Below, in pieces: positions 1-64,000 of a stretch of DNA of 64,000 bases; position 1 is the first letter of the stretch, and the number at the start of each line of letters is the position of its first letter. The translations under genes were made by a program, and so were the position numbers. The stretch is taken from the NCBI RefSeq assembly GCF_033097525.1, contig NZ_CP109907.1, positions 2,294,001 through 2,358,000 of the forward strand, given 5' to 3'. This DNA is from Sphingobacterium sp. UGAL515B_05. GTDB lineage: Bacteria > Bacteroidota > Bacteroidia > Sphingobacteriales > Sphingobacteriaceae. The notes under the pieces are model-generated. The model was given only the letters and a program-made list of their open reading frames with translations, did no database searches and was not told where the DNA came from.

Positions 1-633
1 TTTGATGGTCAGCGTGTTACGCCACTTATTCGTGGTAGAGAACCTTTTCCGGGTGGTGGGTATAATACACGCGGTGATTCCCGTCCGGACTTTCTGAAAT
101 GGAAATCGGGTTCCGTTAATGTGCAGGTAGGATTGCCTTATAAAACCGATAGTGGCCTGGATTCTATTATTTTATACGAATCTACAGTGAAGTTTGAGGC
201 CGGAAAGCGTTATACGTTGCATGTAACAGATACAGCAAAAAACACAAAAATGATCTTAAATGAAGAAGATTTAACCCGGCCGGATAGCACGCAGGCACGC
301 TACCGTTTTACAAATTTAATGCCCAATGTTGAGGCGATTGATCTGTATTACGGAGCTGCGGCAACAACTGCGGAGCCAACGCAGGATTCTCTGGTTGCTA
401 AAAATGTAAAGTATTTGGAGACAAGTCCATATTTTGAATTAAATCGTATCACAACACGGACATGGAAGATCCGTAAAGCGGGTGCGCCTATAACGAATGC
501 TTCGGTGCTGGCATCTTATTCAAATGCAGGAGCAATTTTGGACCGAAGGTCATATACTGTGTATGCGCTGGGCTACGATGGTTTTACTTCTGCCATCATG
601 AAGCCCTATGTTTCATTTTTCTTAATTCGATGA
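1..633 (+). CDS. DUF4397-like surface protein, 5' partial
   Basis: The reading frame is open from the first base of the window, so the true start lies upstream; the first internal start (GTG) is at 121. The stretch around 300-345 reads ARYRFTNLMPNVEAIDLYYG, which resembles the opening of DUF4397 domains (RF.NL.P....DVY), an Ig-like fold found in secreted or surface Bacteroidota proteins. The stop TGA at 631-633 overlaps the next start as ATGA, which implies translational coupling with the phosphodiester glycosidase lipoprotein. It probably belongs to an outer-membrane glycan operon whose SusC/SusD genes lie outside the window. The function is not known; the family assignment is by motif resemblance only. 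Confidence 0.6.
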   Translation, partial: FDGQRVTPLIRGREPFPGGGYNTRGDSRPDFLKWKSGSVNVQVGLPYKTDSGLDSIILYESTVKFEAGKRYTLHVTDTAKNTKMILNEEDLTRPDSTQARYRFTNLMPNVEAIDLYYGAAATTAEPTQDSLVAKNVKYLETSPYFELNRITTRTWKIRKAGAPITNASVLASYSNAGAILDRRSYTVYALGYDGFTSAIMKPYVSFFLIR

Positions 634-1637
634 TCATGAAGGATAAAAAATATAGAAATAGTTTGTGTGCAAGTGTATTGTTTGGCTTGCTGCTTTCATT
701 GGTATCTTGTAAACAGAGAGATGATTATCCTGTTTTTGAGCGGAAGGAGCCTGTGGTTACTGTTCCGGAAGTTATTCCGCCTGACAACGAGATAGGTGCG
801 CTTGTGAAGAAGATAATGGACAAAACGGATATAATTTCGATTTTTAAATTGGATTCTACGACGGCCCTGGCGGATGGAATAAAGCGTACGCATGTTCGTT
901 ATGTGAATAAATTAAATCAGGCCATGAGTATGCAGATCCTGGAAGTCGATCTTTCTAAAACTAATATAGGTGTAACTGCCCTAAGTCCTTTTGATGATTA
1001 TTTATTTACAGTGCAGACGTTGGGAGATATGGCTAAATATAATGAGGGGCGTGCCGGAGGGAAAATTATAGCAGCGGTCAATGGAGATGTGGTGACTTCC
1101 TCCGCGCCGACAGGCTCGTTTATATTTAAAAGCCGACAGTTGAAAACAACAACGACAACAGCTACATCTAATACACGACCTTTTTTGGGTGTGAAAAAGA
1201 ACGGTTCTGTTTTTATTGGAAACAAGCCATCTACATCATCTCCAATGGACGAATATAATTTAAATGATCTAGCTTCCTTAGTTTCTGGTGGCACCTGGCT
1301 TTTATATAGAGGTGATACTGTTACTTCGGCGACAGAAACTGTTCAAGCTAATACAGCGGTGGGGTTAAATGCAGGTCGGAACTATCTGTATGCGGTTGTA
1401 GTGGATGGCGGAACAAATGCTTTTTCTGTTGGTATCACTTACAACGATTTAGGAAAGATCATGGCGGCGATCGGATCTTCAGATGCTTTTGTTACAAATG
1501 GTGGGACAGCGTCCGTTATGGTAGAACGGGCGGAAAGTGAAGGACGGTCCAGTCTTTTAAGTTGGAAAGTGGTAAATAGGCCGATAGCTTTGGCAGGGGG
1601 GGCAAGTGCAAATGGGATAGGTTTCGTGCTGAAATAG
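630..1637 (+). CDS. Phosphodiester glycosidase (NAGPA-type) lipoprotein
   Basis: The 335-aa protein has a lipoprotein signal with lipobox LVSC (Cys27), so it is probably anchored in the outer membrane. Residues ~140-335 match the NAGPA (phosphodiester glycosidase) fold: AAVNGDVV, a TAVGLN...YLYAVVVDGG core, a DL..IMAAIGSSDAFVTNGGTASVMV segment and a terminal RPIALAGGASANG. In the family this segment usually reads LDGGGS.TM; here it is TNGGTASVM, so the Asp is Asn. Known members remove GlcNAc from a phosphodiester, for example from mannose-6-P tags or sugar-phosphate polymers. The start overlaps the upstream stop; ATG at 636 is an equally good start. A role on a bacterial wall or capsular phosphoglycan is inference. 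Confidence 0.8.
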   Translation: MIMKDKKYRNSLCASVLFGLLLSLVSCKQRDDYPVFERKEPVVTVPEVIPPDNEIGALVKKIMDKTDIISIFKLDSTTALADGIKRTHVRYVNKLNQAMSMQILEVDLSKTNIGVTALSPFDDYLFTVQTLGDMAKYNEGRAGGKIIAAVNGDVVTSSAPTGSFIFKSRQLKTTTTTATSNTRPFLGVKKNGSVFIGNKPSTSSPMDEYNLNDLASLVSGGTWLLYRGDTVTSATETVQANTAVGLNAGRNYLYAVVVDGGTNAFSVGITYNDLGKIMAAIGSSDAFVTNGGTASVMVERAESEGRSSLLSWKVVNRPIALAGGASANGIGFVLK

Positions 1638-2179
1638 GTGTTGTTTTTTTTTGGCGTATAAAGGCTTTCGGAAAAATGATCCGAAAGCCTTTATACATTA
1701 TATCACTTTCATGTTTTATTGGAAGTTGTGTTTGCTCTGCTGTGTGCTATACTAGATTTGGAATAGTTTTTAAAATAAAGCATGCGGATTGTTGCTGAAA
1801 GTTGGGGATTATGTGGTAATCAGCTATTTAAATGCTTGGTAGTACTGATTTGTGCGCGGTTGCATGGTTCATATTGAGGTAATGTATTTGTTACATTATA
1901 GTGTTTTATTTACACTAACAACATGTTCTTCGATATTGATTTATTTCTATAATAATCTGTATTTCTTTGTTTTATCATTTTTTTGTTTTACTGTTTTGAA
2001 ATAAAAAAAAGGAAATATTTTATTTTTGTTTTAACTTAAAAAAAAGTGAATACTTACTTTCTTTTGCGTTTTTGTGACAATTTTAGTTTTAAAATCGAAA
2101 AGTTCTACTTACTTTTATCCTGATTTTCAATTATTCGTGCATAAAACTGCATGTTGTGTATGATCTAATGATCTATCTT
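1638..2179. other. AT-rich intergenic region with hairpin and direct repeats
   Basis: This gap between the glycosidase and namZ has no convincing ORF. It contains a 16-bp perfect hairpin (1656-1696), a match to the Bacteroidota -7 element (TATTTTTG at 2021-2028) with a TTTG 22 nt upstream, and two copies of TACTTACTTT (2051-2060 and 2106-2115). It probably holds the promoter and control region for the namZ-susCD operon. Confidence 0.5.
1656..1696. terminator. Hairpin, probable terminator of the glycosidase operon
   Basis: A perfect 16-bp stem (1656-1671 with 1681-1696) has a 9-nt loop. It lies 19 bp after the glycosidase stop. A T-run precedes rather than follows the stem on the + strand, so it is an imperfect intrinsic terminator, but its strength and place fit transcript 3'-end formation. 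Confidence 0.6.
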
Positions 2180-3424
2180 ATGATAAAAACTAACTTATTT
2201 GCGCTAATTCTAGTGGTTTCAAATACCCTTTTTATTTCTTGTGGAAGTTCATTGAAGTCTGTTCAGACGAATGAAAAAGCAGGAAGTAGCATTTCTGGTG
2301 ATATATCGAACAAGGTTGTTGTGCCAGGGGCAGATCAGTTAGCCTTATATTTACCGCAATTAAAAGGGAAGAAAGTTGGGGTTATGGGAAATCAAACATC
2401 AATTGTTGGGCCCGATAAAAAACATCTCGTGGATGTTTTAATGGATAATAAAGTTGACTTAAAATTTGCCTTTGCGCCTGAGCATGGCTTCCGTGGTAAT
2501 GTAGAGCGTGGCGAGAAGTTTGGAAATGATATTGATCAGAAAACAGGTTTACCACTATTTACATTATATGGTGGAAATAAGAAACAAGATTCGATTGTCA
2601 ATTCCATCGATGTTATGATCTTCGATCTACAGGATGTCGGAGCGCGTTTTTACACGTATATCACTTCCTTGCATCGTGTGATGGAGCTTTGTGCAAAGCA
2701 TAACAAGAAATTAATTGTATTGGATCGCCCAAATCCGAATGGAGATCAGGTCGACGGTCCAGTAAGGCATGATGACAAGTTTAAATCCGATGTTTCTTGG
2801 CATAAAATAGCAATGATCCACGGTCTGACAATTGGTGAGTTGGCACAGATGATCAATGGGGAACACTGGTTAGAAAATGGTCGCCAGGTAGATGTGCAGG
2901 TTGTAAAGGTGCAAAATTGGGATCACAAAACGATGTACGATTTACCGGTAATTCCTTCACCAAGTCTACCCAATCAGCTTTCTGTACGATTGTATCTTTC
3001 ACTATGCCTTTTCGAAGGAACTGATATTTCGGTAGGGCGTGGGACAGATTGGCCATTCCAAGTTTTGGGGTATACAAATCCGGTTTATGGCTCTTTTACG
3101 TTTACCCCGGGGGAACGTCATGGTATGTCCAAACATGTGGAAGGGAAAGGTGCAACGAATTATGGTATAGATCTACGTGCTCTGGATCCTGAAAAGCAAA
3201 AATTCACACTAAAATATGTCTTAGATTTTTATCAAAAGACGCCTGATAAATCGACATTCTTTGCAAGGCCCGAATTTTTCGATAAGCTCGCAGGGACTGA
3301 TCAGTTGCGTAAGCAGATTCTTGCAGGTGAATCGGAGGCACAGATTCGCGCTTCCTGGTCGGATGACTTGAAAAATTATAAACAGATGCGTAAGAAGTAT
3401 TTGTTATATACTGATTTTGAATAG
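2180..3424 (+). CDS. namZ: Exo-beta-N-acetylmuramidase NamZ-like lipoprotein (DUF1343, GH171)
   Basis: This is a DUF1343 protein, the family whose characterised members (NamZ, GH171) release N-acetylmuramic acid from the non-reducing ends of peptidoglycan fragments. Family signatures are VGVMGNQTSIV, FAPEHGFRG (with the conserved acidic residue), FDLQDVGARFYTYITS and LDRPNPNG, followed by the C-terminal PSPSLPN...GRGTDWPF region. I prefer ATG 2180 because it gives a clean lipoprotein signal, MIKTNLF...LFISC (Cys21); the frame also opens at GTG 2156, which would add eight residues. It is followed by susC and susD, so it is probably displayed on the cell surface and feeds products to that transporter. 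The activity is inferred from the family. Confidence 0.88.
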   Translation: MIKTNLFALILVVSNTLFISCGSSLKSVQTNEKAGSSISGDISNKVVVPGADQLALYLPQLKGKKVGVMGNQTSIVGPDKKHLVDVLMDNKVDLKFAFAPEHGFRGNVERGEKFGNDIDQKTGLPLFTLYGGNKKQDSIVNSIDVMIFDLQDVGARFYTYITSLHRVMELCAKHNKKLIVLDRPNPNGDQVDGPVRHDDKFKSDVSWHKIAMIHGLTIGELAQMINGEHWLENGRQVDVQVVKVQNWDHKTMYDLPVIPSPSLPNQLSVRLYLSLCLFEGTDISVGRGTDWPFQVLGYTNPVYGSFTFTPGERHGMSKHVEGKGATNYGIDLRALDPEKQKFTLKYVLDFYQKTPDKSTFFARPEFFDKLAGTDQLRKQILAGESEAQIRASWSDDLKNYKQMRKKYLLYTDFE

Positions 3425-3475
3425 CAATAACTAACAATATTAACTAGAATCATTTATTTTAAAACTCTATAATCA

Positions 3476-6400
3476 ATGAGAAAATTTGTACTATTTTCTG
3501 TTGCTCTTGGATTGAGTTTTCCTTCTGAATCCTATTCTTTTACAAAAAAAGAAGGTTCTTTGAATAGCAATAAGTTAACAAATGCTCTTCTAAGCTCTTC
3601 TCTAAAAAGTGCGGTTCAAAATACGGTGCAAGGTACTGTAACGGATGGAAAAGGTCCAGTCTCTGGGGTAAGTGTGTCTTTGATTGGCGGTGCCGCGTCA
3701 ACAAAGACCGATGCTCAAGGACATTTTAAAATTACAGCTGCCGTGGGGAGCAAGTTGCGTTTTTCATCTGTTGGATACGTGACGAAAGAGATTACGATTA
3801 CTTCAAGCTCACTTGATGTAACATTAGCCGACGATAATCAAGCGTTGGACGAAGTGGTGGTTGTCGGTTATGGTACCCAGAAAAAAGGTAACCTAACTGG
3901 TGCTGTATCTACTGTCAACGTAAAAGATAATCTACAAGGGCGTGCTATTGCGGATGTTGGTCGTGGTATTCAAGGTACGACGCCAGGTTTGACAGTTGTG
4001 GTACCAAGTGGAGAAGTTGGTTCCGATCCGGTTATGAAAATCCGTGGTCAAATGGGGTCAATTGCAGGCGGATCCAGTCCACTTATCTTGTTGGATAATG
4101 TGGAGATTCCAAGCATTCAGTTAGTTAATCCTGCTGATGTAGAGTCTATTTCCGTATTGAAAGATGCTGCTGCTTCTTCTATTTATGGAGCTAAAGCTGC
4201 ATTTGGTGTGGTATTGATTACAACAAAAAAAGGGGCACAAGGCGGAGATAGTTTCAATATCAATTATTCCAATAACTTCTCCTTTCAGAATTCGGCTGTA
4301 GATTATAACATGGGTGATGTGAATGCCCTTAAGTATTCTTTGGAAGCTGCGGAGCGTGTCGGTGAATCTGAAACAGGTGCATTTTATAAAATTAACCGCG
4401 AAAGCTATCAGCGTGCGCTGGACTGGAAGCAGAAATATGGTAACTCAATCGGAGCGAACGATCCTACTGTTTATGGTCGTGATTGGTATGTTAATCCTGC
4501 TGAACCTACGAAAAAGTATGGTGTGCGTACTTATAATGTAGAGGATTATATGATCCGTAAGGCTGCACCGACTTCTCAGCATGATTTAAGTATTTCAGGT
4601 ACATCTGGAAAGACGCAGTATAATTTAAGTATGGGCTTGTTGAATCAGTCGGGTATGATGAAAACAACGGATCATGATAAATTTAATCGTACTAATGCGG
4701 CGTTGCGTATATCGTCAGAGATCAATAAATACCTGACTGTGCGTGGTGGTGCCATGGTGTCGCGTCGTAAAAAAGAATATCCTTATACAACAAATTCAAC
4801 CACTGCGGATCCTTGGTTATACCTCTACCGTTGGAGTTCGTTATATCCAATGGGGTATGATGAAAAGGGTAACATGATCCGTAGTCCGTGGAGTGAGACT
4901 TCTTCTGCAAATACAGCGAGTTTCCAAAATAATTACATCAATTTAAATTTAGGTGCAACTGTAAATATCAAGAAAAACTGGAAAGTGGATTTTGATTATA
5001 CATTCTCCAATCAGGAGGAAATCACCACACAGCCTGGTACGCGTTTTACTGCCGCAGATTCTTGGGTTGCGGGGGTAGCTAGAAAAGATGCTGCGGGTAA
5101 TCCTGTTTATGTGAACTCCGACGGACAGGTAGTTGCTGCTGGTGCTGCAGGAGCAATGGCTGCCTATGATTTGAATTATTATACTTACACGGCGAATGGA
5201 GCAAACCCAGATCATTTTTTGAGAGCATCGGGCGCTCGTCGTAATAATACAATCAATGCTTTCACTACCTATAATTTAAACCTGGACGATGATCATGATT
5301 TCAAATTTATTGCGGGTGTTAACCGTGTGACTTTGGATTATGATATGAATTCTTCCCAAACGTTTAACTTATTGGATATCCAAAATCCACAACTGGGTTT
5401 TGGTGTGAATACTTCAGCGCAATTGGCGAAAGGTGATGCCGCATGGGAAGCGCAGTTAGGTTATTTCGGACGGGTAAATTATGCCTATAAGAATAAATAT
5501 TTGGTAGAGGCAAACATTCGTTACGACGGTTCTTCTAAGTTTCCAAAAGATTTGAAATGGCAATGGTTTCCGTCCTTCTCGGCAGGTTGGGTAGCTTCGG
5601 AAGAGAATTTTATGGAATGGGCCAAGCCTACGCTTAATCAGTTGAAGTTTAGAGGTTCTTGGGGGTCTATCGGTGATCAGACCGTGCCGCCAAGTTTATA
5701 TACATCGACCATGATTCCGGGAGATGTTGCTTGGTTGGGTGCTGATGGTAGTCGTTACTTCACGATCGGAACTCCTTCAGCCGTAAGAAGTGAATTGAAA
5801 TGGCAGCGTATTGAAACCACAGATATAGGTTTGGATATGCGCATGTTCAAGAGCAAATTCGGATTGGTTTTCGATTGGTATAGAAGGGATACTAAGAATA
5901 TGATCGTTCCAAGTGGCGATGTCAGTGCAACGTTTGGAGCGCCTGCACCACAGGGCAACTTCGGGGCTTTGCGTACACAAGGATGGGAGTTGGCTTTAGA
6001 TTTTAACCATCGTTTTGAAAGCGGTTTTGGCTTTAATGTCAGAGGTACATTATCAGATGCTAAAACGACTATTCTACAGTATACAAATACCCGGGTGATT
6101 TCAGATTACTATAATGGTAAAGATGTGGGTGAAATCTGGGGTTATCGTACAGATAGATTATATCAAGCCGGTGATTTTGAATATGGTTCTGATGGTAAAT
6201 TGGTTACGACCACTGTTGCGGGTAAAGTGATGAATAAGCTTTCGGATCCTAATGGGGCTTATAATACCTTTCCGACCAGCAGTAACTTTAGGTTCGGTCC
6301 TGGTGACGTGAAATTTGCCGATTTGAATGGTGATGGTCAGATCAATGCCGGAGCCGGTACGTTAGACGACCATGGTGACATGGAAATCATCGGTAATGAA

Positions 6401-6937
6401 ACACCGCGTTATGAATATGGTTTCCGTTTAGGATTTGACTATAAGGGCTTTGATCTTTCTGGATTTATGCAAGGTGTTGGAAAGCGTCAGATCTGGGGTA
6501 ATGGTTTCTTGACAATTCCGGGTTACAATGCTTCGGATGGCGCTATGCCTTCGGCAATTGCAGATAATTTCTGGTCTGCGGATCATACGGGCGCATTTTA
6601 TCCGAGAGCATATAATAATGCGGCAAGTAATGATGCAAACAATATGGTTAAACAGTCCCGTTACTTATTGGATATGTCCTATTTGCGTATTAAAAATATA
6701 ACGTTGGGTTATACACTTCCTTCAACATTAACGCGCAAAGCATTTATCAAAACGGCAAGAGTTTATACTTCATTGGAAAATTTCTTCACCTTTGATAAGT
6801 TGAATGGTTTGCCGGTTGACCCGGAAGCAATCAATGGCTTTTCTATATTTAATGCTACAAATTATAACTCGGGTAGAACAGGTGTAGGTACACCAATGTT
6901 TAAGTCGGTATCGTTTGGTGTTCAGGTTAATTTTTAA
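3476..6937 (+). CDS. SusC/RagA-family TonB-dependent outer membrane transporter
   Basis: The protein has 1,153 residues: a signal peptide, a carboxypeptidase-regulatory-like beta domain (VQGTVTDGKGPVSGVSV onward, ~50-115), the SusC signature LDEVVVVGYGTQKKGNLTGAVS (~123-145), a plug domain with SILKDAAASSIYGAKAAFGVVLITTKKG (~227-255) and a long beta barrel ending in VNF, the outer-membrane insertion signal. No N-terminal STN domain is seen, so regulation through an anti-sigma factor is unlikely. It lies 51 bp after namZ and 11 bp before susD. Together with SusD it should import large glycan or muropeptide fragments using TonB energy. The substrate is inferred from the NamZ and MurQ neighbours. 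Confidence 0.95.
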   Translation: MRKFVLFSVALGLSFPSESYSFTKKEGSLNSNKLTNALLSSSLKSAVQNTVQGTVTDGKGPVSGVSVSLIGGAASTKTDAQGHFKITAAVGSKLRFSSVGYVTKEITITSSSLDVTLADDNQALDEVVVVGYGTQKKGNLTGAVSTVNVKDNLQGRAIADVGRGIQGTTPGLTVVVPSGEVGSDPVMKIRGQMGSIAGGSSPLILLDNVEIPSIQLVNPADVESISVLKDAAASSIYGAKAAFGVVLITTKKGAQGGDSFNINYSNNFSFQNSAVDYNMGDVNALKYSLEAAERVGESETGAFYKINRESYQRALDWKQKYGNSIGANDPTVYGRDWYVNPAEPTKKYGVRTYNVEDYMIRKAAPTSQHDLSISGTSGKTQYNLSMGLLNQSGMMKTTDHDKFNRTNAALRISSEINKYLTVRGGAMVSRRKKEYPYTTNSTTADPWLYLYRWSSLYPMGYDEKGNMIRSPWSETSSANTASFQNNYINLNLGATVNIKKNWKVDFDYTFSNQEEITTQPGTRFTAADSWVAGVARKDAAGNPVYVNSDGQVVAAGAAGAMAAYDLNYYTYTANGANPDHFLRASGARRNNTINAFTTYNLNLDDDHDFKFIAGVNRVTLDYDMNSSQTFNLLDIQNPQLGFGVNTSAQLAKGDAAWEAQLGYFGRVNYAYKNKYLVEANIRYDGSSKFPKDLKWQWFPSFSAGWVASEENFMEWAKPTLNQLKFRGSWGSIGDQTVPPSLYTSTMIPGDVAWLGADGSRYFTIGTPSAVRSELKWQRIETTDIGLDMRMFKSKFGLVFDWYRRDTKNMIVPSGDVSATFGAPAPQGNFGALRTQGWELALDFNHRFESGFGFNVRGTLSDAKTTILQYTNTRVISDYYNGKDVGEIWGYRTDRLYQAGDFEYGSDGKLVTTTVAGKVMNKLSDPNGAYNTFPTSSNFRFGPGDVKFADLNGDGQINAGAGTLDDHGDMEIIGNETPRYEYGFRLGFDYKGFDLSGFMQGVGKRQIWGNGFLTIPGYNASDGAMPSAIADNFWSADHTGAFYPRAYNNAASNDANNMVKQSRYLLDMSYLRIKNITLGYTLPSTLTRKAFIKTARVYTSLENFFTFDKLNGLPVDPEAINGFSIFNATNYNSGRTGVGTPMFKSVSFGVQVNF

Positions 6938-6948
6938 AATTTACAACA

Positions 6949-8805
6949 ATGAAATTTACAAAGAAAATAGCATTTATGGCGCTTGGAGCAACGTTGGTGC
7001 TATCATCCTGTAATAAAGATGTGCTTGATCGTAATCAGCTGACAAGCTTAGAAGATGAGAAAGGCTGGGGCAATGAGCTTGCGTTGCGTTTGTACGCTAA
7101 CGGATTTTATGCCAATTATTTTACGGGATATAATACAGGGTATGCAACGGCTTACGCGCCAGTGACAGGTTATAATTTTGCGGACGATCTGACAAAGAAA
7201 AATATTCAGGATAACTTTGAGAACTCGGTGCCGACTTCTAGAAGGGCAACAGGGTCAACTATTGCCGCTTTAGAGTTGCCTGATATGTTGCGTCAGTATT
7301 CTGGACCTACATGGAATTTTTCGTATGTGCGTAAAGCAAATATTTTTATCGATCGGATAGAGAGCAAAACAAAACCAAATATTAATGATGAAACTTACCG
7401 CCATTGGATGGCGGTAGCCCGTTTCTTCAGAGGTTTTGAGTATAGCCGACTGGTAGAGGTGTTCGGTGACGTGCCTTATTATGATAAGGAATTGAAGGAC
7501 ACTGAACTGGATTTGATGTACAAGGATCGTGACAGTCGCGCTGTCGTGATGGATCATGTGTATGACGATTTTCAATATGTATTGGATAATATGCGTACAA
7601 ACGATGGTAAGCAATATCTGAATAAATATGTGGCGGCATCCTTTATATCCAGACTGATGCTGTTTGAGGGATCGTTTTTGTATTATCACAATTTAGATAA
7701 GGATAGGGCAAAGAAATACCTGGAAATGGCTCAGAAGGCTGCAGAGGTTGTTATGGGGTCTAATGCTTATAATTTTAGCAGTGATTTCAAAAGCTTATTT
7801 GCATCGGAAGATTTGAGTGCAAACAAAGAGGTGATTATGTATCGCGCCTATGATGCAACTAAAAGTGCAACGCATAGTGTGGGGTCGTACAGCAATGGTA
7901 CCGAAGGTCAGGGAAATGCGGTAAATTTGATGTTGGTTAAATCCTTTATCTGTAATGACGGTAAGCCTTGGCAAAATTCTTCTGTAGCAAATGCAAATAG
8001 CTTTACACTGAAAGATTTGGCGGTTACCCGTGATCCGCGTTTTGAAGCTTCCATCTATGAAAAGCCATTAACGTCTTCATCCACACTTTTCTACGCTTAT
8101 AAATTTGCGTCGCGAGAAGCATTGACATACCTGGGTAAAACTTACCCAGCTGCATGGGGTTCTAATACAAATACTTCGGATGCTCCGGTAATCCGTTTGG
8201 CAGAAGTTGTTTTGAACTGGGTTGAGGCTAAGCAAATTTTAGCAGAAGGTTTTGGAGCTGCTGCGGTAACACAGACCGATATTGATAAATCCATCAATGC
8301 AATCCGTAATCGTCCACTTGATGCAGCGGCAGCAGCAAAAGGTGTGCAGAAAACAGCTGCATTGCAGATTGGAGCGATTGCAAATGATCCTTCCCGCGAT
8401 GCTGACGTTTCACCTTTAATGTGGGAAATCAGACGCGAAAGACGTATGGAGTTTGTTTATGAAGGCTTACGTCTGCTTGATATCAAACGTTGGAAGAAGT
8501 TAAACTATATGGACTTTAGCAAAAACAACGACTATTTCCTGGGGCCTTGGATCAATGTGAAACAAGATATGCCGGCCTTGTTGGTTGATAGTAAAAAAGG
8601 ATTGTTGAAAGTAGTGGATGCTAATGGTAATATCATCTCTTATGATGGCACAAATGGTGACAAGCTGATCGGGTATTATCGCGTCGAGGATGTACAGAAT
8701 CGTGAGCCATTTTCAGATCGTTCGTATATTTCACCTGTGGGATTAGAACAGGTAAATGAATATGCTGCAAAAGGCTATAAATTAACACAAACTAAAGGGT
8801 GGTAA
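6949..8805 (+). CDS. SusD/RagB-family surface nutrient-binding lipoprotein
   Basis: The 618-aa SusD-like lipoprotein has lipobox LSSC (Cys21). Family features are the TPR-like alpha-helical part (for example WNFSYVRKANIFIDRIES and HWMAVARFFRGFEYSRLVEVFGDVPY) and the C-terminal RRERRMEFVYEGLRLLDIKRWKK segment. SusD proteins form the lid of the SusC channel and bind the ligand at the surface. The gene starts 11 bp after susC and ends in front of a strong terminator, so namZ-susC-susD form one transcription unit. Confidence 0.95.
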   Translation: MKFTKKIAFMALGATLVLSSCNKDVLDRNQLTSLEDEKGWGNELALRLYANGFYANYFTGYNTGYATAYAPVTGYNFADDLTKKNIQDNFENSVPTSRRATGSTIAALELPDMLRQYSGPTWNFSYVRKANIFIDRIESKTKPNINDETYRHWMAVARFFRGFEYSRLVEVFGDVPYYDKELKDTELDLMYKDRDSRAVVMDHVYDDFQYVLDNMRTNDGKQYLNKYVAASFISRLMLFEGSFLYYHNLDKDRAKKYLEMAQKAAEVVMGSNAYNFSSDFKSLFASEDLSANKEVIMYRAYDATKSATHSVGSYSNGTEGQGNAVNLMLVKSFICNDGKPWQNSSVANANSFTLKDLAVTRDPRFEASIYEKPLTSSSTLFYAYKFASREALTYLGKTYPAAWGSNTNTSDAPVIRLAEVVLNWVEAKQILAEGFGAAAVTQTDIDKSINAIRNRPLDAAAAAKGVQKTAALQIGAIANDPSRDADVSPLMWEIRRERRMEFVYEGLRLLDIKRWKKLNYMDFSKNNDYFLGPWINVKQDMPALLVDSKKGLLKVVDANGNIISYDGTNGDKLIGYYRVEDVQNREPFSDRSYISPVGLEQVNEYAAKGYKLTQTKGW

Positions 8806-8825
8806 TTTAATCCACATATGATGAG

Positions 8826-8857
8826 GCCTTGTCTATGTTTTTAGACAAGGCTTTTTT
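8826..8857 (+). terminator. Intrinsic terminator after susD
   Basis: GCCTTGTCTA pairs with TAGACAAGGC across a 6-nt loop and is followed by six T residues. It separates the namZ-susCD unit from the downstream enzyme operon. Confidence 0.92.
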
Positions 8858-8914
8858 ATGTCCATGATCGCCGTGGCTGTCGAACTCAAACCTAAATCTC
8901 CATCTAAAATACTT

Positions 8915-8966
8915 TGCATAAAAACGCATTTTTATTTTATTATTATGCATGAAAACGCTATTTTTA
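8915..8966. promoter_or_regulatory. Direct repeat upstream of the phosphoesterase gene, candidate operator
   Basis: Two similar elements, TGCATAAAAACGC (from 8915) and TGCATGAAAACGC (from 8946), each followed by an A/T run, are offset by 31 bp, about three helical turns, and lie just before the chosen start at 8981. The spacing fits cooperative binding of a regulator on one face of the DNA. This is a sequence observation only. Confidence 0.35.
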
Positions 8967-8980
8967 AGAAAACATTACGC

Positions 8981-10840
8981 ATGAGGTTTCCAATTATCAC
9001 CTTTTTTATTGCATTATCCTGCGTTTTTAACGTTGTGATAGCGCAGCAGTCCTTCAAATTTGCCCACGTTACAGACACGCATGTCGGTGGTGCAACAGGA
9101 GAGGAGGATTTGCGACGTACTGTAAAGGACCTGAATACATTGAAAGATATTGATTTCGTTATACTTTCTGGAGATATCACCGAGTTTGGTGCCGATCACG
9201 AGTTAAAGCTGGCAAAGCGCATCTTAGATAGTTTGCAGCTGCCCTGGTATGTGATCCCGGGAAACCACGATGGAAATTGGTCTGAAAATGGAGCCAATAC
9301 ATTTCGCACCGTTTTTGGTGGTGAAACTTTTTTCTTTAAGCATAAAGGTTACGCATTCATTGGAACCAATTCAGGACCAAATATGCGTATGAGCCCTGGT
9401 CAGATTCCTCGTGAGAACCTGGTCTGGATGGATTCCATTTTTGCAGCGAATCCGGATAATCAGCTGCCATTGATCTATATTAATCATTATCCACAGGATT
9501 CGTCTCTAAATAACTGGTTTGACGCTTTAAAAAGGGTCAAAACGCGCAATGTCCAATTGGCGCTTTGCGGACATGGCCATGCCAATAAATTGTATGATTG
9601 GGAAGGAATTCCGGGGGTAATGGGACGGTCCAACCTGCGTGCGAATAAAGAAGTTGGCGGTTATAATATTGTGACCATCGCCGATGGCAAAGCAAGTTAT
9701 CAGGAGCGTAATCCCGGTGTGGGGATGCAGGAGAAATCTTGGGTCGTTGTTCCTCTATTTAATCATCACTATGAAAATGAGACAGTAAGCTACCCGAGAC
9801 CCAGTTATGCTGTGAATGCAAAATATGCAGATCAGGTTAAAGTCAATTGGACGTTTGAAGATGCCAGCGATATCGGGGCTGGACTAGCTGTTTACAAAAA
9901 TAGCGTGATTACATCAAATACCGCGGGCGATATCTTTGCGCTTGATTTAAAAACCGGTAAAAAGCGATGGGCATTTCGTACAGGTGGCAAAGTTTATTCT
10001 ACGCCAGCTGTGTGGAAAGGAATCGTGGTTGCGGGGTCATCGGATCATGCAATTTATGCGGTAGATGCCCGAAATGGCAAGTTGTTATGGAGGGTACAGA
10101 CTGAAAAGGCGGTTTTGGGTTCGCCTCTGTTACATGACGGCGTGGCTTTTATCGGTGGTTCGGATGGTAAGTTTAGAGCGCTGGACATCAAGACAGGGGC
10201 TGTAAAATGGAGCTTTGATCAGGTCAAAGGATTTGTATCGACCCTGCCAACGTATTATTTGGGAAATGTAATTTTTGGCTCCTGGAGTAATGGATTCTAT
10301 GCTTTGAATGTCAATACAGGTAAGCTGTCGTGGGAATGGAATAATGGACAGGCTAATCGGATGTTTTCAGCGGCGGCATGTAATCCAGTAGGGGTAAATA
10401 ATCGTGTTTTTGTAGTTGCACCGGATCGTTTTATGACAGCACTGGATGCGAAAACGGGGGCGGTCATTTGGCGGGAAAAGAAAGATACCATTCGGGTGCG
10501 CGAGTCTATGGGCTTGGCGGCAGATCATAAATTGGTTTATGTGAAGACGATGGATGGGGACCTTTTGGGTATTTCAGTTGCTGCTGATCGTATGGATGTT
10601 GCCTGGAAGTCCAAGCTTAAATTGCCTTATGAATTGACGCCTTCTGCAATTATATCCAATGGCAAATTGGTATTTGTGCCGAGTCATTCGGGTTTGCTAT
10701 CCGGGGTTGACGCAAAAACAGGCGCGGTAGTATGGCAATATAAAATATCCAATGGAATGGTTAATCCTGTTGCGCTAAACGGCCGAAACAAGGTGATAGC
10801 GAGTACGATGGATGGCAAAATAGTTTCATTAGAGTTTTAA
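8981..10840 (+). CDS. Secreted metallophosphoesterase fused to PQQ-type beta-propeller
   Basis: From ATG 8981 the product starts with the signal peptide MRFPIITFFIALSCVFNVVIAQ. The frame is open from 8858, but the extra residues would spoil the signal peptide. Residues ~22-230 form a calcineurin-like phosphoesterase: THVTDTHVGG-like motif (FAHVTDTHVGG), LSGDITEFG, IPGNHDG, YINHYP and CGHGHANKL supply the dimetal ligands. The rest (~290-620) has repeated blades such as IFALDLKTGKKRWAFRTGGK, IYAVDARNGKLLWRV and FRALDIKTGAVKWSF, typical of PQQ/PQQ-like propellers. It may be a phosphodiesterase or phosphatase for the glycan processed by this locus, with the propeller binding substrate. The substrate is unknown. 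GH9 follows after 42 bp. Confidence 0.85.
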   Translation: MRFPIITFFIALSCVFNVVIAQQSFKFAHVTDTHVGGATGEEDLRRTVKDLNTLKDIDFVILSGDITEFGADHELKLAKRILDSLQLPWYVIPGNHDGNWSENGANTFRTVFGGETFFFKHKGYAFIGTNSGPNMRMSPGQIPRENLVWMDSIFAANPDNQLPLIYINHYPQDSSLNNWFDALKRVKTRNVQLALCGHGHANKLYDWEGIPGVMGRSNLRANKEVGGYNIVTIADGKASYQERNPGVGMQEKSWVVVPLFNHHYENETVSYPRPSYAVNAKYADQVKVNWTFEDASDIGAGLAVYKNSVITSNTAGDIFALDLKTGKKRWAFRTGGKVYSTPAVWKGIVVAGSSDHAIYAVDARNGKLLWRVQTEKAVLGSPLLHDGVAFIGGSDGKFRALDIKTGAVKWSFDQVKGFVSTLPTYYLGNVIFGSWSNGFYALNVNTGKLSWEWNNGQANRMFSAAACNPVGVNNRVFVVAPDRFMTALDAKTGAVIWREKKDTIRVRESMGLAADHKLVYVKTMDGDLLGISVAADRMDVAWKSKLKLPYELTPSAIISNGKLVFVPSHSGLLSGVDAKTGAVVWQYKISNGMVNPVALNGRNKVIASTMDGKIVSLEF

Positions 10841-10882
10841 GCAATCGATTGAATTGATCTTTTTGAAAATAAATGCCTTGAT

Positions 10883-12709
10883 ATGATAAAAAAATGTCTA
10901 AACTTCTTAAATTTACGTCAAGCTTTTTTGCTTGTTTTTGCATGTTTTGTTTGTAACTTTGCGAAAGCACAGCAAAATGCTTGGATTAGAATAAACCAAT
11001 TGGGCTATACTCCGGCGGGCAAGAAGGTCGCGGTATGGGGCGGGAAATCAATCAGGCAGCTTCGTTCTTTTGAAATTAAAAACGCACAAACGGGTAAAAC
11101 AGTGTATGTGCATCCTGTGGGAAAAGATTATGGGGCTTATGGTCCTTTTGTTCAGAGCTTTCGTTTGGATTTCTCTTCTATGCAGGATACAGGACGTTTT
11201 TTTGTTCAGGCTGGAGATGTGAAGTCTCCAACATTCCGAATTGCTCGGGACGTTTATAAGGGAGCGGCCGATTTTGTACTGCGTTATATGCGGCAACAAC
11301 GGACATTGTTCAACCCTTTTCTGAAAGATAGCTGCCACACACACGATGGATTTGCGCTTTATGCAGGAAAGGTTGGTATTCCCGATAGCTCCCGCATCGA
11401 TGCTGGCGGAGGTTGGCATGATGCTTCTGATTATTTGCAATATGCGACTACGTCGGCAAATGCAACATTTCATCTGTTAGCGGCTTACCGCGATTTTCCA
11501 AAGGTATTTGGTGATCTAAAGCAAGCAAATGGTCTTGACGGAAAAAACGGTCGTGCCGATGTACTGGATGAAGCAAAATGGGGCCTGGATTGGTTATTGA
11601 AGATGCATCCTAAAGCCAATCAGATGTACAATCAGATTGGTGATGACCGGGATCATGCAAGTATGCGGATGCCAAAGGAAGATCCCTATTATGGTCGTGG
11701 ATTTGAACGACCGGTGTATTTTATCGATGGCGAACCACAACAGCGTGGTAAGTTTATGAATAATACGACGGGCACTAGCTCTACTGCTGGTAAATTTAGT
11801 AGTGCTTTTCGCTTGGGAGCGATGTTGTTTGACAAGGAAGATCGGACGTATGCAAAGCTGCTTTCGAAAAAATCGGAAACGGCCTATGCTTATGCCAATA
11901 TAAAACCAGGCGTGACACAGACGGTTTCTGTGAAATCGCCCTATATTTATGCCGAAGACAATTGGGTAGACGATATGCAGTTGGCTGCGGCAATGGGGTT
12001 CTCCACGACAAAAAAAGGAAAATTCGCACGAGAAGCCTTGCGCTATGCCCGACAGGAAAAGATTACACCTTGGATGATAAGCGATACTGCTGCACATTAT
12101 CAGTGGTACCCTTTTATCAATCTTGGGCATTATGAATTGGCAAAAGGATTAAAAGGACAAGATCGCGAGGAGATTGTTTCTTATTATAAACAGGGGATTG
12201 AGGAAGTCAATCGGAGAGCCGAAAAAAATGCATTTTTTCGTGGAGTTCCCTTTATTTGGTGTAGCAACAACTTAACGGTATCCTTCGCGATTCAATGTCT
12301 CTGGTACAAAGAATTGACGGGAGATGCGCATTTCGATGAGCTTGCTCAGGCTAATTTTGACTGGTTGTTTGGAACGAACCCTTGGGGCACGAGTATGGTA
12401 TATGGTCTTCCGTCGTGGGGCGATACACCTGTTGATCCGCATTCGGCTTTTACCTTTCTGGGTAAACATCCGATCGATGGCGGTTTGGTTGATGGGCCCA
12501 TTATGGCATCTACGTACCGCAATCTGATCGGTATCAAGTTGAATAATCCAGATAGCTATGCGGAGTTTCAAAGTGATTTGGCGGTCTATCATGACGACTA
12601 TGGAGATTATAGTACCAATGAGCCGACAATGGATGGTACCGCTTCGTTGATTTATCTGCTGGCTTCAAAGGAAGGTAAGGCAATGGAGGAGCCGACCGGA
12701 AAAAAGTAA
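10883..12709 (+). CDS. Glycoside hydrolase family 9 enzyme with N-terminal Ig-like domain
   Basis: The 608-aa protein has a signal peptide (~1-29), a CelD_N Ig-like domain starting WIRINQLGYTPAGKKVAVW (~34-120) and a GH9 (alpha/alpha)6 catalytic domain. GH9 hallmarks are GGWHDASDY with the paired Asp residues (D180, D183), DVLDEAKWGLDWLLKMH, FGTNPWGTSMVYG and the C-terminal acid-base Glu in YSTNEPTMDGTAS (E580). GH9 is mostly endoglucanases, but it also contains exo-glucosaminidases; beside NamZ and MurQ a wall-derived aminosugar substrate is more likely than cellulose (inference). The last codons read GGA AAA AAG TAA, a slip-prone sequence, and the -1 frame continues into the deacetylase. 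It may therefore be the first half of a frameshift fusion. Confidence 0.88.
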   Translation: MIKKCLNFLNLRQAFLLVFACFVCNFAKAQQNAWIRINQLGYTPAGKKVAVWGGKSIRQLRSFEIKNAQTGKTVYVHPVGKDYGAYGPFVQSFRLDFSSMQDTGRFFVQAGDVKSPTFRIARDVYKGAADFVLRYMRQQRTLFNPFLKDSCHTHDGFALYAGKVGIPDSSRIDAGGGWHDASDYLQYATTSANATFHLLAAYRDFPKVFGDLKQANGLDGKNGRADVLDEAKWGLDWLLKMHPKANQMYNQIGDDRDHASMRMPKEDPYYGRGFERPVYFIDGEPQQRGKFMNNTTGTSSTAGKFSSAFRLGAMLFDKEDRTYAKLLSKKSETAYAYANIKPGVTQTVSVKSPYIYAEDNWVDDMQLAAAMGFSTTKKGKFAREALRYARQEKITPWMISDTAAHYQWYPFINLGHYELAKGLKGQDREEIVSYYKQGIEEVNRRAEKNAFFRGVPFIWCSNNLTVSFAIQCLWYKELTGDAHFDELAQANFDWLFGTNPWGTSMVYGLPSWGDTPVDPHSAFTFLGKHPIDGGLVDGPIMASTYRNLIGIKLNNPDSYAEFQSDLAVYHDDYGDYSTNEPTMDGTASLIYLLASKEGKAMEEPTGKK

Positions 12710-12738
12710 CACCGGATGTTTTCGGAGCTATTGTCCGG
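12700..12738 (+). promoter_or_regulatory. Candidate -1 frameshift site joining GH9 and deacetylase
   Basis: A AAA AAG (12700-12706), in phase with the GH9 frame and directly before its TAA stop, is the heptamer used by E. coli dnaX. Slipping back one base gives AAA AAA GTA ACA CCG, which enters the deacetylase frame without a stop. Five nt downstream a small stem can form (CCGGA 12712-12716 with TCCGG 12734-12738), at the usual distance for a stimulator. The alternative is a single-base deletion or assembly error in the A-run; a seventh A would also fuse the genes. Confidence 0.55.
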
Positions 12739-12765
12739 GGCGACTCGACAAAACGGCAGGTAGCT

Positions 12766-13404
12766 TTGATGTTTACAGGTCATGATTTATCTGAAGGTAC
12801 AGGAGAGGTGTTGGCAAGTCTAAAACGTAATGGCGTTAAAGGTTCTTTTTTCCTGACAGGTGATTATCTCAGAACACCGGGTTTTAAATCCTATGTCCAT
12901 CAGATGATAAACGATGGTCATTGGATTTCGGGGCATTCGGATAAACATCTTCTGGTGAGTGACTGGGGGAGTAGGGACCTGCTTTTGGTGAAACGTGACT
13001 CTTTTGTCGCGGATCTAAAGGCAAATCTGAAAGCATTGGAAAGCGGGGGTATTGATATCGGGAATTTGTCCTATTATATTCCTTCGTACGAGTGGTATAA
13101 TAGTGAAACGGTCGATTGGGCAAAAGCAGTAGGTCTACATTCGGTTAATTATACACCGGGAATACGGACTGCAGCTGATTATACCTATCCTGAAATGGGG
13201 ACTCGTTATTTATCGTCGACAGCGATTCTCGACAATCTCTGGTCTTACGAAGCTCGGTATGGGCTCAATGGATTTCTGATATTGATTCATATGGGAACCG
13301 ATGATCGGCGGAAAGATAAACTGTATCATCATTTGGATGATATCATTAGCATATTAAAGGGAAAAGGGTATCAACTTGTGGATGTACCCGATTTATTGAA
13401 ATAA
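12766..13404 (+). CDS. Polysaccharide deacetylase (CE4-like), probably part of a GH9 fusion
   Basis: This is a NodB-homology deacetylase. VALMFTGHDLSEGTG is the first motif (Asp of TGHD), SFFLTGDYL follows, GHSDKH is the metal-binding H-x3-H motif, and FLILIHMGTD is the late His motif. The first usable starts are TTG 12766 and ATG 12769, but these fall inside the first conserved strand: upstream in the same frame, back to a stop at 12676, the DNA still codes VTPDVFGAIVRGDSTKRQ, which belongs to the domain. A genuine N-terminus and signal peptide are therefore missing, and translation probably comes from GH9 by -1 frameshift at 12700-12706. It would remove N-acetyl groups from GlcNAc/MurNAc-type sugars. 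MurQ follows 22 bp later. Confidence 0.75.
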   Translation: MMFTGHDLSEGTGEVLASLKRNGVKGSFFLTGDYLRTPGFKSYVHQMINDGHWISGHSDKHLLVSDWGSRDLLLVKRDSFVADLKANLKALESGGIDIGNLSYYIPSYEWYNSETVDWAKAVGLHSVNYTPGIRTAADYTYPEMGTRYLSSTAILDNLWSYEARYGLNGFLILIHMGTDDRRKDKLYHHLDDIISILKGKGYQLVDVPDLLK

Positions 13405-13426
13405 AGAAATACAATATATACTAATA

Positions 13427-14239
13427 ATGGTAAATACAACGGAGAAAGATTCGAATTATCAGGATTTGGACAAGATGTCTGTGCATGAGTTATTGACAAA
13501 TATCAATAATGAGGATAAATCTGTGCCACTTGCTGTAGAGCAGGCTATCCCTCAGATTGAAGCATTGGTCAAAGTGACTGTGGAGAAAATGAAGGCTGGT
13601 GGTCGAACTTTTTATATCGGCGCTGGTACAAGTGGTCGTTTGGGCGTGTTGGATGCGTCAGAATTACCTCCGACTTACGGTGTGCCATTTGAATGGATCA
13701 TTGGGTTGATTGCTGGTGGTGATACTGCAATTCGAAAAGCAGTTGAATTTGCAGAAGATGATCTGGAGCAAGCCTGGAAAGATATGGAAGCCTATGATAT
13801 TGATGAAAACGATGTTGTTATCGGTATTGCGGCCTCTGGAACCACACCTTATGTTATTGGCGGATTGAAAACCGCAAATGAGAAGGGGCTTGTTACGGGC
13901 TGTATTGTCTGTAATGGCGGTTCTCCGATTGCTGAAGTAGCGCAGTATCCGGTTGAAGTTATTGTTGGGCCGGAATTCGTTACCGGGTCTACGCGGATGA
14001 AGTCAGGTACCGCTCAGAAACTTGTGTTAAATATGTTCAGTACTGCAGTGATGATCCAATTGGGTAGGGTAAAAGGGAATAAGATGGTCGATATGCAGTT
14101 GTCAAACCATAAGTTGGTCGGCCGTGGTGTACGTATCATTATGGATCAAACGGGGGCGCCTGAGGGAGAGGCTGCGGCTTTACTTGAACAATTTGGCAAT
14201 GTGAGACAGGCAATTGAAGCTTATCAGGCTACCCATTGA
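13427..14239 (+). CDS. murQ: N-acetylmuramic acid 6-phosphate etherase
   Basis: MurQ cleaves the lactyl ether of MurNAc-6-P to give GlcNAc-6-P and D-lactate in the cytoplasm. The 270-aa SIS-domain protein shows the family motifs YIGAGTSGRLGVLDASELPP, GDTAIRKAVEFAEDD, IAASGTTPYV, GPEFVTGSTRMKSGTAQK and DMQLSNHKL. The MurQ specificity motif with TGSTRMKSGT and the SIS pocket are intact, so it is very likely active. It lies 22 bp after the deacetylase frame and 39 bp before the symporter. Its substrate normally comes from a MurNAc kinase (MurK) or a PTS; neither is in this window, so the kinase is presumably encoded elsewhere. Confidence 0.96.
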   Translation: MVNTTEKDSNYQDLDKMSVHELLTNINNEDKSVPLAVEQAIPQIEALVKVTVEKMKAGGRTFYIGAGTSGRLGVLDASELPPTYGVPFEWIIGLIAGGDTAIRKAVEFAEDDLEQAWKDMEAYDIDENDVVIGIAASGTTPYVIGGLKTANEKGLVTGCIVCNGGSPIAEVAQYPVEVIVGPEFVTGSTRMKSGTAQKLVLNMFSTAVMIQLGRVKGNKMVDMQLSNHKLVGRGVRIIMDQTGAPEGEAAALLEQFGNVRQAIEAYQATH

Positions 14240-14278
14240 GTATAACCTACTAAAAATCACCTATTTTAAAAACAAACT

Positions 14279-15769
14279 ATGTCACCAGTAATATTATTAT
14301 CTTTTATAATAATCTATTTTGCAGTTCTGCTTGCTGTAGCTCACTTCACCTCGAAGGGGGCTTCCGATAACTCTACTTTTTTTGTCGCAAACCGGAACTC
14401 TAAATGGTATATGGTCGCCTTTGGGATGATCGGTACCGCGCTCTCCGGCGTAACTTTTATTTCGGTTCCCGGCGCAGTAGGTGCGTCTGAATTTAGCTAT
14501 TTTCAATTTGTTCTTGGGAATGCCGTTGGTTTTGTCATTATTGCCTATGTATTGCTTCCGCTCTATTATAGAATGAACTTGACTTCCATCTATACTTATT
14601 TGGAAGAACGTTTTGGGCACACCACGTACAAAACAGGTGCTGCTATTTTTTTGGTTTCCCGTACGATCGGTTCGGCATTTCGTCTTTATTTGGTGGCAAT
14701 CGTATTGCAGCATTTTATTTTTGATGCCTGGAATGTGCCTTTCGCGATTACGGTCGTTATATGTTTGGTATTGATCTGGATGTATACAAATAAGGGCGGT
14801 TTAAAGACGATCATTGTGACAGATACCCTACAGACTACCTTTTTAGTGACTGCAGTCATTCTTTCCATTTATTTTATGGCAAAAGGATTAGATTTTGGTA
14901 TTGTGGATACTTTCGAGGCTGTGAAAGAAAGTAGTTACTCTAAGATCTTTTTCTGGGATGATTTTGTGGGCAGTAAAGCAAATTTTTGGAAACAATTCTT
15001 GGGAGGAATTTTTGTGACCATTGCCATGACGGGGCTTGATCAGGATCTGATGCAAAAGAACTTATCGATGGGGACCATTAAAGAGGCACAAAAGAATATG
15101 ATTACGTTTACAAGTGTATTTGTGGTTATTAATATTTTCTTTTTAGCTGTTGGTGCTTTGCTGTATATCTATGCGGCTAAAAACGGGATTGATGTCACTC
15201 AACTGGCAACACGAGACTATTTGTATCCAGAAATTGCATTAAACCACTTGGCGATTGTCCCTGCAATCATCTTTATGATGGGACTTACGGCGGCTACTTT
15301 TGCAACGACAGATAGTGCGCTGACTGCCCTGACGACATCTTTCTGCGTAGACTTTTTAAACTTCAATAAAAAAGAAAACCCCAACGATCCAGCTTTGATC
15401 AAACAGCGTAACTATGTGCATTTTGGCTTTTCCATTGTGATGTTGTTGGTTATTCTGGTCTTTAAGCTGATCAATGATGATTCGGTCGTCAATGCAATCT
15501 TTACGGCAGCGAGTTATACGTACGGACCTTTACTGGGTTTATTCGTTTTTGGGATATTCACAAAATATGCCGTGCGGGATAATGCTGTGCCTTATATCTG
15601 TGTACTTTCGCCCACCGTATTATTTTTGCTTAAAACCTATGTTATTGAGGTGTACACACCCTATGTTATCGGGTTGGATTTGATCATCATTAACGGTTTT
15701 ATCACGTTTGTAATGCTTTTGATCAGTTCGCCGGGTAAAGCAAGTGAAAAAGCATTGTCCCACAATTAA
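14279..15769 (+). CDS. Sodium:solute symporter family transporter, probable MurNAc uptake
   Basis: The 496-aa inner-membrane protein has about 13 hydrophobic helices and SSS-family features: a start with a substituted TM1, FFVANRNSKWYMVAFGMIGT, SGVTFISVPG, YLEERFG and GLTAATFATTDSALTALTTSF with the Na+-binding Ser/Thr residues. It directly follows murQ, and Bacteroidota MurNAc salvage operons carry an SSS-type transporter in this place (murT of Tannerella). I infer MurNAc or muropeptide-sugar uptake across the inner membrane driven by Na+. Sialic acid or other sugars cannot be excluded by sequence alone. Confidence 0.88.
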   Translation: MSPVILLSFIIIYFAVLLAVAHFTSKGASDNSTFFVANRNSKWYMVAFGMIGTALSGVTFISVPGAVGASEFSYFQFVLGNAVGFVIIAYVLLPLYYRMNLTSIYTYLEERFGHTTYKTGAAIFLVSRTIGSAFRLYLVAIVLQHFIFDAWNVPFAITVVICLVLIWMYTNKGGLKTIIVTDTLQTTFLVTAVILSIYFMAKGLDFGIVDTFEAVKESSYSKIFFWDDFVGSKANFWKQFLGGIFVTIAMTGLDQDLMQKNLSMGTIKEAQKNMITFTSVFVVINIFFLAVGALLYIYAAKNGIDVTQLATRDYLYPEIALNHLAIVPAIIFMMGLTAATFATTDSALTALTTSFCVDFLNFNKKENPNDPALIKQRNYVHFGFSIVMLLVILVFKLINDDSVVNAIFTAASYTYGPLLGLFVFGIFTKYAVRDNAVPYICVLSPTVLFLLKTYVIEVYTPYVIGLDLIIINGFITFVMLLISSPGKASEKALSHN

Positions 15770-15838
15770 TGTATTTTAAGTTATAAAAAGTTTCTCCATT
15801 GGTGAGAAGATGTAAATACAAGTATTGATTTTGATTTG

Positions 15839-15890
15839 TACGTACAGAAAAATTAAGTTAAGTTTGATATACTTAGTTTTTCTGTACGTA
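15839..15890. promoter_or_regulatory. Long inverted repeat abutting the phosphorylase start codon
   Basis: TACGTACAGAAAAA (15839-15852) is perfectly mirrored by TTTTTCTGTACGTA (15877-15890); after one T-G wobble, TAAGT/ACTTA extends the stem to about 20 bp with a 12-nt loop. The last base of the repeat is the A of the ATG at 15890. It may act as operator, as terminator for the symporter operon, or as an mRNA hairpin limiting translation. No T-run follows. Confidence 0.6.
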
Positions 15891-16705
15891 TGTATCATAG
15901 CATAAATGAGACTACGGAATTTATCCGTAGAAAAATTGGAGATTTTGCTCCAGAATTCGGTATCATCCTAGGTACTGGTTTAGGTAAGTTGGTTGATGAA
16001 ATTGAGGTCGAGTATCAGCTGATGTATTCCAATATACCTAATTTCCCTATTTCAACTGTTGAATTTCATTCTGGCAAACTTATTTTTGGAAAGCTGAGCG
16101 GACGCAATGTGGTCGCTATGCAGGGAAGGCTGCATTATTATGAAGGCTACGATATGCAGCAGATTACATTTCCGATCCGGATCATGAAGGTTCTGGGGGT
16201 ACAGAAATTGTTTGTTTCCAACGCTGCGGGATCCTTGAATCCCGAGGTGAAAAAAGGCGACCTAGGAATTATCGAAGATCATATCAATTTGTTGCCAGAC
16301 AATCCGCTTCGCGGACAAAACCTGGCTGAGTTTGGGCCACGATTTCCGGATATGAGCGAGCCTTATAACCGAAAGATGATTGAACAGGCTCTTGATATTG
16401 CGGCCAGACATGCTATTGCTGCACGAAAAGTTGTTTATGTTTCCTCCGCAGGTCCGAATTTGGAAACAAAAGCAGAATATCGTTATATGCGTTTGATCGG
16501 TGGCGATGTGGTCGGTATGAGTACTGTTCCTGAAGTTATTGTCGCCAATCATATGGCTCTTCCTGTATTTGCCATTTCTGTTGTTACGGATGAGGGCTTC
16601 CATGAGCAACTTAAACCTGTGTCTTTGCAGGAAATTGTCACTGTTGCAGAGAAAGCAGAACCTAAAATGACATTAATTTTGAAAGAATTAATAGCTTTGC
16701 AATAA
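15890..16705 (+). CDS. punA: Purine-nucleoside phosphorylase (family 2)
   Basis: The 271-aa enzyme cleaves inosine and guanosine with phosphate to free base and ribose-1-P in purine salvage. Family-2 PNP motifs are ILGTGLGKL (phosphate loop), FHSGKL, MQGRLHYYEGY, LFVSNAAGSLNP, GDLGIIEDHINL and the purine-site YVSSAGPNLETKAEYRYMRLIGGDVVGMSTVPEV region. The start is set by the usual 20-25 residues before GTGLG. The ATG lies at the edge of a 52-nt inverted repeat, which suggests regulation at the start. It may be co-transcribed with the porin downstream. Confidence 0.95.
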   Translation: MYHSINETTEFIRRKIGDFAPEFGIILGTGLGKLVDEIEVEYQLMYSNIPNFPISTVEFHSGKLIFGKLSGRNVVAMQGRLHYYEGYDMQQITFPIRIMKVLGVQKLFVSNAAGSLNPEVKKGDLGIIEDHINLLPDNPLRGQNLAEFGPRFPDMSEPYNRKMIEQALDIAARHAIAARKVVYVSSAGPNLETKAEYRYMRLIGGDVVGMSTVPEVIVANHMALPVFAISVVTDEGFHEQLKPVSLQEIVTVAEKAEPKMTLILKELIALQ

Positions 16706-16819
16706 ATTGCATCTTCATGTCGCATCGTTGAAGGAGAACGTTGTTGAATTTGTGGGGGGGTGAAGGGTAATCGGTTCATTCAGGTGAATTTAGCTTTTTT
16801 TGTTTTTATATTATTTTAG

Positions 16820-18889
16820 ATGAAGTTGATCGTACGCATACTTGCCGCATGGTGTGTTTTAATTATTTATTCCGTGGATGTCATTGCGCAGAGCAAAGAG
16901 GATTGGAGCAGTGCATTGGATTCGGCTAGAGCCAAGGAGGATGGAAAGAAGGATTCCGTCATCCTGTCTGCGAAATATATCCGATATGCGACCTTGGATA
17001 TGTTAAAAAAAGCTACTTATACGCGGCAGATTGATACATCACATCATAACTATCAGTATTATAATCCACAGAATTTGCCCTGGAACCCCAGTGTGAACCT
17101 TGGTTCCTATGGGCTTGCCACGCGGGATCTGTTGTTTCAGCCTAAAAAGACCATTGGTTTTCAGTCTGGTTTTACCGCTTTGGAACGTTACTTATTGAAC
17201 CCCGATTCGGTCCAATATTTTAGGGCACGGGCGAGGTATTCCGAATTGTCTGCGGTAGGATTCTTTTTTAATGATCAGGTATTCAGGGCCCGGGTAGCAC
17301 AAAATATCAATTCCCAGTGGAATATGAATGTGGATTTTCATTCGACTAAAACGGATGGCTTCTACCTCAATCAGAATTACTCCGATTTAAAAGCTTCAGT
17401 AGCCTCTTGGTATGAATCGAAAAATAATCGTTACAACCTGTTGATCAATGCGGTATTTAACCGCTTGGAGGCAATGGAGAATGGTTCTATCACAGAAGAT
17501 CTTCCATTTGCGCCAGGGAAGAGGCAGGCGCCAGATCGGTTCATTCCTAAATTTTACGATCCTGATAAGAATGTCATTCCACGATCTAAATGGTGGGATA
17601 ATTCATTGTTCCTAAGACAGTCGCTCTATCTGGGACGGTTGGATACAATCGATAAGGGCAAGCCAACCATGGAGATCCGTCCAACGAATAGTATGGCACA
17701 TAACACGCGTATTCGAAGACAGACCTATAATTTCTTCAAGAACATTGAAGATAAGAATGCAGTGTTACCTTACAACAATAAAGCCTTGGCATTGAATAAT
17801 GATAAGACGCTGATCACGAATGTTTCCAATGAATTTGAATACAACTTTTTCCTTCGGGGGAAGTCGGTCTTTAAGAATGAGGCTAAGTTAAACTTGGCTT
17901 TCCAACATGACATGAACTGGGTGGAGCAAAATCAACTGGATTCAAATCGCTATTATAATAACCCTACTGCCTATCCGCAGCCACTCAAAAAATTGCCGGA
18001 TAGCACGACCTTTGATCGTTTTTATCAAAATGGGATCGTGAAAGGTGAATTGGGCTATAAGTTTTCAGATCGTCTTGATTTTAGTTTAAGAGCGAATCAG
18101 ATTGTATTTGGTCATAACTTTGGGGATTTCTTGTATGATGCTAAAGCAGATATCGCTATGGGCGATAAAATTGGAAAGGTGACGTTATCTGCTTATTCGC
18201 AGAATAAGTCACCTGAGATGGTTTTCGAGAATCTAAATTATACGTATGGAAAGTGGAATGATCTGGATCTTAAAAAGACGAAAATTCAGAATCTAGGGTT
18301 CCAATATGCCAATCCGATGCTTGGTTTCCATGGTAAGGTTGAGTATTTTTTGATGAATAATTATACCTATTTCGAAGAGCGGCCCAATCCACAGGACGAT
18401 CCTAAAAATGACAAATGGATTGTTCCAGCGCAATTGGATAAGGCTAATTTATTGAAAGTGACTGTCGGACAAAAGTTTAAATTCAACCATTTTACCTTTG
18501 ATAATCTTATCGTTTATCAAAAGACAGATCAACAGGATGTGCTGGCGGTTCCTGAATTGTATACTTGGCATAGTTTGTATTACAGTAATCTCTTTTATAA
18601 AGTTATTGATTATAGTATCGGTCTGGATGCTAAATTTAATACGCCCTATGCAAACCCGAATTATTCGGTCGGTACGGGACAATTTTACAACGCATACAAA
18701 CAGCTCGAGTTTTCGACTTATCCAGTTATGGATTTGTGGATTACAGCAAACATACAACGGGTAAATATGTTTTTGAGTTATAATTTTTTAAACCAGAACT
18801 TCTACCCGCACGGCTACTACACCGTAAGACGGTATCCGATGAATACCGCCAATTTTAGATTTGGTATTTCCTGGAAGTTTTATGATTAA
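16820..18889 (+). CDS. Putative porin, outer membrane beta-barrel
   Basis: The 689-aa protein has a signal peptide (cleaved after ...SVDVIAQ) and then a mixed region PWNPSVNLGSYGLATRDLLFQP followed by many alternating aromatic beta strands (YFRARARYSELSAVGFFFNDQVFRARVAQNIN) to a C-terminal FRFGISWKFYD. This is the pattern of the Bacteroidota putative porin family (PF14121-like). It presumably sits in the outer membrane; the substrate is unknown. It starts 114 bp after the phosphorylase and is followed by the tRNA promoter. Confidence 0.82.
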   Translation: MKLIVRILAAWCVLIIYSVDVIAQSKEDWSSALDSARAKEDGKKDSVILSAKYIRYATLDMLKKATYTRQIDTSHHNYQYYNPQNLPWNPSVNLGSYGLATRDLLFQPKKTIGFQSGFTALERYLLNPDSVQYFRARARYSELSAVGFFFNDQVFRARVAQNINSQWNMNVDFHSTKTDGFYLNQNYSDLKASVASWYESKNNRYNLLINAVFNRLEAMENGSITEDLPFAPGKRQAPDRFIPKFYDPDKNVIPRSKWWDNSLFLRQSLYLGRLDTIDKGKPTMEIRPTNSMAHNTRIRRQTYNFFKNIEDKNAVLPYNNKALALNNDKTLITNVSNEFEYNFFLRGKSVFKNEAKLNLAFQHDMNWVEQNQLDSNRYYNNPTAYPQPLKKLPDSTTFDRFYQNGIVKGELGYKFSDRLDFSLRANQIVFGHNFGDFLYDAKADIAMGDKIGKVTLSAYSQNKSPEMVFENLNYTYGKWNDLDLKKTKIQNLGFQYANPMLGFHGKVEYFLMNNYTYFEERPNPQDDPKNDKWIVPAQLDKANLLKVTVGQKFKFNHFTFDNLIVYQKTDQQDVLAVPELYTWHSLYYSNLFYKVIDYSIGLDAKFNTPYANPNYSVGTGQFYNAYKQLEFSTYPVMDLWITANIQRVNMFLSYNFLNQNFYPHGYYTVRRYPMNTANFRFGISWKFYD

Positions 18890-18951
18890 AAATTATGTAG
18901 GTGTTTCTTAGCTTGTTGTGATATTAAAGGCATAAAATCTTATAAAATAAT

Positions 18952-18981
18952 TTTGAGAATAAAATTTTTAAGCTATATTTG
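18952..18981 (+). promoter_or_regulatory. Promoter of the tRNA-Val cluster
   Basis: TTTG (18952-18955), an 18-nt spacer and TATATTTG (18974-18981) match the Bacteroidota primary sigma consensus TTTG / TAnnTTTG. It lies about 38 bp before the first tRNA. Confidence 0.72.
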
Positions 18982-19019
18982 CACACGCAATTAGGGAACG
19001 GCGTTCTTTAAAAAAGTAT

Positions 19020-19097
19020 GGAGGCTTAGCTCAGCTGGTTCAGAGCATCTGCCTTACAAGCAGAGGGTCACAGGTTCGAATCCTGTAGCCTCCACCA
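19020..19097 (+). tRNA. tRNA-Val (TAC)
   Basis: The acceptor stem GGAGGCT/AGCCTCC, D-arm, anticodon stem TCTGC/GCAGA with loop CTTACAA (anticodon TAC at 19055-19057), T-loop TTCGAAT and discriminator A form a full cloverleaf. CCA (19095-19097) is encoded. Confidence 0.97.
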
Positions 19098-19106
19098 TAC
19101 AAAGTC

Positions 19107-19184
19107 GGAGAATTAGCTCAGCTGGTTCAGAGCATCTGCCTTACAAGCAGAGGGTCACTGGTTCGAATCCAGTATTCTCCACCA
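19107..19184 (+). tRNA. tRNA-Val (TAC), second copy
   Basis: It has the same anticodon arm (TAC) as the first copy, but the acceptor stem is GGAGAAT/ATTCTCC and the T-stem is ACTGG/CCAGT. Both changes are compensated on the other strand, so pairing is kept. CCA (19182-19184) is encoded. Confidence 0.97.
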
Positions 19185-19193
19185 ATCCAAAAC

Positions 19194-19268
19194 GGAGGCT
19201 TAGCTCAGCTGGTTCAGAGCATCTGCCTTACAAGCAGAGGGTCACAGGTTCGAATCCTGTAGCCTCCA
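19194..19268 (+). tRNA. tRNA-Val (TAC), third copy
   Basis: The body is identical to the first copy (acceptor GGAGGCT/AGCCTCC, loop CTTACAA). The sequence after discriminator A is CAA, so CCA is not encoded and must be added by the CCA-adding enzyme. Confidence 0.97.
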
Positions 19269-19271
19269 CAA

Positions 19272-19298
19272 AAGCATCATCAAATGGTGCTTTTTTTT
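19272..19298 (+). terminator. Terminator after the first three tRNA genes
   Basis: GCATCAT pairs with ATGGTGC (one T-G wobble) across a 3-nt loop and is followed by eight T residues. Confidence 0.85.
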
Positions 19299-19303
19299 CG
19301 TTA

Positions 19304-19378
19304 GGGGGTTTAGCTCAGCTGGTTTAGAGCACTACCTCGACAAGGTAGGGGTCACTGGTTCGAACCCAGTAATCCCCA
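19304..19378 (+). tRNA. tRNA-Val (GAC) with atypical C33
   Basis: The cloverleaf is complete: acceptor GGGGGTT/AATCCCC (one G-T pair), GAGC D-stem, anticodon stem CTACC/GGTAG, T-arm ACTGG/CCAGT with loop TTCGAAC and discriminator A. The seven-base anticodon loop reads TCGACAA, so by position the anticodon is GAC (19339-19341, Val), but position 33 (19338) is C rather than the near-invariant T. CCA is not encoded. It has its own terminator at each side; the isotype is the best fit, not certain. Confidence 0.8.
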
Positions 19379-19383
19379 CGATA

Positions 19384-19413
19384 AAAAAAGCGTTCTTCAT
19401 GAACGCTTTTTTT
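19384..19413 (+). terminator. Terminator after tRNA-Val (GAC)
   Basis: GCGTTC (19390-19395) pairs with GAACGC (19401-19406) within flanking A and T runs, loop TTCAT, followed by seven T residues. Confidence 0.88.
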
Positions 19414-19492
19414 ATGGGCTTAAGGCTCTGTAATTTGAAAGCCCCCACTCGGTATTCAATCTGTCTCGGGAGTTGCTCGCTTTTTTTTCTTC

Positions 19493-20674
19493 TTATTTTC
19501 GTTTCTTTCCTAGCTTAATGCCGTAACCTGTCGTCCATTCAATAAAGTCGGCTTTACCGCCGTGGGCTTTAATAGACACTCCAGCAAAGAAATCTTTGTA
19601 GACTTTATAACGCACACCTGCTCTTAAATACACAGGCATGCTTTCGCCATTGAATTCGTTGCGATGAAGATAGGCCCCAATATTTCCGTTGATATATAGG
19701 CGTGAATTTAGCACATGGTCAATATAGAATGCCGGACCATAAGAAAATAGGGCGGAGAATTTTCCGGCTTTGTCGCCTGCGACCTTGGCGTCGTTTCCAC
19801 TTGCTGAATAAAATGCATCAAACCCAGCGCCAAGCCGCCATTTATAGCCCAAATGCTTGCTGTAGTATGCACCTAACATGGATTTAAAATATTGGCTGTC
19901 GTGTTCGCGATCGATCTGTTTAAAGCCAAAGGCATAATTGAAATGGAGCTCTTCTGTTTTCTCCATCTTTGGGATACTGGTTTTTCTAAAATCAAACGGC
20001 TTATTTGTTGGTGTGTACGAGACAGACAGGCTCAATGGGACCAGGTTTATCCCGGTGTTCGGTAATGCCAGGGCTCCATTGCTGAAGTGATGAAAGGCCG
20101 CCCCGGCTCCTATTTGAAAGTGTTTATTTAGCCGATAGTTAGCCTGAAGTCCAAAATCAATAAATACATTGTTTTTGCTGCCAATAAGTAGATTGAATGG
20201 ATTCTCTTCCTCGTTATAGGGGTTGAATCTGCCAGAAAGACCGAGTGCAATACGATAGTTGAAATTCCATCTTGAATTTACTTTTGGTCTTATAGGGATA
20301 GCAACAAAGCCATAGGCAGCGAAAGGGCGTCCGAGATGCTCCTGGCCAAACGTACTACTATAGATTCCGATACCGTATATCGGGTAATTGAATATCTCGT
20401 TATAAATGCTCTTTAGCGAGTCTTGAAACTGTGTTTGAAAACCAACTCTAAAATTTAGTCCACTATAATAAGAGTCAGCGAGCGTTTCTTTGGAACGCTC
20501 ATTGAATTTAAGCTCGCCGCCACTTTCATGTTCAAGTTGAAATATAAGTCTTGTTTTAGCAGGGGTACGGCTCTGTAAAGTGTCTTTTGGATTTTCTATA
20601 CGGGGTGTGACCTGTGCAGTGGCACGAAAGGAGAGCAGTGCCAGGGTCACAAAAGCAAGTATTCTTGATATCAT
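19493..20674 (-). CDS. Acyloxyacyl hydrolase / lipid A 3-O-deacylase (PagL-like)
   Basis: The 393-aa secreted beta-barrel protein (signal MISRILAFVTLALLSFRATA) contains HHFSNGALALPNTGIN (~195-210), the PagL-type catalytic His-Ser motif followed by the conserved P-N-T-G-x-N. PagL enzymes sit in the outer membrane and remove the 3-O acyl chain from lipid A, altering endotoxin and membrane permeability. At 393 residues it is about twice as long as proteobacterial PagL; the extra C-terminal half (AGFDAFYSASGNDAK to the end) also looks like beta strands. The gene stands alone between the tRNA cluster and the M16 protease. Confidence 0.85.
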   Translation of the reverse strand: MISRILAFVTLALLSFRATAQVTPRIENPKDTLQSRTPAKTRLIFQLEHESGGELKFNERSKETLADSYYSGLNFRVGFQTQFQDSLKSIYNEIFNYPIYGIGIYSSTFGQEHLGRPFAAYGFVAIPIRPKVNSRWNFNYRIALGLSGRFNPYNEEENPFNLLIGSKNNVFIDFGLQANYRLNKHFQIGAGAAFHHFSNGALALPNTGINLVPLSLSVSYTPTNKPFDFRKTSIPKMEKTEELHFNYAFGFKQIDREHDSQYFKSMLGAYYSKHLGYKWRLGAGFDAFYSASGNDAKVAGDKAGKFSALFSYGPAFYIDHVLNSRLYINGNIGAYLHRNEFNGESMPVYLRAGVRYKVYKDFFAGVSIKAHGGKADFIEWTTGYGIKLGKKRK

Positions 20675-20881
20675 GAAATAAAACGTTAGCGTTTTTTAAA
20701 ATTTTTGCAAAAATAAGAATGATATATCATTGTAACAATAGTATTTAAACAGTAGGGAAATCAAGTTGCAAAAAATGCCGTTTTTCAGCTGTGTCTTGTA
20801 ACTGAGTGGCAGGTAAAATAGGGTGGCTTAACCATCAGGATGTCAAATGGGTAAATAAATGTTGTTTATGTCTTAATTGTA

Positions 20882-20912
20882 TTGCATTTGAAAAGCAATT
20901 TATCTAAGTTTG
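20882..20912 (+). promoter_or_regulatory. Promoter of the M16 protease gene
   Basis: TTG (20882-20884), 20 nt, then TAAGTTTG (20905-20912) fits the Bacteroidota promoter. The same TTG-N20-TAAGTTTG layout precedes the GT51 gene at 53839. The start codon follows 21 bp later. Confidence 0.55.
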
Positions 20913-20933
20913 AGCTGAAAAGAAAAAGGAAAT

Positions 20934-23879
20934 ATGATTAAAAACCTATTTAAAATTACTGCTGTTACGTTTGTACTAACAACAGCAGGGGGGGCTTTGT
21001 TTGCCCAAAACACTAAATTTGATTGGAAAGAAGCAACTGAAGGCGGATACACCTACAAGTACGTGACCAATGACCCTACCCATTCGCGGTTTTACAAATT
21101 AAAGAATGGCTTAACCGTGATTTTAAGCCCGACAAAAAAAGAACCGCGTATTCAAACTTATATTGCAACAAAAGCGGGGAGTAAAACAGATCCGAAAGAT
21201 CATACCGGTTTGGCTCATTACCTGGAGCATATGCTATTCAAAGGAACGGATAAATTTGGATCCAAAGATTGGGCAAAGGAAAAACCTTTGTTGGATCAGA
21301 TTGATGCGCTCTACGAAAAATATAATGGTACAACAGACGAAACCGAACGGAAAGCAATCTATAAGGAAATCGATAAGGTATCTGGAGAAGCTGCGAAATA
21401 TGCTATCGCAAATGAGTATGATAAATTGATGGCGTCAATGGGAGCGGAAGGCACCAATGCTTTTACTTCATTTGAGCAGACTGTTTATCAGGAGCAAATT
21501 CCCAGCAATGTAATGGACAAGTATCTTGCTGTGCAGGCAGAACGGTTTAGATATCCGGTATTGCGCCTTTTCCATACTGAGCTGGAAGCTGTGTATGAAG
21601 AGAAAAATATCAGCTTGGATAAAGATAATCGTAAAGCTGTAGAATCGATGTTCTCAGCAGCATTTCCCAATAATAATTACGGAAAGCAGACGACAATCGG
21701 TACAGTAGAGCATCTTAAAAATCCGTCTTTGAAAGCGATTCGTGAATATTTTCATACCTATTATGTCCCTAATAATATGGGGGTGATAATGTCGGGCGAT
21801 TTTGATCCTACCGAGGTGGTCAAAAAGGTGGATAAGGCCTTTGCTTTTATGCAGGCGAAAGAGATTCCAGCCTATACTTTTGATGCGGAGAAACCAATTT
21901 TAACTCCTGTTGTCCGCGAGGTTAAAGGTCCGGATGCTGAATTTATGTTAATGGGGTTCCGTTTTCCTGGCGCTGCGACAAAGGATGCCCGTATGCTTAA
22001 TCTGATGAGTCAGATCTTGACGAATGGTTCTGCTGGTCTGATTGATCTGGATTTGGTGAAGAATCAAAAATTATTAGGTGCTGGCGCTTTCCCTTATGTG
22101 TTAAAAGACTATTCTTTGCTCCTGTTGCAGGGTAATCCTGGTCAGGGACAAAGCTTGGAAGAGGTGCAACAGCTGCTGTTGCAAGAATTGGCGAAATTGA
22201 GAAAAGGTGAATTCTCGGATGATTTGATAACAGCCATCGTCAACAATGCGAAGAAAGACGAAATCAAACAGAACGAAAGTTATGGTGACCGAGCTGAATC
22301 ATTGATGGATGCCTTTACTTCGGGTCAGGATTGGGCGTCTGTTGTGGGCTATTCGGATGAATTGAATAAAATCACCAAGCAAGATGTGGTGGATTTTGCG
22401 AACAAATACCTGAATGACAATAATTATGTTGTTGTTTATAAGCGTAAGGGCGTTGATAACAATGTTGTTAAAGTTGTTAAACCTGAAATTACTCCTGTAA
22501 CGGTCAATCGTGACGACCAGTCGGAGTTTTTGAAGCGGGTGGAAGCAATGCCAGAGGATAAAATCCAACCGGTATGGGTCGATTATAACAAAGATATACA
22601 GAAAGCTACTGCAAACGGTTTACCTGTGCTAGCTGTAAAGAACGCAGATAATGAACTGTTTTCGCTATCTTATCGTTTTGATGGTGGAAAATGGAGCAAT
22701 AAATTACTTTCATTGGCTGCGGGTTATCTCGAATTTTTGGGTACAAAAGATAAGTCCAGTGAGCAATTCAGTAAAGATTTTTATCAATTGGCTTCTGATT
22801 TTTCGGTGTCTGCAGGGAATGAGGAAACCATGGTGTCGATTTCGGGGTTAAATTCAAACTTTACGGCTACGTTGAACTTGATTCAAGATCTGTTGCGTAA
22901 TTGTGTTGCTGATCAGGAGGCTTTCAAAATGTATATTGCCCGCCTTAAAAAAGCGAGGGCAAATGCGAAAGAAAACAAGGGAGCGATCATGGAGGGCCTA
23001 AAGTCTTATGCTAAATACGGCGCTAAGAATCCGTTTAATAATGTGTTTACAGATGCGGAATTGGATGCGTTAAAAGCGGAGGACTTGGTGAAGGCATTGC
23101 ACGATCTGGCTAATATGAAACATACGATGCTTTATTTTGGCCCGTTGACAGCTCAAGAATTTGTGGCGAAAGCGAAGCCTTTGAAACAAGGTGCCGGAGA
23201 GTATGTTCAGGCAAAAAAAGCGGTCGTGTTTGCCGAATTGCCAACAAGCAAAAATCAGGTTCTTTTTGCCAATTTCGATATGAAGCAGGCTGAAGTGTTT
23301 TGGTATAGAAGTTCAGGAATATACAACAGTGCCCTGACCCCGACTGTTTCATTGTTTAATAATTACTTTGGTGGCGGAATGGGAAGTATTGTCTTCCAGA
23401 CTATCCGTGAATCAAAAGCATTGGCTTATTCAACTTATGCGTATTACGGACAGCCTTATAAAAAGGAAAATCACTATACGGTTGGAGCTTATGTTGGGAC
23501 GCAGGCTGATAAATTTAATGATGCGATTAAAGGCATGAATGAGTTGCTGGATGTGTTGCCTGAAAGTGCTAAGGGACTGGATATTGCGAAAGTAAGTCTG
23601 GAAAAATCAATTGCCAGTGAGCGTGTGTTGAATGCCTCTATTTTAGGTAGTTATCTAGCGGCACAACGTTTGGGAAATGCAACTGATATTCGTAAAGTTG
23701 TTTATGAGCAAGCGCCAAAGTTAACTTATGGCGATCTAAATACTTTTCACAAGAAGGAAATGAGTCAAAAGCCGTACGTTTACTGTATTGTGGCGAAGGA
23801 AGAAAATCTTAAGCCAGAAGATCTTGCAAAACTGGGCGAGGTCAAAAAGCTGGATCTTAAAGAGATTTTCGGCTATTAG
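20934..23879 (+). CDS. M16-family (pitrilysin-like) zinc metallopeptidase
   Basis: The 981-aa protein has a signal peptide (to about residue 24, LFAQ) and two M16 halves. The inverted zinc motif HYLEH (H95, E98, H99) is intact in the N-terminal half, with the downstream Glu in ELEAVYEEKNISLDKD. The C-terminal M16 domain contains YFGGGMGSIVFQTIRESKALAYSTYAYY, the typical substrate-clamp region without a zinc site. It is likely periplasmic and degrades short unfolded or signal peptides. It is monocistronic, between a Bacteroidota-type promoter and a strong terminator. Confidence 0.94.
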   Translation: MIKNLFKITAVTFVLTTAGGALFAQNTKFDWKEATEGGYTYKYVTNDPTHSRFYKLKNGLTVILSPTKKEPRIQTYIATKAGSKTDPKDHTGLAHYLEHMLFKGTDKFGSKDWAKEKPLLDQIDALYEKYNGTTDETERKAIYKEIDKVSGEAAKYAIANEYDKLMASMGAEGTNAFTSFEQTVYQEQIPSNVMDKYLAVQAERFRYPVLRLFHTELEAVYEEKNISLDKDNRKAVESMFSAAFPNNNYGKQTTIGTVEHLKNPSLKAIREYFHTYYVPNNMGVIMSGDFDPTEVVKKVDKAFAFMQAKEIPAYTFDAEKPILTPVVREVKGPDAEFMLMGFRFPGAATKDARMLNLMSQILTNGSAGLIDLDLVKNQKLLGAGAFPYVLKDYSLLLLQGNPGQGQSLEEVQQLLLQELAKLRKGEFSDDLITAIVNNAKKDEIKQNESYGDRAESLMDAFTSGQDWASVVGYSDELNKITKQDVVDFANKYLNDNNYVVVYKRKGVDNNVVKVVKPEITPVTVNRDDQSEFLKRVEAMPEDKIQPVWVDYNKDIQKATANGLPVLAVKNADNELFSLSYRFDGGKWSNKLLSLAAGYLEFLGTKDKSSEQFSKDFYQLASDFSVSAGNEETMVSISGLNSNFTATLNLIQDLLRNCVADQEAFKMYIARLKKARANAKENKGAIMEGLKSYAKYGAKNPFNNVFTDAELDALKAEDLVKALHDLANMKHTMLYFGPLTAQEFVAKAKPLKQGAGEYVQAKKAVVFAELPTSKNQVLFANFDMKQAEVFWYRSSGIYNSALTPTVSLFNNYFGGGMGSIVFQTIRESKALAYSTYAYYGQPYKKENHYTVGAYVGTQADKFNDAIKGMNELLDVLPESAKGLDIAKVSLEKSIASERVLNASILGSYLAAQRLGNATDIRKVVYEQAPKLTYGDLNTFHKKEMSQKPYVYCIVAKEENLKPEDLAKLGEVKKLDLKEIFGY

Positions 23880-23925
23880 ACCGGGCATTACTTGTCTGAA
23901 GAATTAGATTAACGTATAACATTAA

Positions 23926-23958
23926 AGAAGCCTCCGGTGTTTTCCGGAGGCTTCTTTT
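23926..23958 (+). terminator. Terminator after the M16 gene
   Basis: GAAGCCTCCGG (23927-23937) pairs perfectly with CCGGAGGCTTC (23944-23954) and is followed by TTTT. Confidence 0.9.
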
Positions 23959-24087
23959 GTATCGGGGTTTTGCGATAGCCATTGTTTTCTTATTCTTATT
24001 TCACGCTATGGAATCCTTGTTTCACTGTTCGCGGGCAGCATTAGTTTTAGGGTGAGTTCGCTATTGTGGCTACTAAAACTTGTGTAT

Positions 24088-24609
24088 TTAAAACCGGATA
24101 ATCTCATCAATCTGTTCGTTGATGAATTGGAGCGTGTCCTCTTTGAATAACTCTCCCTCATCGTTCAATTCATTCTGAACACTGGGTAGAAAGATCTTGA
24201 GGGGGAGGACATGCATTCTTAAGTAGTGGCATATGCCAGTCAGATGATCGATGCCACGAAGATTGCCATAGCGTCCTGAAGATAGTCCGACCAATGCAAC
24301 TTTTTTGTGATAGAAGCTGATCGGAAAAGTGCAGCAATCGATAAAAAGCTTGAGCGCTCCTGGGATACTTCCGTTGTATTCTGGGGCGATGAAGATAAAC
24401 AGCTCAGCTTTGCTGACCTTTTCTTGGATAGGTTCAAATGCTGGACTTCTTTTGCCATAAAGATCTGTTTCTAAAATGTTTGCTGGTAGATCTTCTAAGG
24501 AAAAGATGTCACTTTCAATTGACTTACGGTCAAGTAATTGCTGGTAGCACTTTGCTATTTTTAACGTCTTACTATTGGGGCGGTTTGTTCCGGATATTAT
24601 TAAAATCAT
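24088..24609 (-). CDS. NADPH-dependent FMN reductase family protein
   Basis: I choose ATG at 24609 (173 aa) because the flavodoxin-like fold begins MILIISGTNRPNSKTLKIAK; the frame remains open to 24705 but those extra residues are not family-like. GTNRPNS is the FMN phosphate loop, IFIAPEYNGSIPGALKLFIDC the second flavin loop, and ALVGLSSGRYGNLRGIDHL the third. Members reduce FMN, quinones or azo compounds with NAD(P)H. The gene is transcribed alone, divergent from parA. Confidence 0.88.
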   Translation of the reverse strand: MILIISGTNRPNSKTLKIAKCYQQLLDRKSIESDIFSLEDLPANILETDLYGKRSPAFEPIQEKVSKAELFIFIAPEYNGSIPGALKLFIDCCTFPISFYHKKVALVGLSSGRYGNLRGIDHLTGICHYLRMHVLPLKIFLPSVQNELNDEGELFKEDTLQFINEQIDEIIRF

Positions 24610-24836
24610 TGTGTTGTTGATACTTATAAAAAGCGCAGTTTCAAAGTGGATACATATCTTGATTTTTTGTATCTTAGCATCCTGAGGATATGTGCTTTCG
24701 ATCAATCAAAAGTACAAAATATGCTGAATTTGTTTTGCTAATTTGAATTGCAGATAAAAAATTTGGCAAATTGATCTTCAAAAAAGTGAAATGTGGAATA
24801 AAATGACATTTTAATTAAGAAAGGTTTTCATTCAAG

Positions 24837-25634
24837 ATGGGAAAAGTAATTGCAATCGCAAATCAAAAGGGTGGGGTCGGAAAAACCACAACGTCAATTA
24901 ATTTGGCGGCTAGTTTGGCGGTTTTAGAATATAAAACATTGTTGGTCGATGCGGATCCTCAAGCAAACTCTACTTCTGGGATTGGCTTTGACCCTCGTAC
25001 AATCAGTGCAAGTGTATATGAGTGCTTGGTGAATGATCTGGATCCTCGTGAGGCTATCCAATCAACAGAAACACCAAATTTGGATCTGTTGCCGGCTCAT
25101 ATCGATTTGGTTGGGGCAGAAATTGAGATGATCAATATGCACGAAAGGGAGTACAAGATGAAAAAAATCTTGGACCAGGTTAAACAGGATTATGATTTTA
25201 TTATCATCGACTGTTCGCCTTCCTTAGGCTTAATTACAATCAATGCATTGTCTGCTTCGGACTCCGTTATCATTCCGGTACAGTGTGAATACTTCGCTTT
25301 AGAAGGACTTGGAAAGTTATTGAACACAATTAAAATAGTTCAAAACCGTTTAAATACAAGTCTGGAGATCGAAGGAATTTTGTTGACGATGTATGATGTT
25401 CGTTTGAGGCTATCAAATCAGGTGGTCGAAGAAGTGAAAACACATTTTACAGATTTAGTTTTTGATACAATTATTCAGCGGAATACCCGTTTGAGCGAAG
25501 CTCCAAGCTTTGGAATTTCTGTAATCATGCATGATGCTTCCTGTAAAGGGGCTATCAACTATTTAAATTTGGCCCGTGAGATTTTACAGAAAAACGGGCA
25601 TCTTAATGAAATGAATAAAACAGTAACCGCATAA
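24837..25634 (+). CDS. parA: Chromosome partitioning ATPase ParA/Soj
   Basis: The 265-aa ATPase has the deviant Walker A motif KGGVGKTTTSINLAASL near residue 11, DADPQANST, and the Walker B segment DFIIIDCSPSLGL. It binds DNA non-specifically and drives ParB-bound origins apart; it may also regulate DnaA. parB begins two bases after its stop, as is usual for chromosomal pairs. The order parA-parB-DUF5683-dapB-lepB is common in Bacteroidota chromosomes, so this is the chromosomal and not a plasmid system. Confidence 0.96.
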   Translation: MGKVIAIANQKGGVGKTTTSINLAASLAVLEYKTLLVDADPQANSTSGIGFDPRTISASVYECLVNDLDPREAIQSTETPNLDLLPAHIDLVGAEIEMINMHEREYKMKKILDQVKQDYDFIIIDCSPSLGLITINALSASDSVIIPVQCEYFALEGLGKLLNTIKIVQNRLNTSLEIEGILLTMYDVRLRLSNQVVEEVKTHFTDLVFDTIIQRNTRLSEAPSFGISVIMHDASCKGAINYLNLAREILQKNGHLNEMNKTVTA

Positions 25635-25635
25635 T

Positions 25636-26571
25636 ATGGCAGCACATCAGCGTAAAACAGGGCTGGGAAGAGGTTTAGGTGCGCTATTAAACGATAGTGT
25701 AGAAGTTCCTGCTAAAAGTAATCAGCAAGTGGAAGAGGCTCCTCTAGTTACCCCAACTGCTGTAAAAACAACAAAAGAGAATGGTAGTATTAGCCATGTT
25801 CGTGTAGAGGAAATAGCTGTCAATCCTTTTCAGCCGCGTACCGAATTTGATCCGGTTGCTTTACAGGAGTTATCGGAATCGATTAGTTTACAAGGTTTAA
25901 TTCAGCCGATTACAGTACGTAAAATTTCGGATGGCAATTATCAGCTAATTTCCGGGGAGCGGCGTCTCCGTGCTTCGCGCTTGGCTGGTATCACCGAAAT
26001 TCCAGCGTATATCCGTACAGCCAATGATCAGCAGATGCTGGAAATGGCCTTGATTGAGAATATCCAACGGGAGAACCTCAATGCGATTGAAGTTGCCCTG
26101 AGTTTTCAGCGCATGATTGAGGAGTGTAATTTAAAACAGGAAGAATTGGGGGAGCGTGTTAGTAAAAACCGGTCTACTGTTACAAATTATCTCCGTTTAT
26201 TAAAGCTTCCACCTGTCATTCAGGCGGCAATACGTGACGGGGCATTGACCATGGGGCATGCTCGTGCCCTGATTAATATTCCTGAGGTTGATAAGCAGCT
26301 TTATATCTTTAAGTTGATTATTGATCAAGGTCTATCTGTTCGCAAAGCGGAGGAACTGGTTCGTGAGTTACAAAAAGGCGGTAAGAAAAAAGCAGGAAAG
26401 GATAAAGCTCCGATGTCTTTCCAACTGCAGAAAATTGAAGATGATCTGGCTTCTAAATTTTCTTCTCGCGTCAAATTGAATCTGAAGAGCACAAAAGGAA
26501 AAGGAGCAATTGAGATCCCTTTTGAATCGGAAGATGATTTAAGTCGCATTCTTGAATTGTTAGACTGGTAA
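25636..26571 (+). CDS. parB: Chromosome partitioning protein ParB/Spo0J
   Basis: The 311-aa protein starts RKTGLGRGLGALLND, the ParA-interacting leader. The ParB/Srx nuclease fold (CTPase) has NPFQPRTEF and GERRLRASRLAG (the GERRxRA motif), ENIQRENLNAIEVA, and the central HTH includes QEELGERVSKNRSTVTNYLRLLKLP. It spreads on DNA from parS as a CTP-dependent clamp. No parS-like palindrome was seen nearby. The next gene starts two bases after its stop. Confidence 0.96.
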   Translation: MAAHQRKTGLGRGLGALLNDSVEVPAKSNQQVEEAPLVTPTAVKTTKENGSISHVRVEEIAVNPFQPRTEFDPVALQELSESISLQGLIQPITVRKISDGNYQLISGERRLRASRLAGITEIPAYIRTANDQQMLEMALIENIQRENLNAIEVALSFQRMIEECNLKQEELGERVSKNRSTVTNYLRLLKLPPVIQAAIRDGALTMGHARALINIPEVDKQLYIFKLIIDQGLSVRKAEELVRELQKGGKKKAGKDKAPMSFQLQKIEDDLASKFSSRVKLNLKSTKGKGAIEIPFESEDDLSRILELLDW

Positions 26572-26572
26572 T

Positions 26573-27298
26573 ATGGCCAAGTTAATAAGCTTGATATTTG
26601 CGGTGTTTGCACTGTCGGTGGTACATGGACAGACTGTGGATACAATCCCCAAGAAACAAATAGCACCACCGGTCAAAATAGATAGCGTAAAGCAAAAATC
26701 GGTACAGGATACCGTAAAGAAAGAATCTCGGAAAGAACGTAAAAAACGCGAGAAGGAGGAAGCTAAGGCGAAAGAGAAGGTTGTGTTCAAGGATTCGACC
26801 CGCTTGGCTATTGAAGCAAAAAATAAACAAGCCTGGAAACGCTCTTTGGTACTTCCGGGCTGGGGACAATATACCAACGGTGGTGTGTGGTGGATAAAAG
26901 TGCCGGCTATCTACGGTGGTTTATTAACAACCGTCCTGGTTTTTGATTTTAATAATCGCTATTATAAAGAACTTTTAGGGGTGTTGCAAGACAATGAACT
27001 CGGTAGACCAATCGATCCGTATTATAGCGGTGTTTCTATTCAGTCTATTATTCGTGCGAAAGATAATGCACGACGAAATCGGGACCTCATGGTGCTTCTT
27101 ACTTTAGGTGTTTATGGTCTGAATGTTGCGGAGGCCTACATCGACTCAATGCTCAAGTATCGTTGGAGTATTGGCGAGGATAAACCCAAAAAGACTGCTT
27201 TCTTAATTGGACCTACTTTAATGGATGCGAGTCTCGCGTCGGGAACTTATTCATTTAAACCTACTGTAGGACTTAAATTGACCATGAAATTCAATTAA
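26573..27298 (+). CDS. DUF5683 domain-containing secreted or membrane protein
   Basis: The 241-aa protein has a signal peptide (LIFAVFALSVVHG), a charged stretch KKESRKERKKREKEEAKAKEK (~47-67) and the DUF5683 core KRSLVLPGWGQYTNGGVWWIKVPAIYGG, with two or three hydrophobic segments. It is encoded two bases after parB in the conserved Bacteroidota parAB-dapB-lepB block. The molecular function is unknown. Confidence 0.85.
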   Translation: MAKLISLIFAVFALSVVHGQTVDTIPKKQIAPPVKIDSVKQKSVQDTVKKESRKERKKREKEEAKAKEKVVFKDSTRLAIEAKNKQAWKRSLVLPGWGQYTNGGVWWIKVPAIYGGLLTTVLVFDFNNRYYKELLGVLQDNELGRPIDPYYSGVSIQSIIRAKDNARRNRDLMVLLTLGVYGLNVAEAYIDSMLKYRWSIGEDKPKKTAFLIGPTLMDASLASGTYSFKPTVGLKLTMKFN

Positions 27299-27481
27299 AT
27301 CCCGTATTCCTAAGATGATATCTCGATTGGAAATAATTGTTGATCAGGGTTTATCTCATTTGTCTTTTAGTGAATATTGCAAATACACTGCTAGTTCAGA
27401 TTGATGTTTGTGGTTTTTAAACATGGGTATTTCATTGAAATTTTTTAATTTTAAAAATAAACTATACTTTTTTCTAAATAT

Positions 27482-28225
27482 ATGAACATCATTCTCTTGG
27501 GATATGGCAAAATGGGGCAGATCATCGAAAGATACGCGCTGAAAAGAGGCCATCAAATTTTTTTAGTTGTCGATGAACATAATCGTCCTAACCTGACTGC
27601 TGATGATATCAAAGGAGCTGATGTCGCAATAGACTTTAGTGTGCCTTCTGCAGCACTGGATAATATGGATCTTTGTCTTCAGGCAGGCGTACCTATTGTC
27701 GTCGGAACAACGGGTTGGTACGACCAATTGGATGAGGTTAAGGCGAAGTGTCTGGAGGCTGGTGGTTCCATTTTGTATGGATCAAACTTTTCCATTGGAG
27801 TAAATGTATTCTTCCATATCAATAGAATGTTGGCGAAGGCTTTGCAGCCATATAAACAATATGATGTTCAGGTCGAAGAGATACACCATATTCATAAATT
27901 GGACGCACCAAGTGGTACAGCAATTACCATTGCTGAAGGGATATTGGATAATAGCGATGTGAAAACCAACTGGGTGAATACTGTTGTTGGCGAGCAGGAT
28001 GAAATTATTCCAAAACCACAGGAACTTTTAATAGAAAGTCATCGTATTGAGGAGGTTCCGGGAACACATACAGTGCTTTATAGCTCGGAGGTTGACCAAA
28101 TCGAATTTAAACATACAGCACATAGCCGCGATGGATTTGCCTTAGGCGCTGTGGTTGCCGCTGAATGGTTGAATGGCAAAAAAGGTTTCTATCAAGTTAC
28201 TGAAATTTTTGATTTTAATAAATAG
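27482..28225 (+). CDS. dapB: 4-hydroxy-tetrahydrodipicolinate reductase
   Basis: The 247-aa enzyme reduces HTPA with NAD(P)H in lysine and diaminopimelate synthesis, which feeds peptidoglycan. The Rossmann motif GYGKMGQIIE, AIDFSVPSA, VVGTTGWY, the active-site region EEIHHIHKLDAPSGTAITIAE with the catalytic His and Lys, and HTAHSRDGFALGA are all present. It lies 16 bp before lepB. Confidence 0.96.
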   Translation: MNIILLGYGKMGQIIERYALKRGHQIFLVVDEHNRPNLTADDIKGADVAIDFSVPSAALDNMDLCLQAGVPIVVGTTGWYDQLDEVKAKCLEAGGSILYGSNFSIGVNVFFHINRMLAKALQPYKQYDVQVEEIHHIHKLDAPSGTAITIAEGILDNSDVKTNWVNTVVGEQDEIIPKPQELLIESHRIEEVPGTHTVLYSSEVDQIEFKHTAHSRDGFALGAVVAAEWLNGKKGFYQVTEIFDFNK

Positions 28226-28241
28226 TACTAATAAGTAGTTT

Positions 28242-29810
28242 ATGGGCTTAATTATATTTGCGGTTTTAACAGCAATATCGGGATATGGACTGTGGCAATT
28301 GTTTGTTAAAGCTGGCAGAAATGGCTGGGAAGCAATCGTACCGTTTTATAGCCAATATATTCAGGCAAAATTGACCGGAAGACCTACATGGTGGGTGATT
28401 TTATTGCTGGTTCCAATTGTCAATGTCTTTGTTTTCTATAATCTTTATCTTGATTTTATACATTGTTTCGGAAAACGTCGTTTTTGGGAGAATGCTGCTG
28501 CAGTTTTGGTCCCTTTTATCGTTCTGCCGATGTGGGCAAAGGATAACAATGTACGTTTTTTGAATGGCTTATATGCGAAAAATCTGAAGGCCGCAAGCCA
28601 AGAAGGTGTTGAACTGACTGAAGAGAAGCGCGCGGAAATTGCACTTGAATCGTATAAGGATTATAAAATTAAATATCCGTATAAGAAATCCATGGTACGC
28701 GAGTGGGCGGATGCCATTGTATTTGCAACCGTAGCGGCATCGCTTATTCGTGGCTTCCTGATCGAAGCGTATATGATTCCAACAGGATCAATGGAGCGTA
28801 CCTTGTTGATCGGGGATTTCTTATTTGTAAGCAAGTTAAATTATGGACCGCGTGTTCCCAACACGCCGATTGCCTTTCCTTTTGCCCATCATACGATGCC
28901 CATCACTGGAGGGAAAGCGTATTCTGAATTAATTGAACTACCCTATAAACGTCTGCCGGGATTTCAAAAGATTGAACGTAATGATGTCGTTGTCTTCAAT
29001 TTTCCTGCAGGTGACACTGTCGCGCTTGAAAACCAAAATTCAAGTTATTATGATCTTGTAAGAGCTTATGGTTGGCAGACCGTCAATTCTCAGTTTACAA
29101 TCCAGGCAAGACCTATTGATAAAAGGGAGAATTATATTAAACGCTGTGTTGGATTGCCTGGCGATAAAATTTTCATGAAAGATGCTAAACTCTTTGTGAA
29201 CGACCAACCAGGATTTGATCCTCCAGAAAGCCAATTGGATTATCTCGTATTAACGGATGGTACCCCATTGAATATGGATAGGTTACGGGAGTTGAGAATT
29301 GAAACAGCCGGTGGCGATCAGCAGCCTGGTGTTTACCAGTTGTTCATGACAAAAGATGAACTAGCCATTGTAAAATCTTGGTCGAATGTCAAAGAAATCA
29401 GAAGAAATTCGGGTGGAGAAGGAGCTTATCCTTATGATCCACAATACAAATGGAATTTTGACAATTTTGGACCGATTTTAATCCCGAAGAAAGGATGGAC
29501 GGTGGCATTAAATGCACAGACTCTGCCCATTTATGAAAGAGCTATCCGTGTTTATGAAAATAACAAGTTGGAAAAACGTTCGGATGGGATTTATATCAAT
29601 GATGTGAAAGCAGACCATTATACGTTTAAAATGGATTACTTTTGGATGATGGGTGATAATCGCCATAATTCTCTGGATTCAAGGGGCTGGGGATTTGTTC
29701 CCGAAGATCATGTTGTCGGAAAGGCCTTATTTACTTGGATGAGCTGGGACGAAATTGGTACCGGACTTTCGAAAATTCGCTGGAACCGTATCTTTAAAGG
29801 AATTCATTAG
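28242..29810 (+). CDS. lepB: Signal peptidase I with N-terminal DUF5684 domain
   Basis: The 522-aa protein has an N-terminal DUF5684 membrane domain (~1-110; [23 protein letters not shown], two to three helices), then the S26 protease anchored by a helix near 155-175. The catalytic Ser183 lies in [14 protein letters not shown] and the catalytic Lys300 in [15 protein letters not shown]; box E is [17 protein letters not shown]. Two long insertions between the conserved boxes make it larger than E. coli LepB. It removes Sec signal peptides. A transcription terminator follows. Confidence 0.94.
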
Positions 29811-29853
29811 TAATTGCAAGTTGAGCAATAAAGCCTCTGGTTTGGAGGTAAGG

Positions 29854-29886
29854 AAAAGGGCTTTCGTTTAAGAAAGCCCTTTTTTT
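29854..29886 (+). terminator. Terminator after lepB
   Basis: AAAAGGGCTTTC (29854-29865) pairs with GAAAGCCCTTTT (29872-29883), loop GTTTAA, within a run of seven T residues. Confidence 0.9.
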
Positions 29887-30036
29887 GAATGTTTTTTTCT
29901 ATTGGCTAGAAACACCTTCCATTCACTTTTCTAACTGCTGCCGCTGGCGAAATCCTGAAACTGTACATAAGTCACAATTTTTTTAAATCGCCGAAAGCTT
30001 ATCGATTATAGGTTTCGGTGTTCTACAAATGTTGTG

Positions 30037-30753
30037 CTATTTCAAACAAGCCAGATAACGTTTGATGGTTTCTTCTAGTCCTAGGTAAAGTGCATCAGAG
30101 ATGAGGGCATGGCCTATACTTACTTCCAGGAGTTCGGGGATATGTTGGTTGAAATATTGCAGATTGTTGAGATCTAAGTCATGGCCCGCATTTAGACCTA
30201 AACCGACTTCACGTGCTTTTAATGCCGCTTTGAAATAAGGTTTTATCGCGAGTTCCCGGTCAAAGCCATATTCGGTGGCAAATCCTTCCGTATAAAGCTC
30301 AATACGGTCTGTTCCTGTTTCCGCCGCGGCCTCTACCATTTCTTCAACCGGATCAACAAAGATAGAAACGCGTATGCCTGCGTCTTTGAACAATTTGCAC
30401 ATATCTTGTAGGTAGGCTTTGTTCTTGATGGTATCCCAGCCATGATTCGAGGTCAATTGTCCTTCGGTATCTGGCACTAAGGTTACTTGTGCTGGTTTAT
30501 TGGCCAATACAAGGTCAATAAATTTCTGTTCCTGGCAATTTCCTTCAATATTGAGTTCGGTCTGAATTTCTGCTTTTAAATCAAAGACATCCTGATATCG
30601 AATATGTCTTTCATCCGGTCTCGGGTGAACAGTGATGCCCTGTGCTCCAAAACGTTCACAGGCTAAGGCCGCAGATACTAGATTTGGGTTATTGCCACCT
30701 CTAGAATTTCTGAGCGTTGCGATTTTATTGATATTTACTGAAAGTCTGGTCAT
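30037..30753 (-). CDS. pdxJ: Pyridoxine 5'-phosphate synthase
   Basis: I choose ATG at 30753 (238 aa, the family length), giving [20 protein letters not shown]; the frame is open to 30783. PdxJ condenses 1-deoxyxylulose-5-P with 3-amino-2-oxopropyl phosphate to make pyridoxine phosphate. Motifs include [47 protein letters not shown] and [12 protein letters not shown], with [19 protein letters not shown] near the end. It is divergent from cdaA with a 60-bp gap that must carry both promoters. Confidence 0.96.
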
Positions 30754-30813
30754 TTTCCTGTATGTTATGTTGTAAAAATACAAATAATATCTATTTTTTT
30801 TTAACTTGCATAT

Positions 30814-31608
30814 ATGGATGGAATCGACTATAGCTTGTTTAGCGGCTTTCGCCTATTGGACGTTATTGATATCATATTGGTAGCGATTATTATCTACTAT
30901 ATCTATAGTTTGATTAGAGGGACCATTGCTGTTAATATCCTGATTGGTGTAGCACTATTTTATGGTGTTTATATAGTCGTTAAGCAGATGCACATGCGCT
31001 TGCTGACCGAGATATTCGGCGGTTTTATATCTGTAGGCTCCATCGCCCTGATTGTCGTTTTCCAACAGGAAATCAGACGGTTCTTACTGCACGTTGGGAA
31101 GAACATATCCATGAAAAGGAAAAAAGTTTTTTGGTCGTTTATCGGGAATAAGAAAGCTATACAAAAGGATTTGACGGAAGACTTAAAACCGGTTATTGAA
31201 GCCTGTAGAAGCATGTCGCGTACACGGACAGGCGCTTTATTGGTTTTTTCAAAATATTTTGATGAGGAGTATTATCAGAGCAGTGGGGAGTATATCGATG
31301 CCCATATTTCGAAGCGCCTGATTGAAAGTATCTTTCATAAAAATAGTCCTTTGCATGATGGTGCAGTCGTTATTGTTGATTTTAAGATTATGACCGCATC
31401 TTGTGTGCTACCATTGTCGGATAGTGAGGATTTGCCGTTGCAGTTCGGACTGCGCCATCGTGCTGCTATTGGGGTAACGGAAATCTCGGATGCGATTGCT
31501 GTGATAGTTTCTGAAGAAACTGGCGAGATATCTTTTGCGAAGGACGGAAACGTCAATATGAACGTTTCACCAGAGGAACTAGAACAATTGCTAAAAGATG
31601 AGCTATAA
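30814..31608 (+). CDS. cdaA: Diadenylate cyclase (c-di-AMP synthase)
   Basis: The 264-aa protein has three N-terminal membrane helices (~14-85) and a DAC (DisA_N) domain with both catalytic signatures: DGA (182-184, in [10 protein letters not shown]) and RHR (214-216, in GLRHRAAIG). It makes the second messenger c-di-AMP, which controls osmolytes and wall stress. The start ATG lies 15 bp after a T-rich AACTTGC promoter-like stretch. A bidirectional hairpin follows. Confidence 0.95.
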
Positions 31609-31643
31609 AAAAAGCCGAGTTATAAAATAAGCCTTAAATAACG

Positions 31644-31682
31644 ATTCCCCAGAAAGTATCTAACCTTCTGGGGAATTTATTA
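31644..31682. terminator. Bidirectional terminator between cdaA and the DUF2911 gene
   Basis: ATTCCCCAGAA (31644-31654) pairs with TTCTGGGGAAT (31666-31676), flanked by TTATT on the right. It serves two convergent genes. Confidence 0.8.
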
Positions 31683-31693
31683 GTTATAAATAC

Positions 31694-32539
31694 CTATTTC
31701 TTTGCAGCGTTGATAACTTGCGTATTTAATTTGATGTATTCACCATTTTTATCTGCTGTGGCAACTTCAAGACCTTTTGTTGCAGTCTCTATTGCACCTT
31801 TTTTATCTCCAGCTTTTAATTGTGCTTTTGCTTTCCAATAAAGGACGTGGGCAGCTTTAGGTTGCGCTTTGGCAGCTTCGTCAAACCAGTTTAGCGCTTT
31901 ATTTAGATCCAAGTTATTACTGAAGTAGTATTGGGCTGCGGCAAAATAAGGTTTTTTCTCGCCCTTCATGGCCTCGTCGATGGAAGCTAATATTTTAGCC
32001 TGTTGATTGACTTTGAGATCAACTTTTACTGACGTTTTTTCCCAAGCTAAATTCAATACGGCACCGGTAGGTGTAACATTGTCAAAGGAGATGGTAAAAG
32101 TCTCCACTGGATTTGCTAAGGTCTGCGGTTTAACATTGAAACGTAAGGCATCTTCGGTTTGTTTATAGGTATAGGCGCCCCACTGTTTTGTGTTTTTACT
32201 GATGATGATGGTCCATTCCGATTTGTTCGGGATCGTGAAAAGCGCATAAGTTCCGGCGGAAAGCTTATGTCCATTCAACTCAACGTCACCTTCAAAGGTT
32301 AAGGTTGTATTTGTATTTGCACCTGTGCGCCATACTTCGCTGTAAGGAACAAGATCACCAAAAATCTTACGACCGTTCATGCTAGGTCTGCTGTAATTAA
32401 GGGTTACGTTTTCAATACCTAATCCTTGAGTAACTGTCTGTGAGCTACTTGCTGCAGGTAGTTTTAACTGCGCAAAAGATTCGTTGGCCGTAAACATCAT
32501 TGTTGCGGCAATGGCAATTGCAAAAAGATTCTTTTTCAT
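31694..32539 (-). CDS. DUF2911 domain-containing periplasmic protein
   Basis: I choose ATG at 32539 (281 aa), which gives the signal peptide MKKNLFAIAIAATMMFTANESFAQ. The DUF2911 domain (~30-165) includes VTLNYSRPSMNGRKIFGDLVPYSEVWRTGANTNTTL and AGTYALFTIPNKSEWTIIISK. The C-terminal part (~190-281) has TPR-like helices (LNWFDEAAKAQPKAAHVLYWKAKAQLKAGDKKGAIETA). It is common in Bacteroidota; the function is unknown. Confidence 0.9.
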   Translation of the reverse strand: MKKNLFAIAIAATMMFTANESFAQLKLPAASSSQTVTQGLGIENVTLNYSRPSMNGRKIFGDLVPYSEVWRTGANTNTTLTFEGDVELNGHKLSAGTYALFTIPNKSEWTIIISKNTKQWGAYTYKQTEDALRFNVKPQTLANPVETFTISFDNVTPTGAVLNLAWEKTSVKVDLKVNQQAKILASIDEAMKGEKKPYFAAAQYYFSNNLDLNKALNWFDEAAKAQPKAAHVLYWKAKAQLKAGDKKGAIETATKGLEVATADKNGEYIKLNTQVINAAKK

Positions 32540-32712
32540 CTGTATCATTGTTTGTTTTCTGTTGTATGCTTAATCCTGTGGTTCAATATGCTGTTGATAA
32601 GCATTTGATCATGCTTTCCATTTCTCCTGTTGAAAAAACAGAAAATCTGATTATAGTATGGCTGTAATATTTAATGGCTCTTACAGCATCTATCTCCTAA
32701 AAATAGGAAGAA

Positions 32713-32760
32713 TTTTAAGAAAAAAAGGCATCTATTTTTAGATGCCTTTTTTTCTTAAAA
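32713..32760. terminator. Perfect 22-bp hairpin, probable terminator displaced by the IS
   Basis: TTTTAAGAAAAAAAGGCATC starts the left arm (32713-32734), mirrored exactly at 32739-32760 around a 4-nt loop; A and T runs flank the stem on both strands. It ends two bases before the IS left end. Read on the minus strand without the IS, it would follow the stop of the sugar transporter gene by about 20 bp, so I infer it was that gene's terminator. Confidence 0.75.
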
Positions 32761-32801
32761 TATGTCTCGTCCTGAAATATCGATACACAAAAAGAATCGT
32801 T

Positions 32802-33230
32802 ATGGAAGAAGGAACAAATTATGTAAAGCGGACTCAGCGTGATTACACTTTAACATTGAAGCTGAATGTCGTTAAAGAGATTGAATCGGGGAAATTGACA
32901 CTCTCCCAAGCTCAAAAACAGTATGGCATCCAGGGAGATAGCACTATTCGCAAATGGTTAAAAAAATATGGTAACTTTGATTGGGAGAATCAAATACCAT
33001 CCAATATGGCAAAGTCACCAGAACAGCGCATTTTAGAACTGGAAGCCAAAGTCAGACTGCTGGAGAAGCAAAAGGCTCAACTTGAGCATCAGAATCACAT
33101 CGCTGATTCCAAAGCGATCATCTTTGACATGATGATCGATATTGCAGAAAAAGAATATAAAATCGACGTAAGAAAAAACTTGAAACCCGCGCAATCAATC
33201 GTTTCCGGCAAGAAAAACAAGAAAGCCTAA
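32802..33230 (+). CDS. IS3-family transposase OrfA (HTH/leucine zipper)
   Basis: From ATG 32802 inside the IS (MEEGTNYVKRTQRDYTL) the product has 142 residues; the frame opens earlier (32742) but that lies outside the element. It has a helix-turn-helix (LTLSQAQKQYGIQGDSTIRKWLKKY) and a leucine-zipper coiled coil (ILELEAKVRLLEKQKAQLEHQN), typical of OrfA, which binds the IS ends. Its last codons are A-rich (AAGAAAAACAAGAAAG, 33210-33225), where a -1 shift would make OrfAB. Confidence 0.9.
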   Translation: MEEGTNYVKRTQRDYTLTLKLNVVKEIESGKLTLSQAQKQYGIQGDSTIRKWLKKYGNFDWENQIPSNMAKSPEQRILELEAKVRLLEKQKAQLEHQNHIADSKAIIFDMMIDIAEKEYKIDVRKNLKPAQSIVSGKKNKKA

Positions 33231-33244
33231 GTTTTACTTGTGGA

Positions 33245-34093
33245 TTGTTCGGGTTAGACAGGCAGGTGTATTATCGAAGGATCAAACGTATAGCCAGGAG
33301 CCAGGGTATAGCCGGGAAAATTGTGGACTTAGTTCATGAAATACGCACTACCCAGCCAAGAATAGGCACACGGAAACTTTACCATATATTGGCAAGGGAG
33401 CTACAGGCATTAAAAGTGGGCAGAGACAAATTCTTTGATATTTTACGCGCCAACCATTTGTTAATTACACCTAAAAGAAGCTATCATACGACCACTATGT
33501 CACATCATAGATTTAGAAAATATCCGAATATTATTAAAGAAGTGACTGTTTGCCGTCCCAATCAGGTTTGGGTAAGTGATATCACTTACATAGGGAAGCG
33601 AGAAAGCCCCTGTTACCTGAGTTTGGTTACAGATGCCTATTCGAAAAAAATTGTTGGCTTTGAGGTCTCGCGGACCATGTGCACACCGCATGTTGTAAAA
33701 GCACTAAAAATGGCACAAAAACAAAGAAAAACAAACGAGCCGTTAATCCATCATTCCGACAGAGGGGTACAATATTGTGCAGAAGAATACCAATATTACC
33801 TAAACAAGTATCAGCTCAGGTGCAGTATGACAGAAAACTCTGATCCTTATGAAAATGCCATCGCTGAACGAATCAATGGTATACTCAAACAAGAGTTCAT
33901 GATTGATACCTATCATTTAGATCTACATTTGATGAAGCAGATCGTAGCTGAAGCAATCGATATCTATAATAATGACAGACCACATTGGTCTAATCATATG
34001 CTAACTCCAAATCAGATGCACATGAAATCAAACATGAACTTCAGAACTTATAAAACAAAAAACAGTAGCAACCTATCGGCTACTACTGTTTAA
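33245..34093 (+). CDS. IS3-family transposase OrfB (DDE integrase core)
   Basis: The 282-aa frame (TTG start at 33245) carries the rve core: the first Asp in QVWVSDITYIG, the second in IHHSDRGVQY and the Glu in NAIAERINGILKQEF, an intact DDE triad. An HTH_21-like segment (EIRTTQPRIGTRKLYHIL) precedes it. The -1 frame relative to OrfA is open upstream to at least 33212, coding QESLSFTCGLFGLDRQVYYR, so the working enzyme is probably the OrfAB frameshift fusion rather than OrfB from TTG. Confidence 0.92.
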   Translation: MFGLDRQVYYRRIKRIARSQGIAGKIVDLVHEIRTTQPRIGTRKLYHILARELQALKVGRDKFFDILRANHLLITPKRSYHTTTMSHHRFRKYPNIIKEVTVCRPNQVWVSDITYIGKRESPCYLSLVTDAYSKKIVGFEVSRTMCTPHVVKALKMAQKQRKTNEPLIHHSDRGVQYCAEEYQYYLNKYQLRCSMTENSDPYENAIAERINGILKQEFMIDTYHLDLHLMKQIVAEAIDIYNNDRPHWSNHMLTPNQMHMKSNMNFRTYKTKNSSNLSATTV

Positions 34094-34163
34094 ATTATTT
34101 ATTTTTAATCACTGAAAACCTGTATCGATTTTTCAGGACTAGTCAATATAAGATGGATTTATA

Positions 34164-35456
34164 TTAATTCGTTTTTCCAACTTTATGACCTGCTATTGAG
34201 AAATACATAATGTATAGATAGCCCGGAACCATTGCATATAGGAATGCATGTTGAAAATCAATATGCAAATGATCTTTCAAAAGCCCGTAGATCAAAGGCC
34301 ATATCGCTCCACCAGCAATCCCCATAATCATGATTGCTGATCCTGTTTTTGTGAATTTTCCCAGACCTTTAATTCCTAGCGGGAAGATCGCTGGCCACAT
34401 GAGGGAGTTAGCGATGCCTAACAAGGCTACGAATATAAATGATGTTGTGCCGGTTGTGAAAACAGAAATAACGGTGAACGTGATGCCAATGATGGTGCAA
34501 ATGCGTAGGGCCATTTGTTGTGATACAAATCTTGGAATAGAAATGATACCAATAATATAACCGATCAACATACAAGCGAGTGTAAATGCTGTTGCATAGG
34601 TTGTAAAGAAAGGATCAACTTTCAGTTCACGTGCATAGACGCCAATGATGTCTCCGGCCATAACTTCGACGGCCACACAGAAGAAAATTGCCAAAGCCCC
34701 CAAGAACAAATGTGGATATTGAAATATCGATGTTTTCTTTGCTGCCACAGTTCCGCTTTCTGCGCTGGTTTCTTCTTCTGCATCCACATCGACCTCAGGC
34801 AGGTGTGTGAACTTTAAGAATATTGCGAAGGCAACGAATATAATTGCAAGCGAGATATAGGGAGTGTGTACGCGTTGAAGAAGATCATCTAAGATCGCAT
34901 TCTTTTGGACAAGATCCGTTGTTGCTTCTAATTTTGCTGTTACCTTTTGAGCATCTTTTAAAAAGAGTGTTCCAAAAAGGATAGGTACAATGATACCAGC
35001 CGATTTATTGAAAAATCCAGCTATTGAAATACGTTGCGCAGCGCTATCAATGGGACCAATAATACTTAAGTAAGGGTTAACGGCTGTTTGTAATAATGCC
35101 ATTCCTGAACCTTGGATGAAGATTCCCGTTAAAAATAGGCCGTAGCTTCTATTATCTGCCGCAGGAATAAAGATCAAAGATCCTAAACCTAATATAATAA
35201 GACTGACAACTAAACCATTTTGGAAACCAATTTTTTTAATGATGACTGAGCTTGGAAGTGCTAGGAAAAAATAAGCAATATAGGAAGCAAAGGTTACGAA
35301 GAAAGCTTGCAAATCTGTTTCGAGGTTACAAGCGATTTTTAAGAATGGAATTAAGGTTCCGTTTGCCCAGGTAATAAAACCGAGGATAAAAAATAAACCA
35401 CAGCAGATGGCCATAGGGCGAAAAGCTGTTTTACCAACGTTAGGATTAGTGGTCAT
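34164..35456 (-). CDS. FucP-type sugar MFS transporter
   Basis: The 430-aa protein has 12 predicted membrane helices and the FHS (fucose permease/glucose-galactose porter) signatures: MAICCGLFFILGFITWANGTLIPFLKIACNLE, SYIAYFFLALPS, and FIQGSGMALLQTAVNPYLSIIGP. Members are H+-coupled importers of fucose, glucose, galactose or N-acetylglucosamine; the substrate cannot be told here. Its stop is 19 bp from the IS right end, which separates it from the hairpin at 32713-32760. Confidence 0.9.
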   Translation of the reverse strand: MTTNPNVGKTAFRPMAICCGLFFILGFITWANGTLIPFLKIACNLETDLQAFFVTFASYIAYFFLALPSSVIIKKIGFQNGLVVSLIILGLGSLIFIPAADNRSYGLFLTGIFIQGSGMALLQTAVNPYLSIIGPIDSAAQRISIAGFFNKSAGIIVPILFGTLFLKDAQKVTAKLEATTDLVQKNAILDDLLQRVHTPYISLAIIFVAFAIFLKFTHLPEVDVDAEEETSAESGTVAAKKTSIFQYPHLFLGALAIFFCVAVEVMAGDIIGVYARELKVDPFFTTYATAFTLACMLIGYIIGIISIPRFVSQQMALRICTIIGITFTVISVFTTGTTSFIFVALLGIANSLMWPAIFPLGIKGLGKFTKTGSAIMIMGIAGGAIWPLIYGLLKDHLHIDFQHAFLYAMVPGYLYIMYFSIAGHKVGKTN

Positions 35457-35758
35457 GTTTTGTTTTATTATATTTAGTTAAGTTATCGTTCGAGGATTGG
35501 TAAATCAGTAGGAATAAGGAATGAACAAACGATTGCGCTTCATAATTACTGATTTTTAAAGTATCCATCCTACAAGACTACTTAAATTTCTTGAATATTG
35601 GAAATAAATAAAGGCATATTTTTAGGGGATTTTGATAATTAATTGACAAAAAAAAGGAGGATAAATTGTGAAATTTATCCTCCTTTGCTTATAAATATTG
35701 TCGAATTGTAATTGGAACGTGGTGATAAATCGAGTTAGCAAGAGTGGTATAGTTATCG
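35457..35758. other. Intergenic region between two minus-strand genes
   Basis: It holds the terminator of the thioesterase operon (35646-35686) and the promoter region of the sugar transporter. No ORF with protein-like content was seen. Confidence 0.5.
35646..35686 (-). terminator. Terminator of the kinase-DinB-thioesterase operon
   Basis: AAAGGAGGATAAATT (35653-35667) pairs perfectly with AATTTATCCTCCTTT (35672-35686). On the minus strand it is followed by a T-run (the A-run from 35648). Confidence 0.88.
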
Positions 35759-36184
35759 TTATTTTGGAACGATAGCTACTGTAAGTCTTGAGATACAATT
35801 TAATTTGTTGAAGCGATCGTACATTTTTATTTCCCAAATATGTGTGGATCGACCAATGTGTAGGGGACTACATTTTGCTGTAATTACTCCACTGCTGACC
35901 GGGCGTATGTGATTGGCATTTACTTCAAGTCCAACTCCGCGGTATTTTTCTGGATCAACCACGAGGTTGGATGCGATACTTCCCAAGGACTCCGCCAGAA
36001 CGACAGAAGCACCGCCATGTAAAATACCATGTGGCTGTTTGACTTTATCCGTTACCGGCATGGTCGCCGTGATGGAGTTGTCATTTATTTCTGTTGCTTG
36101 AATCTCCAGCAGACCTGATAAGTATTTGTTGAAAAATACGTTTATTTCCTCAATGCTGTAATGCTGAAACCAAATTTTTGACAT
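35759..36184 (-). CDS. Hotdog-fold acyl-CoA thioesterase (PaaI/MenI-like)
   Basis: The 141-aa protein has the hotdog thioesterase signature GILHGGASVVLAESLGSIAS, with the catalytic Glu on the central helix, and VGLEVNANHIRPVSSG on the following strands. Close relatives hydrolyse phenylacetyl-CoA products or 1,4-dihydroxy-2-naphthoyl-CoA in menaquinone synthesis. The substrate is uncertain. The start overlaps the DinB gene by 35 bp, so the two are probably co-translated. Confidence 0.85.
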   Translation of the reverse strand: MSKIWFQHYSIEEINVFFNKYLSGLLEIQATEINDNSITATMPVTDKVKQPHGILHGGASVVLAESLGSIASNLVVDPEKYRGVGLEVNANHIRPVSSGVITAKCSPLHIGRSTHIWEIKMYDRFNKLNCISRLTVAIVPK

Positions 36185-36698
36185 CGTCTGAGTTTAGATA
36201 ACGTTCTTGGATAATAATGCGATGATGATTGAGGTGGCCAGCAATGACATACAAGAGCGCCTTTACACTTGTTAGCCGTTCAGATGCCATCCCTTTACGT
36301 TCCAATTCAACCTCATTAAAACTATTGAAAAGCATCATGTTCGCTTTGCGGAGAAAAGTAAATTCTTTACTCAGGCTTTCTAAAGTGCGATCGTTGTAAC
36401 GGGAATACTGAATGAGGTAATCCTGGTCGTATCCAGCGAGCTCTTTAAGGTCGTTACGTGAAAAACGCAATGCCCGATAAGCCATGATACGCTCATTATC
36501 GATGACGTGGCCAACAACTTCTTTGATTGTCCACTTATCTTCGGCGTATTTAAAATTACCTCTTTCCTCTGGTATCGTGTCCAGAAATGCTGGAAAGGAG
36601 AGCGTTTGTTCTTCTAGTGCATCAAACACGTTATCGACGACAGTCTCAATATAAGGCGCGTAGACTGCTGGATATTCGTCAGATTTGAGTGGCTTCAT
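36150..36698 (-). CDS. DinB-family (DinB_2) metal-dependent protein
   Basis: The 182-aa four-helix bundle contains the three putative metal-binding His positions: KEVVGHVIDNERIMAYRALRF and, near the C-terminus, GHLNHHRIIIQERYL. DinB/YfiT-like proteins often act as thiol-dependent S-transferases; the reaction here is unknown. It overlaps the kinase gene by 20 bp upstream and the thioesterase by 35 bp downstream, so the three form one tight operon. Confidence 0.88.
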   Translation of the reverse strand: MKPLKSDEYPAVYAPYIETVVDNVFDALEEQTLSFPAFLDTIPEERGNFKYAEDKWTIKEVVGHVIDNERIMAYRALRFSRNDLKELAGYDQDYLIQYSRYNDRTLESLSKEFTFLRKANMMLFNSFNEVELERKGMASERLTSVKALLYVIAGHLNHHRIIIQERYLNSDDVKNLVSALQH

Positions 36699-37908
36699 AT
36701 TTTAAATTGCTTTTTAAGATTATTCGAAATGTTGTTCCTTTACCTACTTCAGATTCTTTTACAAAAATTTGCCCCTGGTGGTACCGCACCATTCTTTTTG
36801 TCAGACTAAGGCCAAGCCCCCAACCTCTTTTCCGTGTTGTGAACCCCGGCTGGAAAACAGATTCAAAATTAGATCTCGGAATTCCCTTGCCCGTATCACT
36901 AATGTCTATAAAAATTTCTTCTTTCGCAATATTTTCTGAAATATTAACAGTTATCTTTCCTTCTGTGCCAATGGCGTTTACTCCGTTTTTCAATAAATTT
37001 TCGATAATCCAATCAAAGAGTGGAATATTGAGTTGTGCTTCAAGATGGCTGTCACCTTTTAATTCGAAAGCAATTTTATTGCTGGTTCGTATGCGGAAAT
37101 AATCCATGTAATTTTTGATGACATCATACAGGTTATGGTTAGTCAGCACGGGAGTAGATCCTATTTTCGAAAAGCGGTCAGCGACGATTTCAAGTCGCTT
37201 AATGTCATTTTCCATTTCATTTAGGGTATCATCTTCTTCGGCATCAAATTTTATGCGAATCAATTCTAACCAGCCCATCAACGACGAAATAGGGGTGCCT
37301 AATTGGTGTGCCGCTTCTTTGGTGAGCCCAACCCAAACGAGATTTTGTTCAGATTTCCGGATAGAATTGAAAACTGTATAAGCAATAATGAGAAAGAGTG
37401 CAATCAGCGATAGTTGTACATAAGGAAACACCCTTAATTGTTGTAAAAACCAAGAATCCTTATAATAGACATGCCATTTTTGACCATTTTCCAATTCCAA
37501 TGTAATCGGAGGATGGCTTTTCTTCATAAACGCAAGCTGTTTTTGGAAATAGGCCGGGTCATAATCGAGATGTTTTGTAACACTGTCGTTGTGTCCGGGT
37601 TTAATATTTGTCTTTGTGGAATCGAGATTACGCCAGAAGATAATGTCTTCCTTATCGTCTGTAATAATAGCTGGTAAATTGAGGCTGTCTCTTACGGCGT
37701 AGATAAACGTTATGAATTCATCATCAACGTCGGGCATGGTCATGATATTTTTGGTGCTCATGGCCCATACTTCAGCCTTTGAACGCTCGGCATGCGCAAG
37801 ATTTCGAACCAGATAATTGGTATAGACCAAAGAGGCGACAGCAATGATAGCTGCAAAAATAAGTAAGATAAATTTCCAGCGCTGCTGGCTAATCTGATAG
37901 GGTTTCAT
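36679..37908 (-). CDS. Orphan membrane sensor histidine kinase
   Basis: The 409-aa kinase has TM helices at ~12-32 and ~162-180 that bound a ~130-residue periplasmic sensor. The HisKA H-box KEAAHQLGTPISSLMGW has the phosphoacceptor His201. The ATPase domain has the N-box ENLLKNGVNAIG, G1 DTGKGIP and G2 RGWGLGLSLTKRMV. No HAMP domain or response regulator is adjacent, so the partner is encoded elsewhere. It is the first gene of the operon and is divergent from gltX. Confidence 0.9.
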   Translation of the reverse strand: MKPYQISQQRWKFILLIFAAIIAVASLVYTNYLVRNLAHAERSKAEVWAMSTKNIMTMPDVDDEFITFIYAVRDSLNLPAIITDDKEDIIFWRNLDSTKTNIKPGHNDSVTKHLDYDPAYFQKQLAFMKKSHPPITLELENGQKWHVYYKDSWFLQQLRVFPYVQLSLIALFLIIAYTVFNSIRKSEQNLVWVGLTKEAAHQLGTPISSLMGWLELIRIKFDAEEDDTLNEMENDIKRLEIVADRFSKIGSTPVLTNHNLYDVIKNYMDYFRIRTSNKIAFELKGDSHLEAQLNIPLFDWIIENLLKNGVNAIGTEGKITVNISENIAKEEIFIDISDTGKGIPRSNFESVFQPGFTTRKRGWGLGLSLTKRMVRYHQGQIFVKESEVGKGTTFRIILKSNLKYEATQI

Positions 37909-38017
37909 GATTCCGTATTCGTGTCCTTCATTTGCAAATTACTGAATAAATGTCTGTTTTCTGCACTTTTATTTCATTGAAGAAGTTAACGTACCATCCA
38001 AATCAAAAATTTTGTGG

Positions 38018-38025
38018 TAATTTTG
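38018..38025 (+). promoter_or_regulatory. -7 element directly before gltX
   Basis: TAATTTTG matches TAnnTTTG and ends four bases before the gltX ATG. No clear TTTG is seen about 20 nt upstream. If used, the transcript would start at or near the ATG and be leaderless. Confidence 0.4.
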
Positions 38026-38029
38026 CGGC

Positions 38030-39550
38030 ATGAGTTCAGAAAGAAAAGTAAGAGTGCGTTTTGCACCGAGCCCTACAGGTGGTCTTCACCTAGGTGGGGT
38101 ACGTACAGCTTTGTTTAATTTTCTCTATGCGCGTCAGCATCAGGGAGATTTTATTTTACGTGTCGAGGATACGGACCAAACTCGTTTTGTCCCAGGTGCT
38201 GAGGAATATATCAACGAATGTTTAGCATGGTGTGGTTTGACCCCAGATGAAAGCCCGTTAAAAGGAGGCGAATATGGACCTTACCGTCAAAGTGAGCGAA
38301 AACCATCTTACCGGAAATATGCTGAGCAGTTGATCGAGAATGGTTATGCTTATTATGCTTTCGACACAGCAGAGGAGCTGGATGAGCAGCGTAAGTTGCA
38401 GCCTAATTTTCGCTATAGCCACGAGAACAGACTTCAATTACGTAATTCATTGAGTTTGTCTGCCGCTGAAACTCAACAATTATTGGATGCGGGTACTCCG
38501 CACACCATCCGTATAAAGATTCCGACAGATGAAACGGTATCATTCACGGATATGATCCGTGGAAAGGTTGCTTTTGATACAAACCTTGTCGATGATAAGG
38601 TATTGCTTAAGGCAGATGGCATGCCAACTTATCACCTCGCTGTTGTTGTAGATGATAAGGCCATGGAAATATCGCATGTATTCCGTGGTGAAGAGTGGTT
38701 GCCTTCGGCACCTATCCACATCTTATTGTGGGAATACCTCGGCTGGGGGGATAGCATGCCAGGCTGGGCACACCTTCCATTGATCCTTAAACCAGATGGA
38801 AACGGTAAACTAAGCAAGCGTGACGGAGATCGTTTGGGTTTCCCTGTTTATGCGATGAACTGGACTGATGCTAAATCTGGCGATACAACAAAAGGGTTCC
38901 GTGAGATGGGTTTCTTGCCCGAGGCTTTTGTTAATATGCTCGGCGTGTTAGGCTGGAATGATGGTACCGAACAGGAACTTTTCTCCTTAGATGAATTGAT
39001 TCAGAAATTTAGTGTTGACCGTATCAGTAAAGCCGGTGCGAAATTTGATTTTGAAAAAGCAAAATGGTTCAACCATGAATGGATTAAACGCTCGTCGACA
39101 GAATCCTTGTTGCCAAAGATCAAAACAGTATTGGAACATCATCAAGTAGATGCCGACGAAGCTTACGTGAGCAGGGTATTGGATGCTGTGAAAGAACGTT
39201 TAACTTTTGTTGAAGACTTTTGGAGTCAGGCGTCGTTCTTCTTTTTGCAACCTGCGGAATATGATTTGAATGCTGTGAAGCCTAAGTGGTCTGCTGAAAA
39301 AACAGCATTTTTTGAGGGTATAAACCAATCATTCGAAGGATTTGATACGTGGAAAGCTGCTGAATTGGAGCCTTTCTTCAAAGATGCGATTCAGGCATCG
39401 GGAATGAAAATGGGCGAGCTGATGATGCCATTCCGGATTATGTTGGTAGGCGGTAAATTCGGACCAGATGTTTTTCAGATCGTTGAATTACTCGGTAAAA
39501 ACGAGGTAATAGCACGTGTGAAAAAAGCACTTAAAGAATTTGATGCTTAA
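38030..39550 (+). CDS. gltX: Glutamyl-tRNA synthetase
   Basis: The 506-aa class I synthetase has the HIGH-type motif FAPSPTGGLHLGGVRTALFN, FILRVEDTDQTR, and the KMSKS-type loop as GKLSKRDGDRLG. The VFRGEEWLPSAPIHILL segment is typical of the Rossmann core and the C-terminal helical anticodon domain is present. It charges tRNA-Glu (and possibly tRNA-Gln in organisms lacking GlnRS). It is followed by a strong terminator. Confidence 0.97.
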   Translation: MSSERKVRVRFAPSPTGGLHLGGVRTALFNFLYARQHQGDFILRVEDTDQTRFVPGAEEYINECLAWCGLTPDESPLKGGEYGPYRQSERKPSYRKYAEQLIENGYAYYAFDTAEELDEQRKLQPNFRYSHENRLQLRNSLSLSAAETQQLLDAGTPHTIRIKIPTDETVSFTDMIRGKVAFDTNLVDDKVLLKADGMPTYHLAVVVDDKAMEISHVFRGEEWLPSAPIHILLWEYLGWGDSMPGWAHLPLILKPDGNGKLSKRDGDRLGFPVYAMNWTDAKSGDTTKGFREMGFLPEAFVNMLGVLGWNDGTEQELFSLDELIQKFSVDRISKAGAKFDFEKAKWFNHEWIKRSSTESLLPKIKTVLEHHQVDADEAYVSRVLDAVKERLTFVEDFWSQASFFFLQPAEYDLNAVKPKWSAEKTAFFEGINQSFEGFDTWKAAELEPFFKDAIQASGMKMGELMMPFRIMLVGGKFGPDVFQIVELLGKNEVIARVKKALKEFDA

Positions 39551-39570
39551 ATAGATTAAGTACAAAATAA

Positions 39571-39616
39571 AAAAAGGAGCTTGTGCATGTATTTGCACAC
39601 AGCTCCTTTGTTTTTA
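39571..39616 (+). terminator. Terminator after gltX
   Basis: AAAGGAGCT (39573-39581) pairs with AGCTCCTTT (39601-39609), extended inside by TGTGCA/TGCACA, followed by GTTTTT. Confidence 0.88.
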
Positions 39617-39817
39617 AAGCCTTGTTTGATTGATCCATGGGGGGGCAACAGCGTATCCATGGGTTTACTATGTTGGCTTTATTACGAAGTTTTATTTGCA
39701 ATGGCTTCAATGAATGCCTTGCATTCGTTTATTGGCATGCGAGCATCTTCAGTTCGGGTTTAACAATTTTAATGGATACGACATCATGGTGGTTATGCGA
39801 CCGTTTAGCTGTTCTTT
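39617..39817. other. Intergenic region with possible gene remnant on the minus strand
   Basis: No full ORF is present. On the minus strand two short frames look protein-like: ...DVVSIKIVKPELKMLACQ followed by a stop, and, in another frame, RMPINECKAFIEAIANKTS followed by a stop. A single frameshift would join them, so this may be the decayed end of a lost gene. The evidence is weak. Confidence 0.2.
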
Positions 39818-41395
39818 TTACAAATATGGTATACGTAGACGCATGAATAGTGTTTTAGCTGGGCCGAATAAGAAAATTAATCCGGTTATCAATATTCCCA
39901 GAATTCCTAAATAGGTAAATATCTCCATGTTACTGATTAGTGACGCTTGTTGACTTAGTGTTCCCGAAATACTTTTGCTTGCAATACGGCTTGCGATCTG
40001 ATCGCCAAATATTCCGGTATATTTCTCCATTAATGCATTCCAATAGTTTATTGTCAGTGGGTTACTTGTATTTAGCGTTCGTTCGAGCTGAATATAATGT
40101 TTTTGATTGAGTGTATAGCTGGCATTTTGGATAAGTGCAAATCCGACATTGGTACTCCAAAACCGAACGGTTGTACCCATGAGGCCTGCATTGCCAACAT
40201 GATGGGATTCTACACCTGTCAAAATATAAATAACTAGCGGAGTAAAAAGCCAGCCCTGCCCGATTCCTTGAATAAATAAGGGAACGCCGATTGCCAAAAT
40301 TGTGGTATCGGGATAAAATGTGGGTACAAATAGGAAACATGAAGTGGCCAATATCAAAAAGCCAAAACCAAAGATATATTTAGGGGATACATCGCGCAGG
40401 AGTAAAAAGCCTGAACTGCCAACACCCAGTATAGTGCCAAAGACATTGATGTACTGTACATCAATAATATAATGCCAAGGCCACTTCCATACGGTAGCCA
40501 TCACTGTGTATACATTATTGAGACTGCTGCGAATAATATAAAAGAGAAAAAATAGGATGACACCAAAGATTACATTTTTGTATCTGAAGATCTCAAAATG
40601 AAAAAGCGGTCTTTTGACCATCCGCTGTTTGATGATAAAAAGCGCTCCGAAGATAAGGAAAAGTGCGAAGTTGATGGTGATCGTGGAGCATTCAAACCAA
40701 TAGTATTTGCGGCCATAAATTAATACGTAGGCCCCACAGCTCAATGATGTCAATAAAAATAGACAGCTGGCCAGATCCAGTTGATAGAGTGGAAACTTTT
40801 TACCCAAGCGATTATTGTTAAGTAACAGCAGGGCTATTGCAATTACGATCAAATGCCAATAGAGCACGACATGGATCATATCTTCCCATCCATAATCCAT
40901 GATGCTTTCTTTGAGTAATGATGTTGTCAAAGTTGATCCGGTAAGCATAAACGTATATAGGAAAAAATAAGCAATCGTCCGGCTTTTGGTATGCTTAATC
41001 TGCATTATAAGCAGCGGAAGAAAGCATGCACCTTCCAGTACACAGAAAATGCCTTCGATCACCCGGAGAATACCGATCAGAAAAGGATCTCTTGTGAGTG
41101 AAATGCCTAGTAAAATCAGAATTGAGCTGCTACAGGTTAGGAGAATATATGTCCTTACCCTAAAAAATGAAAATAGACGTTGAAATATAAGTAGAGTAAC
41201 GACAATGGCACCATACATCAAGGATAGAAAATACTGAATATCTTCGGCTTCGATGTCCAGTGTAGAAGCGGTAAATGCGGTATTGGAATGGAAGAGCGAC
41301 ATTAGCATGAGATGTGGGAACATCGCTACTACCATAAGTGGAAGTTTTATCCATTCAGGAACCCAGCTGTAATATAAAGATTTGTTTGTGCTCAT
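39818..41395 (-). CDS. DHA2-type MFS efflux transporter (EmrB-like)
   Basis: The 525-aa protein has about 14 hydrophobic helices, the DHA2 arrangement. Segments such as IGILRVIEGIFCVLEGACFLPLLIMQ, LTGSTLTTSLLKESIMDYGWEDMIHVVLYWHL and LFIQGIGQGWLFTPLVIYILTG are typical. It starts six bases after the HlyD-family gene, with which it should form an EmrAB-like tripartite pump with an outer-membrane TolC protein encoded elsewhere. The substrate is unknown, probably drugs or fatty acids. Confidence 0.87.
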   Translation of the reverse strand: MSTNKSLYYSWVPEWIKLPLMVVAMFPHLMLMSLFHSNTAFTASTLDIEAEDIQYFLSLMYGAIVVTLLIFQRLFSFFRVRTYILLTCSSSILILLGISLTRDPFLIGILRVIEGIFCVLEGACFLPLLIMQIKHTKSRTIAYFFLYTFMLTGSTLTTSLLKESIMDYGWEDMIHVVLYWHLIVIAIALLLLNNNRLGKKFPLYQLDLASCLFLLTSLSCGAYVLIYGRKYYWFECSTITINFALFLIFGALFIIKQRMVKRPLFHFEIFRYKNVIFGVILFFLFYIIRSSLNNVYTVMATVWKWPWHYIIDVQYINVFGTILGVGSSGFLLLRDVSPKYIFGFGFLILATSCFLFVPTFYPDTTILAIGVPLFIQGIGQGWLFTPLVIYILTGVESHHVGNAGLMGTTVRFWSTNVGFALIQNASYTLNQKHYIQLERTLNTSNPLTINYWNALMEKYTGIFGDQIASRIASKSISGTLSQQASLISNMEIFTYLGILGILITGLIFLFGPAKTLFMRLRIPYL

Positions 41396-41401
41396 GGGCG
41401 A

Positions 41402-42451
41402 TTAGGATTGATTGGCGGCATGGATAACGACATTCATGCCGGCACGTAATTTCTTTAGATCCTGATTTGGATCAAATACAATTTTAATGGGAATCCGTTG
41501 CTCAATTTTTACGAAATTTCCGGTTGCATTGTCTTGTGGTATCACGGCAAATTTGGACCCTGATGCAGGAGAAAATGACTGGATCTTTCCTTTAAAACGG
41601 AGTTTGGGAAAAGCATCCACCTGTATTGTAACACTGTTGCCTTCTGCAAGATTTTCGAGTTGAGTTTCCCTAAAGTTAGCGTTGATCCATTTCTCTTCAC
41701 TAATGACATTGGCAAGTGTCTGGCCTTCCTTTACATATTGTCCTGCTTGGATGGTTCGTTTTCCAACGAAGCCATCATAAGGTGCGGTAACTATGGTGTA
41801 AGAAAGAAAAAGCTGTGCATTTGTTTTTGCGGCCTTTTTAATATTGATATTGGCTCTTGCCGGTAGTTCGCTTGCTTTTTCTTTATTGGTGTTTAGTTGG
41901 GCCGAATTATATTCTTCGGTTATGGTATGCAATTGTGCCAATGCTATATCATATGCTGCTTTGGCATTATCGTACTGTTGTTTGGTTGCTGCTTCTGCTT
42001 CAAATAAATTCTTGAATCGATTGTAATCCTGTTGGGTCTGCCATACACTTACTTTTGCAGCTTCTAATCTTGCCTTTTGAACCGACATGCTATTGGCTGT
42101 CGCACGGGCTGTTTTGCTGATTACCTCGGCATTGCTCTGGCTATTTTGGAGTTCGGCATTCGCCATATCGACTTTCGTTTGATACTCACTGGCATCTATA
42201 ATTAATAAGGTGTCGCCCCGATGTACATATTGATTTTCTTCAAATCGCACCTCCTTGATAAAACCAGAGACCCTACTGGCAACTGGTGTCAAGTATTGAT
42301 CGATTTGCGCGTCATTTGTTGTTACATATTGATTGGTAAATAGGAGGTGTCTGACTAAGACACCAATACCTGTCAATAACAATAGGCTCGCAAATATGAC
42401 GAGCACTTTATTAAATCCTTTTGTTTTGTCTTTATTATCTACTTTATTCAT
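41402..42451 (-). CDS. HlyD/EmrA-family membrane fusion protein
   Basis: The 349-aa protein has one N-terminal membrane anchor (~14-34), a first barrel/lipoyl half (VASRVSGFIKEVRFEENQYVHRGDTLLIID), a long coiled-coil hairpin (~85-195; many Ala/Gln/Lys heptads) and the second lipoyl/barrel part (APYDGFVGKRTIQAGQYVKEGQTLANVI). It bridges the inner-membrane MFS pump to an outer-membrane channel. It lies six bases before the MFS gene and is divergent from an AraC-type regulator that probably controls it. Confidence 0.92.
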   Translation of the reverse strand: MNKVDNKDKTKGFNKVLVIFASLLLLTGIGVLVRHLLFTNQYVTTNDAQIDQYLTPVASRVSGFIKEVRFEENQYVHRGDTLLIIDASEYQTKVDMANAELQNSQSNAEVISKTARATANSMSVQKARLEAAKVSVWQTQQDYNRFKNLFEAEAATKQQYDNAKAAYDIALAQLHTITEEYNSAQLNTNKEKASELPARANINIKKAAKTNAQLFLSYTIVTAPYDGFVGKRTIQAGQYVKEGQTLANVISEEKWINANFRETQLENLAEGNSVTIQVDAFPKLRFKGKIQSFSPASGSKFAVIPQDNATGNFVKIEQRIPIKIVFDPNQDLKKLRAGMNVVIHAANQS

Positions 42452-42827
42452 TATTGTTTTGATTGCGCGATTTCAATAGTCTGTTTTGTGTGCTTAAAGT
42501 GTATCAACAGAAGTTCAGCATCTATTTTTAGCATTATGAAACTTGCCATTCTGTTTTTTACTTAATCATATGTAGTAGGAGACTTTTAAAAATTAAATTA
42601 AAGTCTGCTGTACCAGTATCGGTTCGCCTTATGATGTACGCGAAACAGCAATTTTTCTGCTTTTGAATTTTGTTTAAAGTGGGTTGCCCGGAATACCGAT
42701 CACTTCTCTGAGTGCCTGATAATATGGGCATACAAAGATACCTTCGGATAGAGTTGTTTTGTTTTGTATAGTCGGACGGATATCTGTTCATTTGCGCCAT
42801 ATTGTATAAAAAGTGTAATTTTAGATT
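42452..42827. promoter_or_regulatory. Divergent control region of the efflux operon and AraC gene
   Basis: This 376-bp gap separates emrA-like and araC-like genes pointing away from each other. No convincing ORF is present. A TTTG (42791-42794) and TAATTTTA (42816-42823) just before the regulator start resemble a promoter. Binding of the adjacent AraC protein here is expected, but no repeat site was identified. Confidence 0.45.
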
Positions 42828-43637
42828 ATGGAGGAAGAAAAACTCGCAGCGATTGACGCTGATCAATATGATTTTTTTGTTGACCACATGTATGTCGATC
42901 GTATCGATTCTCGTGAGTACAAACACAAAAAGGCGCGGCTGCTCTATGCTGACGGTGGTATTATTCATGTTTTTACGACAACAAAGCACTGGTATTTGCC
43001 CGCAAGGTTTTATATGTGGATTCCAGCAAATACAACCTATCATTTGGAGAGCTCGAGCTCACGTATTCCATTGTACAGTTTTTATCTTAAGGAGAGGCAG
43101 GATATGCCGGTTGTACTTTCAAGGCCAAATATATTTTTAAGCAACGATTTGATGCGTGAGATGTTTTTGTTTGCACAAGATTGGACTGGAGGGATCAGCA
43201 AGGCGATTGATTATCCGAAGTATTGTTTATTGCGGGCCATGATCGCCATTATACCAGATATGAGTCCACCAATAGACGCTTTTCCGATGCAACATCCTTA
43301 CCCTAAAAGCGAAAAACTTAAGAGCGTAGCGAGATATCTGAACAGCAATATTGATCAAGCATTTACCATTGAGCAGGTTGCCGTGCATTTTGGTATGAGC
43401 AGTCGTTCCCTGTCCAGACTTTTCAAAGAAGATATGGGAATCAGCTATATCCGTTTTTTAAGAGCTATACGCATTGCGAAAGCCTTGGAGCTGATGTCCG
43501 AGAATAGATACTCCATTCTCGAAATAGCGATGCGGGTAGGATACAATGAGCTCTCCTCTTTTAGCAATATTTTTACACGTGTAACCGGTATTCGACCGTC
43601 AATATATATGGCGAAGATCAACGGATATAAACAATAA
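42828..43637 (+). CDS. AraC-family transcriptional regulator
   Basis: The 269-aa protein has an N-terminal cupin-like ligand domain (~10-130; GGIIHVFTTTKHWYLPARFYMWIPANTTYH) and a C-terminal double HTH: VARYLNSNIDQAFTIEQVAVHFGMSSRSLSRLFKEDMG and RIAKALELMSENRYSILEIAMRVGYNELSSFSNIFTRVTGIRPS. It is divergent from the HlyD/MFS efflux pair, so it most likely controls that operon in response to a small ligand. Confidence 0.93.
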   Translation: MEEEKLAAIDADQYDFFVDHMYVDRIDSREYKHKKARLLYADGGIIHVFTTTKHWYLPARFYMWIPANTTYHLESSSSRIPLYSFYLKERQDMPVVLSRPNIFLSNDLMREMFLFAQDWTGGISKAIDYPKYCLLRAMIAIIPDMSPPIDAFPMQHPYPKSEKLKSVARYLNSNIDQAFTIEQVAVHFGMSSRSLSRLFKEDMGISYIRFLRAIRIAKALELMSENRYSILEIAMRVGYNELSSFSNIFTRVTGIRPSIYMAKINGYKQ

Positions 43638-43646
43638 TCTTGTAGG

Positions 43647-46532
43647 CTAGGCCAAAAGTTCTTGAAGATCTTCTTGCGATAACGATTTGATAAAGCTTTC
43701 TTCTGTTGTGATCAGGCTCTGAGCGATCGATTTCTTTTTATTCTGTAAAGCCAATATCTTTTCTTCCACGGTATCTTTACTGATAAATTTATAGATAAAG
43801 ACATTACGTGTTTGGCCGATGCGGTGTGAACGGTCTACAGCCTGTTGTTCCACAGCAGGATTCCACCATGGATCCAGAATGAAGACATAGTCTGCTTCAA
43901 TCAGATTGAGTCCCACCCCACCTGCTTTTATCGATATAAGGAATAACTTGGTGTCGTTGTTTTTACGAAATTGGCTGACGGCTTCATCCCGATTCTTTGT
44001 GCCGCCATCCAGGTAGGCATAATTTGTTCCTTTATGATCGAAATACTGACGGAAAATATTCAGCTGTTTTACGAACTGGGAGAAAATCAGCACTTTGTTG
44101 CCTCTTCGCATGACCATCTCGAGTGTTTCAATGACGGCTTCGAACTTACCGGAATCACCCGAGAATTTTTCATCGACCATTCTGGGGTGATTAGCCAATT
44201 GCCGAAGTTTGGTCAAACCCTGTAACAGCGCAATTTGTGTAGATTTAGGCTTGTTGTCCAATTGTCCGTCAAGAATGGCATTGCGGTATTCCGATTTGAC
44301 CTTTTCGTACAGTTCGGATTGTTTTTCAGTCATTTCACAGTAAAGCACCTGTTCGGTTTTAGGTGGTAATTCTGTTGCCACCTGATCTTTTGTTCGCCGC
44401 AATATAAATGGTTTGACAATCGCTTGTAGGCGTTGTGCTTTTTCTTCGTCTTTTTTCTTTTCTATAGGCTGCACAAACTCCTTCTGAAAATAGGTGTAGC
44501 TGCCTAGTAGCCCCGGATTGGTGAAGTGCATCTGTGCCCAAAGATCCGAGACTGAATTTTCAACCGGAGTTCCACTCAAAGCCAGCTTATTTTTACTTTT
44601 TAGGCTTTTGATGGCTTTGAACGATTTAGATGTCGGGTTTTTGATATTTTGGCTCTCATCGAGGATAATATAATTAAAATAAAAGCTACTCAAGGTATCC
44701 TCGTCGATACGGGCAATCCCGTAGGTGGTGATTACCAGATCATATTTGGCGAAAAGCGAGGCGTCCTTAATGCGGTTATTACCGGTATGAAGATGAATAT
44801 TAAGCTGTGGTGCAAATTGCTGCGCTTCTTTTTGCCAGTTGTATACCAGAGATGTGGGCAAGACCAACAGTGACGTACGGACATCCCGTTCATCTTGGAG
44901 TTGCTCTTTTTGCTGTTGCAATAGTGCTAGCGTCTGAATGGTTTTACCCAAACCCATATCATCAGCAAGGCAGCCTCCAAATTTATATTGCTTTAAGAAA
45001 TTAAACCAATTGTATCCGGCCTTTTGGTAAGGACGGAGATTTCCTTTGAAATATTTTGGTTCGGGAATATCAGCGATCTCTTCAAAGTTAGCTAGATTCT
45101 GTAGTTTTCGATTAAACACCAGTTTAGTATGTTCGCTAATTTCAAAAAGTAAGCCAATATGTACCTTACTTAGTTTGAGTTCATGCCTATCTGCTGAAAA
45201 TTGGAAAAGATGGTTGTACTGCGCAAACCACTCTTCGGGAATCATAGCAATTTCTCCATTTGGCAAGGTAAATTCCTTAATGTTATTCAGGATATGGTTG
45301 CGCAGCTGGATAAATGGAATCTCATAAGGGCCAAATTTTGCGATAGCGCTGATATCAAACCAATCATTGTCTTCATCAATGGAGATATCCAGAGAGGTGT
45401 GTCCTATAAAGAAACGTTTTTCTTCACTATTTTGTACAATTTGGAATCCAAGTCTTTCAAGTTGTTCTTGATGATTATTAATCCAGTCAAAGACTGAAAG
45501 CCGTTTCCCGGCATGGATATGTGGTGTTAACAAACCCAGTTGCAGGTCAACGTCCTGCAGTCCTAGTTTTTTTAAGCTTTCATGTTGTTGTTCTTCCCAT
45601 TGTACAGACCGTTTGACGCGGTGGAATATATACTGATCATCTTTCTCATTATATTCCATACGAACTGTAACTTTATTTTCGGCACCTGCAGTAAAAGTAT
45701 GTGGACCGTACTTGAATTGCAGTTGCAATTGCGACGCTCCATCTTCAACATAAATTAAATGGAGAAGTGGAATTGCTTGGTGCTGATGGGTTTGAATCTC
45801 GAATCCTTCCGCATAGACATGGTAGCGTTCAATCAGGCTACATACAAAGGTCTCGAAATATTTTTTTTCAGTGCTTCTACCGACAGAAATGTAACGTTTA
45901 TTTAGGAAAGGACTTAGCTTTTTGCCCTCAAGTGCCTGATCGAAATAGTACAGGGTATTGTTTAAAAGTAACCATGCTTGTACATTGGTCAAGACAATGG
46001 CATTTTTGAACATAAACTCCAGACGCTGATTGTCGTATTTGATGGTCGGGAAATAACGTGTTTCTTCTTCGTTCCGTCGAAAGTGAAATAGGATTGATGC
46101 AGCAGAGCTGGCTAATTTAATTTCTTGATCTGCCGGATAACCATCTTTGCTCATCATGAAAAGCGGCTTATCTCCAACAGCTTCAAAAAATTGGATCATT
46201 TTTTCATCAATCTTAGGGCGCAGAAGTTCATAAAGCTTTTTATCGAAAACTTTGGAAAAGAAATCGACAGGTCTAATTGCTTTTTTGTAATATTTTTTGA
46301 TGAGATGCGTTTGTTCGATTTCATCGAGCAATCGAATCAGTTTATAATCTACTTCATCCAATTCGGCAGCGTAAGCATCGACAGTATTGCTAAATATACG
46401 TTGATAGCGTAGTGAGTAAGTTCCATTGGGATTGAGTTTGACCATGTGTGGCTCAATGAGATAGCCGAGATAGGGGTGCTCACATATAGAATAAACGATT
46501 TTATATACTGGAAATGACTTTGACTGTTGCAT
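43647..46532 (-). CDS. SNF2-family DEAD/DEAH-box helicase
   Basis: The 961-aa protein has an N-terminal helical region (~1-480) of bacterial SNF2-associated type and a SNF2 ATPase: motif I DDMGLGKTIQTLALL (near 525), motif II ILDESQNIKN, LALSGTPVENS, then the helicase C-terminal domain with VLIFSQFVKQLNIFR, GGVGLNLIEADYVFILDPWWNPAVEQQAVDRSHRIGQTRNV. Bacterial SNF2 proteins translocate on DNA and may remodel RNA polymerase or repair complexes (HepA/RapA-like). The exact role here is unknown. No methyltransferase or DISARM-like partner is nearby. Confidence 0.93.
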   Translation of the reverse strand: MQQSKSFPVYKIVYSICEHPYLGYLIEPHMVKLNPNGTYSLRYQRIFSNTVDAYAAELDEVDYKLIRLLDEIEQTHLIKKYYKKAIRPVDFFSKVFDKKLYELLRPKIDEKMIQFFEAVGDKPLFMMSKDGYPADQEIKLASSAASILFHFRRNEEETRYFPTIKYDNQRLEFMFKNAIVLTNVQAWLLLNNTLYYFDQALEGKKLSPFLNKRYISVGRSTEKKYFETFVCSLIERYHVYAEGFEIQTHQHQAIPLLHLIYVEDGASQLQLQFKYGPHTFTAGAENKVTVRMEYNEKDDQYIFHRVKRSVQWEEQQHESLKKLGLQDVDLQLGLLTPHIHAGKRLSVFDWINNHQEQLERLGFQIVQNSEEKRFFIGHTSLDISIDEDNDWFDISAIAKFGPYEIPFIQLRNHILNNIKEFTLPNGEIAMIPEEWFAQYNHLFQFSADRHELKLSKVHIGLLFEISEHTKLVFNRKLQNLANFEEIADIPEPKYFKGNLRPYQKAGYNWFNFLKQYKFGGCLADDMGLGKTIQTLALLQQQKEQLQDERDVRTSLLVLPTSLVYNWQKEAQQFAPQLNIHLHTGNNRIKDASLFAKYDLVITTYGIARIDEDTLSSFYFNYIILDESQNIKNPTSKSFKAIKSLKSKNKLALSGTPVENSVSDLWAQMHFTNPGLLGSYTYFQKEFVQPIEKKKDEEKAQRLQAIVKPFILRRTKDQVATELPPKTEQVLYCEMTEKQSELYEKVKSEYRNAILDGQLDNKPKSTQIALLQGLTKLRQLANHPRMVDEKFSGDSGKFEAVIETLEMVMRRGNKVLIFSQFVKQLNIFRQYFDHKGTNYAYLDGGTKNRDEAVSQFRKNNDTKLFLISIKAGGVGLNLIEADYVFILDPWWNPAVEQQAVDRSHRIGQTRNVFIYKFISKDTVEEKILALQNKKKSIAQSLITTEESFIKSLSQEDLQELLA

Positions 46533-46780
46533 TAAAAATAGCGGACCTTATAAATAAAGGTATCTAATATACAATAAAATATACCATTAATCGCAATTTG
46601 TGCGTTGAAAATTTAAAAATCGGTTACTGGGGATTGCCCGGTGTCTGGTTAAAATTAATCTACATGATGTGAATTGTACGCAACTATAGTCGCCTATCAA
46701 GGTAAGTCATATTTCAAACTTGATTTTCTGGATTAAGAATTTGGGGTGCAATTACCCTTGATCGCTATAGGATAAGAAGC

Positions 46781-47560
46781 CTAATAGTTACCTTCAAAGA
46801 CAAACTGCGCCGGTCCTTTTAAAAAGACCTTTGAGAAATGGGAACCTTCCTTATGGAACGAGATATAAAGTTGTCCACCCAATACGCGGATAGGGATGTT
46901 GATGTCGCCCTCTAGATTTTGCTGTAGGGCAACCGCCATGGCCGCCGCAGTTGCGCCAGTACCGCAGGCATAGGTTTCATCTTCAACACCGCGCTCAAAT
47001 GTACGGAGAAAATAACCTTCTGCTTCAGCTTCGATGAAATTCACATTGATGCCTTCTTTACCATAAGTAGCGTTATTGCGAATGGCGTATCCATCTTGGA
47101 AGACATTTTTATCGTGGAGATTTTTTGCAAATTCAACATAATGTGGAGAACCTGTTTGTAACACATAGGCTTCTCCGTCACGAGCAAAATCCGTTACGTC
47201 GATCATCTGCAGATTGACAAGGTCTGCTGATAAAGAGGCGTGGTGTACGCCGTCTACTGCCAAAAAGGCAGTTTTGTCAGTAATAATGCCTAAATCGCGT
47301 GCAAAAGCGACGATACAACGGCCTCCATTGCCACACATACTACCTTCTCTACCGTCGGCATTATAATAAACCATCTCAAAATCGTAATTTTCTCTATTCT
47401 GTAATAGCATTAAACCGTCGGCGCCAATGCCAAATCGTCGGTTGCAGAGCTTTTCTACCAATACTTCGTCTGTGCGGTCAAACGCATTGTCGCGATTGTC
47501 TACTAAAATGAAGTCATTGCCCGCTCCCTGATATTTTGAAAATCTTACTTTTGGTGCCAT
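46781..47560 (-). CDS. dapF: Diaminopimelate epimerase
   Basis: I choose ATG at 47560 (259 aa), giving MAPKVRFSKYQGAGNDFILVDN; the frame is open to 47581. DapF converts L,L- to meso-diaminopimelate for peptidoglycan and lysine. Both catalytic Cys are present: SMCGNGGRCIVAF and ETYACGTGATAAA. NNATYGKEGINVNF and FERGVEDETYACG frame the active site. It fits with dapB elsewhere in the window. Confidence 0.96.
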   Translation of the reverse strand: MAPKVRFSKYQGAGNDFILVDNRDNAFDRTDEVLVEKLCNRRFGIGADGLMLLQNRENYDFEMVYYNADGREGSMCGNGGRCIVAFARDLGIITDKTAFLAVDGVHHASLSADLVNLQMIDVTDFARDGEAYVLQTGSPHYVEFAKNLHDKNVFQDGYAIRNNATYGKEGINVNFIEAEAEGYFLRTFERGVEDETYACGTGATAAAMAVALQQNLEGDINIPIRVLGGQLYISFHKEGSHFSKVFLKGPAQFVFEGNY

Positions 47561-47705
47561 TACGTTGATTTGTAGTAACAAAAGTACGTTTTTTTGTTAC
47601 AAAAAAACTGGGAAAAGTTAAGATTTGTTAAAATGATTACATTTGTCTAGTAATTAACATATTTTAACGTGTCGGATTTTCCGAAGGGCTCGAAATGGTA
47701 TTACA

Positions 47706-47738
47706 TTTGAACATATCCGAATAAAATCGGTAATTTTA
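47706..47738 (+). promoter_or_regulatory. Candidate promoter of the HtrA protease gene
   Basis: TTTG (47706-47709), 21 nt, then TAATTTTA (47731-47738) is a near match to TTTG/TAnnTTTG. The start codon follows at 47791. Confidence 0.4.
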
Positions 47739-47790
47739 AGAGCAAAAGTTATCAGCTTATATTAAGACATTTTAAAATAGAAATAAGTTT

Positions 47791-49344
47791 ATGAATAAGG
47801 TCGGTTTAACGCTATTAACAGCTGTTTTCGGTGGAGCGGTAGCATTAGGAGGTTACAAGCTTATTGAGAATAAGAAGTTTGATGGTATGTCTTTCGAAGA
47901 CAAACAAAAGGTTTATTTTGCAAACAATCCAACAGGGGTAATGTCCTCGACAGGTAATCCTGATTTTACCCAAGCTGCGGCAGCGGTATCACCTGGGGTT
48001 GTCCATATTAAGACCACTTATAGCCGTAAGGGATCGCAGCAATCGCAAGGTTCTCCATTTGATATGTTTGAAGAGTTTTTTGGAATGCCGCAGGGTGGTG
48101 GACGTCGACAAATGCAGTCGCAACCCGTACAGGCATCTGGATCAGGCGTAATTATTTCCGATGATGGTTATATTGTAACCAATAACCACGTCGTTGAGGA
48201 TGCAGATAAAATTGAAGTCGTATTAACAGACAAGCGTACGTTTGAAGCTAAATTGATCGGACGCGATCCGAATACCGATTTAGCATTGCTGAAAGTGTCA
48301 GGTAAAGGACTTCCTGTTGTCAAACTGGGTAATTCAGATAATGTCAATGTCGGTGAATGGGTGTTGGCTTTTGGATATCCGCTTGGCCTTCAGTCTACAG
48401 TGACGGCAGGTATCATTAGTGCTAAAGGTCGTCAGATTGGTATTTTGAATGAAGGTCAACAGCAACGTGGTAATCCATTTGGTGGTGGACAGGATCAAAT
48501 CCCTGTGAGTTCAGCAATCGAATCCTTTATTCAAACAGATGCGGTTATCAACAAAGGGAATAGTGGTGGTGCCTTGACTAACGCTTCAGGCGAATTGATT
48601 GGTATTAATTCGGCCATAGCCTCTCCAACAGGAACATATGCTGGTTATGGTTTTGCGATTCCGGTCAACCTAGTGAAAAAGATTGTTGACGACTTTGTTG
48701 AATACGGTAATGTAAAACGTGGTTATATAGGTGTTACTTATACTGAAATAACTCCTGAATTGGCCAAAGAAAAAGGTTTTACAGATGTTGATGGCTTATA
48801 TGTCCAAGAAGTAGTTGGTGGCGGTGCGGCAGAGGCAGCAGGTATCAAAAAAGGAGATATCTTGACGAAAATCAATGGAAAAGTGATTACAGGTTCACCT
48901 GTCTTAAGTGAAACCATCGGCCGTGCACGTCCTGGAGATAAGGTTAATGTTACTTACAAACGTGATGGTAAGGAAAAACAAGTCACCATGACATTGAAGG
49001 GTGAAGAATCTTTGAAGACTGCAAGTGCCGGGGGAAAAGCTTCAAAAAGCGCAACGGAAATCTATAATAAACTAGGAGCAAGCTTTATTCCTGCTTCTGC
49101 TCAGAAGAAGAAAGAATTGGGCGTAAACTCCGGAGTTGTTGTGACCCAAGTGAACCGTGGTGGTATCTTTGATTATTTTGGTGTAGAGCGCGGACTGGTC
49201 ATTACTGAAGTCAACGGAAAAGCAGTAAATACAGTAGATGATGTTGAAACAGCGCTTGGTGCAACGCAACGAAATATTGTACGGTTGAAAGGTGTATCTC
49301 CGCAAGGTGGTGCTGTTCAATTGAGCTTCCCAGTAGAATATTAA
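47791..49344 (+). CDS. Do/DegP/HtrA-family periplasmic serine protease
   Basis: The 517-aa protein has an N-terminal membrane/signal segment (VGLTLLTAVFGGAVALGGYKL), a trypsin-like domain with the triad His in IVTNNHVVEDADK, Asp in DPNTDLALLKV and Ser in NKGNSGGALTNASGELIG, then two PDZ domains (RGYIGVTYTEITPELAK onward; VNSGVVVTQVNRGGIFDYFGV onward). It degrades or refolds misfolded envelope proteins. The Gln/Gly-rich linker before the catalytic domain (MPQGGGRRQMQSQ) is typical of the DegP LA loop. Confidence 0.95.
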   Translation: MNKVGLTLLTAVFGGAVALGGYKLIENKKFDGMSFEDKQKVYFANNPTGVMSSTGNPDFTQAAAAVSPGVVHIKTTYSRKGSQQSQGSPFDMFEEFFGMPQGGGRRQMQSQPVQASGSGVIISDDGYIVTNNHVVEDADKIEVVLTDKRTFEAKLIGRDPNTDLALLKVSGKGLPVVKLGNSDNVNVGEWVLAFGYPLGLQSTVTAGIISAKGRQIGILNEGQQQRGNPFGGGQDQIPVSSAIESFIQTDAVINKGNSGGALTNASGELIGINSAIASPTGTYAGYGFAIPVNLVKKIVDDFVEYGNVKRGYIGVTYTEITPELAKEKGFTDVDGLYVQEVVGGGAAEAAGIKKGDILTKINGKVITGSPVLSETIGRARPGDKVNVTYKRDGKEKQVTMTLKGEESLKTASAGGKASKSATEIYNKLGASFIPASAQKKKELGVNSGVVVTQVNRGGIFDYFGVERGLVITEVNGKAVNTVDDVETALGATQRNIVRLKGVSPQGGAVQLSFPVEY

Positions 49345-49379
49345 GGATTGAATTAAGAATTGGTTGATTAATATAGTTT

Positions 49380-49417
49380 AGGTGGTTCTAACCGTGAGGT
49401 TAGGCCACCTTTTTTTT
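49380..49417 (+). terminator. Terminator after the HtrA gene
   Basis: AGGTGG (49380-49385) pairs with CCACCT (49405-49410), with an inner CTAACC/GGTTAG stem, followed by seven T residues. Confidence 0.9.
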
Positions 49418-49866
49418 GAAACTTTTCTTTTTATTGATTTGTGTTTTTTCTCTAAGGTGGGCATGAACGCTCTTTGTGCAGTTTATTGAAAAGTGCTTAT
49501 GCTCGTCGATCTAGCTGAGCTCGTTGGATTCGCTTATTGGGCGGAAAGAAGTTTGAGTTTGATTTCAAAGCCTGATGCTAGCGGAAACATGATGCTGTTG
49601 TTGAAAAGCCACAGCTTGGTAAGAAGTCAGTCAATTTTAAGCGCGTTGTTTCCTTAATCATTTTAGTTTAGCTATTTTGCGGAATGAAGTGCCGAAACAG
49701 CTTCAGTACTTTTTAAGCTGAGCCTCTTTGGCCATGCGATTTGTTACATATTTTGCTATTAACGAGTATGGGCTGCACTATGTGAGCCAATAGTGTTTTT
49801 TACTTCGCTTGGTAGAATTCCATAGAAGTGGCACTACTGTTATATAGCTTTTTTAAAATTATAAAG
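49418..49866. other. Non-coding gap before the phosphatase gene
   Basis: This stretch has no open frame of protein-like composition. I see no repeat or known RNA fold; the last part presumably carries the promoter of the phosphatase gene. Confidence 0.4.
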
Positions 49867-50313
49867 ATGAAGATTTTAATGGTTTGTTTGGGGAATATCT
49901 GTCGTTCGCCCCTTGCGCATGGTATATTGAAACAAAAAGTGGCGGACAATCAACTAAACTGGGTCGTCGAATCGGCAGGTACGGGTGACTGGCACATTGG
50001 TGAAGCTCCCGACCGTAGAGCTATCGCAATTGCAAAGAAATATGGTGTCGATATTTCCGGTCAACGGGCCCGGCATTTCAAACCGCAATTTTTTGCCGAA
50101 TATGATCTTATATTTGTCATGGATAGGCAAAACTATGCGGATGTATGCGCTCAGGTTATTAATAAGGAAGATCTGAATAAAGTTAAATTGTTTTTGGGAG
50201 ATGAGGTTGTTCCTGACCCGTATTTTGATGATAGTTTGTTTGATCCCGTTTTTCAGATGATTGATCAACGTTGTGCGGAGGTGATTTCTAAAGGCGGGAA
50301 TCCAACGGTATAA
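49867..50313 (+). CDS. Low-molecular-weight protein-tyrosine phosphatase
   Basis: From ATG 49867 (148 aa) the protein begins MKILMVCLGNICRSPLAHG, with the catalytic CxxxxxR(S) loop (C7, R13) right at the N-terminus as in the family; the frame is open to 49828 but those residues are extra. The general-acid Asp lies in VVPDPYFDD. Bacterial members dephosphorylate tyrosine kinases of the exopolysaccharide system or other proteins. No kinase is adjacent. Confidence 0.94.
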   Translation: MKILMVCLGNICRSPLAHGILKQKVADNQLNWVVESAGTGDWHIGEAPDRRAIAIAKKYGVDISGQRARHFKPQFFAEYDLIFVMDRQNYADVCAQVINKEDLNKVKLFLGDEVVPDPYFDDSLFDPVFQMIDQRCAEVISKGGNPTV

Positions 50314-50385
50314 GTGTAGTTATCTGTGCGTTAATTTGCTTGCAAATCATCGCAAATTTATCTTAGTTTGTTTAAAACAAAAAAA

Positions 50386-50733
50386 ATGAAGGCAGCAGAA
50401 GTAAATAAGAAGTGGAGCATCCTACAGGATGAAATCGCTTCGCTATTTGATATGGAAAAGCCTGACATCAAGGTCTGTTTATTTCTTATTGGTGTTCAGG
50501 AATTGGGTAAAGGTGCCCAAAAATTCTCAAAACGGGAAAAGGAAGAGTTGATGCACATTGCGACATGCCGTCTTTTCAGTGCTATGGGATTTTATAATCT
50601 GAAAGGTCTGGATGAAGAAGGCTGGCCGCATTGGGAATTGGTAAAGCCTATTCCCAACTACACACTTTTGGAACAAGAGCTGATTATGAAGTCGTTGATT
50701 ATAGATTATTTTGAGGAATTAAACGTTATCTAG
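50386..50733 (+). CDS. Conserved hypothetical protein
   Basis: I choose ATG at 50386 (115 aa; the frame is open to 50368). The protein begins MKAAEVNKKWSILQDEIASLF and contains CLFLIGVQELGKGAQKFSKREKEELMHIATCRLF; it is soluble, mostly helical, with no signal peptide. I do not recognise a named family. Its place directly between the phosphatase and a cyclophilin, and its codon pattern, argue that it is real. Confidence 0.7.
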   Translation: MKAAEVNKKWSILQDEIASLFDMEKPDIKVCLFLIGVQELGKGAQKFSKREKEELMHIATCRLFSAMGFYNLKGLDEEGWPHWELVKPIPNYTLLEQELIMKSLIIDYFEELNVI

Positions 50734-50794
50734 GAAATAGATAGCATAATTACAATAACACGAAGTTCAAATGGGAACGTATAATTATTAACAG

Positions 50795-51553
50795 ATGAAA
50801 TTTTTAAAGGCTAGTTTAATAGCAGCATTCTGCTTTTTGCAGGTTTTGGCATTTGCAGCTAAACCCGAGTTTAAATATGTACAGATCGTTACAGACAAGG
50901 GAACCTGTGTGCTGCGGTTGTATAATGAAACACCAAAACATAGAGATAACTTTGTCAAATTGGCAAAAAGTAAATACTATGACGGAACCTTGTTTCATCG
51001 CGTCATCCAGAATTTTATGATTCAAGGCGGTGATCCTGATTCAAAAAATGCTGTCGGCGGAGCGCAGTTGGGAAATGGCGGTCCGGGATATACAATTCCT
51101 GCAGAAATTCAGGACGGTTTATTCCATAAAAAAGGTACGATCGGAGCGGCTAGGGATAACAACCCTGCAAAAGCTTCTTCGGGTTCTCAGTTTTATCTTG
51201 TTCAGGGAAAAGTGTTTACACCCGAAGATCTCGATCGTCTGGAGCAGACAAGAATGAATGGCAAGAAATTTTCTGATGCCCAACGTCAGGCTTATACGAC
51301 CATTGGTGGTACCCCGCATTTAGATTGGAATTATACTGTATTTGGTGAGTTGGTCAAAGGAGTAGAGGTTATCGATCAGATTGCAGCTGTTAAAACTGAT
51401 AAACATGATAGACCAGAGGTCGATCAAAAGATGAACATGCATGTCCTTACAAGACGAGAAGCATTAAATTTAGAGCGGGAACTAAAAGGTTTAAAACCTC
51501 AGACGGGTATCTTTTCTAAAATTGGCGATCTTTTCTCTTCTAAAGACTACTAA
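50795..51553 (+). CDS. Secreted cyclophilin-type peptidyl-prolyl isomerase
   Basis: The 252-aa protein has a signal peptide (MKFLKASLIAAFCFLQVLAFA) and a cyclophilin domain: KYYDGTLFHRVIQNFMIQGGDPDSKN, GYTIPAEIQ, GAARDNNPAKASSGSQFYLV and VFGELVKGVEVIDQIA. The catalytic Arg of FHRVI and the Gln of MIQGGD are present. It helps fold periplasmic proteins. An insertion (FTPEDLDRLEQTRMNGKKFSDAQRQAY) is typical of Bacteroidota members. The C-terminal tail has no clear function. Confidence 0.95.
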   Translation: MKFLKASLIAAFCFLQVLAFAAKPEFKYVQIVTDKGTCVLRLYNETPKHRDNFVKLAKSKYYDGTLFHRVIQNFMIQGGDPDSKNAVGGAQLGNGGPGYTIPAEIQDGLFHKKGTIGAARDNNPAKASSGSQFYLVQGKVFTPEDLDRLEQTRMNGKKFSDAQRQAYTTIGGTPHLDWNYTVFGELVKGVEVIDQIAAVKTDKHDRPEVDQKMNMHVLTRREALNLERELKGLKPQTGIFSKIGDLFSSKDY

Positions 51554-51626
51554 TACTGTTATGAACTAACGAACCGGGAATTGAAGAGCTTTTTTTTCTA
51601 TTCTCTAGAATCACAATATTCAAAAA

Positions 51627-52394
51627 ATGAAAATAGTAACCTATAACGTGAATGGTTTGCGGGCAGCCTTAAAGAAGGATTGGTTGGGCTGGTTGAAAAC
51701 TGTAAACGCAGATGTCATTTGTCTTCAGGAGATCAAAGCAACACCTGATCAAATTCCCGAAATAGCCTTATTGGAGGAGATGGGCTATGAGCATTACTGG
51801 TATCCCGCTCAAAAAAAGGGTTATAGCGGAGTCGCTTTATTTACGCGGATCACACCTAAGCATATTGAGTATGGTTGCGGCCATGAAGATTATGATTTTG
51901 AAGGACGTATTATCCGTGCTGATTTTGATCAGGTCTCCGTGATGAGTACCTATTTCCCGTCAGGGACAACAGGAGATGTGAGACAGGATTTTAAATACCG
52001 TTTTTTGGAAGACTTTCAATTGTATAGCGATAAGCTATTGATCGAAAAACCAAATTTGGTCGTTTGTGGTGATTATAATATCTGTCACCGTGCCATCGAT
52101 ATTCATAATCCCAAATCAAATGCAAATTCTTCGGGATTTCTTCCGGAAGAGCGCGAATGGATGGAGAATTTTATTAATTCGGGATATATTGATTCTTTTC
52201 GCCATTTAAATCCAGATCCACACCACTACAGTTGGTGGAGCTATCGCGCAGGGGCTCGTGCAAAGAATTTGGGCTGGCGTATTGATTATAATATGGTTTC
52301 AAAACCTTTGGCGGAACAAATCAAATCTTCCAGTATAATGCCGGATGCAGTCCATTCCGACCATTGTCCGGTAATGCTGGAGCTTGCTATCTAA
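51627..52394 (+). CDS. xth: Exodeoxyribonuclease III
   Basis: The 255-aa AP endonuclease/exonuclease has the EEP-family residues: YNVNGLRAALKK, ICLQEIKATPDQI (metal-binding Glu), SGVALFTR, VCGDYNICHRAIDIHNPK (Asp/Asn of the active site), YSWWSYRAGARAKNLGWRIDY and DAVHSDHCPVMLEL (catalytic Asp-His). It repairs abasic sites and trims 3' ends. Confidence 0.95.
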   Translation: MKIVTYNVNGLRAALKKDWLGWLKTVNADVICLQEIKATPDQIPEIALLEEMGYEHYWYPAQKKGYSGVALFTRITPKHIEYGCGHEDYDFEGRIIRADFDQVSVMSTYFPSGTTGDVRQDFKYRFLEDFQLYSDKLLIEKPNLVVCGDYNICHRAIDIHNPKSNANSSGFLPEEREWMENFINSGYIDSFRHLNPDPHHYSWWSYRAGARAKNLGWRIDYNMVSKPLAEQIKSSSIMPDAVHSDHCPVMLELAI

Positions 52395-52413
52395 TCATTC
52401 GATGACATTTCAT

Positions 52414-52447
52414 AAAAAAGGCTTTCATACGTATGAAAGCCTTTTTT
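52414..52447. terminator. Bidirectional terminator between xth and mrp
   Basis: A perfect 17-bp palindrome (52414-52430 with 52431-52447) of the form A6-GGCTTTCATAC / GTATGAAAGCC-T6 separates two convergent genes. Confidence 0.92.
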
Positions 52448-52479
52448 ATGGTGAAGCGCAAAAGCGCATTATGAACGAA

Positions 52480-53544
52480 CTATCTCCCCTGGCTATGGAT
52501 AATGGAAAGTTGCTGAGCAACTTTTTCCGCGATCGTTAAAAATGATTTTGTTACAGGATCTTCGGTATCTATGGCAACAGGGAAACCATTATCTCCTGCA
52601 TCAGAAATGCCTTTTAACAAAGGGATTTCACCTAGGAAAGGAACTTTATATTCTTCTGCAAGACGTTTTCCGCCATCTTTACCAAAAATATAATATTTAT
52701 TCTCTGGCAGTTCCGCTGGTGTAAAATAGGCCATATTCTCCACGACACCCAATAATGGAATATTGATGCTATCCATTAAGAACATTCCAATTCCTTTGAC
52801 AGCATCAGCCAGGGCAACGTGCTGCGGGGTTGTGACAATCACAGCACCGGCAATCGGGAATGTCTGTGATACGGTGATATGGATGTCACCAGTGCCTGGA
52901 GGCATATCAACAACCAAGTAATCCAGTTCACCCCAATGTGCATCGTTAAAAAGCTGCTTGATGGCCGAGGTTGTCATCGGTCCACGCCATGGAATAGGCT
53001 GGTTTGGGTCGGTGAAAAATCCTATTGAAAGTAATTTCAGTCCAAATTTTTCAAGCGGTTCAATTTTAACCTGGCCGTTTGGCATTTCTATCGAACCGGG
53101 TTTGGCACCTTCTAGGCCAAACATAATCGGAAGCGATGGGCCATAGATGTCGGCGTCTAAAAGTCCTGTTTTAGCTCCTTTCGCATGGAGAGCAAGGGCA
53201 AGATTGGCGGCAACCGTAGATTTACCAACGCCACCTTTGCCTGAAGATACCAGGATGATGTTTTTAATACCCGACACTTGTGCGCCTTGTTTCCCGATCA
53301 CATTGGAAGTCATATTGATATTGACTTCTAGATTTTTGTCTATGAAATGGGCTATGGCGTTTCGACAGGCATGCTCAATGTGGTCCTTAAGCGGGCAAGC
53401 TGGAGTAGTTAAAATGACATCGAAAGAAATTTTTTCACCTTCGATCTCGATATTTTGAATCATATTCAATGTAACAAGATCCTTTTTTAAATCGGGCTCT
53501 TCCACATAGGATAATGCATTTAATATTTGTTCTTTGGTAACCAT
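52480..53544 (-). CDS. Mrp/NBP35-family P-loop ATPase, iron-sulfur cluster carrier
   Basis: The 354-aa protein has an N-terminal MIP18/DUF59 domain (~1-80) and the Mrp ATPase with the deviant Walker A motif SSGKGGVGKSTVAANLA (~100-115), DADIYGPSLPIM and the switch DYLVVDMPPGTGDIHI. It carries Fe-S clusters (ApbC/NUBP type). The usual C-terminal CxxC is replaced here by a region ENMAYFTPAELPENKYYIFG with no Cys pair, as in many Bacteroidota Mrp proteins. Confidence 0.94.
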   Translation of the reverse strand: MVTKEQILNALSYVEEPDLKKDLVTLNMIQNIEIEGEKISFDVILTTPACPLKDHIEHACRNAIAHFIDKNLEVNINMTSNVIGKQGAQVSGIKNIILVSSGKGGVGKSTVAANLALALHAKGAKTGLLDADIYGPSLPIMFGLEGAKPGSIEMPNGQVKIEPLEKFGLKLLSIGFFTDPNQPIPWRGPMTTSAIKQLFNDAHWGELDYLVVDMPPGTGDIHITVSQTFPIAGAVIVTTPQHVALADAVKGIGMFLMDSINIPLLGVVENMAYFTPAELPENKYYIFGKDGGKRLAEEYKVPFLGEIPLLKGISDAGDNGFPVAIDTEDPVTKSFLTIAEKVAQQLSIIHSQGR

Positions 53545-53770
53545 CTATTATTCATTTGTAATCATGGATTACAAAACTACTCATTGCGGATCAATTTCAT
53601 GTCATTTCTTTGTTTTTAATGGGATAAGATTACCTTATCGTATTCCTAATCTTTAGGAAAGATCCGTTATCCAGTACATTTTCGTTTTCGGGTAATCAAC
53701 CTGTTTTCTAAATAATTTTGTCGGACTGTAGAAAGGGATAAAAGGCCATCCTGGTTTCAGTGAATTATAA

Positions 53771-53801
53771 TTGTATATACAGCCAAATTTATCTAAGTTT
53801 G
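53771..53801 (+). promoter_or_regulatory. Promoter of the GT51 glycosyltransferase gene
   Basis: TTG (53771-53773), 20 nt, then TAAGTTTG (53794-53801) matches the Bacteroidota consensus and is laid out as at the M16 gene. ATG follows at 53839. Confidence 0.55.
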
Positions 53802-53838
53802 ACTGTTGATATGCACGAATTTGCATTAAGTAATAATT

Positions 53839-56013
53839 ATGTCCAATCGATTTATAACGTCTTTTAAGTCCCGCAAATGGCGATGGCTTTATATCGCTTT
53901 AGCTGCTATTTTGGTTTTGGCGATCGCAGTAGGCACCTATGCTTATCAGAAAAGAGATGCCATGCTCATGGGAGCAATCAACAAAGCGAAAGCGAAGTTG
54001 CTTGAAAAGTATGATATGGAATTGAAGATTCAATATTATGCTTTCCAGGGGATTAATGCCGTACAATTTAAGAATATACAGCTATTGCCCAAAAATAGGG
54101 ATCAATTGGCCCAAATCAATGATTTGACAGTGTCTGTAAAATTGTGGCCTTTGTTATTTGGGGATGTGAAGTTAGGACAAGTTCTTTTAGATAATGGGAA
54201 AGTTTCTCTTGTTAAAAAGGATTCGATCAGTAACTACGATTTCCTGTTCAAGAAACAGAAAAAAGATACTGTTGAAAATGATAACCCAAAGCAGAATCTG
54301 GCGGCCTTGGCAGATCGATTGTTGAAAAATGTATTTTTTAAGATTCCAAATGACCTCGATCTCAAGAACCTTGAGCTTTCCTATCGTGACGACAGTACTT
54401 CACAACGCATTGTAATTCCTTCTGCTGTGATCGACGGCGGAGATATGGAAACCAAGTTCCTGTTAAATGACCATGAGGCAGCCTGGAATCTGACCGGAAC
54501 AATTGATTCAGATAATCAAGAATGTGACCTTCGTCTTTTTTCCGATAAAAAAGAGGTAAATCTTCCGCTATTACAGCGCAAATTTGGTCTAGCGGTAAGT
54601 TTTGATGAAATATCCTTCCGATTGGACAAGGCGCATAGAAGAAATAAGGAGTTACTGGAGTTGCATGGGCAATGGGGATTTAAAAATCTGAAAGTAAATC
54701 ACTGGCGTATTTCTAGTAAAGATGTTATCTTTCCTGAGGCCATCATGCAGGGGGCATTGAATATTGGAGCATCATCGATTGAGGTGAGCAAAGAAAGTAC
54801 CGTTCAGGTCAAAGATTTCGTGTTTTCTCCTTATATCAAATATGTGCACAAGCCGGAAAAAGAACTCTTCCTTGCCATTCATACCGATAGGATAGAGGCG
54901 CAGCACTTTTTTGATGCCATGCCAGTTGGATTATTTCCTGGCTTAGACGGTATTCAGGTGGAGGGGCATATTCAATACGATCTGAACTTTGCTCTCGAAA
55001 TCAAAAAGCCCGAAAAGCTTCTTTTCTCTTCCAAAATGGATGATAGGGATTTAAGAGTGGTCAAATGGGGCGAGGCCAATATTGCGATGTTAAATACGCC
55101 ATTCACGTATACAGCCTATGAAGATGGTAAGCCGATGCGGGAAATTGTTGTCGGACCTCAAAATCCTAATTTTACACCTATAGATCAAATATCCCGTTAT
55201 ATGCAGATTAGTTTGATCAATACGGAAGATCCATTTTTCTTTAAGCATAAGGGCTTTGAGGAGAAAGCTTTTAAACTCTCTATTGCTACAAACATTAAGG
55301 AAAAAGGATTTAAGCGCGGGGCAAGCACTATATCAATGCAACTGGTGAAAAATGTTTTTCTAAATCGCAATAAGACGGTTGTACGGAAGCTGGAGGAAAT
55401 TTTGCTGGTATGGCTGATGGAACGCTCGCAACAAGTGAGTAAAAAACGCATGTATGAGGTTTACCTGAATGTGATCGAATGGGGAAATAATGTATATGGT
55501 ATTACCGAAGCTGCTCGCTATTATTTTGGGAAAACACCAGCGCAATTAGGGCTTGGAGAAAGTATATTTTTGTCCAGTATTGTTCCGCGTCCTAAAAAGG
55601 GACTCAACTTTTTTGACTGGACAGGGCACCTGAAAGGAAATATGTTGCGCTATTTTAATACCTATGGTCATATTATGACCAAAACAGGGCAGATTAGTGT
55701 GGATTCAACAACTTCAAATTATGGTTTTTATGAAGTTGTTCTGCAACCGCATCTGCGGGCCGCAAGACCAGCTGTGGTAGATTCTGTTGATGTATTTGAT
55801 ATGGGAGATGATCCCTTGTTGTTCGATCGTCTCGAAAGTAGTTCTCCTGCCGACAATCTTGAGCATGTATCTGTTCCAAAGAAGCTAAAACAAATGGATC
55901 TAACGGAAAAGAAAGATGAGGAGGCTAGTGAGCAGGAGAAACCAAAACGATCGCTATTTGACAAGATATTGGGGCGTAAAAAAGAAGAAAAAGAAAACGA
56001 CGCACACAAATAG
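53839..56013 (+). CDS. AsmA-like/GT51 fusion peptidoglycan glycosyltransferase
   Basis: The 724-aa protein has an N-terminal TM helix (~17-35), a ~370-residue beta-rich AsmA/DUF748-like periplasmic region (FQGINAVQFKNIQLLPKNRD, LNIGASSIEVSKE, DGIQVEGHIQYDLNF) and a C-terminal GT51 transglycosylase. GT51 motifs are NTEDPFFFKHKG (catalytic Glu), GASTISMQLVKNVFLNR, RKLEEILLVWLMER and YEVYLNVIEWGNNVYGI. The usual STITQQ is STISMQ. No transpeptidase domain is present, so it polymerises lipid II glycans without crosslinking. The acidic/basic C-terminal tail (~690-724) is disordered. The AsmA-like part may sit in the outer envelope or recruit a partner. Confidence 0.85.
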   Translation: MSNRFITSFKSRKWRWLYIALAAILVLAIAVGTYAYQKRDAMLMGAINKAKAKLLEKYDMELKIQYYAFQGINAVQFKNIQLLPKNRDQLAQINDLTVSVKLWPLLFGDVKLGQVLLDNGKVSLVKKDSISNYDFLFKKQKKDTVENDNPKQNLAALADRLLKNVFFKIPNDLDLKNLELSYRDDSTSQRIVIPSAVIDGGDMETKFLLNDHEAAWNLTGTIDSDNQECDLRLFSDKKEVNLPLLQRKFGLAVSFDEISFRLDKAHRRNKELLELHGQWGFKNLKVNHWRISSKDVIFPEAIMQGALNIGASSIEVSKESTVQVKDFVFSPYIKYVHKPEKELFLAIHTDRIEAQHFFDAMPVGLFPGLDGIQVEGHIQYDLNFALEIKKPEKLLFSSKMDDRDLRVVKWGEANIAMLNTPFTYTAYEDGKPMREIVVGPQNPNFTPIDQISRYMQISLINTEDPFFFKHKGFEEKAFKLSIATNIKEKGFKRGASTISMQLVKNVFLNRNKTVVRKLEEILLVWLMERSQQVSKKRMYEVYLNVIEWGNNVYGITEAARYYFGKTPAQLGLGESIFLSSIVPRPKKGLNFFDWTGHLKGNMLRYFNTYGHIMTKTGQISVDSTTSNYGFYEVVLQPHLRAARPAVVDSVDVFDMGDDPLLFDRLESSSPADNLEHVSVPKKLKQMDLTEKKDEEASEQEKPKRSLFDKILGRKKEEKENDAHK

Positions 56014-56040
56014 TGTCTGTTGTGAACGAATAATACTAGC

Positions 56041-56580
56041 ATGAAAAAGATAGAAATTGACGGACTGCTTTTCGAACCTTTATTTGAAGAGGAGCAAATT
56101 CAGAAACGAGTGCGCTTGATGGGGATTGATATAAGCCTGCGTTATGAACATAAACAGCCTGTTTTTATAGGCGTCTTGAATGGATGTTTTATGTTTATGG
56201 CAGATTTGCTTAAGCAAATTGATGTTCCTTGTGAGATGTCGTTTATTAAGCTGGCCTCCTATATTGGAACCGGGCAATCTGAATTAAACGAGCTTTTAGG
56301 GCTTGGTATCGATCTTGAAGGCCGTGATGTGATTATTGTAGAAGATATTGTTGATTCCGGGCATTCCCTGAAGTATACCTTGGATGCCGTAAAAAAATTA
56401 AATCCAGCGAGTGTGATTGCCTGTGCACTTTTGGTGAAACCTGAGGCTTTGCAGTATCATTTCGAGGAACTGACCTATGTGGGGTTTGAAATAAGCAAGG
56501 AATTTGTAGTCGGGTATGGCATGGACTATAATGGACTTTGTCGGAATCTTCCGGACATTTATAAAAACGTAGCTGTCTGA
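56041..56580 (+). CDS. hpt: Hypoxanthine phosphoribosyltransferase
   Basis: The 179-aa enzyme makes IMP or GMP from hypoxanthine/guanine and PRPP. The PRPP-binding motif is DVIIVEDIVDSGHSLKYTL; FIGVLNGCFMFMADLLKQI and FVVGYGMDYNGLCRNLPDI are the flexible and purine-site regions. It complements the nucleoside phosphorylase at 15.9 kb in purine salvage. Confidence 0.95.
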   Translation: MKKIEIDGLLFEPLFEEEQIQKRVRLMGIDISLRYEHKQPVFIGVLNGCFMFMADLLKQIDVPCEMSFIKLASYIGTGQSELNELLGLGIDLEGRDVIIVEDIVDSGHSLKYTLDAVKKLNPASVIACALLVKPEALQYHFEELTYVGFEISKEFVVGYGMDYNGLCRNLPDIYKNVAV

Positions 56581-56627
56581 TGTTCTACTAGGAAATAATT
56601 GCATTTTTACTGTAAAGCCCTAATCTA

Positions 56628-56966
56628 TTAAAGCATTTGATGATTGTATAATTCTTTCAGATTTATGAGCAAAATTTCCAAATCAGATAACGGTAGTTTG
56701 GAGGCGGTTTCAAATAGCCCATTATCGTCATATTTAATGACTAAGACGCCTTTATTATCTTCCTCATAGCCCGCTTTTTGTATTGTAAAGTCTACCTTTT
56801 CAAAATCAATTTCTTTTTGACCTCCTTTAAACCATTGGTAGTTGGCGGTGTAGTTGATTTTGTTTTTTTGAAATTCAATAATTTCAGCGCCATAAGTATT
56901 CCATAATGAAACACGGAGCATATAGTATGCTATTAATCCAAATAAGCCAAGCATGATAACACTCAC
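56628..56966 (-). CDS. Hypothetical membrane protein, start unclear
   Basis: From GTG 56966 the product has 112 residues with a TM helix (MLGLFGLIAYYMLRVSLW) and a soluble tail (TANYQWFKGGQKEIDFEKVDF). The frame is open upstream to 57215 and codes KYQFIGIKTGSLLRK, a basic linker and a second TM segment (RLFIYLLTIFSIILPLGG), which look real, yet no ATG, GTG or TTG occurs in that part. Either a rare start is used or the true start was lost. It lies right after tag, and resembles nothing I can name. Confidence 0.55.
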   Translation of the reverse strand: MSVIMLGLFGLIAYYMLRVSLWNTYGAEIIEFQKNKINYTANYQWFKGGQKEIDFEKVDFTIQKAGYEEDNKGVLVIKYDDNGLFETASKLPLSDLEILLINLKELYNHQML

Positions 56967-57227
56967 AATTGTCAGCCCGCTATTGGATACATTGACAGTG
57001 ACGCCACCAAGGGGTAGAATTATAGAAAATATGGTAAGTAAATAGATGAATAGTCTGGCAATTAGAGGCCCCTTTTTTCTTTTAATACCAATTGGTTTTG
57101 TTTTAGGTCGATTTGATTCATATGTCGTATTTCTGTTCTTAACGGTCTGTTTTTTACGGAGTAGAGAACCTGTTTTGATTCCTATAAATTGGTATTTGCG
57201 AAACCTATACGTACTTTAATGATTAGC

Positions 57228-57791
57228 TTATTTAAACGAACAGGTTTCGATATGGTCGTTTACCATCCCAACGGCCTGCATATAAGCATAACAGATGGTA
57301 GAACCGAAAAATTTGAATCCCCTTTTCTTCATGTCTTTTGCTATTTTATCAGAGATCGCTGTAGTTGCAGGTACCTGTTGCAAACTGGTCCAGTGGTTGA
57401 CGATCGGTTGTTTTTCGGGTAAAAAGCTGTATAAATAGTCGTAGAAGCTACCATATTCGGCTTGGATTTTCTTGAAATGTTGTGCATTGGTAATGGTGGA
57501 TTCAATTTTATTCCGGTGTTTAATGATCCCCGAATCGACCAAAAGTCTATCAACATGTTCGTTGGTATAAGCAGCGACTTGATCAACATCAAAATTGGCA
57601 AAAGCTTCTTGGTATGCCTTTCTTCGACGAAGAATCGTGATCCAGCTTAAGCCAGCTTGTGCAGACTCTAAGATCAAAAATTCAAATAAAGTTTTGTCAT
57701 CGCGGACTTGTCGTCCCCATTCTTTATCGTGATAATCGACATATTGCGGATCAGATCCGCACCATTGACAACGTATGATTTCTTTGTACAT
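57228..57791 (-). CDS. tag: DNA-3-methyladenine glycosylase I
   Basis: I choose ATG at 57791 (187 aa, the family length), giving MYKEIIRCQWCGSDPQYVDYHDKEWG, with the zinc-binding Cys residues and conserved YHDxEWG; the frame is open to 57905. DDKTLFEFLILESAQAGLSWITILRRR and the C-terminal GFKFFGSTICYAYMQAVGMVNDH (zinc His) are diagnostic. It removes 3-methyladenine from DNA. Confidence 0.95.
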   Translation of the reverse strand: MYKEIIRCQWCGSDPQYVDYHDKEWGRQVRDDKTLFEFLILESAQAGLSWITILRRRKAYQEAFANFDVDQVAAYTNEHVDRLLVDSGIIKHRNKIESTITNAQHFKKIQAEYGSFYDYLYSFLPEKQPIVNHWTSLQQVPATTAISDKIAKDMKKRGFKFFGSTICYAYMQAVGMVNDHIETCSFK

Positions 57792-57914
57792 GTTCTCTGA
57801 AGATTTTTTGAATGCAATATAACTTTTTATCCTAACTTTACGACCACAATTAAAGAGTTTCGAATATAGACGGTTCATGAGCATTTCATTACCGTTAAGA
57901 GACAATTCATTTTA

Positions 57915-58889
57915 ATGAGCGTAACTATCTTCAAATATCATATTCTATTTGTAGTACTTCTGCTGTTTTCAATTACGGGATTGAATGCGCAGGGGCGGAC
58001 TTTTCGGACGGTTGTACAGGACAGCAGCACAGTTCGTACTGATAGTCTAAATATCGTAAAGGATTCTGTTGAATCGCCAAACCAGAAAGTTTTAGCATCC
58101 TTGAACCCTGCGTTACAGAATCAATATCGGATCGTAACAGTAAACGGGGAAGGTTTAAGGATTCACAACATGTACAATTTTGATGTACAGCAGTATTTTC
58201 AGGGCGAACTGAGAAGTAGCAAATTAGACCGGCAATATGGAACGCTCAAGGCTCATCGTGAAAACTGGATTTTATTTACAGTTCTCGCATTAATTTTTGG
58301 TGTTGGGATGATTCGGGTATTTTTTCCTTCTGATATTAAATTGGTTTTTCAGGGGTACTGGGATGATAGGGTCTTATTGTCTGTAAGCAAAGAGGACACG
58401 ATCCTGACGTCTTGGCCCTTTATTTTTCTATTTATATTATTTTCTGGGGCAATAGGCTTATTTGTAAGTCTATTTTATGCATATGAATTAAATAGATTCG
58501 ATTTTATTACTTTTCCCAATTATATGAAGACTGTAGGAATGGTAGGAGGCTTATTTGCGTTAAAAATAGGTTTTATCCGATTCTTATCCTTTGTTTTTGA
58601 AATTAGAAAGCTGGTAAAGGAGTATGTTACGGTGCTGTATCTGATTTATTTCAACACACTATTTTTAATGCTTCCTGTACTATTAATTTTGAGCCTGGTC
58701 CCCTTGACATCGGTAGGTATTGTGCTGCATTTAGCCATTGTTGGAGCGGGTCTGCTCTTTTTCTATCGATTTCTTAAGACCGCGGCTCATATTATGTCTA
58801 TGTATAAATTTTCAATTTCCTATTTAATTTTGTACCTTTGTTGCCTAGAAATAGCACCAATATTAATACTGTTAAGATTATTGAGCTAA
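57915..58889 (+). CDS. DUF4271 domain-containing membrane protein
   Basis: The 324-aa protein has a signal peptide (to GLNAQG), a ~90-residue periplasmic part and then seven or so TM helices from ~125 to the end (WILFTVLALIFGVGMIRVFF, WPFIFLFILFSGAIGLFVSLFYAYE). This is the layout of DUF4271, found beside hemD in many Bacteroidota. Function unknown. Its 3' end overlaps the hemD promoter, and its stop lies 11 bp before the hemD start. Confidence 0.87.
   Translation: MSVTIFKYHILFVVLLLFSITGLNAQGRTFRTVVQDSSTVRTDSLNIVKDSVESPNQKVLASLNPALQNQYRIVTVNGEGLRIHNMYNFDVQQYFQGELRSSKLDRQYGTLKAHRENWILFTVLALIFGVGMIRVFFPSDIKLVFQGYWDDRVLLSVSKEDTILTSWPFIFLFILFSGAIGLFVSLFYAYELNRFDFITFPNYMKTVGMVGGLFALKIGFIRFLSFVFEIRKLVKEYVTVLYLIYFNTLFLMLPVLLILSLVPLTSVGIVLHLAIVGAGLLFFYRFLKTAAHIMSMYKFSISYLILYLCCLEIAPILILLRLLS
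58833..58840 (+). promoter_or_regulatory. -7 element within the DUF4271 gene, for hemD
   Basis: TACCTTTG fits TAnnTTTG and lies 60 bp before the hemD start. No clear -33 TTTG is seen. hemD may have its own promoter in addition to read-through. Confidence 0.35.
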
Positions 58890-58900
58890 AACTGGTTAAT

Positions 58901-59671
58901 ATGCAAACTTCAGACGTAGAAAGAGCAAAGAAGGTAAAAAGTGTACTGGTGACTTTACCAAAACCTGAAAACGATAAGTCCCCTTATTATGATTTAGCAA
59001 AGAAATACGGGTTAAAATTAGATTTTCGAGGTTTTATACACGTAGAAGGAGTTCCCGCCAAAGATGTGCGTAGGGATAAGGTTAATTTAGCGGATTATTC
59101 TGCAGTGATATTTACAAGCAGAAATGCTGTAGATCATTATTTTAGAATTTGCGAAGAGATGCGATTTGAAGTGTCTGCAGAAATGAAATATTTTTGTATT
59201 TCAGAGACGATTGCCCTCTATCTTCAAAAGTATATTCAATATCGGAAACGTAAGATTTTCTTTGGCAAACAAACGGCCAAAGACCTTGAAGAAGTGTTGA
59301 AAAAACACAAAGGAGAGAATTTCTTATTCCCGTGTTCGGATGTCGCCAATGAGGAAACAAGTAATTGGCTACAACAAAACGGCTATAAGTTTACACCAGC
59401 TGTGCTTTTTAGAACCGTTGTAAGTGATTTGACGGATCTGAAAGATGTTTTCTACGATGTTATCGTGTTCTTTAGTCCTTCTAGTGTACAATCGTTATAC
59501 GATAACTTTCCTGATTTTAAACAAAATAATACAAGGATTGCAGCATTTGGTGCTTCTACTCAACAGGCGCTTTTGGATCACGGATTGATTTTAGATATCC
59601 CTGCTCCAACACCAAAAGCACCTAGTATGACCATGGCTGTTGAAGAATATATCAAGAGGGTAAATAAATAA
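58901..59671 (+). CDS. hemD: Uroporphyrinogen-III synthase
   Basis: I choose ATG at 58901 (256 aa; the frame is open to 58838). The HemD fold is visible from VKSVLVTLPKPENDKSPYYDLAKKYG, AVIFTSRNAVDHYF, FCISETIALYL, DLEEVLKKHKGENFLFPCSDVANEE, VIVFFSPSSVQSLYDNF and IAAFGASTQQALLDHGL. It closes hydroxymethylbilane to uroporphyrinogen III in haem synthesis. The sequence is divergent, as usual for this enzyme. A terminator follows. Confidence 0.9.
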   Translation: MQTSDVERAKKVKSVLVTLPKPENDKSPYYDLAKKYGLKLDFRGFIHVEGVPAKDVRRDKVNLADYSAVIFTSRNAVDHYFRICEEMRFEVSAEMKYFCISETIALYLQKYIQYRKRKIFFGKQTAKDLEEVLKKHKGENFLFPCSDVANEETSNWLQQNGYKFTPAVLFRTVVSDLTDLKDVFYDVIVFFSPSSVQSLYDNFPDFKQNNTRIAAFGASTQQALLDHGLILDIPAPTPKAPSMTMAVEEYIKRVNK

Positions 59672-59689
59672 TAGCCTTGTAAAAAGGTA

Positions 59690-59730
59690 AATAACAAAAA
59701 AAGGGTTTTAAGACCCTTTTTTTTGTTATT
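59690..59730 (+). terminator. Terminator after hemD
   Basis: AATAACA7GGGT (59690-59706) pairs with ACCCT8GTTATT (59713-59730) with one bulged T; the T-run lies in the right arm, so both arms serve as termination signal. Confidence 0.85.
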
Positions 59731-60107
59731 TATTTAGTTTGAGCGCCCATAAAGATCCATAAGGGTTTGCATCCGCGCTGATTTATATCTGCCTACATCC
59801 GCATAATTTCATTTGTGTGTGTTGGAGACAAGATCTATTGGAATGATATGACTCTATTGCGATTGTGGAAAGAATAGGTAAATAGAAGGAGTATTACAGT
59901 TGTTTGCTAGGATATCAATATGATGGTGGACCGAATCGATGGTGTTAAAATGTAATAAAAGTGACGCAGGTCATTGAGATTTTAAGTATATTTCTATTAA
60001 ATTGCTTGGAATAATTTATTCCAATTAAAAATAAAGCATAGGCAGTATTTTTAAAATTTGATAGAAATATTTTTTTTATGTTTGTAATTAAGCAAAATTA
60101 GTCAATC
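59731..60107. promoter_or_regulatory. Intergenic region with promoter and inverted repeat for the cupin gene
   Basis: The 377-bp gap has no ORF. TTGGAATAA (60006-60014) is mirrored by TTATTCCAA (60016-60024), a 9-bp perfect inverted repeat suitable as an operator. TATGTTTG (60077-60084) matches the -7 element, with TTTG 16 nt upstream (60057-60060), a short spacer. Confidence 0.45.
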
Positions 60108-60977
60108 GTGAAGTTAAAGCAAGTTGATAAAATTTCGGGCATTCGATCAGAGGACTTCTTAAAAAATTATCTGAAACCAGGTTTTCCTGTAATCATATCA
60201 GATTTTATAAGTGCAGATAGTCCAGCGTGGAAGAAATGGAGTTATGATTACTTTAAAGAAATTGCAGGGGATATAAAAATAGATGTCTACGGTAAAGAGG
60301 AGGAATCGATGGACCGCGCTGCCAGTGCTCCTGTTGGCCATATGACATTTGCAGAATATTTGGATTTGATCACAAGGGAACCGACAGAGTTACGGTTATT
60401 TTTGTTCAATCTACTCAAAATACGCCCTGAATTGAAACACGATGTTATTTATAACGATGTCACAGGCGGTAAGGTATTGCAATGGTTGCCATTTATGTTC
60501 TTTGGTGGAGAGGGGTCAAGTACCCGTAATCATTTCGATATTGATATGTCACACGTGTTTATTTCTCAATTTCAAGGATTAAAGCGTATTTGGCTTTTTC
60601 CGAACGACCAATCTGATCTGATGTACAAGTTGCCCTACAATTTTCATAGTATTGCAAACCCCAAATATAGTAGTGAAGAGGAATATCCTGGAATTAAATA
60701 TCTGGATGGCTATGAGGCGGTGATCCATCCTGGAGAGACCTTATATATGCCAGCAGGCTGGTGGCACTATATTCAATATGAGACAGAGGGCTATTCGATT
60801 TCTGTTCGGGCGTTAGCAAATTCGATCAGTGAGAAGTTAAAGGGCGCGCGCAATCTGTTTATCACGAGACATTTTGATAATACCATGCGGAAAATTTTCA
60901 AGGATCACTGGTTCCACTATAAGATTAATACAGCGAAACGTCGAGCCAATAATGCAATTAAAAGAAACAAACGTTAA
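60108..60977 (+). CDS. JmjC-like cupin protein (cupin_8), putative 2-oxoglutarate oxygenase
   Basis: The 289-aa protein starts with GTG. The cupin/JmjC fold has the metal triad in NHFDIDMSHVF (His-x-Asp, with a second His) and PAGWWHYIQYE (His), plus VIHPGETLYMPAGWWH. Such proteins are Fe(II)/2-oxoglutarate hydroxylases of proteins or small molecules. The target is unknown. It stands alone with its own promoter and terminator. Confidence 0.85.
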   Translation: MKLKQVDKISGIRSEDFLKNYLKPGFPVIISDFISADSPAWKKWSYDYFKEIAGDIKIDVYGKEEESMDRAASAPVGHMTFAEYLDLITREPTELRLFLFNLLKIRPELKHDVIYNDVTGGKVLQWLPFMFFGGEGSSTRNHFDIDMSHVFISQFQGLKRIWLFPNDQSDLMYKLPYNFHSIANPKYSSEEEYPGIKYLDGYEAVIHPGETLYMPAGWWHYIQYETEGYSISVRALANSISEKLKGARNLFITRHFDNTMRKIFKDHWFHYKINTAKRRANNAIKRNKR

Positions 60978-60981
60978 TATA

Positions 60982-61020
60982 AAAAGGGGACAGTAAAATG
61001 CAATGTCCCCTTTTGTTTTT
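60982..61020 (+). terminator. Terminator after the cupin gene
   Basis: AAAAGGGGACA (60982-60992) pairs with TGTCCCCTTTT (61004-61014), followed by GTTTTT. Confidence 0.9.
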
Positions 61021-61078
61021 AAAATGTTTTTTTTTGTACAGCATTTTGTTTGACCTCTCCTTAAAGTCTTTGCTATAT

Positions 61079-63958
61079 TCATTCTTCTGCATCACCCCAT
61101 TTGCTAGCTTCCCGATAGAATAATGTATAGGGGTCACTTGGGTAGACCATTGCGTCGGGGTTATGCCGAAATGGGACATCAGGATTAAAAATCTCCTGAA
61201 GAATATTTCGCATAAATCTGACAAAATTTTCTTTTTGGAATGCGAGAAATTCATCGGTCAATATTCCCTCTTTACCGTTGAATAATGTTCCCTCTTCCCG
61301 CATTTTACGCGCAACATAGAGGTGGGGTTCGAGTTGTTTTCTTCCTGTTTTCTGTTCAAATACATAGGCATAGAATAGCGTTTGCACCATCGCTTTATTT
61401 TCGGTATTTGGCGCAAATACCTGATCGATTTCTTTGAATATGATCGAGTCTCCACCTGTCTTGTAATCGACAATTCTACTGATAATGCGATCGTCCTGTG
61501 TTACGACCTCGTCTACACGGTCAATGATGCCGTAAAGTGTGACCTGTTGTTCTTCTCCATTGATCTCAATAGGAAAGGGCAGTACATAATCGTTGTCATT
61601 CTCAAGTTCAATAATCCGAAATGCTTTGTAGTTGTTGATGTCATATTCAAGATACATCTTGACATACTCGCAGGCAATCTTCAGCATGATCCGCTGTAGG
61701 CTGTTTAAATCATGTGTTGTTTTTAATTCGATCTGATATTGCAGGCCTATTTCACGAATCACCTGTGCTTCTATTTTGTCTATCTCGTGCTGTAAGACAG
61801 TTGTCGGTGTAAAGTCCTGTTGCCCCTTGAAAGGTAGGAATATTTTCTCCATGACATTATGGATGACAGTTCCCAGTTTATTCATCTCAAATTCCTGAGA
61901 GATTGAAGGCGGTTCTTTGATACCGGCAATATGTTTTAAAAAAAACTGTAGCGGGGATTGCAGGTAAGTTGTTAGTGCCGTTGCAGATATCCTTTTCTGG
62001 TTGACGATAAAGTCCTGATACATCTTTTCCCAAACTTGACCACGTTTCTCGATGACGATCTCTTGCGCCTTATCGGCAAATTGGATGGTCTGTTGTTGAA
62101 TTTTTCGGTCAAACTGAAATTTACTTTCAAACTCCAGCTGTTTGATAAAGCGACTTTCTTCGCCCGTAGAGCTTTCATCCACCAATCCATTGTAGAAAAT
62201 GTGTATTCCTTCACTGTATTGAAAATGTCGATAGAATAAATAAGCCGAAAGGGCATCCTGGTTCTCCAATACTGGAAGCCCATAAGCGCTTCTCAGGCTA
62301 TTGGGTATAAAGGTCGGTGAATTGGACGTTTTGGGTAGAATGCCTTCATTTGCGCCTAGAATATATATGTTGTCAAAATTTAAACAGCGACTCTCCAAGA
62401 GTCCCATAATCTGAATTCCTTCAAGCGGATCTCCTTCTATCGCCGAATTTATTGGGGCAATTGCTTTTTTAATCAGGCCAATCTGGAAACTGATGCTTAA
62501 GGGGGCAACTGTTTCAAAGCCCAATAGCAGCTGGTTCAGCGTTTTCTTCGTTTCGATCAAGAGGTTGTTGTCAATTTGGCGGATACGTTCCTGTGAAGAT
62601 ATACTTTGCAACAGGTCATCGACGAGCAGAATGAGCGAAGGTATCAAATGTGCCGAGTTTTCGATTGGTACAAAAAACTGAGGCAAAGAGCTTTTGAGAT
62701 GAATGTCTTCTAATGCGATCTCAAAGAGCTGTTTGTCGGCAATCTCTTTTTGGATCTGAAGTTTATCTGCTAAAGAAACCATACTGAGTGGATGGTTGAT
62801 GAAGGTCTCTATGACCTGATAAGGAATCTTCCGTCTCTTGAACTGCGATATTTCCAAATGAACATCCATCCATAGGTCCAGGATACCGAAAATGGGAGAC
62901 TGCGTCAGGGGATATCCCGTTGTGATGTTGGGGTTGACATCGGGTAGACTCTGCAGCAAAGGAACAAGCAGGTTTTCATCTGCTAGAAGAATAGCCGAGG
63001 TCTGTTCCGCTTTATGGTGCTGTTCGAGGATATCATAGAGCAGTTTTGTTTGGCTGATCTTTCCGGTGCTGGCATATAGATTTACGGTTGAGGTTCTATT
63101 GCCAATAATGTTCGGGCTATCGCCAAGGGCATTGACCAAACCTGTTTGAAAAATATTTCGACGGATAAAAAGTCCCGCTTCCTGCATAGTGTCCTCCAGG
63201 TAATAGGCATCGGCATCAAAGTAGAATAGTGCGCTGCCTTTGTCCTGCCATTGTCTAAATAATTTTGCCTCGGCTTTATTTAAAGCATTGAAACCGACAA
63301 AAAGGATATGCTGAAAGGAAGATGCAAACTGCTGATTTGTAGCTTTGCCTTCAACCAGATCACGGTAGATTGTTGGATAGTTGGTTTGGCCTTCTGTTTT
63401 AAGCTTTTCTTTAAATCGATCATATAATACCGGTAGTCTTTTCCAGAGTTGAAGAAAGCGCTCTTGTACGCCACTATGCCCCGCAATAGAAAAGGACTGC
63501 CAAAATTGACGGATAAACCCTTGCTGTTCTTGCGTGAGATGTTGAAAAGCAATGTCGATTTTGGTATTGTCATACAGTTCTAAATAGATCTGCTCGATGG
63601 GAACGAGATCATAATCCAGTTGACCGAAGTCACTCAATATAATTTCGGCAATGGGATAGAACTCTTCCAGCGTTTCTGGTTGCTTGCCCTCAGCTACCAA
63701 TAACTCATTATGAATATTAAACAGATGAAAAAATTGGGTTAAGGGACTGGCTTCGGTATCATCGGTCGAAAGTCTGAAAAATTCCTGAATCGTAAAAAAC
63801 TGCGGCGACCAGATCGCCTGGCCATACACTTCAGCAAGATGTTTTTTGAGGTAGGTAATCGGCCGTTTATTATTAAACACGATGGCAATTTCACTCAGAT
63901 CGTTTCCAAAACGCTTTTGAATGTCTGCTGCTACTAATTTTAGAAAGGCTGTCTGCAT
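61079..63958 (-). CDS. AddB-like PD-(D/E)XK nuclease/helicase subunit
   Basis: The 959-aa protein resembles AddB/RexB: an N-terminal inactive helicase-like region (LFVGFNALNKAEAKLFRQW, LESRCLNFDNIYILGANEGILPKTSNSPTFIPNSLR) and a C-terminal nuclease with SATALTTYLQSPLQFFLKHIAGI, the acidic residue of IIDRVDEV and RIVDYKTGGD (the Asp-x-Lys). With an AddA partner it processes double-strand breaks for recombination; the partner would be expected upstream, outside the window. The frame ends 42 bp before the window edge, so the start at 63958 is inside and the gene is complete. Confidence 0.88.
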   Translation of the reverse strand: MQTAFLKLVAADIQKRFGNDLSEIAIVFNNKRPITYLKKHLAEVYGQAIWSPQFFTIQEFFRLSTDDTEASPLTQFFHLFNIHNELLVAEGKQPETLEEFYPIAEIILSDFGQLDYDLVPIEQIYLELYDNTKIDIAFQHLTQEQQGFIRQFWQSFSIAGHSGVQERFLQLWKRLPVLYDRFKEKLKTEGQTNYPTIYRDLVEGKATNQQFASSFQHILFVGFNALNKAEAKLFRQWQDKGSALFYFDADAYYLEDTMQEAGLFIRRNIFQTGLVNALGDSPNIIGNRTSTVNLYASTGKISQTKLLYDILEQHHKAEQTSAILLADENLLVPLLQSLPDVNPNITTGYPLTQSPIFGILDLWMDVHLEISQFKRRKIPYQVIETFINHPLSMVSLADKLQIQKEIADKQLFEIALEDIHLKSSLPQFFVPIENSAHLIPSLILLVDDLLQSISSQERIRQIDNNLLIETKKTLNQLLLGFETVAPLSISFQIGLIKKAIAPINSAIEGDPLEGIQIMGLLESRCLNFDNIYILGANEGILPKTSNSPTFIPNSLRSAYGLPVLENQDALSAYLFYRHFQYSEGIHIFYNGLVDESSTGEESRFIKQLEFESKFQFDRKIQQQTIQFADKAQEIVIEKRGQVWEKMYQDFIVNQKRISATALTTYLQSPLQFFLKHIAGIKEPPSISQEFEMNKLGTVIHNVMEKIFLPFKGQQDFTPTTVLQHEIDKIEAQVIREIGLQYQIELKTTHDLNSLQRIMLKIACEYVKMYLEYDINNYKAFRIIELENDNDYVLPFPIEINGEEQQVTLYGIIDRVDEVVTQDDRIISRIVDYKTGGDSIIFKEIDQVFAPNTENKAMVQTLFYAYVFEQKTGRKQLEPHLYVARKMREEGTLFNGKEGILTDEFLAFQKENFVRFMRNILQEIFNPDVPFRHNPDAMVYPSDPYTLFYREASKWGDAEE

Positions 63959-64000
63959 CGTGCTATTATTTTACTTCAGTTAATTGATTTGATTTCGCAT

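Follow-up and report, generated by a model that had tools for sequence, protein, structure and literature searches.

A GH9-CE4 gene of Sphingobacterium and other Bacteroidota with a probable programmed -1 ribosomal frameshift

Described recoding sites and the GH9-CE4 junction

Beyond dnaX and mobile elements, we know of few cellular -1 frameshifts that are well supported. The site in Escherichia coli dnaX combines the slippery heptamer A_AAA_AAG with an upstream Shine-Dalgarno (SD) stimulator at a spacing of 10 nt and with a 3' stem-loop stimulator, and the single lysine tRNA that reads both AAA and AAG in this organism favours the shift without being strictly required. Frameshifting in E. coli dnaX has an efficiency of 50% (PMC5009743), and some prokaryotic -1 sites lack a 3' stem-loop (PMC4066793). 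In a reversed form of the dnaX type, represented by a candidate from Chlorobium, the 0-frame stop abuts the shift site and it is the shifted ribosomes that make the long product, while dnaX of Thermus thermophilus is subject to transcriptional slippage, a process known in bacteria where 9 A or T stand in a row (PMC5009743).

The SD-like +1 shift site of prfB is retained in all Sphingobacteriales analysed (PMC8710568). Ribosomes of Bacteroidia keep the tail of the 16S rRNA in a pocket formed by bS21, bS18 and bS6 and do not recognise SD sequences (PMC9976891), and for prfB it has been proposed that a long pause frees the anti-SD (PMC8710568). Among the papers searched, none describes a GH9-CE4 frameshift or any other -1 frameshift joining two secreted carbohydrate enzymes; the GeneTack survey (PMC3711429), which includes 22 Bacteroidetes genomes, names no such gene in its text.

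The stretch of DNA analysed here (the window) comprises 64,000 nt, positions 2,294,001-2,358,000 of a 6.36-Mb single-contig Sphingobacterium genome, for which the nearest named relative in the comparison set is S. siyangense (99% identical in GH9 and 94% in CE4). The window features described lie on the forward (+) strand. The GH9 open reading frame (0 frame, 10883..12709) encodes 608 aa with a signal-peptide-like N-terminus and a complete catalytic domain (CelD_N 31-115, Glyco_hydro_9 125-593), and its 3' end reads GGA AAA AAG TAA at 12698-12709. The original prediction placed an in-phase A AAA AAG at this end, and the heptamer indeed occupies 12700..12706 in phase with GH9, with the 0-frame stop TAA abutting it at 12707..12709. 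A TAA at 12676..12678 shuts the -1 frame on the 5' side, so that the CE4 frame is open only from 12679. It stays open from there to the stop at 13402-13404 and reads VTPDVFGAIVRGDSTKRQVALMFTGHD, running stop-free into the deacetylase as had been claimed, and its 232 aa plus stop at 12706..13404 make up a CE4-like polysaccharide deacetylase domain. The linker that precedes the core (12706..12765) is devoid of start codons; the first ATG, GTG or TTG of the -1 frame are a TTG at 12766 and an ATG at 12769, both within the first core strand, which agrees with the earlier remark that the deacetylase has no start of its own outside its core.

This junction resembles E. coli dnaX in its heptamer and its upstream SD-like element, and the reversed dnaX type in the stop that abuts the shift site and in the long product that would result from the shift. 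It differs from E. coli dnaX in the gene concerned and in what this encodes (a secreted GH9, alone or joined to CE4), in having no conserved 3' hairpin, in belonging to a genome with a tRNA-Lys(CUU), and in a host phylum that sequesters the anti-SD (PMC9976891). Judged from sequence comparison, the locus is very probably one gene in which a programmed -1 ribosomal frameshift gives rise to both a secreted GH9 and a GH9-CE4 fusion. Programmed frameshifting was one of two options originally put forward, and it is supported by 59 loci with the heptamer in the same phase, by pN/pS of the linker and by the SD-like site upstream.

Conservation of the junction and selection on both frames

When the CE4 domain was used as a query, 144 of 400 genomes from the same family and 19 of 395 from the class gave matches, and 80 named loci were taken from a species-level collection. 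After merging of duplicates, 123 distinct loci had a recognisable GH9 end beside CE4: 79 in the -1 relation, 42 fused in frame and 2 other. Two of the 79 (L161 and L162), in which CE4 is interrupted within the domain, are apparently pseudogenes or assembly errors and were set aside. Alignment of homologs had been suggested as a check on the junction, and it spoke in its favour, with 77 intact loci split in the same -1 relation, every one of them carrying a slippery A-run at the junction. In 59 of these, the window included, the run consists of six or seven A followed by G (hereafter A6G loci), always in the A_AAA_AAG phase and with a TAA or TAG directly after it in 56; the remaining 18 have A9 or A10 runs in mixed codon phases. 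The 42 in-frame fusions (Pedobacter, Chitinophaga, Dyadobacter and some Sphingobacterium) share domains, domain order and the linker motif GAI(I/V)RGD with the split loci, but are read in one frame and bear CE4 on all chains.

The A6G loci span at least eight genera and several families, with hosts in Sphingobacterium, Rhinopithecimicrobium, Parapedobacter, Arcticibacter, Pararcticibacter, Pedobacter, Pontibacter (Hymenobacteraceae) and a Flammeovirgaceae MAG. On a quick tree of GH9 plus CE4, in which several forks are open, the A6G state requires 10 changes, at least six of these being forced by well-supported branches, and it is kept in 28 of 28 loci of the clade containing the window. At three loci (L147, L153 and L157), at least one sense codon lies between the heptamer and the 0-frame stop. 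This stop is TAA at 35 and TAG at 24 of the 59 loci and never TGA, an absence that rare use of TGA may explain (4 of 35 window genes end in it); a TGA-free stop would keep the shift site independent of RF2. In Parapedobacter, the open frame bearing GH9 at L068 and L078 is about 1,215 aa long. Here GH9 may form a single frame with the metallophosphoesterase-propeller gene that precedes it, and the shift would then yield a three-part product.

Rarity of the heptamer, alone or together with an SD, was considered as evidence and found to be unusable, as both occur at chance frequency: in-frame A_AAA_AAG is not enriched in 35 window genes (3 vs. 4.5 expected), and the pattern GGAGG-N8-12-AAAAAAG was found 10 times genome-wide vs. 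11 in a reversed control. The GH9-CE4 junction is the only copy at which two long open frames are joined in the correct phase, a property shared by none of the other nine hits. What exceeds chance is the conservation in 59 distinct homologous loci.

The same conservation bears on the second option originally considered, the loss of a single A from a once fused gene or during assembly, which, taken as decay or error, would mean that CE4 is no longer made. In-frame fusions in relatives and the two loci broken inside CE4 are what this explanation can call upon; against it are the identical site in 59 loci from many assemblies and the purifying selection on CE4 and linker at high synonymous divergence, and we assign it a negligible probability. 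An assembly error or a recent loss of one A in the window genome in particular is ruled out, the same site, frame and stop being present in the 59 loci and in many independent assemblies, single-contig genomes included.

Selection is evident on both frames. In three clades, pN/pS is 0.26, 0.30 and 0.20 for the first 20 codons of the -1 frame, which lie upstream of the core, and 0.14-0.31 for the remaining CE4, at synonymous differences of about 0.5-0.7 per site. In the 0 frame, synonymous change in the last six GH9 codons is 0.31 vs. 0.62 gene-wide, and 0.058 vs. 0.57 in Pontibacter. The AlphaFold model of the window CE4 domain (pLDDT 90) has an ordered strand within the linker (residues 9-11). 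A separate CE4 gene with its own signal peptide and an unconserved -1 linker had been named as observations that would speak against a single locus; the split loci have neither, linker pN/pS being 0.20-0.30 there, and stand-alone CE4 genes with signal-like N-termini exist in other lineages.

Translational reinitiation, in which a separate CE4 would be started in or near the core after termination of GH9, could make use of TTG 12766 or ATG 12769 in the window. Between the upstream stop and the core, a GTG or TTG without ATG is found at 27 of the 59 A6G loci and an ATG at 3, but 29 have no ATG, GTG or TTG at all, and selection and the modelled strand both extend upstream of the core. A CE4 made by reinitiation would carry no signal peptide, unlike the other CE4 relatives, which either form part of a secreted GH9 protein or possess a signal-like N-terminus of their own. 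The conserved heptamer would also be left unexplained. We therefore regard reinitiation as very improbable, and the programmed shift as the better account of the linker.

The upstream Shine-Dalgarno-like element, downstream structure and lysine tRNAs

An element overlooked in the original prediction is GGAGG at 12685..12689, an SD-like sequence exactly 10 nt 5' of the heptamer and a proposed stimulator of the shift. GGAGG is found at exactly 10 nt in 46 of the 59 A6G loci (42 listed with this spacing and another four, from Pontibacter, in which the first of two copies has it) and at 13 nt in six. The energy of the duplex with the anti-SD has a sharp minimum at this position in the A6G loci and none in the A9/A10 loci. 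When the whole linker was searched, a strong SD-like site (-7 kcal/mol or better) was present in 59 of 59 A6G loci vs. 1 of 18 A9/A10 loci and 5 of 42 fused loci. In 21 lineage representatives with a spacing of 10, none of the five GGAGG bases varies, yet the residues encoded there differ (M, L, Q, R, S, P, K or G in the codon before GAG and E, G or V in the next), so that it is the nucleotides and not the residues that are conserved. Resampling of synonymous codons in 30 representatives, which are related and for which the result is no strict probability, gave 8.9 expected SD-like sites vs. 30 of 30 observed.

The 16S tail of the window genome is GGAATACCTCCTTTCT in the four copies read and has its CCUCC core intact; a search with a pattern ending GGATCACCTCC gave no match, and the tail was read beside a conserved 16S stretch. 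The role of GGAGG as a frameshift stimulator is nonetheless uncertain, because Bacteroidia ribosomes ignore the SD at initiation (PMC9976891). The prfB +1 site of Bacteroidia likewise has an internal SD-like element near a stop that is kept despite SD-ignoring initiation (PMC8710568), and the GH9-CE4 site would pose this riddle a second time, for a -1 shift and in a gene unrelated to prfB. The two sites differ in spacing (10 nt vs. a few nt at prfB), and at the GH9-CE4 site the stop is never TGA and there is no release-factor autoregulation.

Transcriptional slippage, by which RNA polymerase would add or drop A's so that some mRNAs encode the fusion in frame, has its best footing in the 18 related A9/A10 loci, whose runs, in mixed codon phases, are of a length at which RNA polymerase is known to slip. 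Since the SD-like element is mostly missing from these loci and their runs are of slippage length, a different mechanism from that at the A6G loci, namely slippage of RNA polymerase, fits them. Run length in the A10 group seems to change easily; the very close relatives L021 and L023 differ there by one base (A10 vs. A11), one being split and the other an in-frame fusion. The run in the window is only A6, and slippage needs no fixed phase, no G after the run and no SD-like element, all three of which are present at 59 of 59 A6G loci. For the window we consider it improbable, if less so than reinitiation, and a ribosomal shift remains the preferred reading.

The 3' stem of the original prediction fared less well than its heptamer. 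CCGGA (12712-12716) and TCCGG (12734-12738) are present in the window and can pair, but the stem is not conserved: among 22 close relatives, with the window counted as one of them, only the window itself forms the complete set of 5 pairs, and the others form 2-4. The 40 nt after the stop in the window fold no better than shuffled sequences (z = 0.08), downstream folding over the 59 loci has a mean z of about -0.9 to -1.0, and in three groups RNAalifold detected no common 3' structure. The window genome has four genes for tRNA-Lys(UUU) and one for tRNA-Lys(CUU), and the latter should lower slipping on AAG relative to E. coli. As the conserved 3' hairpin and the single lysine tRNA are both missing, the efficiency of the GH9-CE4 shift may be below that of E. 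coli dnaX.

Enzymes, locus and implications

The 0-frame product matches the Glyco_hydro_9 profile (PF00759, E=2.5e-67) from position 1 to 444 of 444 and has CelD_N in addition. Since it spans the whole GH9 profile, the shift would add a second domain and would not rescue a truncated enzyme. The CE4 domain has a NodB-type fold. It matches Polysacc_deac_1 (PF01522, E=7.8e-10), and a Foldseek comparison of its model with CE4 structures gave E of about 1e-13, the nearest folds being peptidoglycan GlcNAc deacetylases and also the CE4 pseudoenzyme BA3943. Metal binding and catalysis in CE4 enzymes depend on motif 1 (TFDD) and motif 2 (HxxxH). In 30 aligned relatives HxxxH (H77, H81) is invariant and motif 1 reads FT[GA][DH][DEST]. 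The domain therefore appears to represent an unusual CE4 subgroup of uncertain activity, as motif 1 is non-canonical despite HxxxH. An AlphaFold model of a full in-frame fusion, from S. wenxiniae, was of moderate quality (pLDDT 71) and is not used in support of any claim.

The gene is flanked by a NamZ exo-beta-N-acetylmuramidase (2156..3424; NamZ_N 1.2e-69, NamZ_C 2.1e-29), a SusC-type TonB-dependent receptor (3476..6937), a SusD-type protein (6949..8805) and a metallophosphoesterase with beta-propeller repeats (8858..10840) on its 5' side, and by the N-acetylmuramic acid 6-phosphate etherase MurQ (13427..14239; TIGR00274 above cut-off) and a sodium:solute symporter (14279..15769) on its 3' side. 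MurQ is a neighbour at 27 of 32 named A6G loci, those of Pontibacter and Parapedobacter included. The region 2156-15769 looks like an amino-sugar (murein) utilisation locus. Because of the NamZ, SusCD and MurQ neighbours and the recurrence of MurQ, the substrate is probably glycans with N-acetylmuramic acid, most likely murein fragments, or else other N-acetylated amino-sugar glycans, and GH9 may not be a cellulase here.

We propose the following model. A fraction of ribosomes would stop at TAA 12707 and release the secreted GH9 of 608 aa. Others would pause with GGAGG (12685-12689) paired to the 16S tail and the 0-frame stop codon next, and the lysyl-tRNAs would step back one base on A_AAA_AAG. 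Continued in the -1 frame, translation would yield a fusion of GH9 and CE4 about 840 aa long, by which CE4, having no signal peptide of its own, would be exported as part of the GH9 fusion, and the pair of products would act within the NamZ/SusCD/MurQ locus.

Annotation from start to stop cuts the GH9-CE4 gene in two in many genomes, and the beginning of the deacetylase would be lost by it. Most telling is that GGAGG is conserved 10 nt before the heptamer in a phylum, Bacteroidota, whose ribosomes disregard the SD at initiation. Together with prfB, it would be a second, independent sign that elongating Bacteroidota ribosomes can use the anti-SD, and the site offers a reporter for such use in elongation. 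The presence of A6G with an SD, A9/A10 without an SD and plain fusion in one family likewise lets recoding by the ribosome and recoding during transcription be compared in a natural setting. Tentatively, and with somewhat less than even confidence, we suggest that a -1 shift stimulated by pairing of the internal SD-like element with the anti-SD during elongation governs how much GH9 is made relative to GH9-CE4 in several families of Bacteroidota, a phylum that hides the anti-SD at initiation, sister lineages using A9/A10 slippage or a fixed fusion instead, and that CE4 dosage could thereby track bS21 content or growth state.
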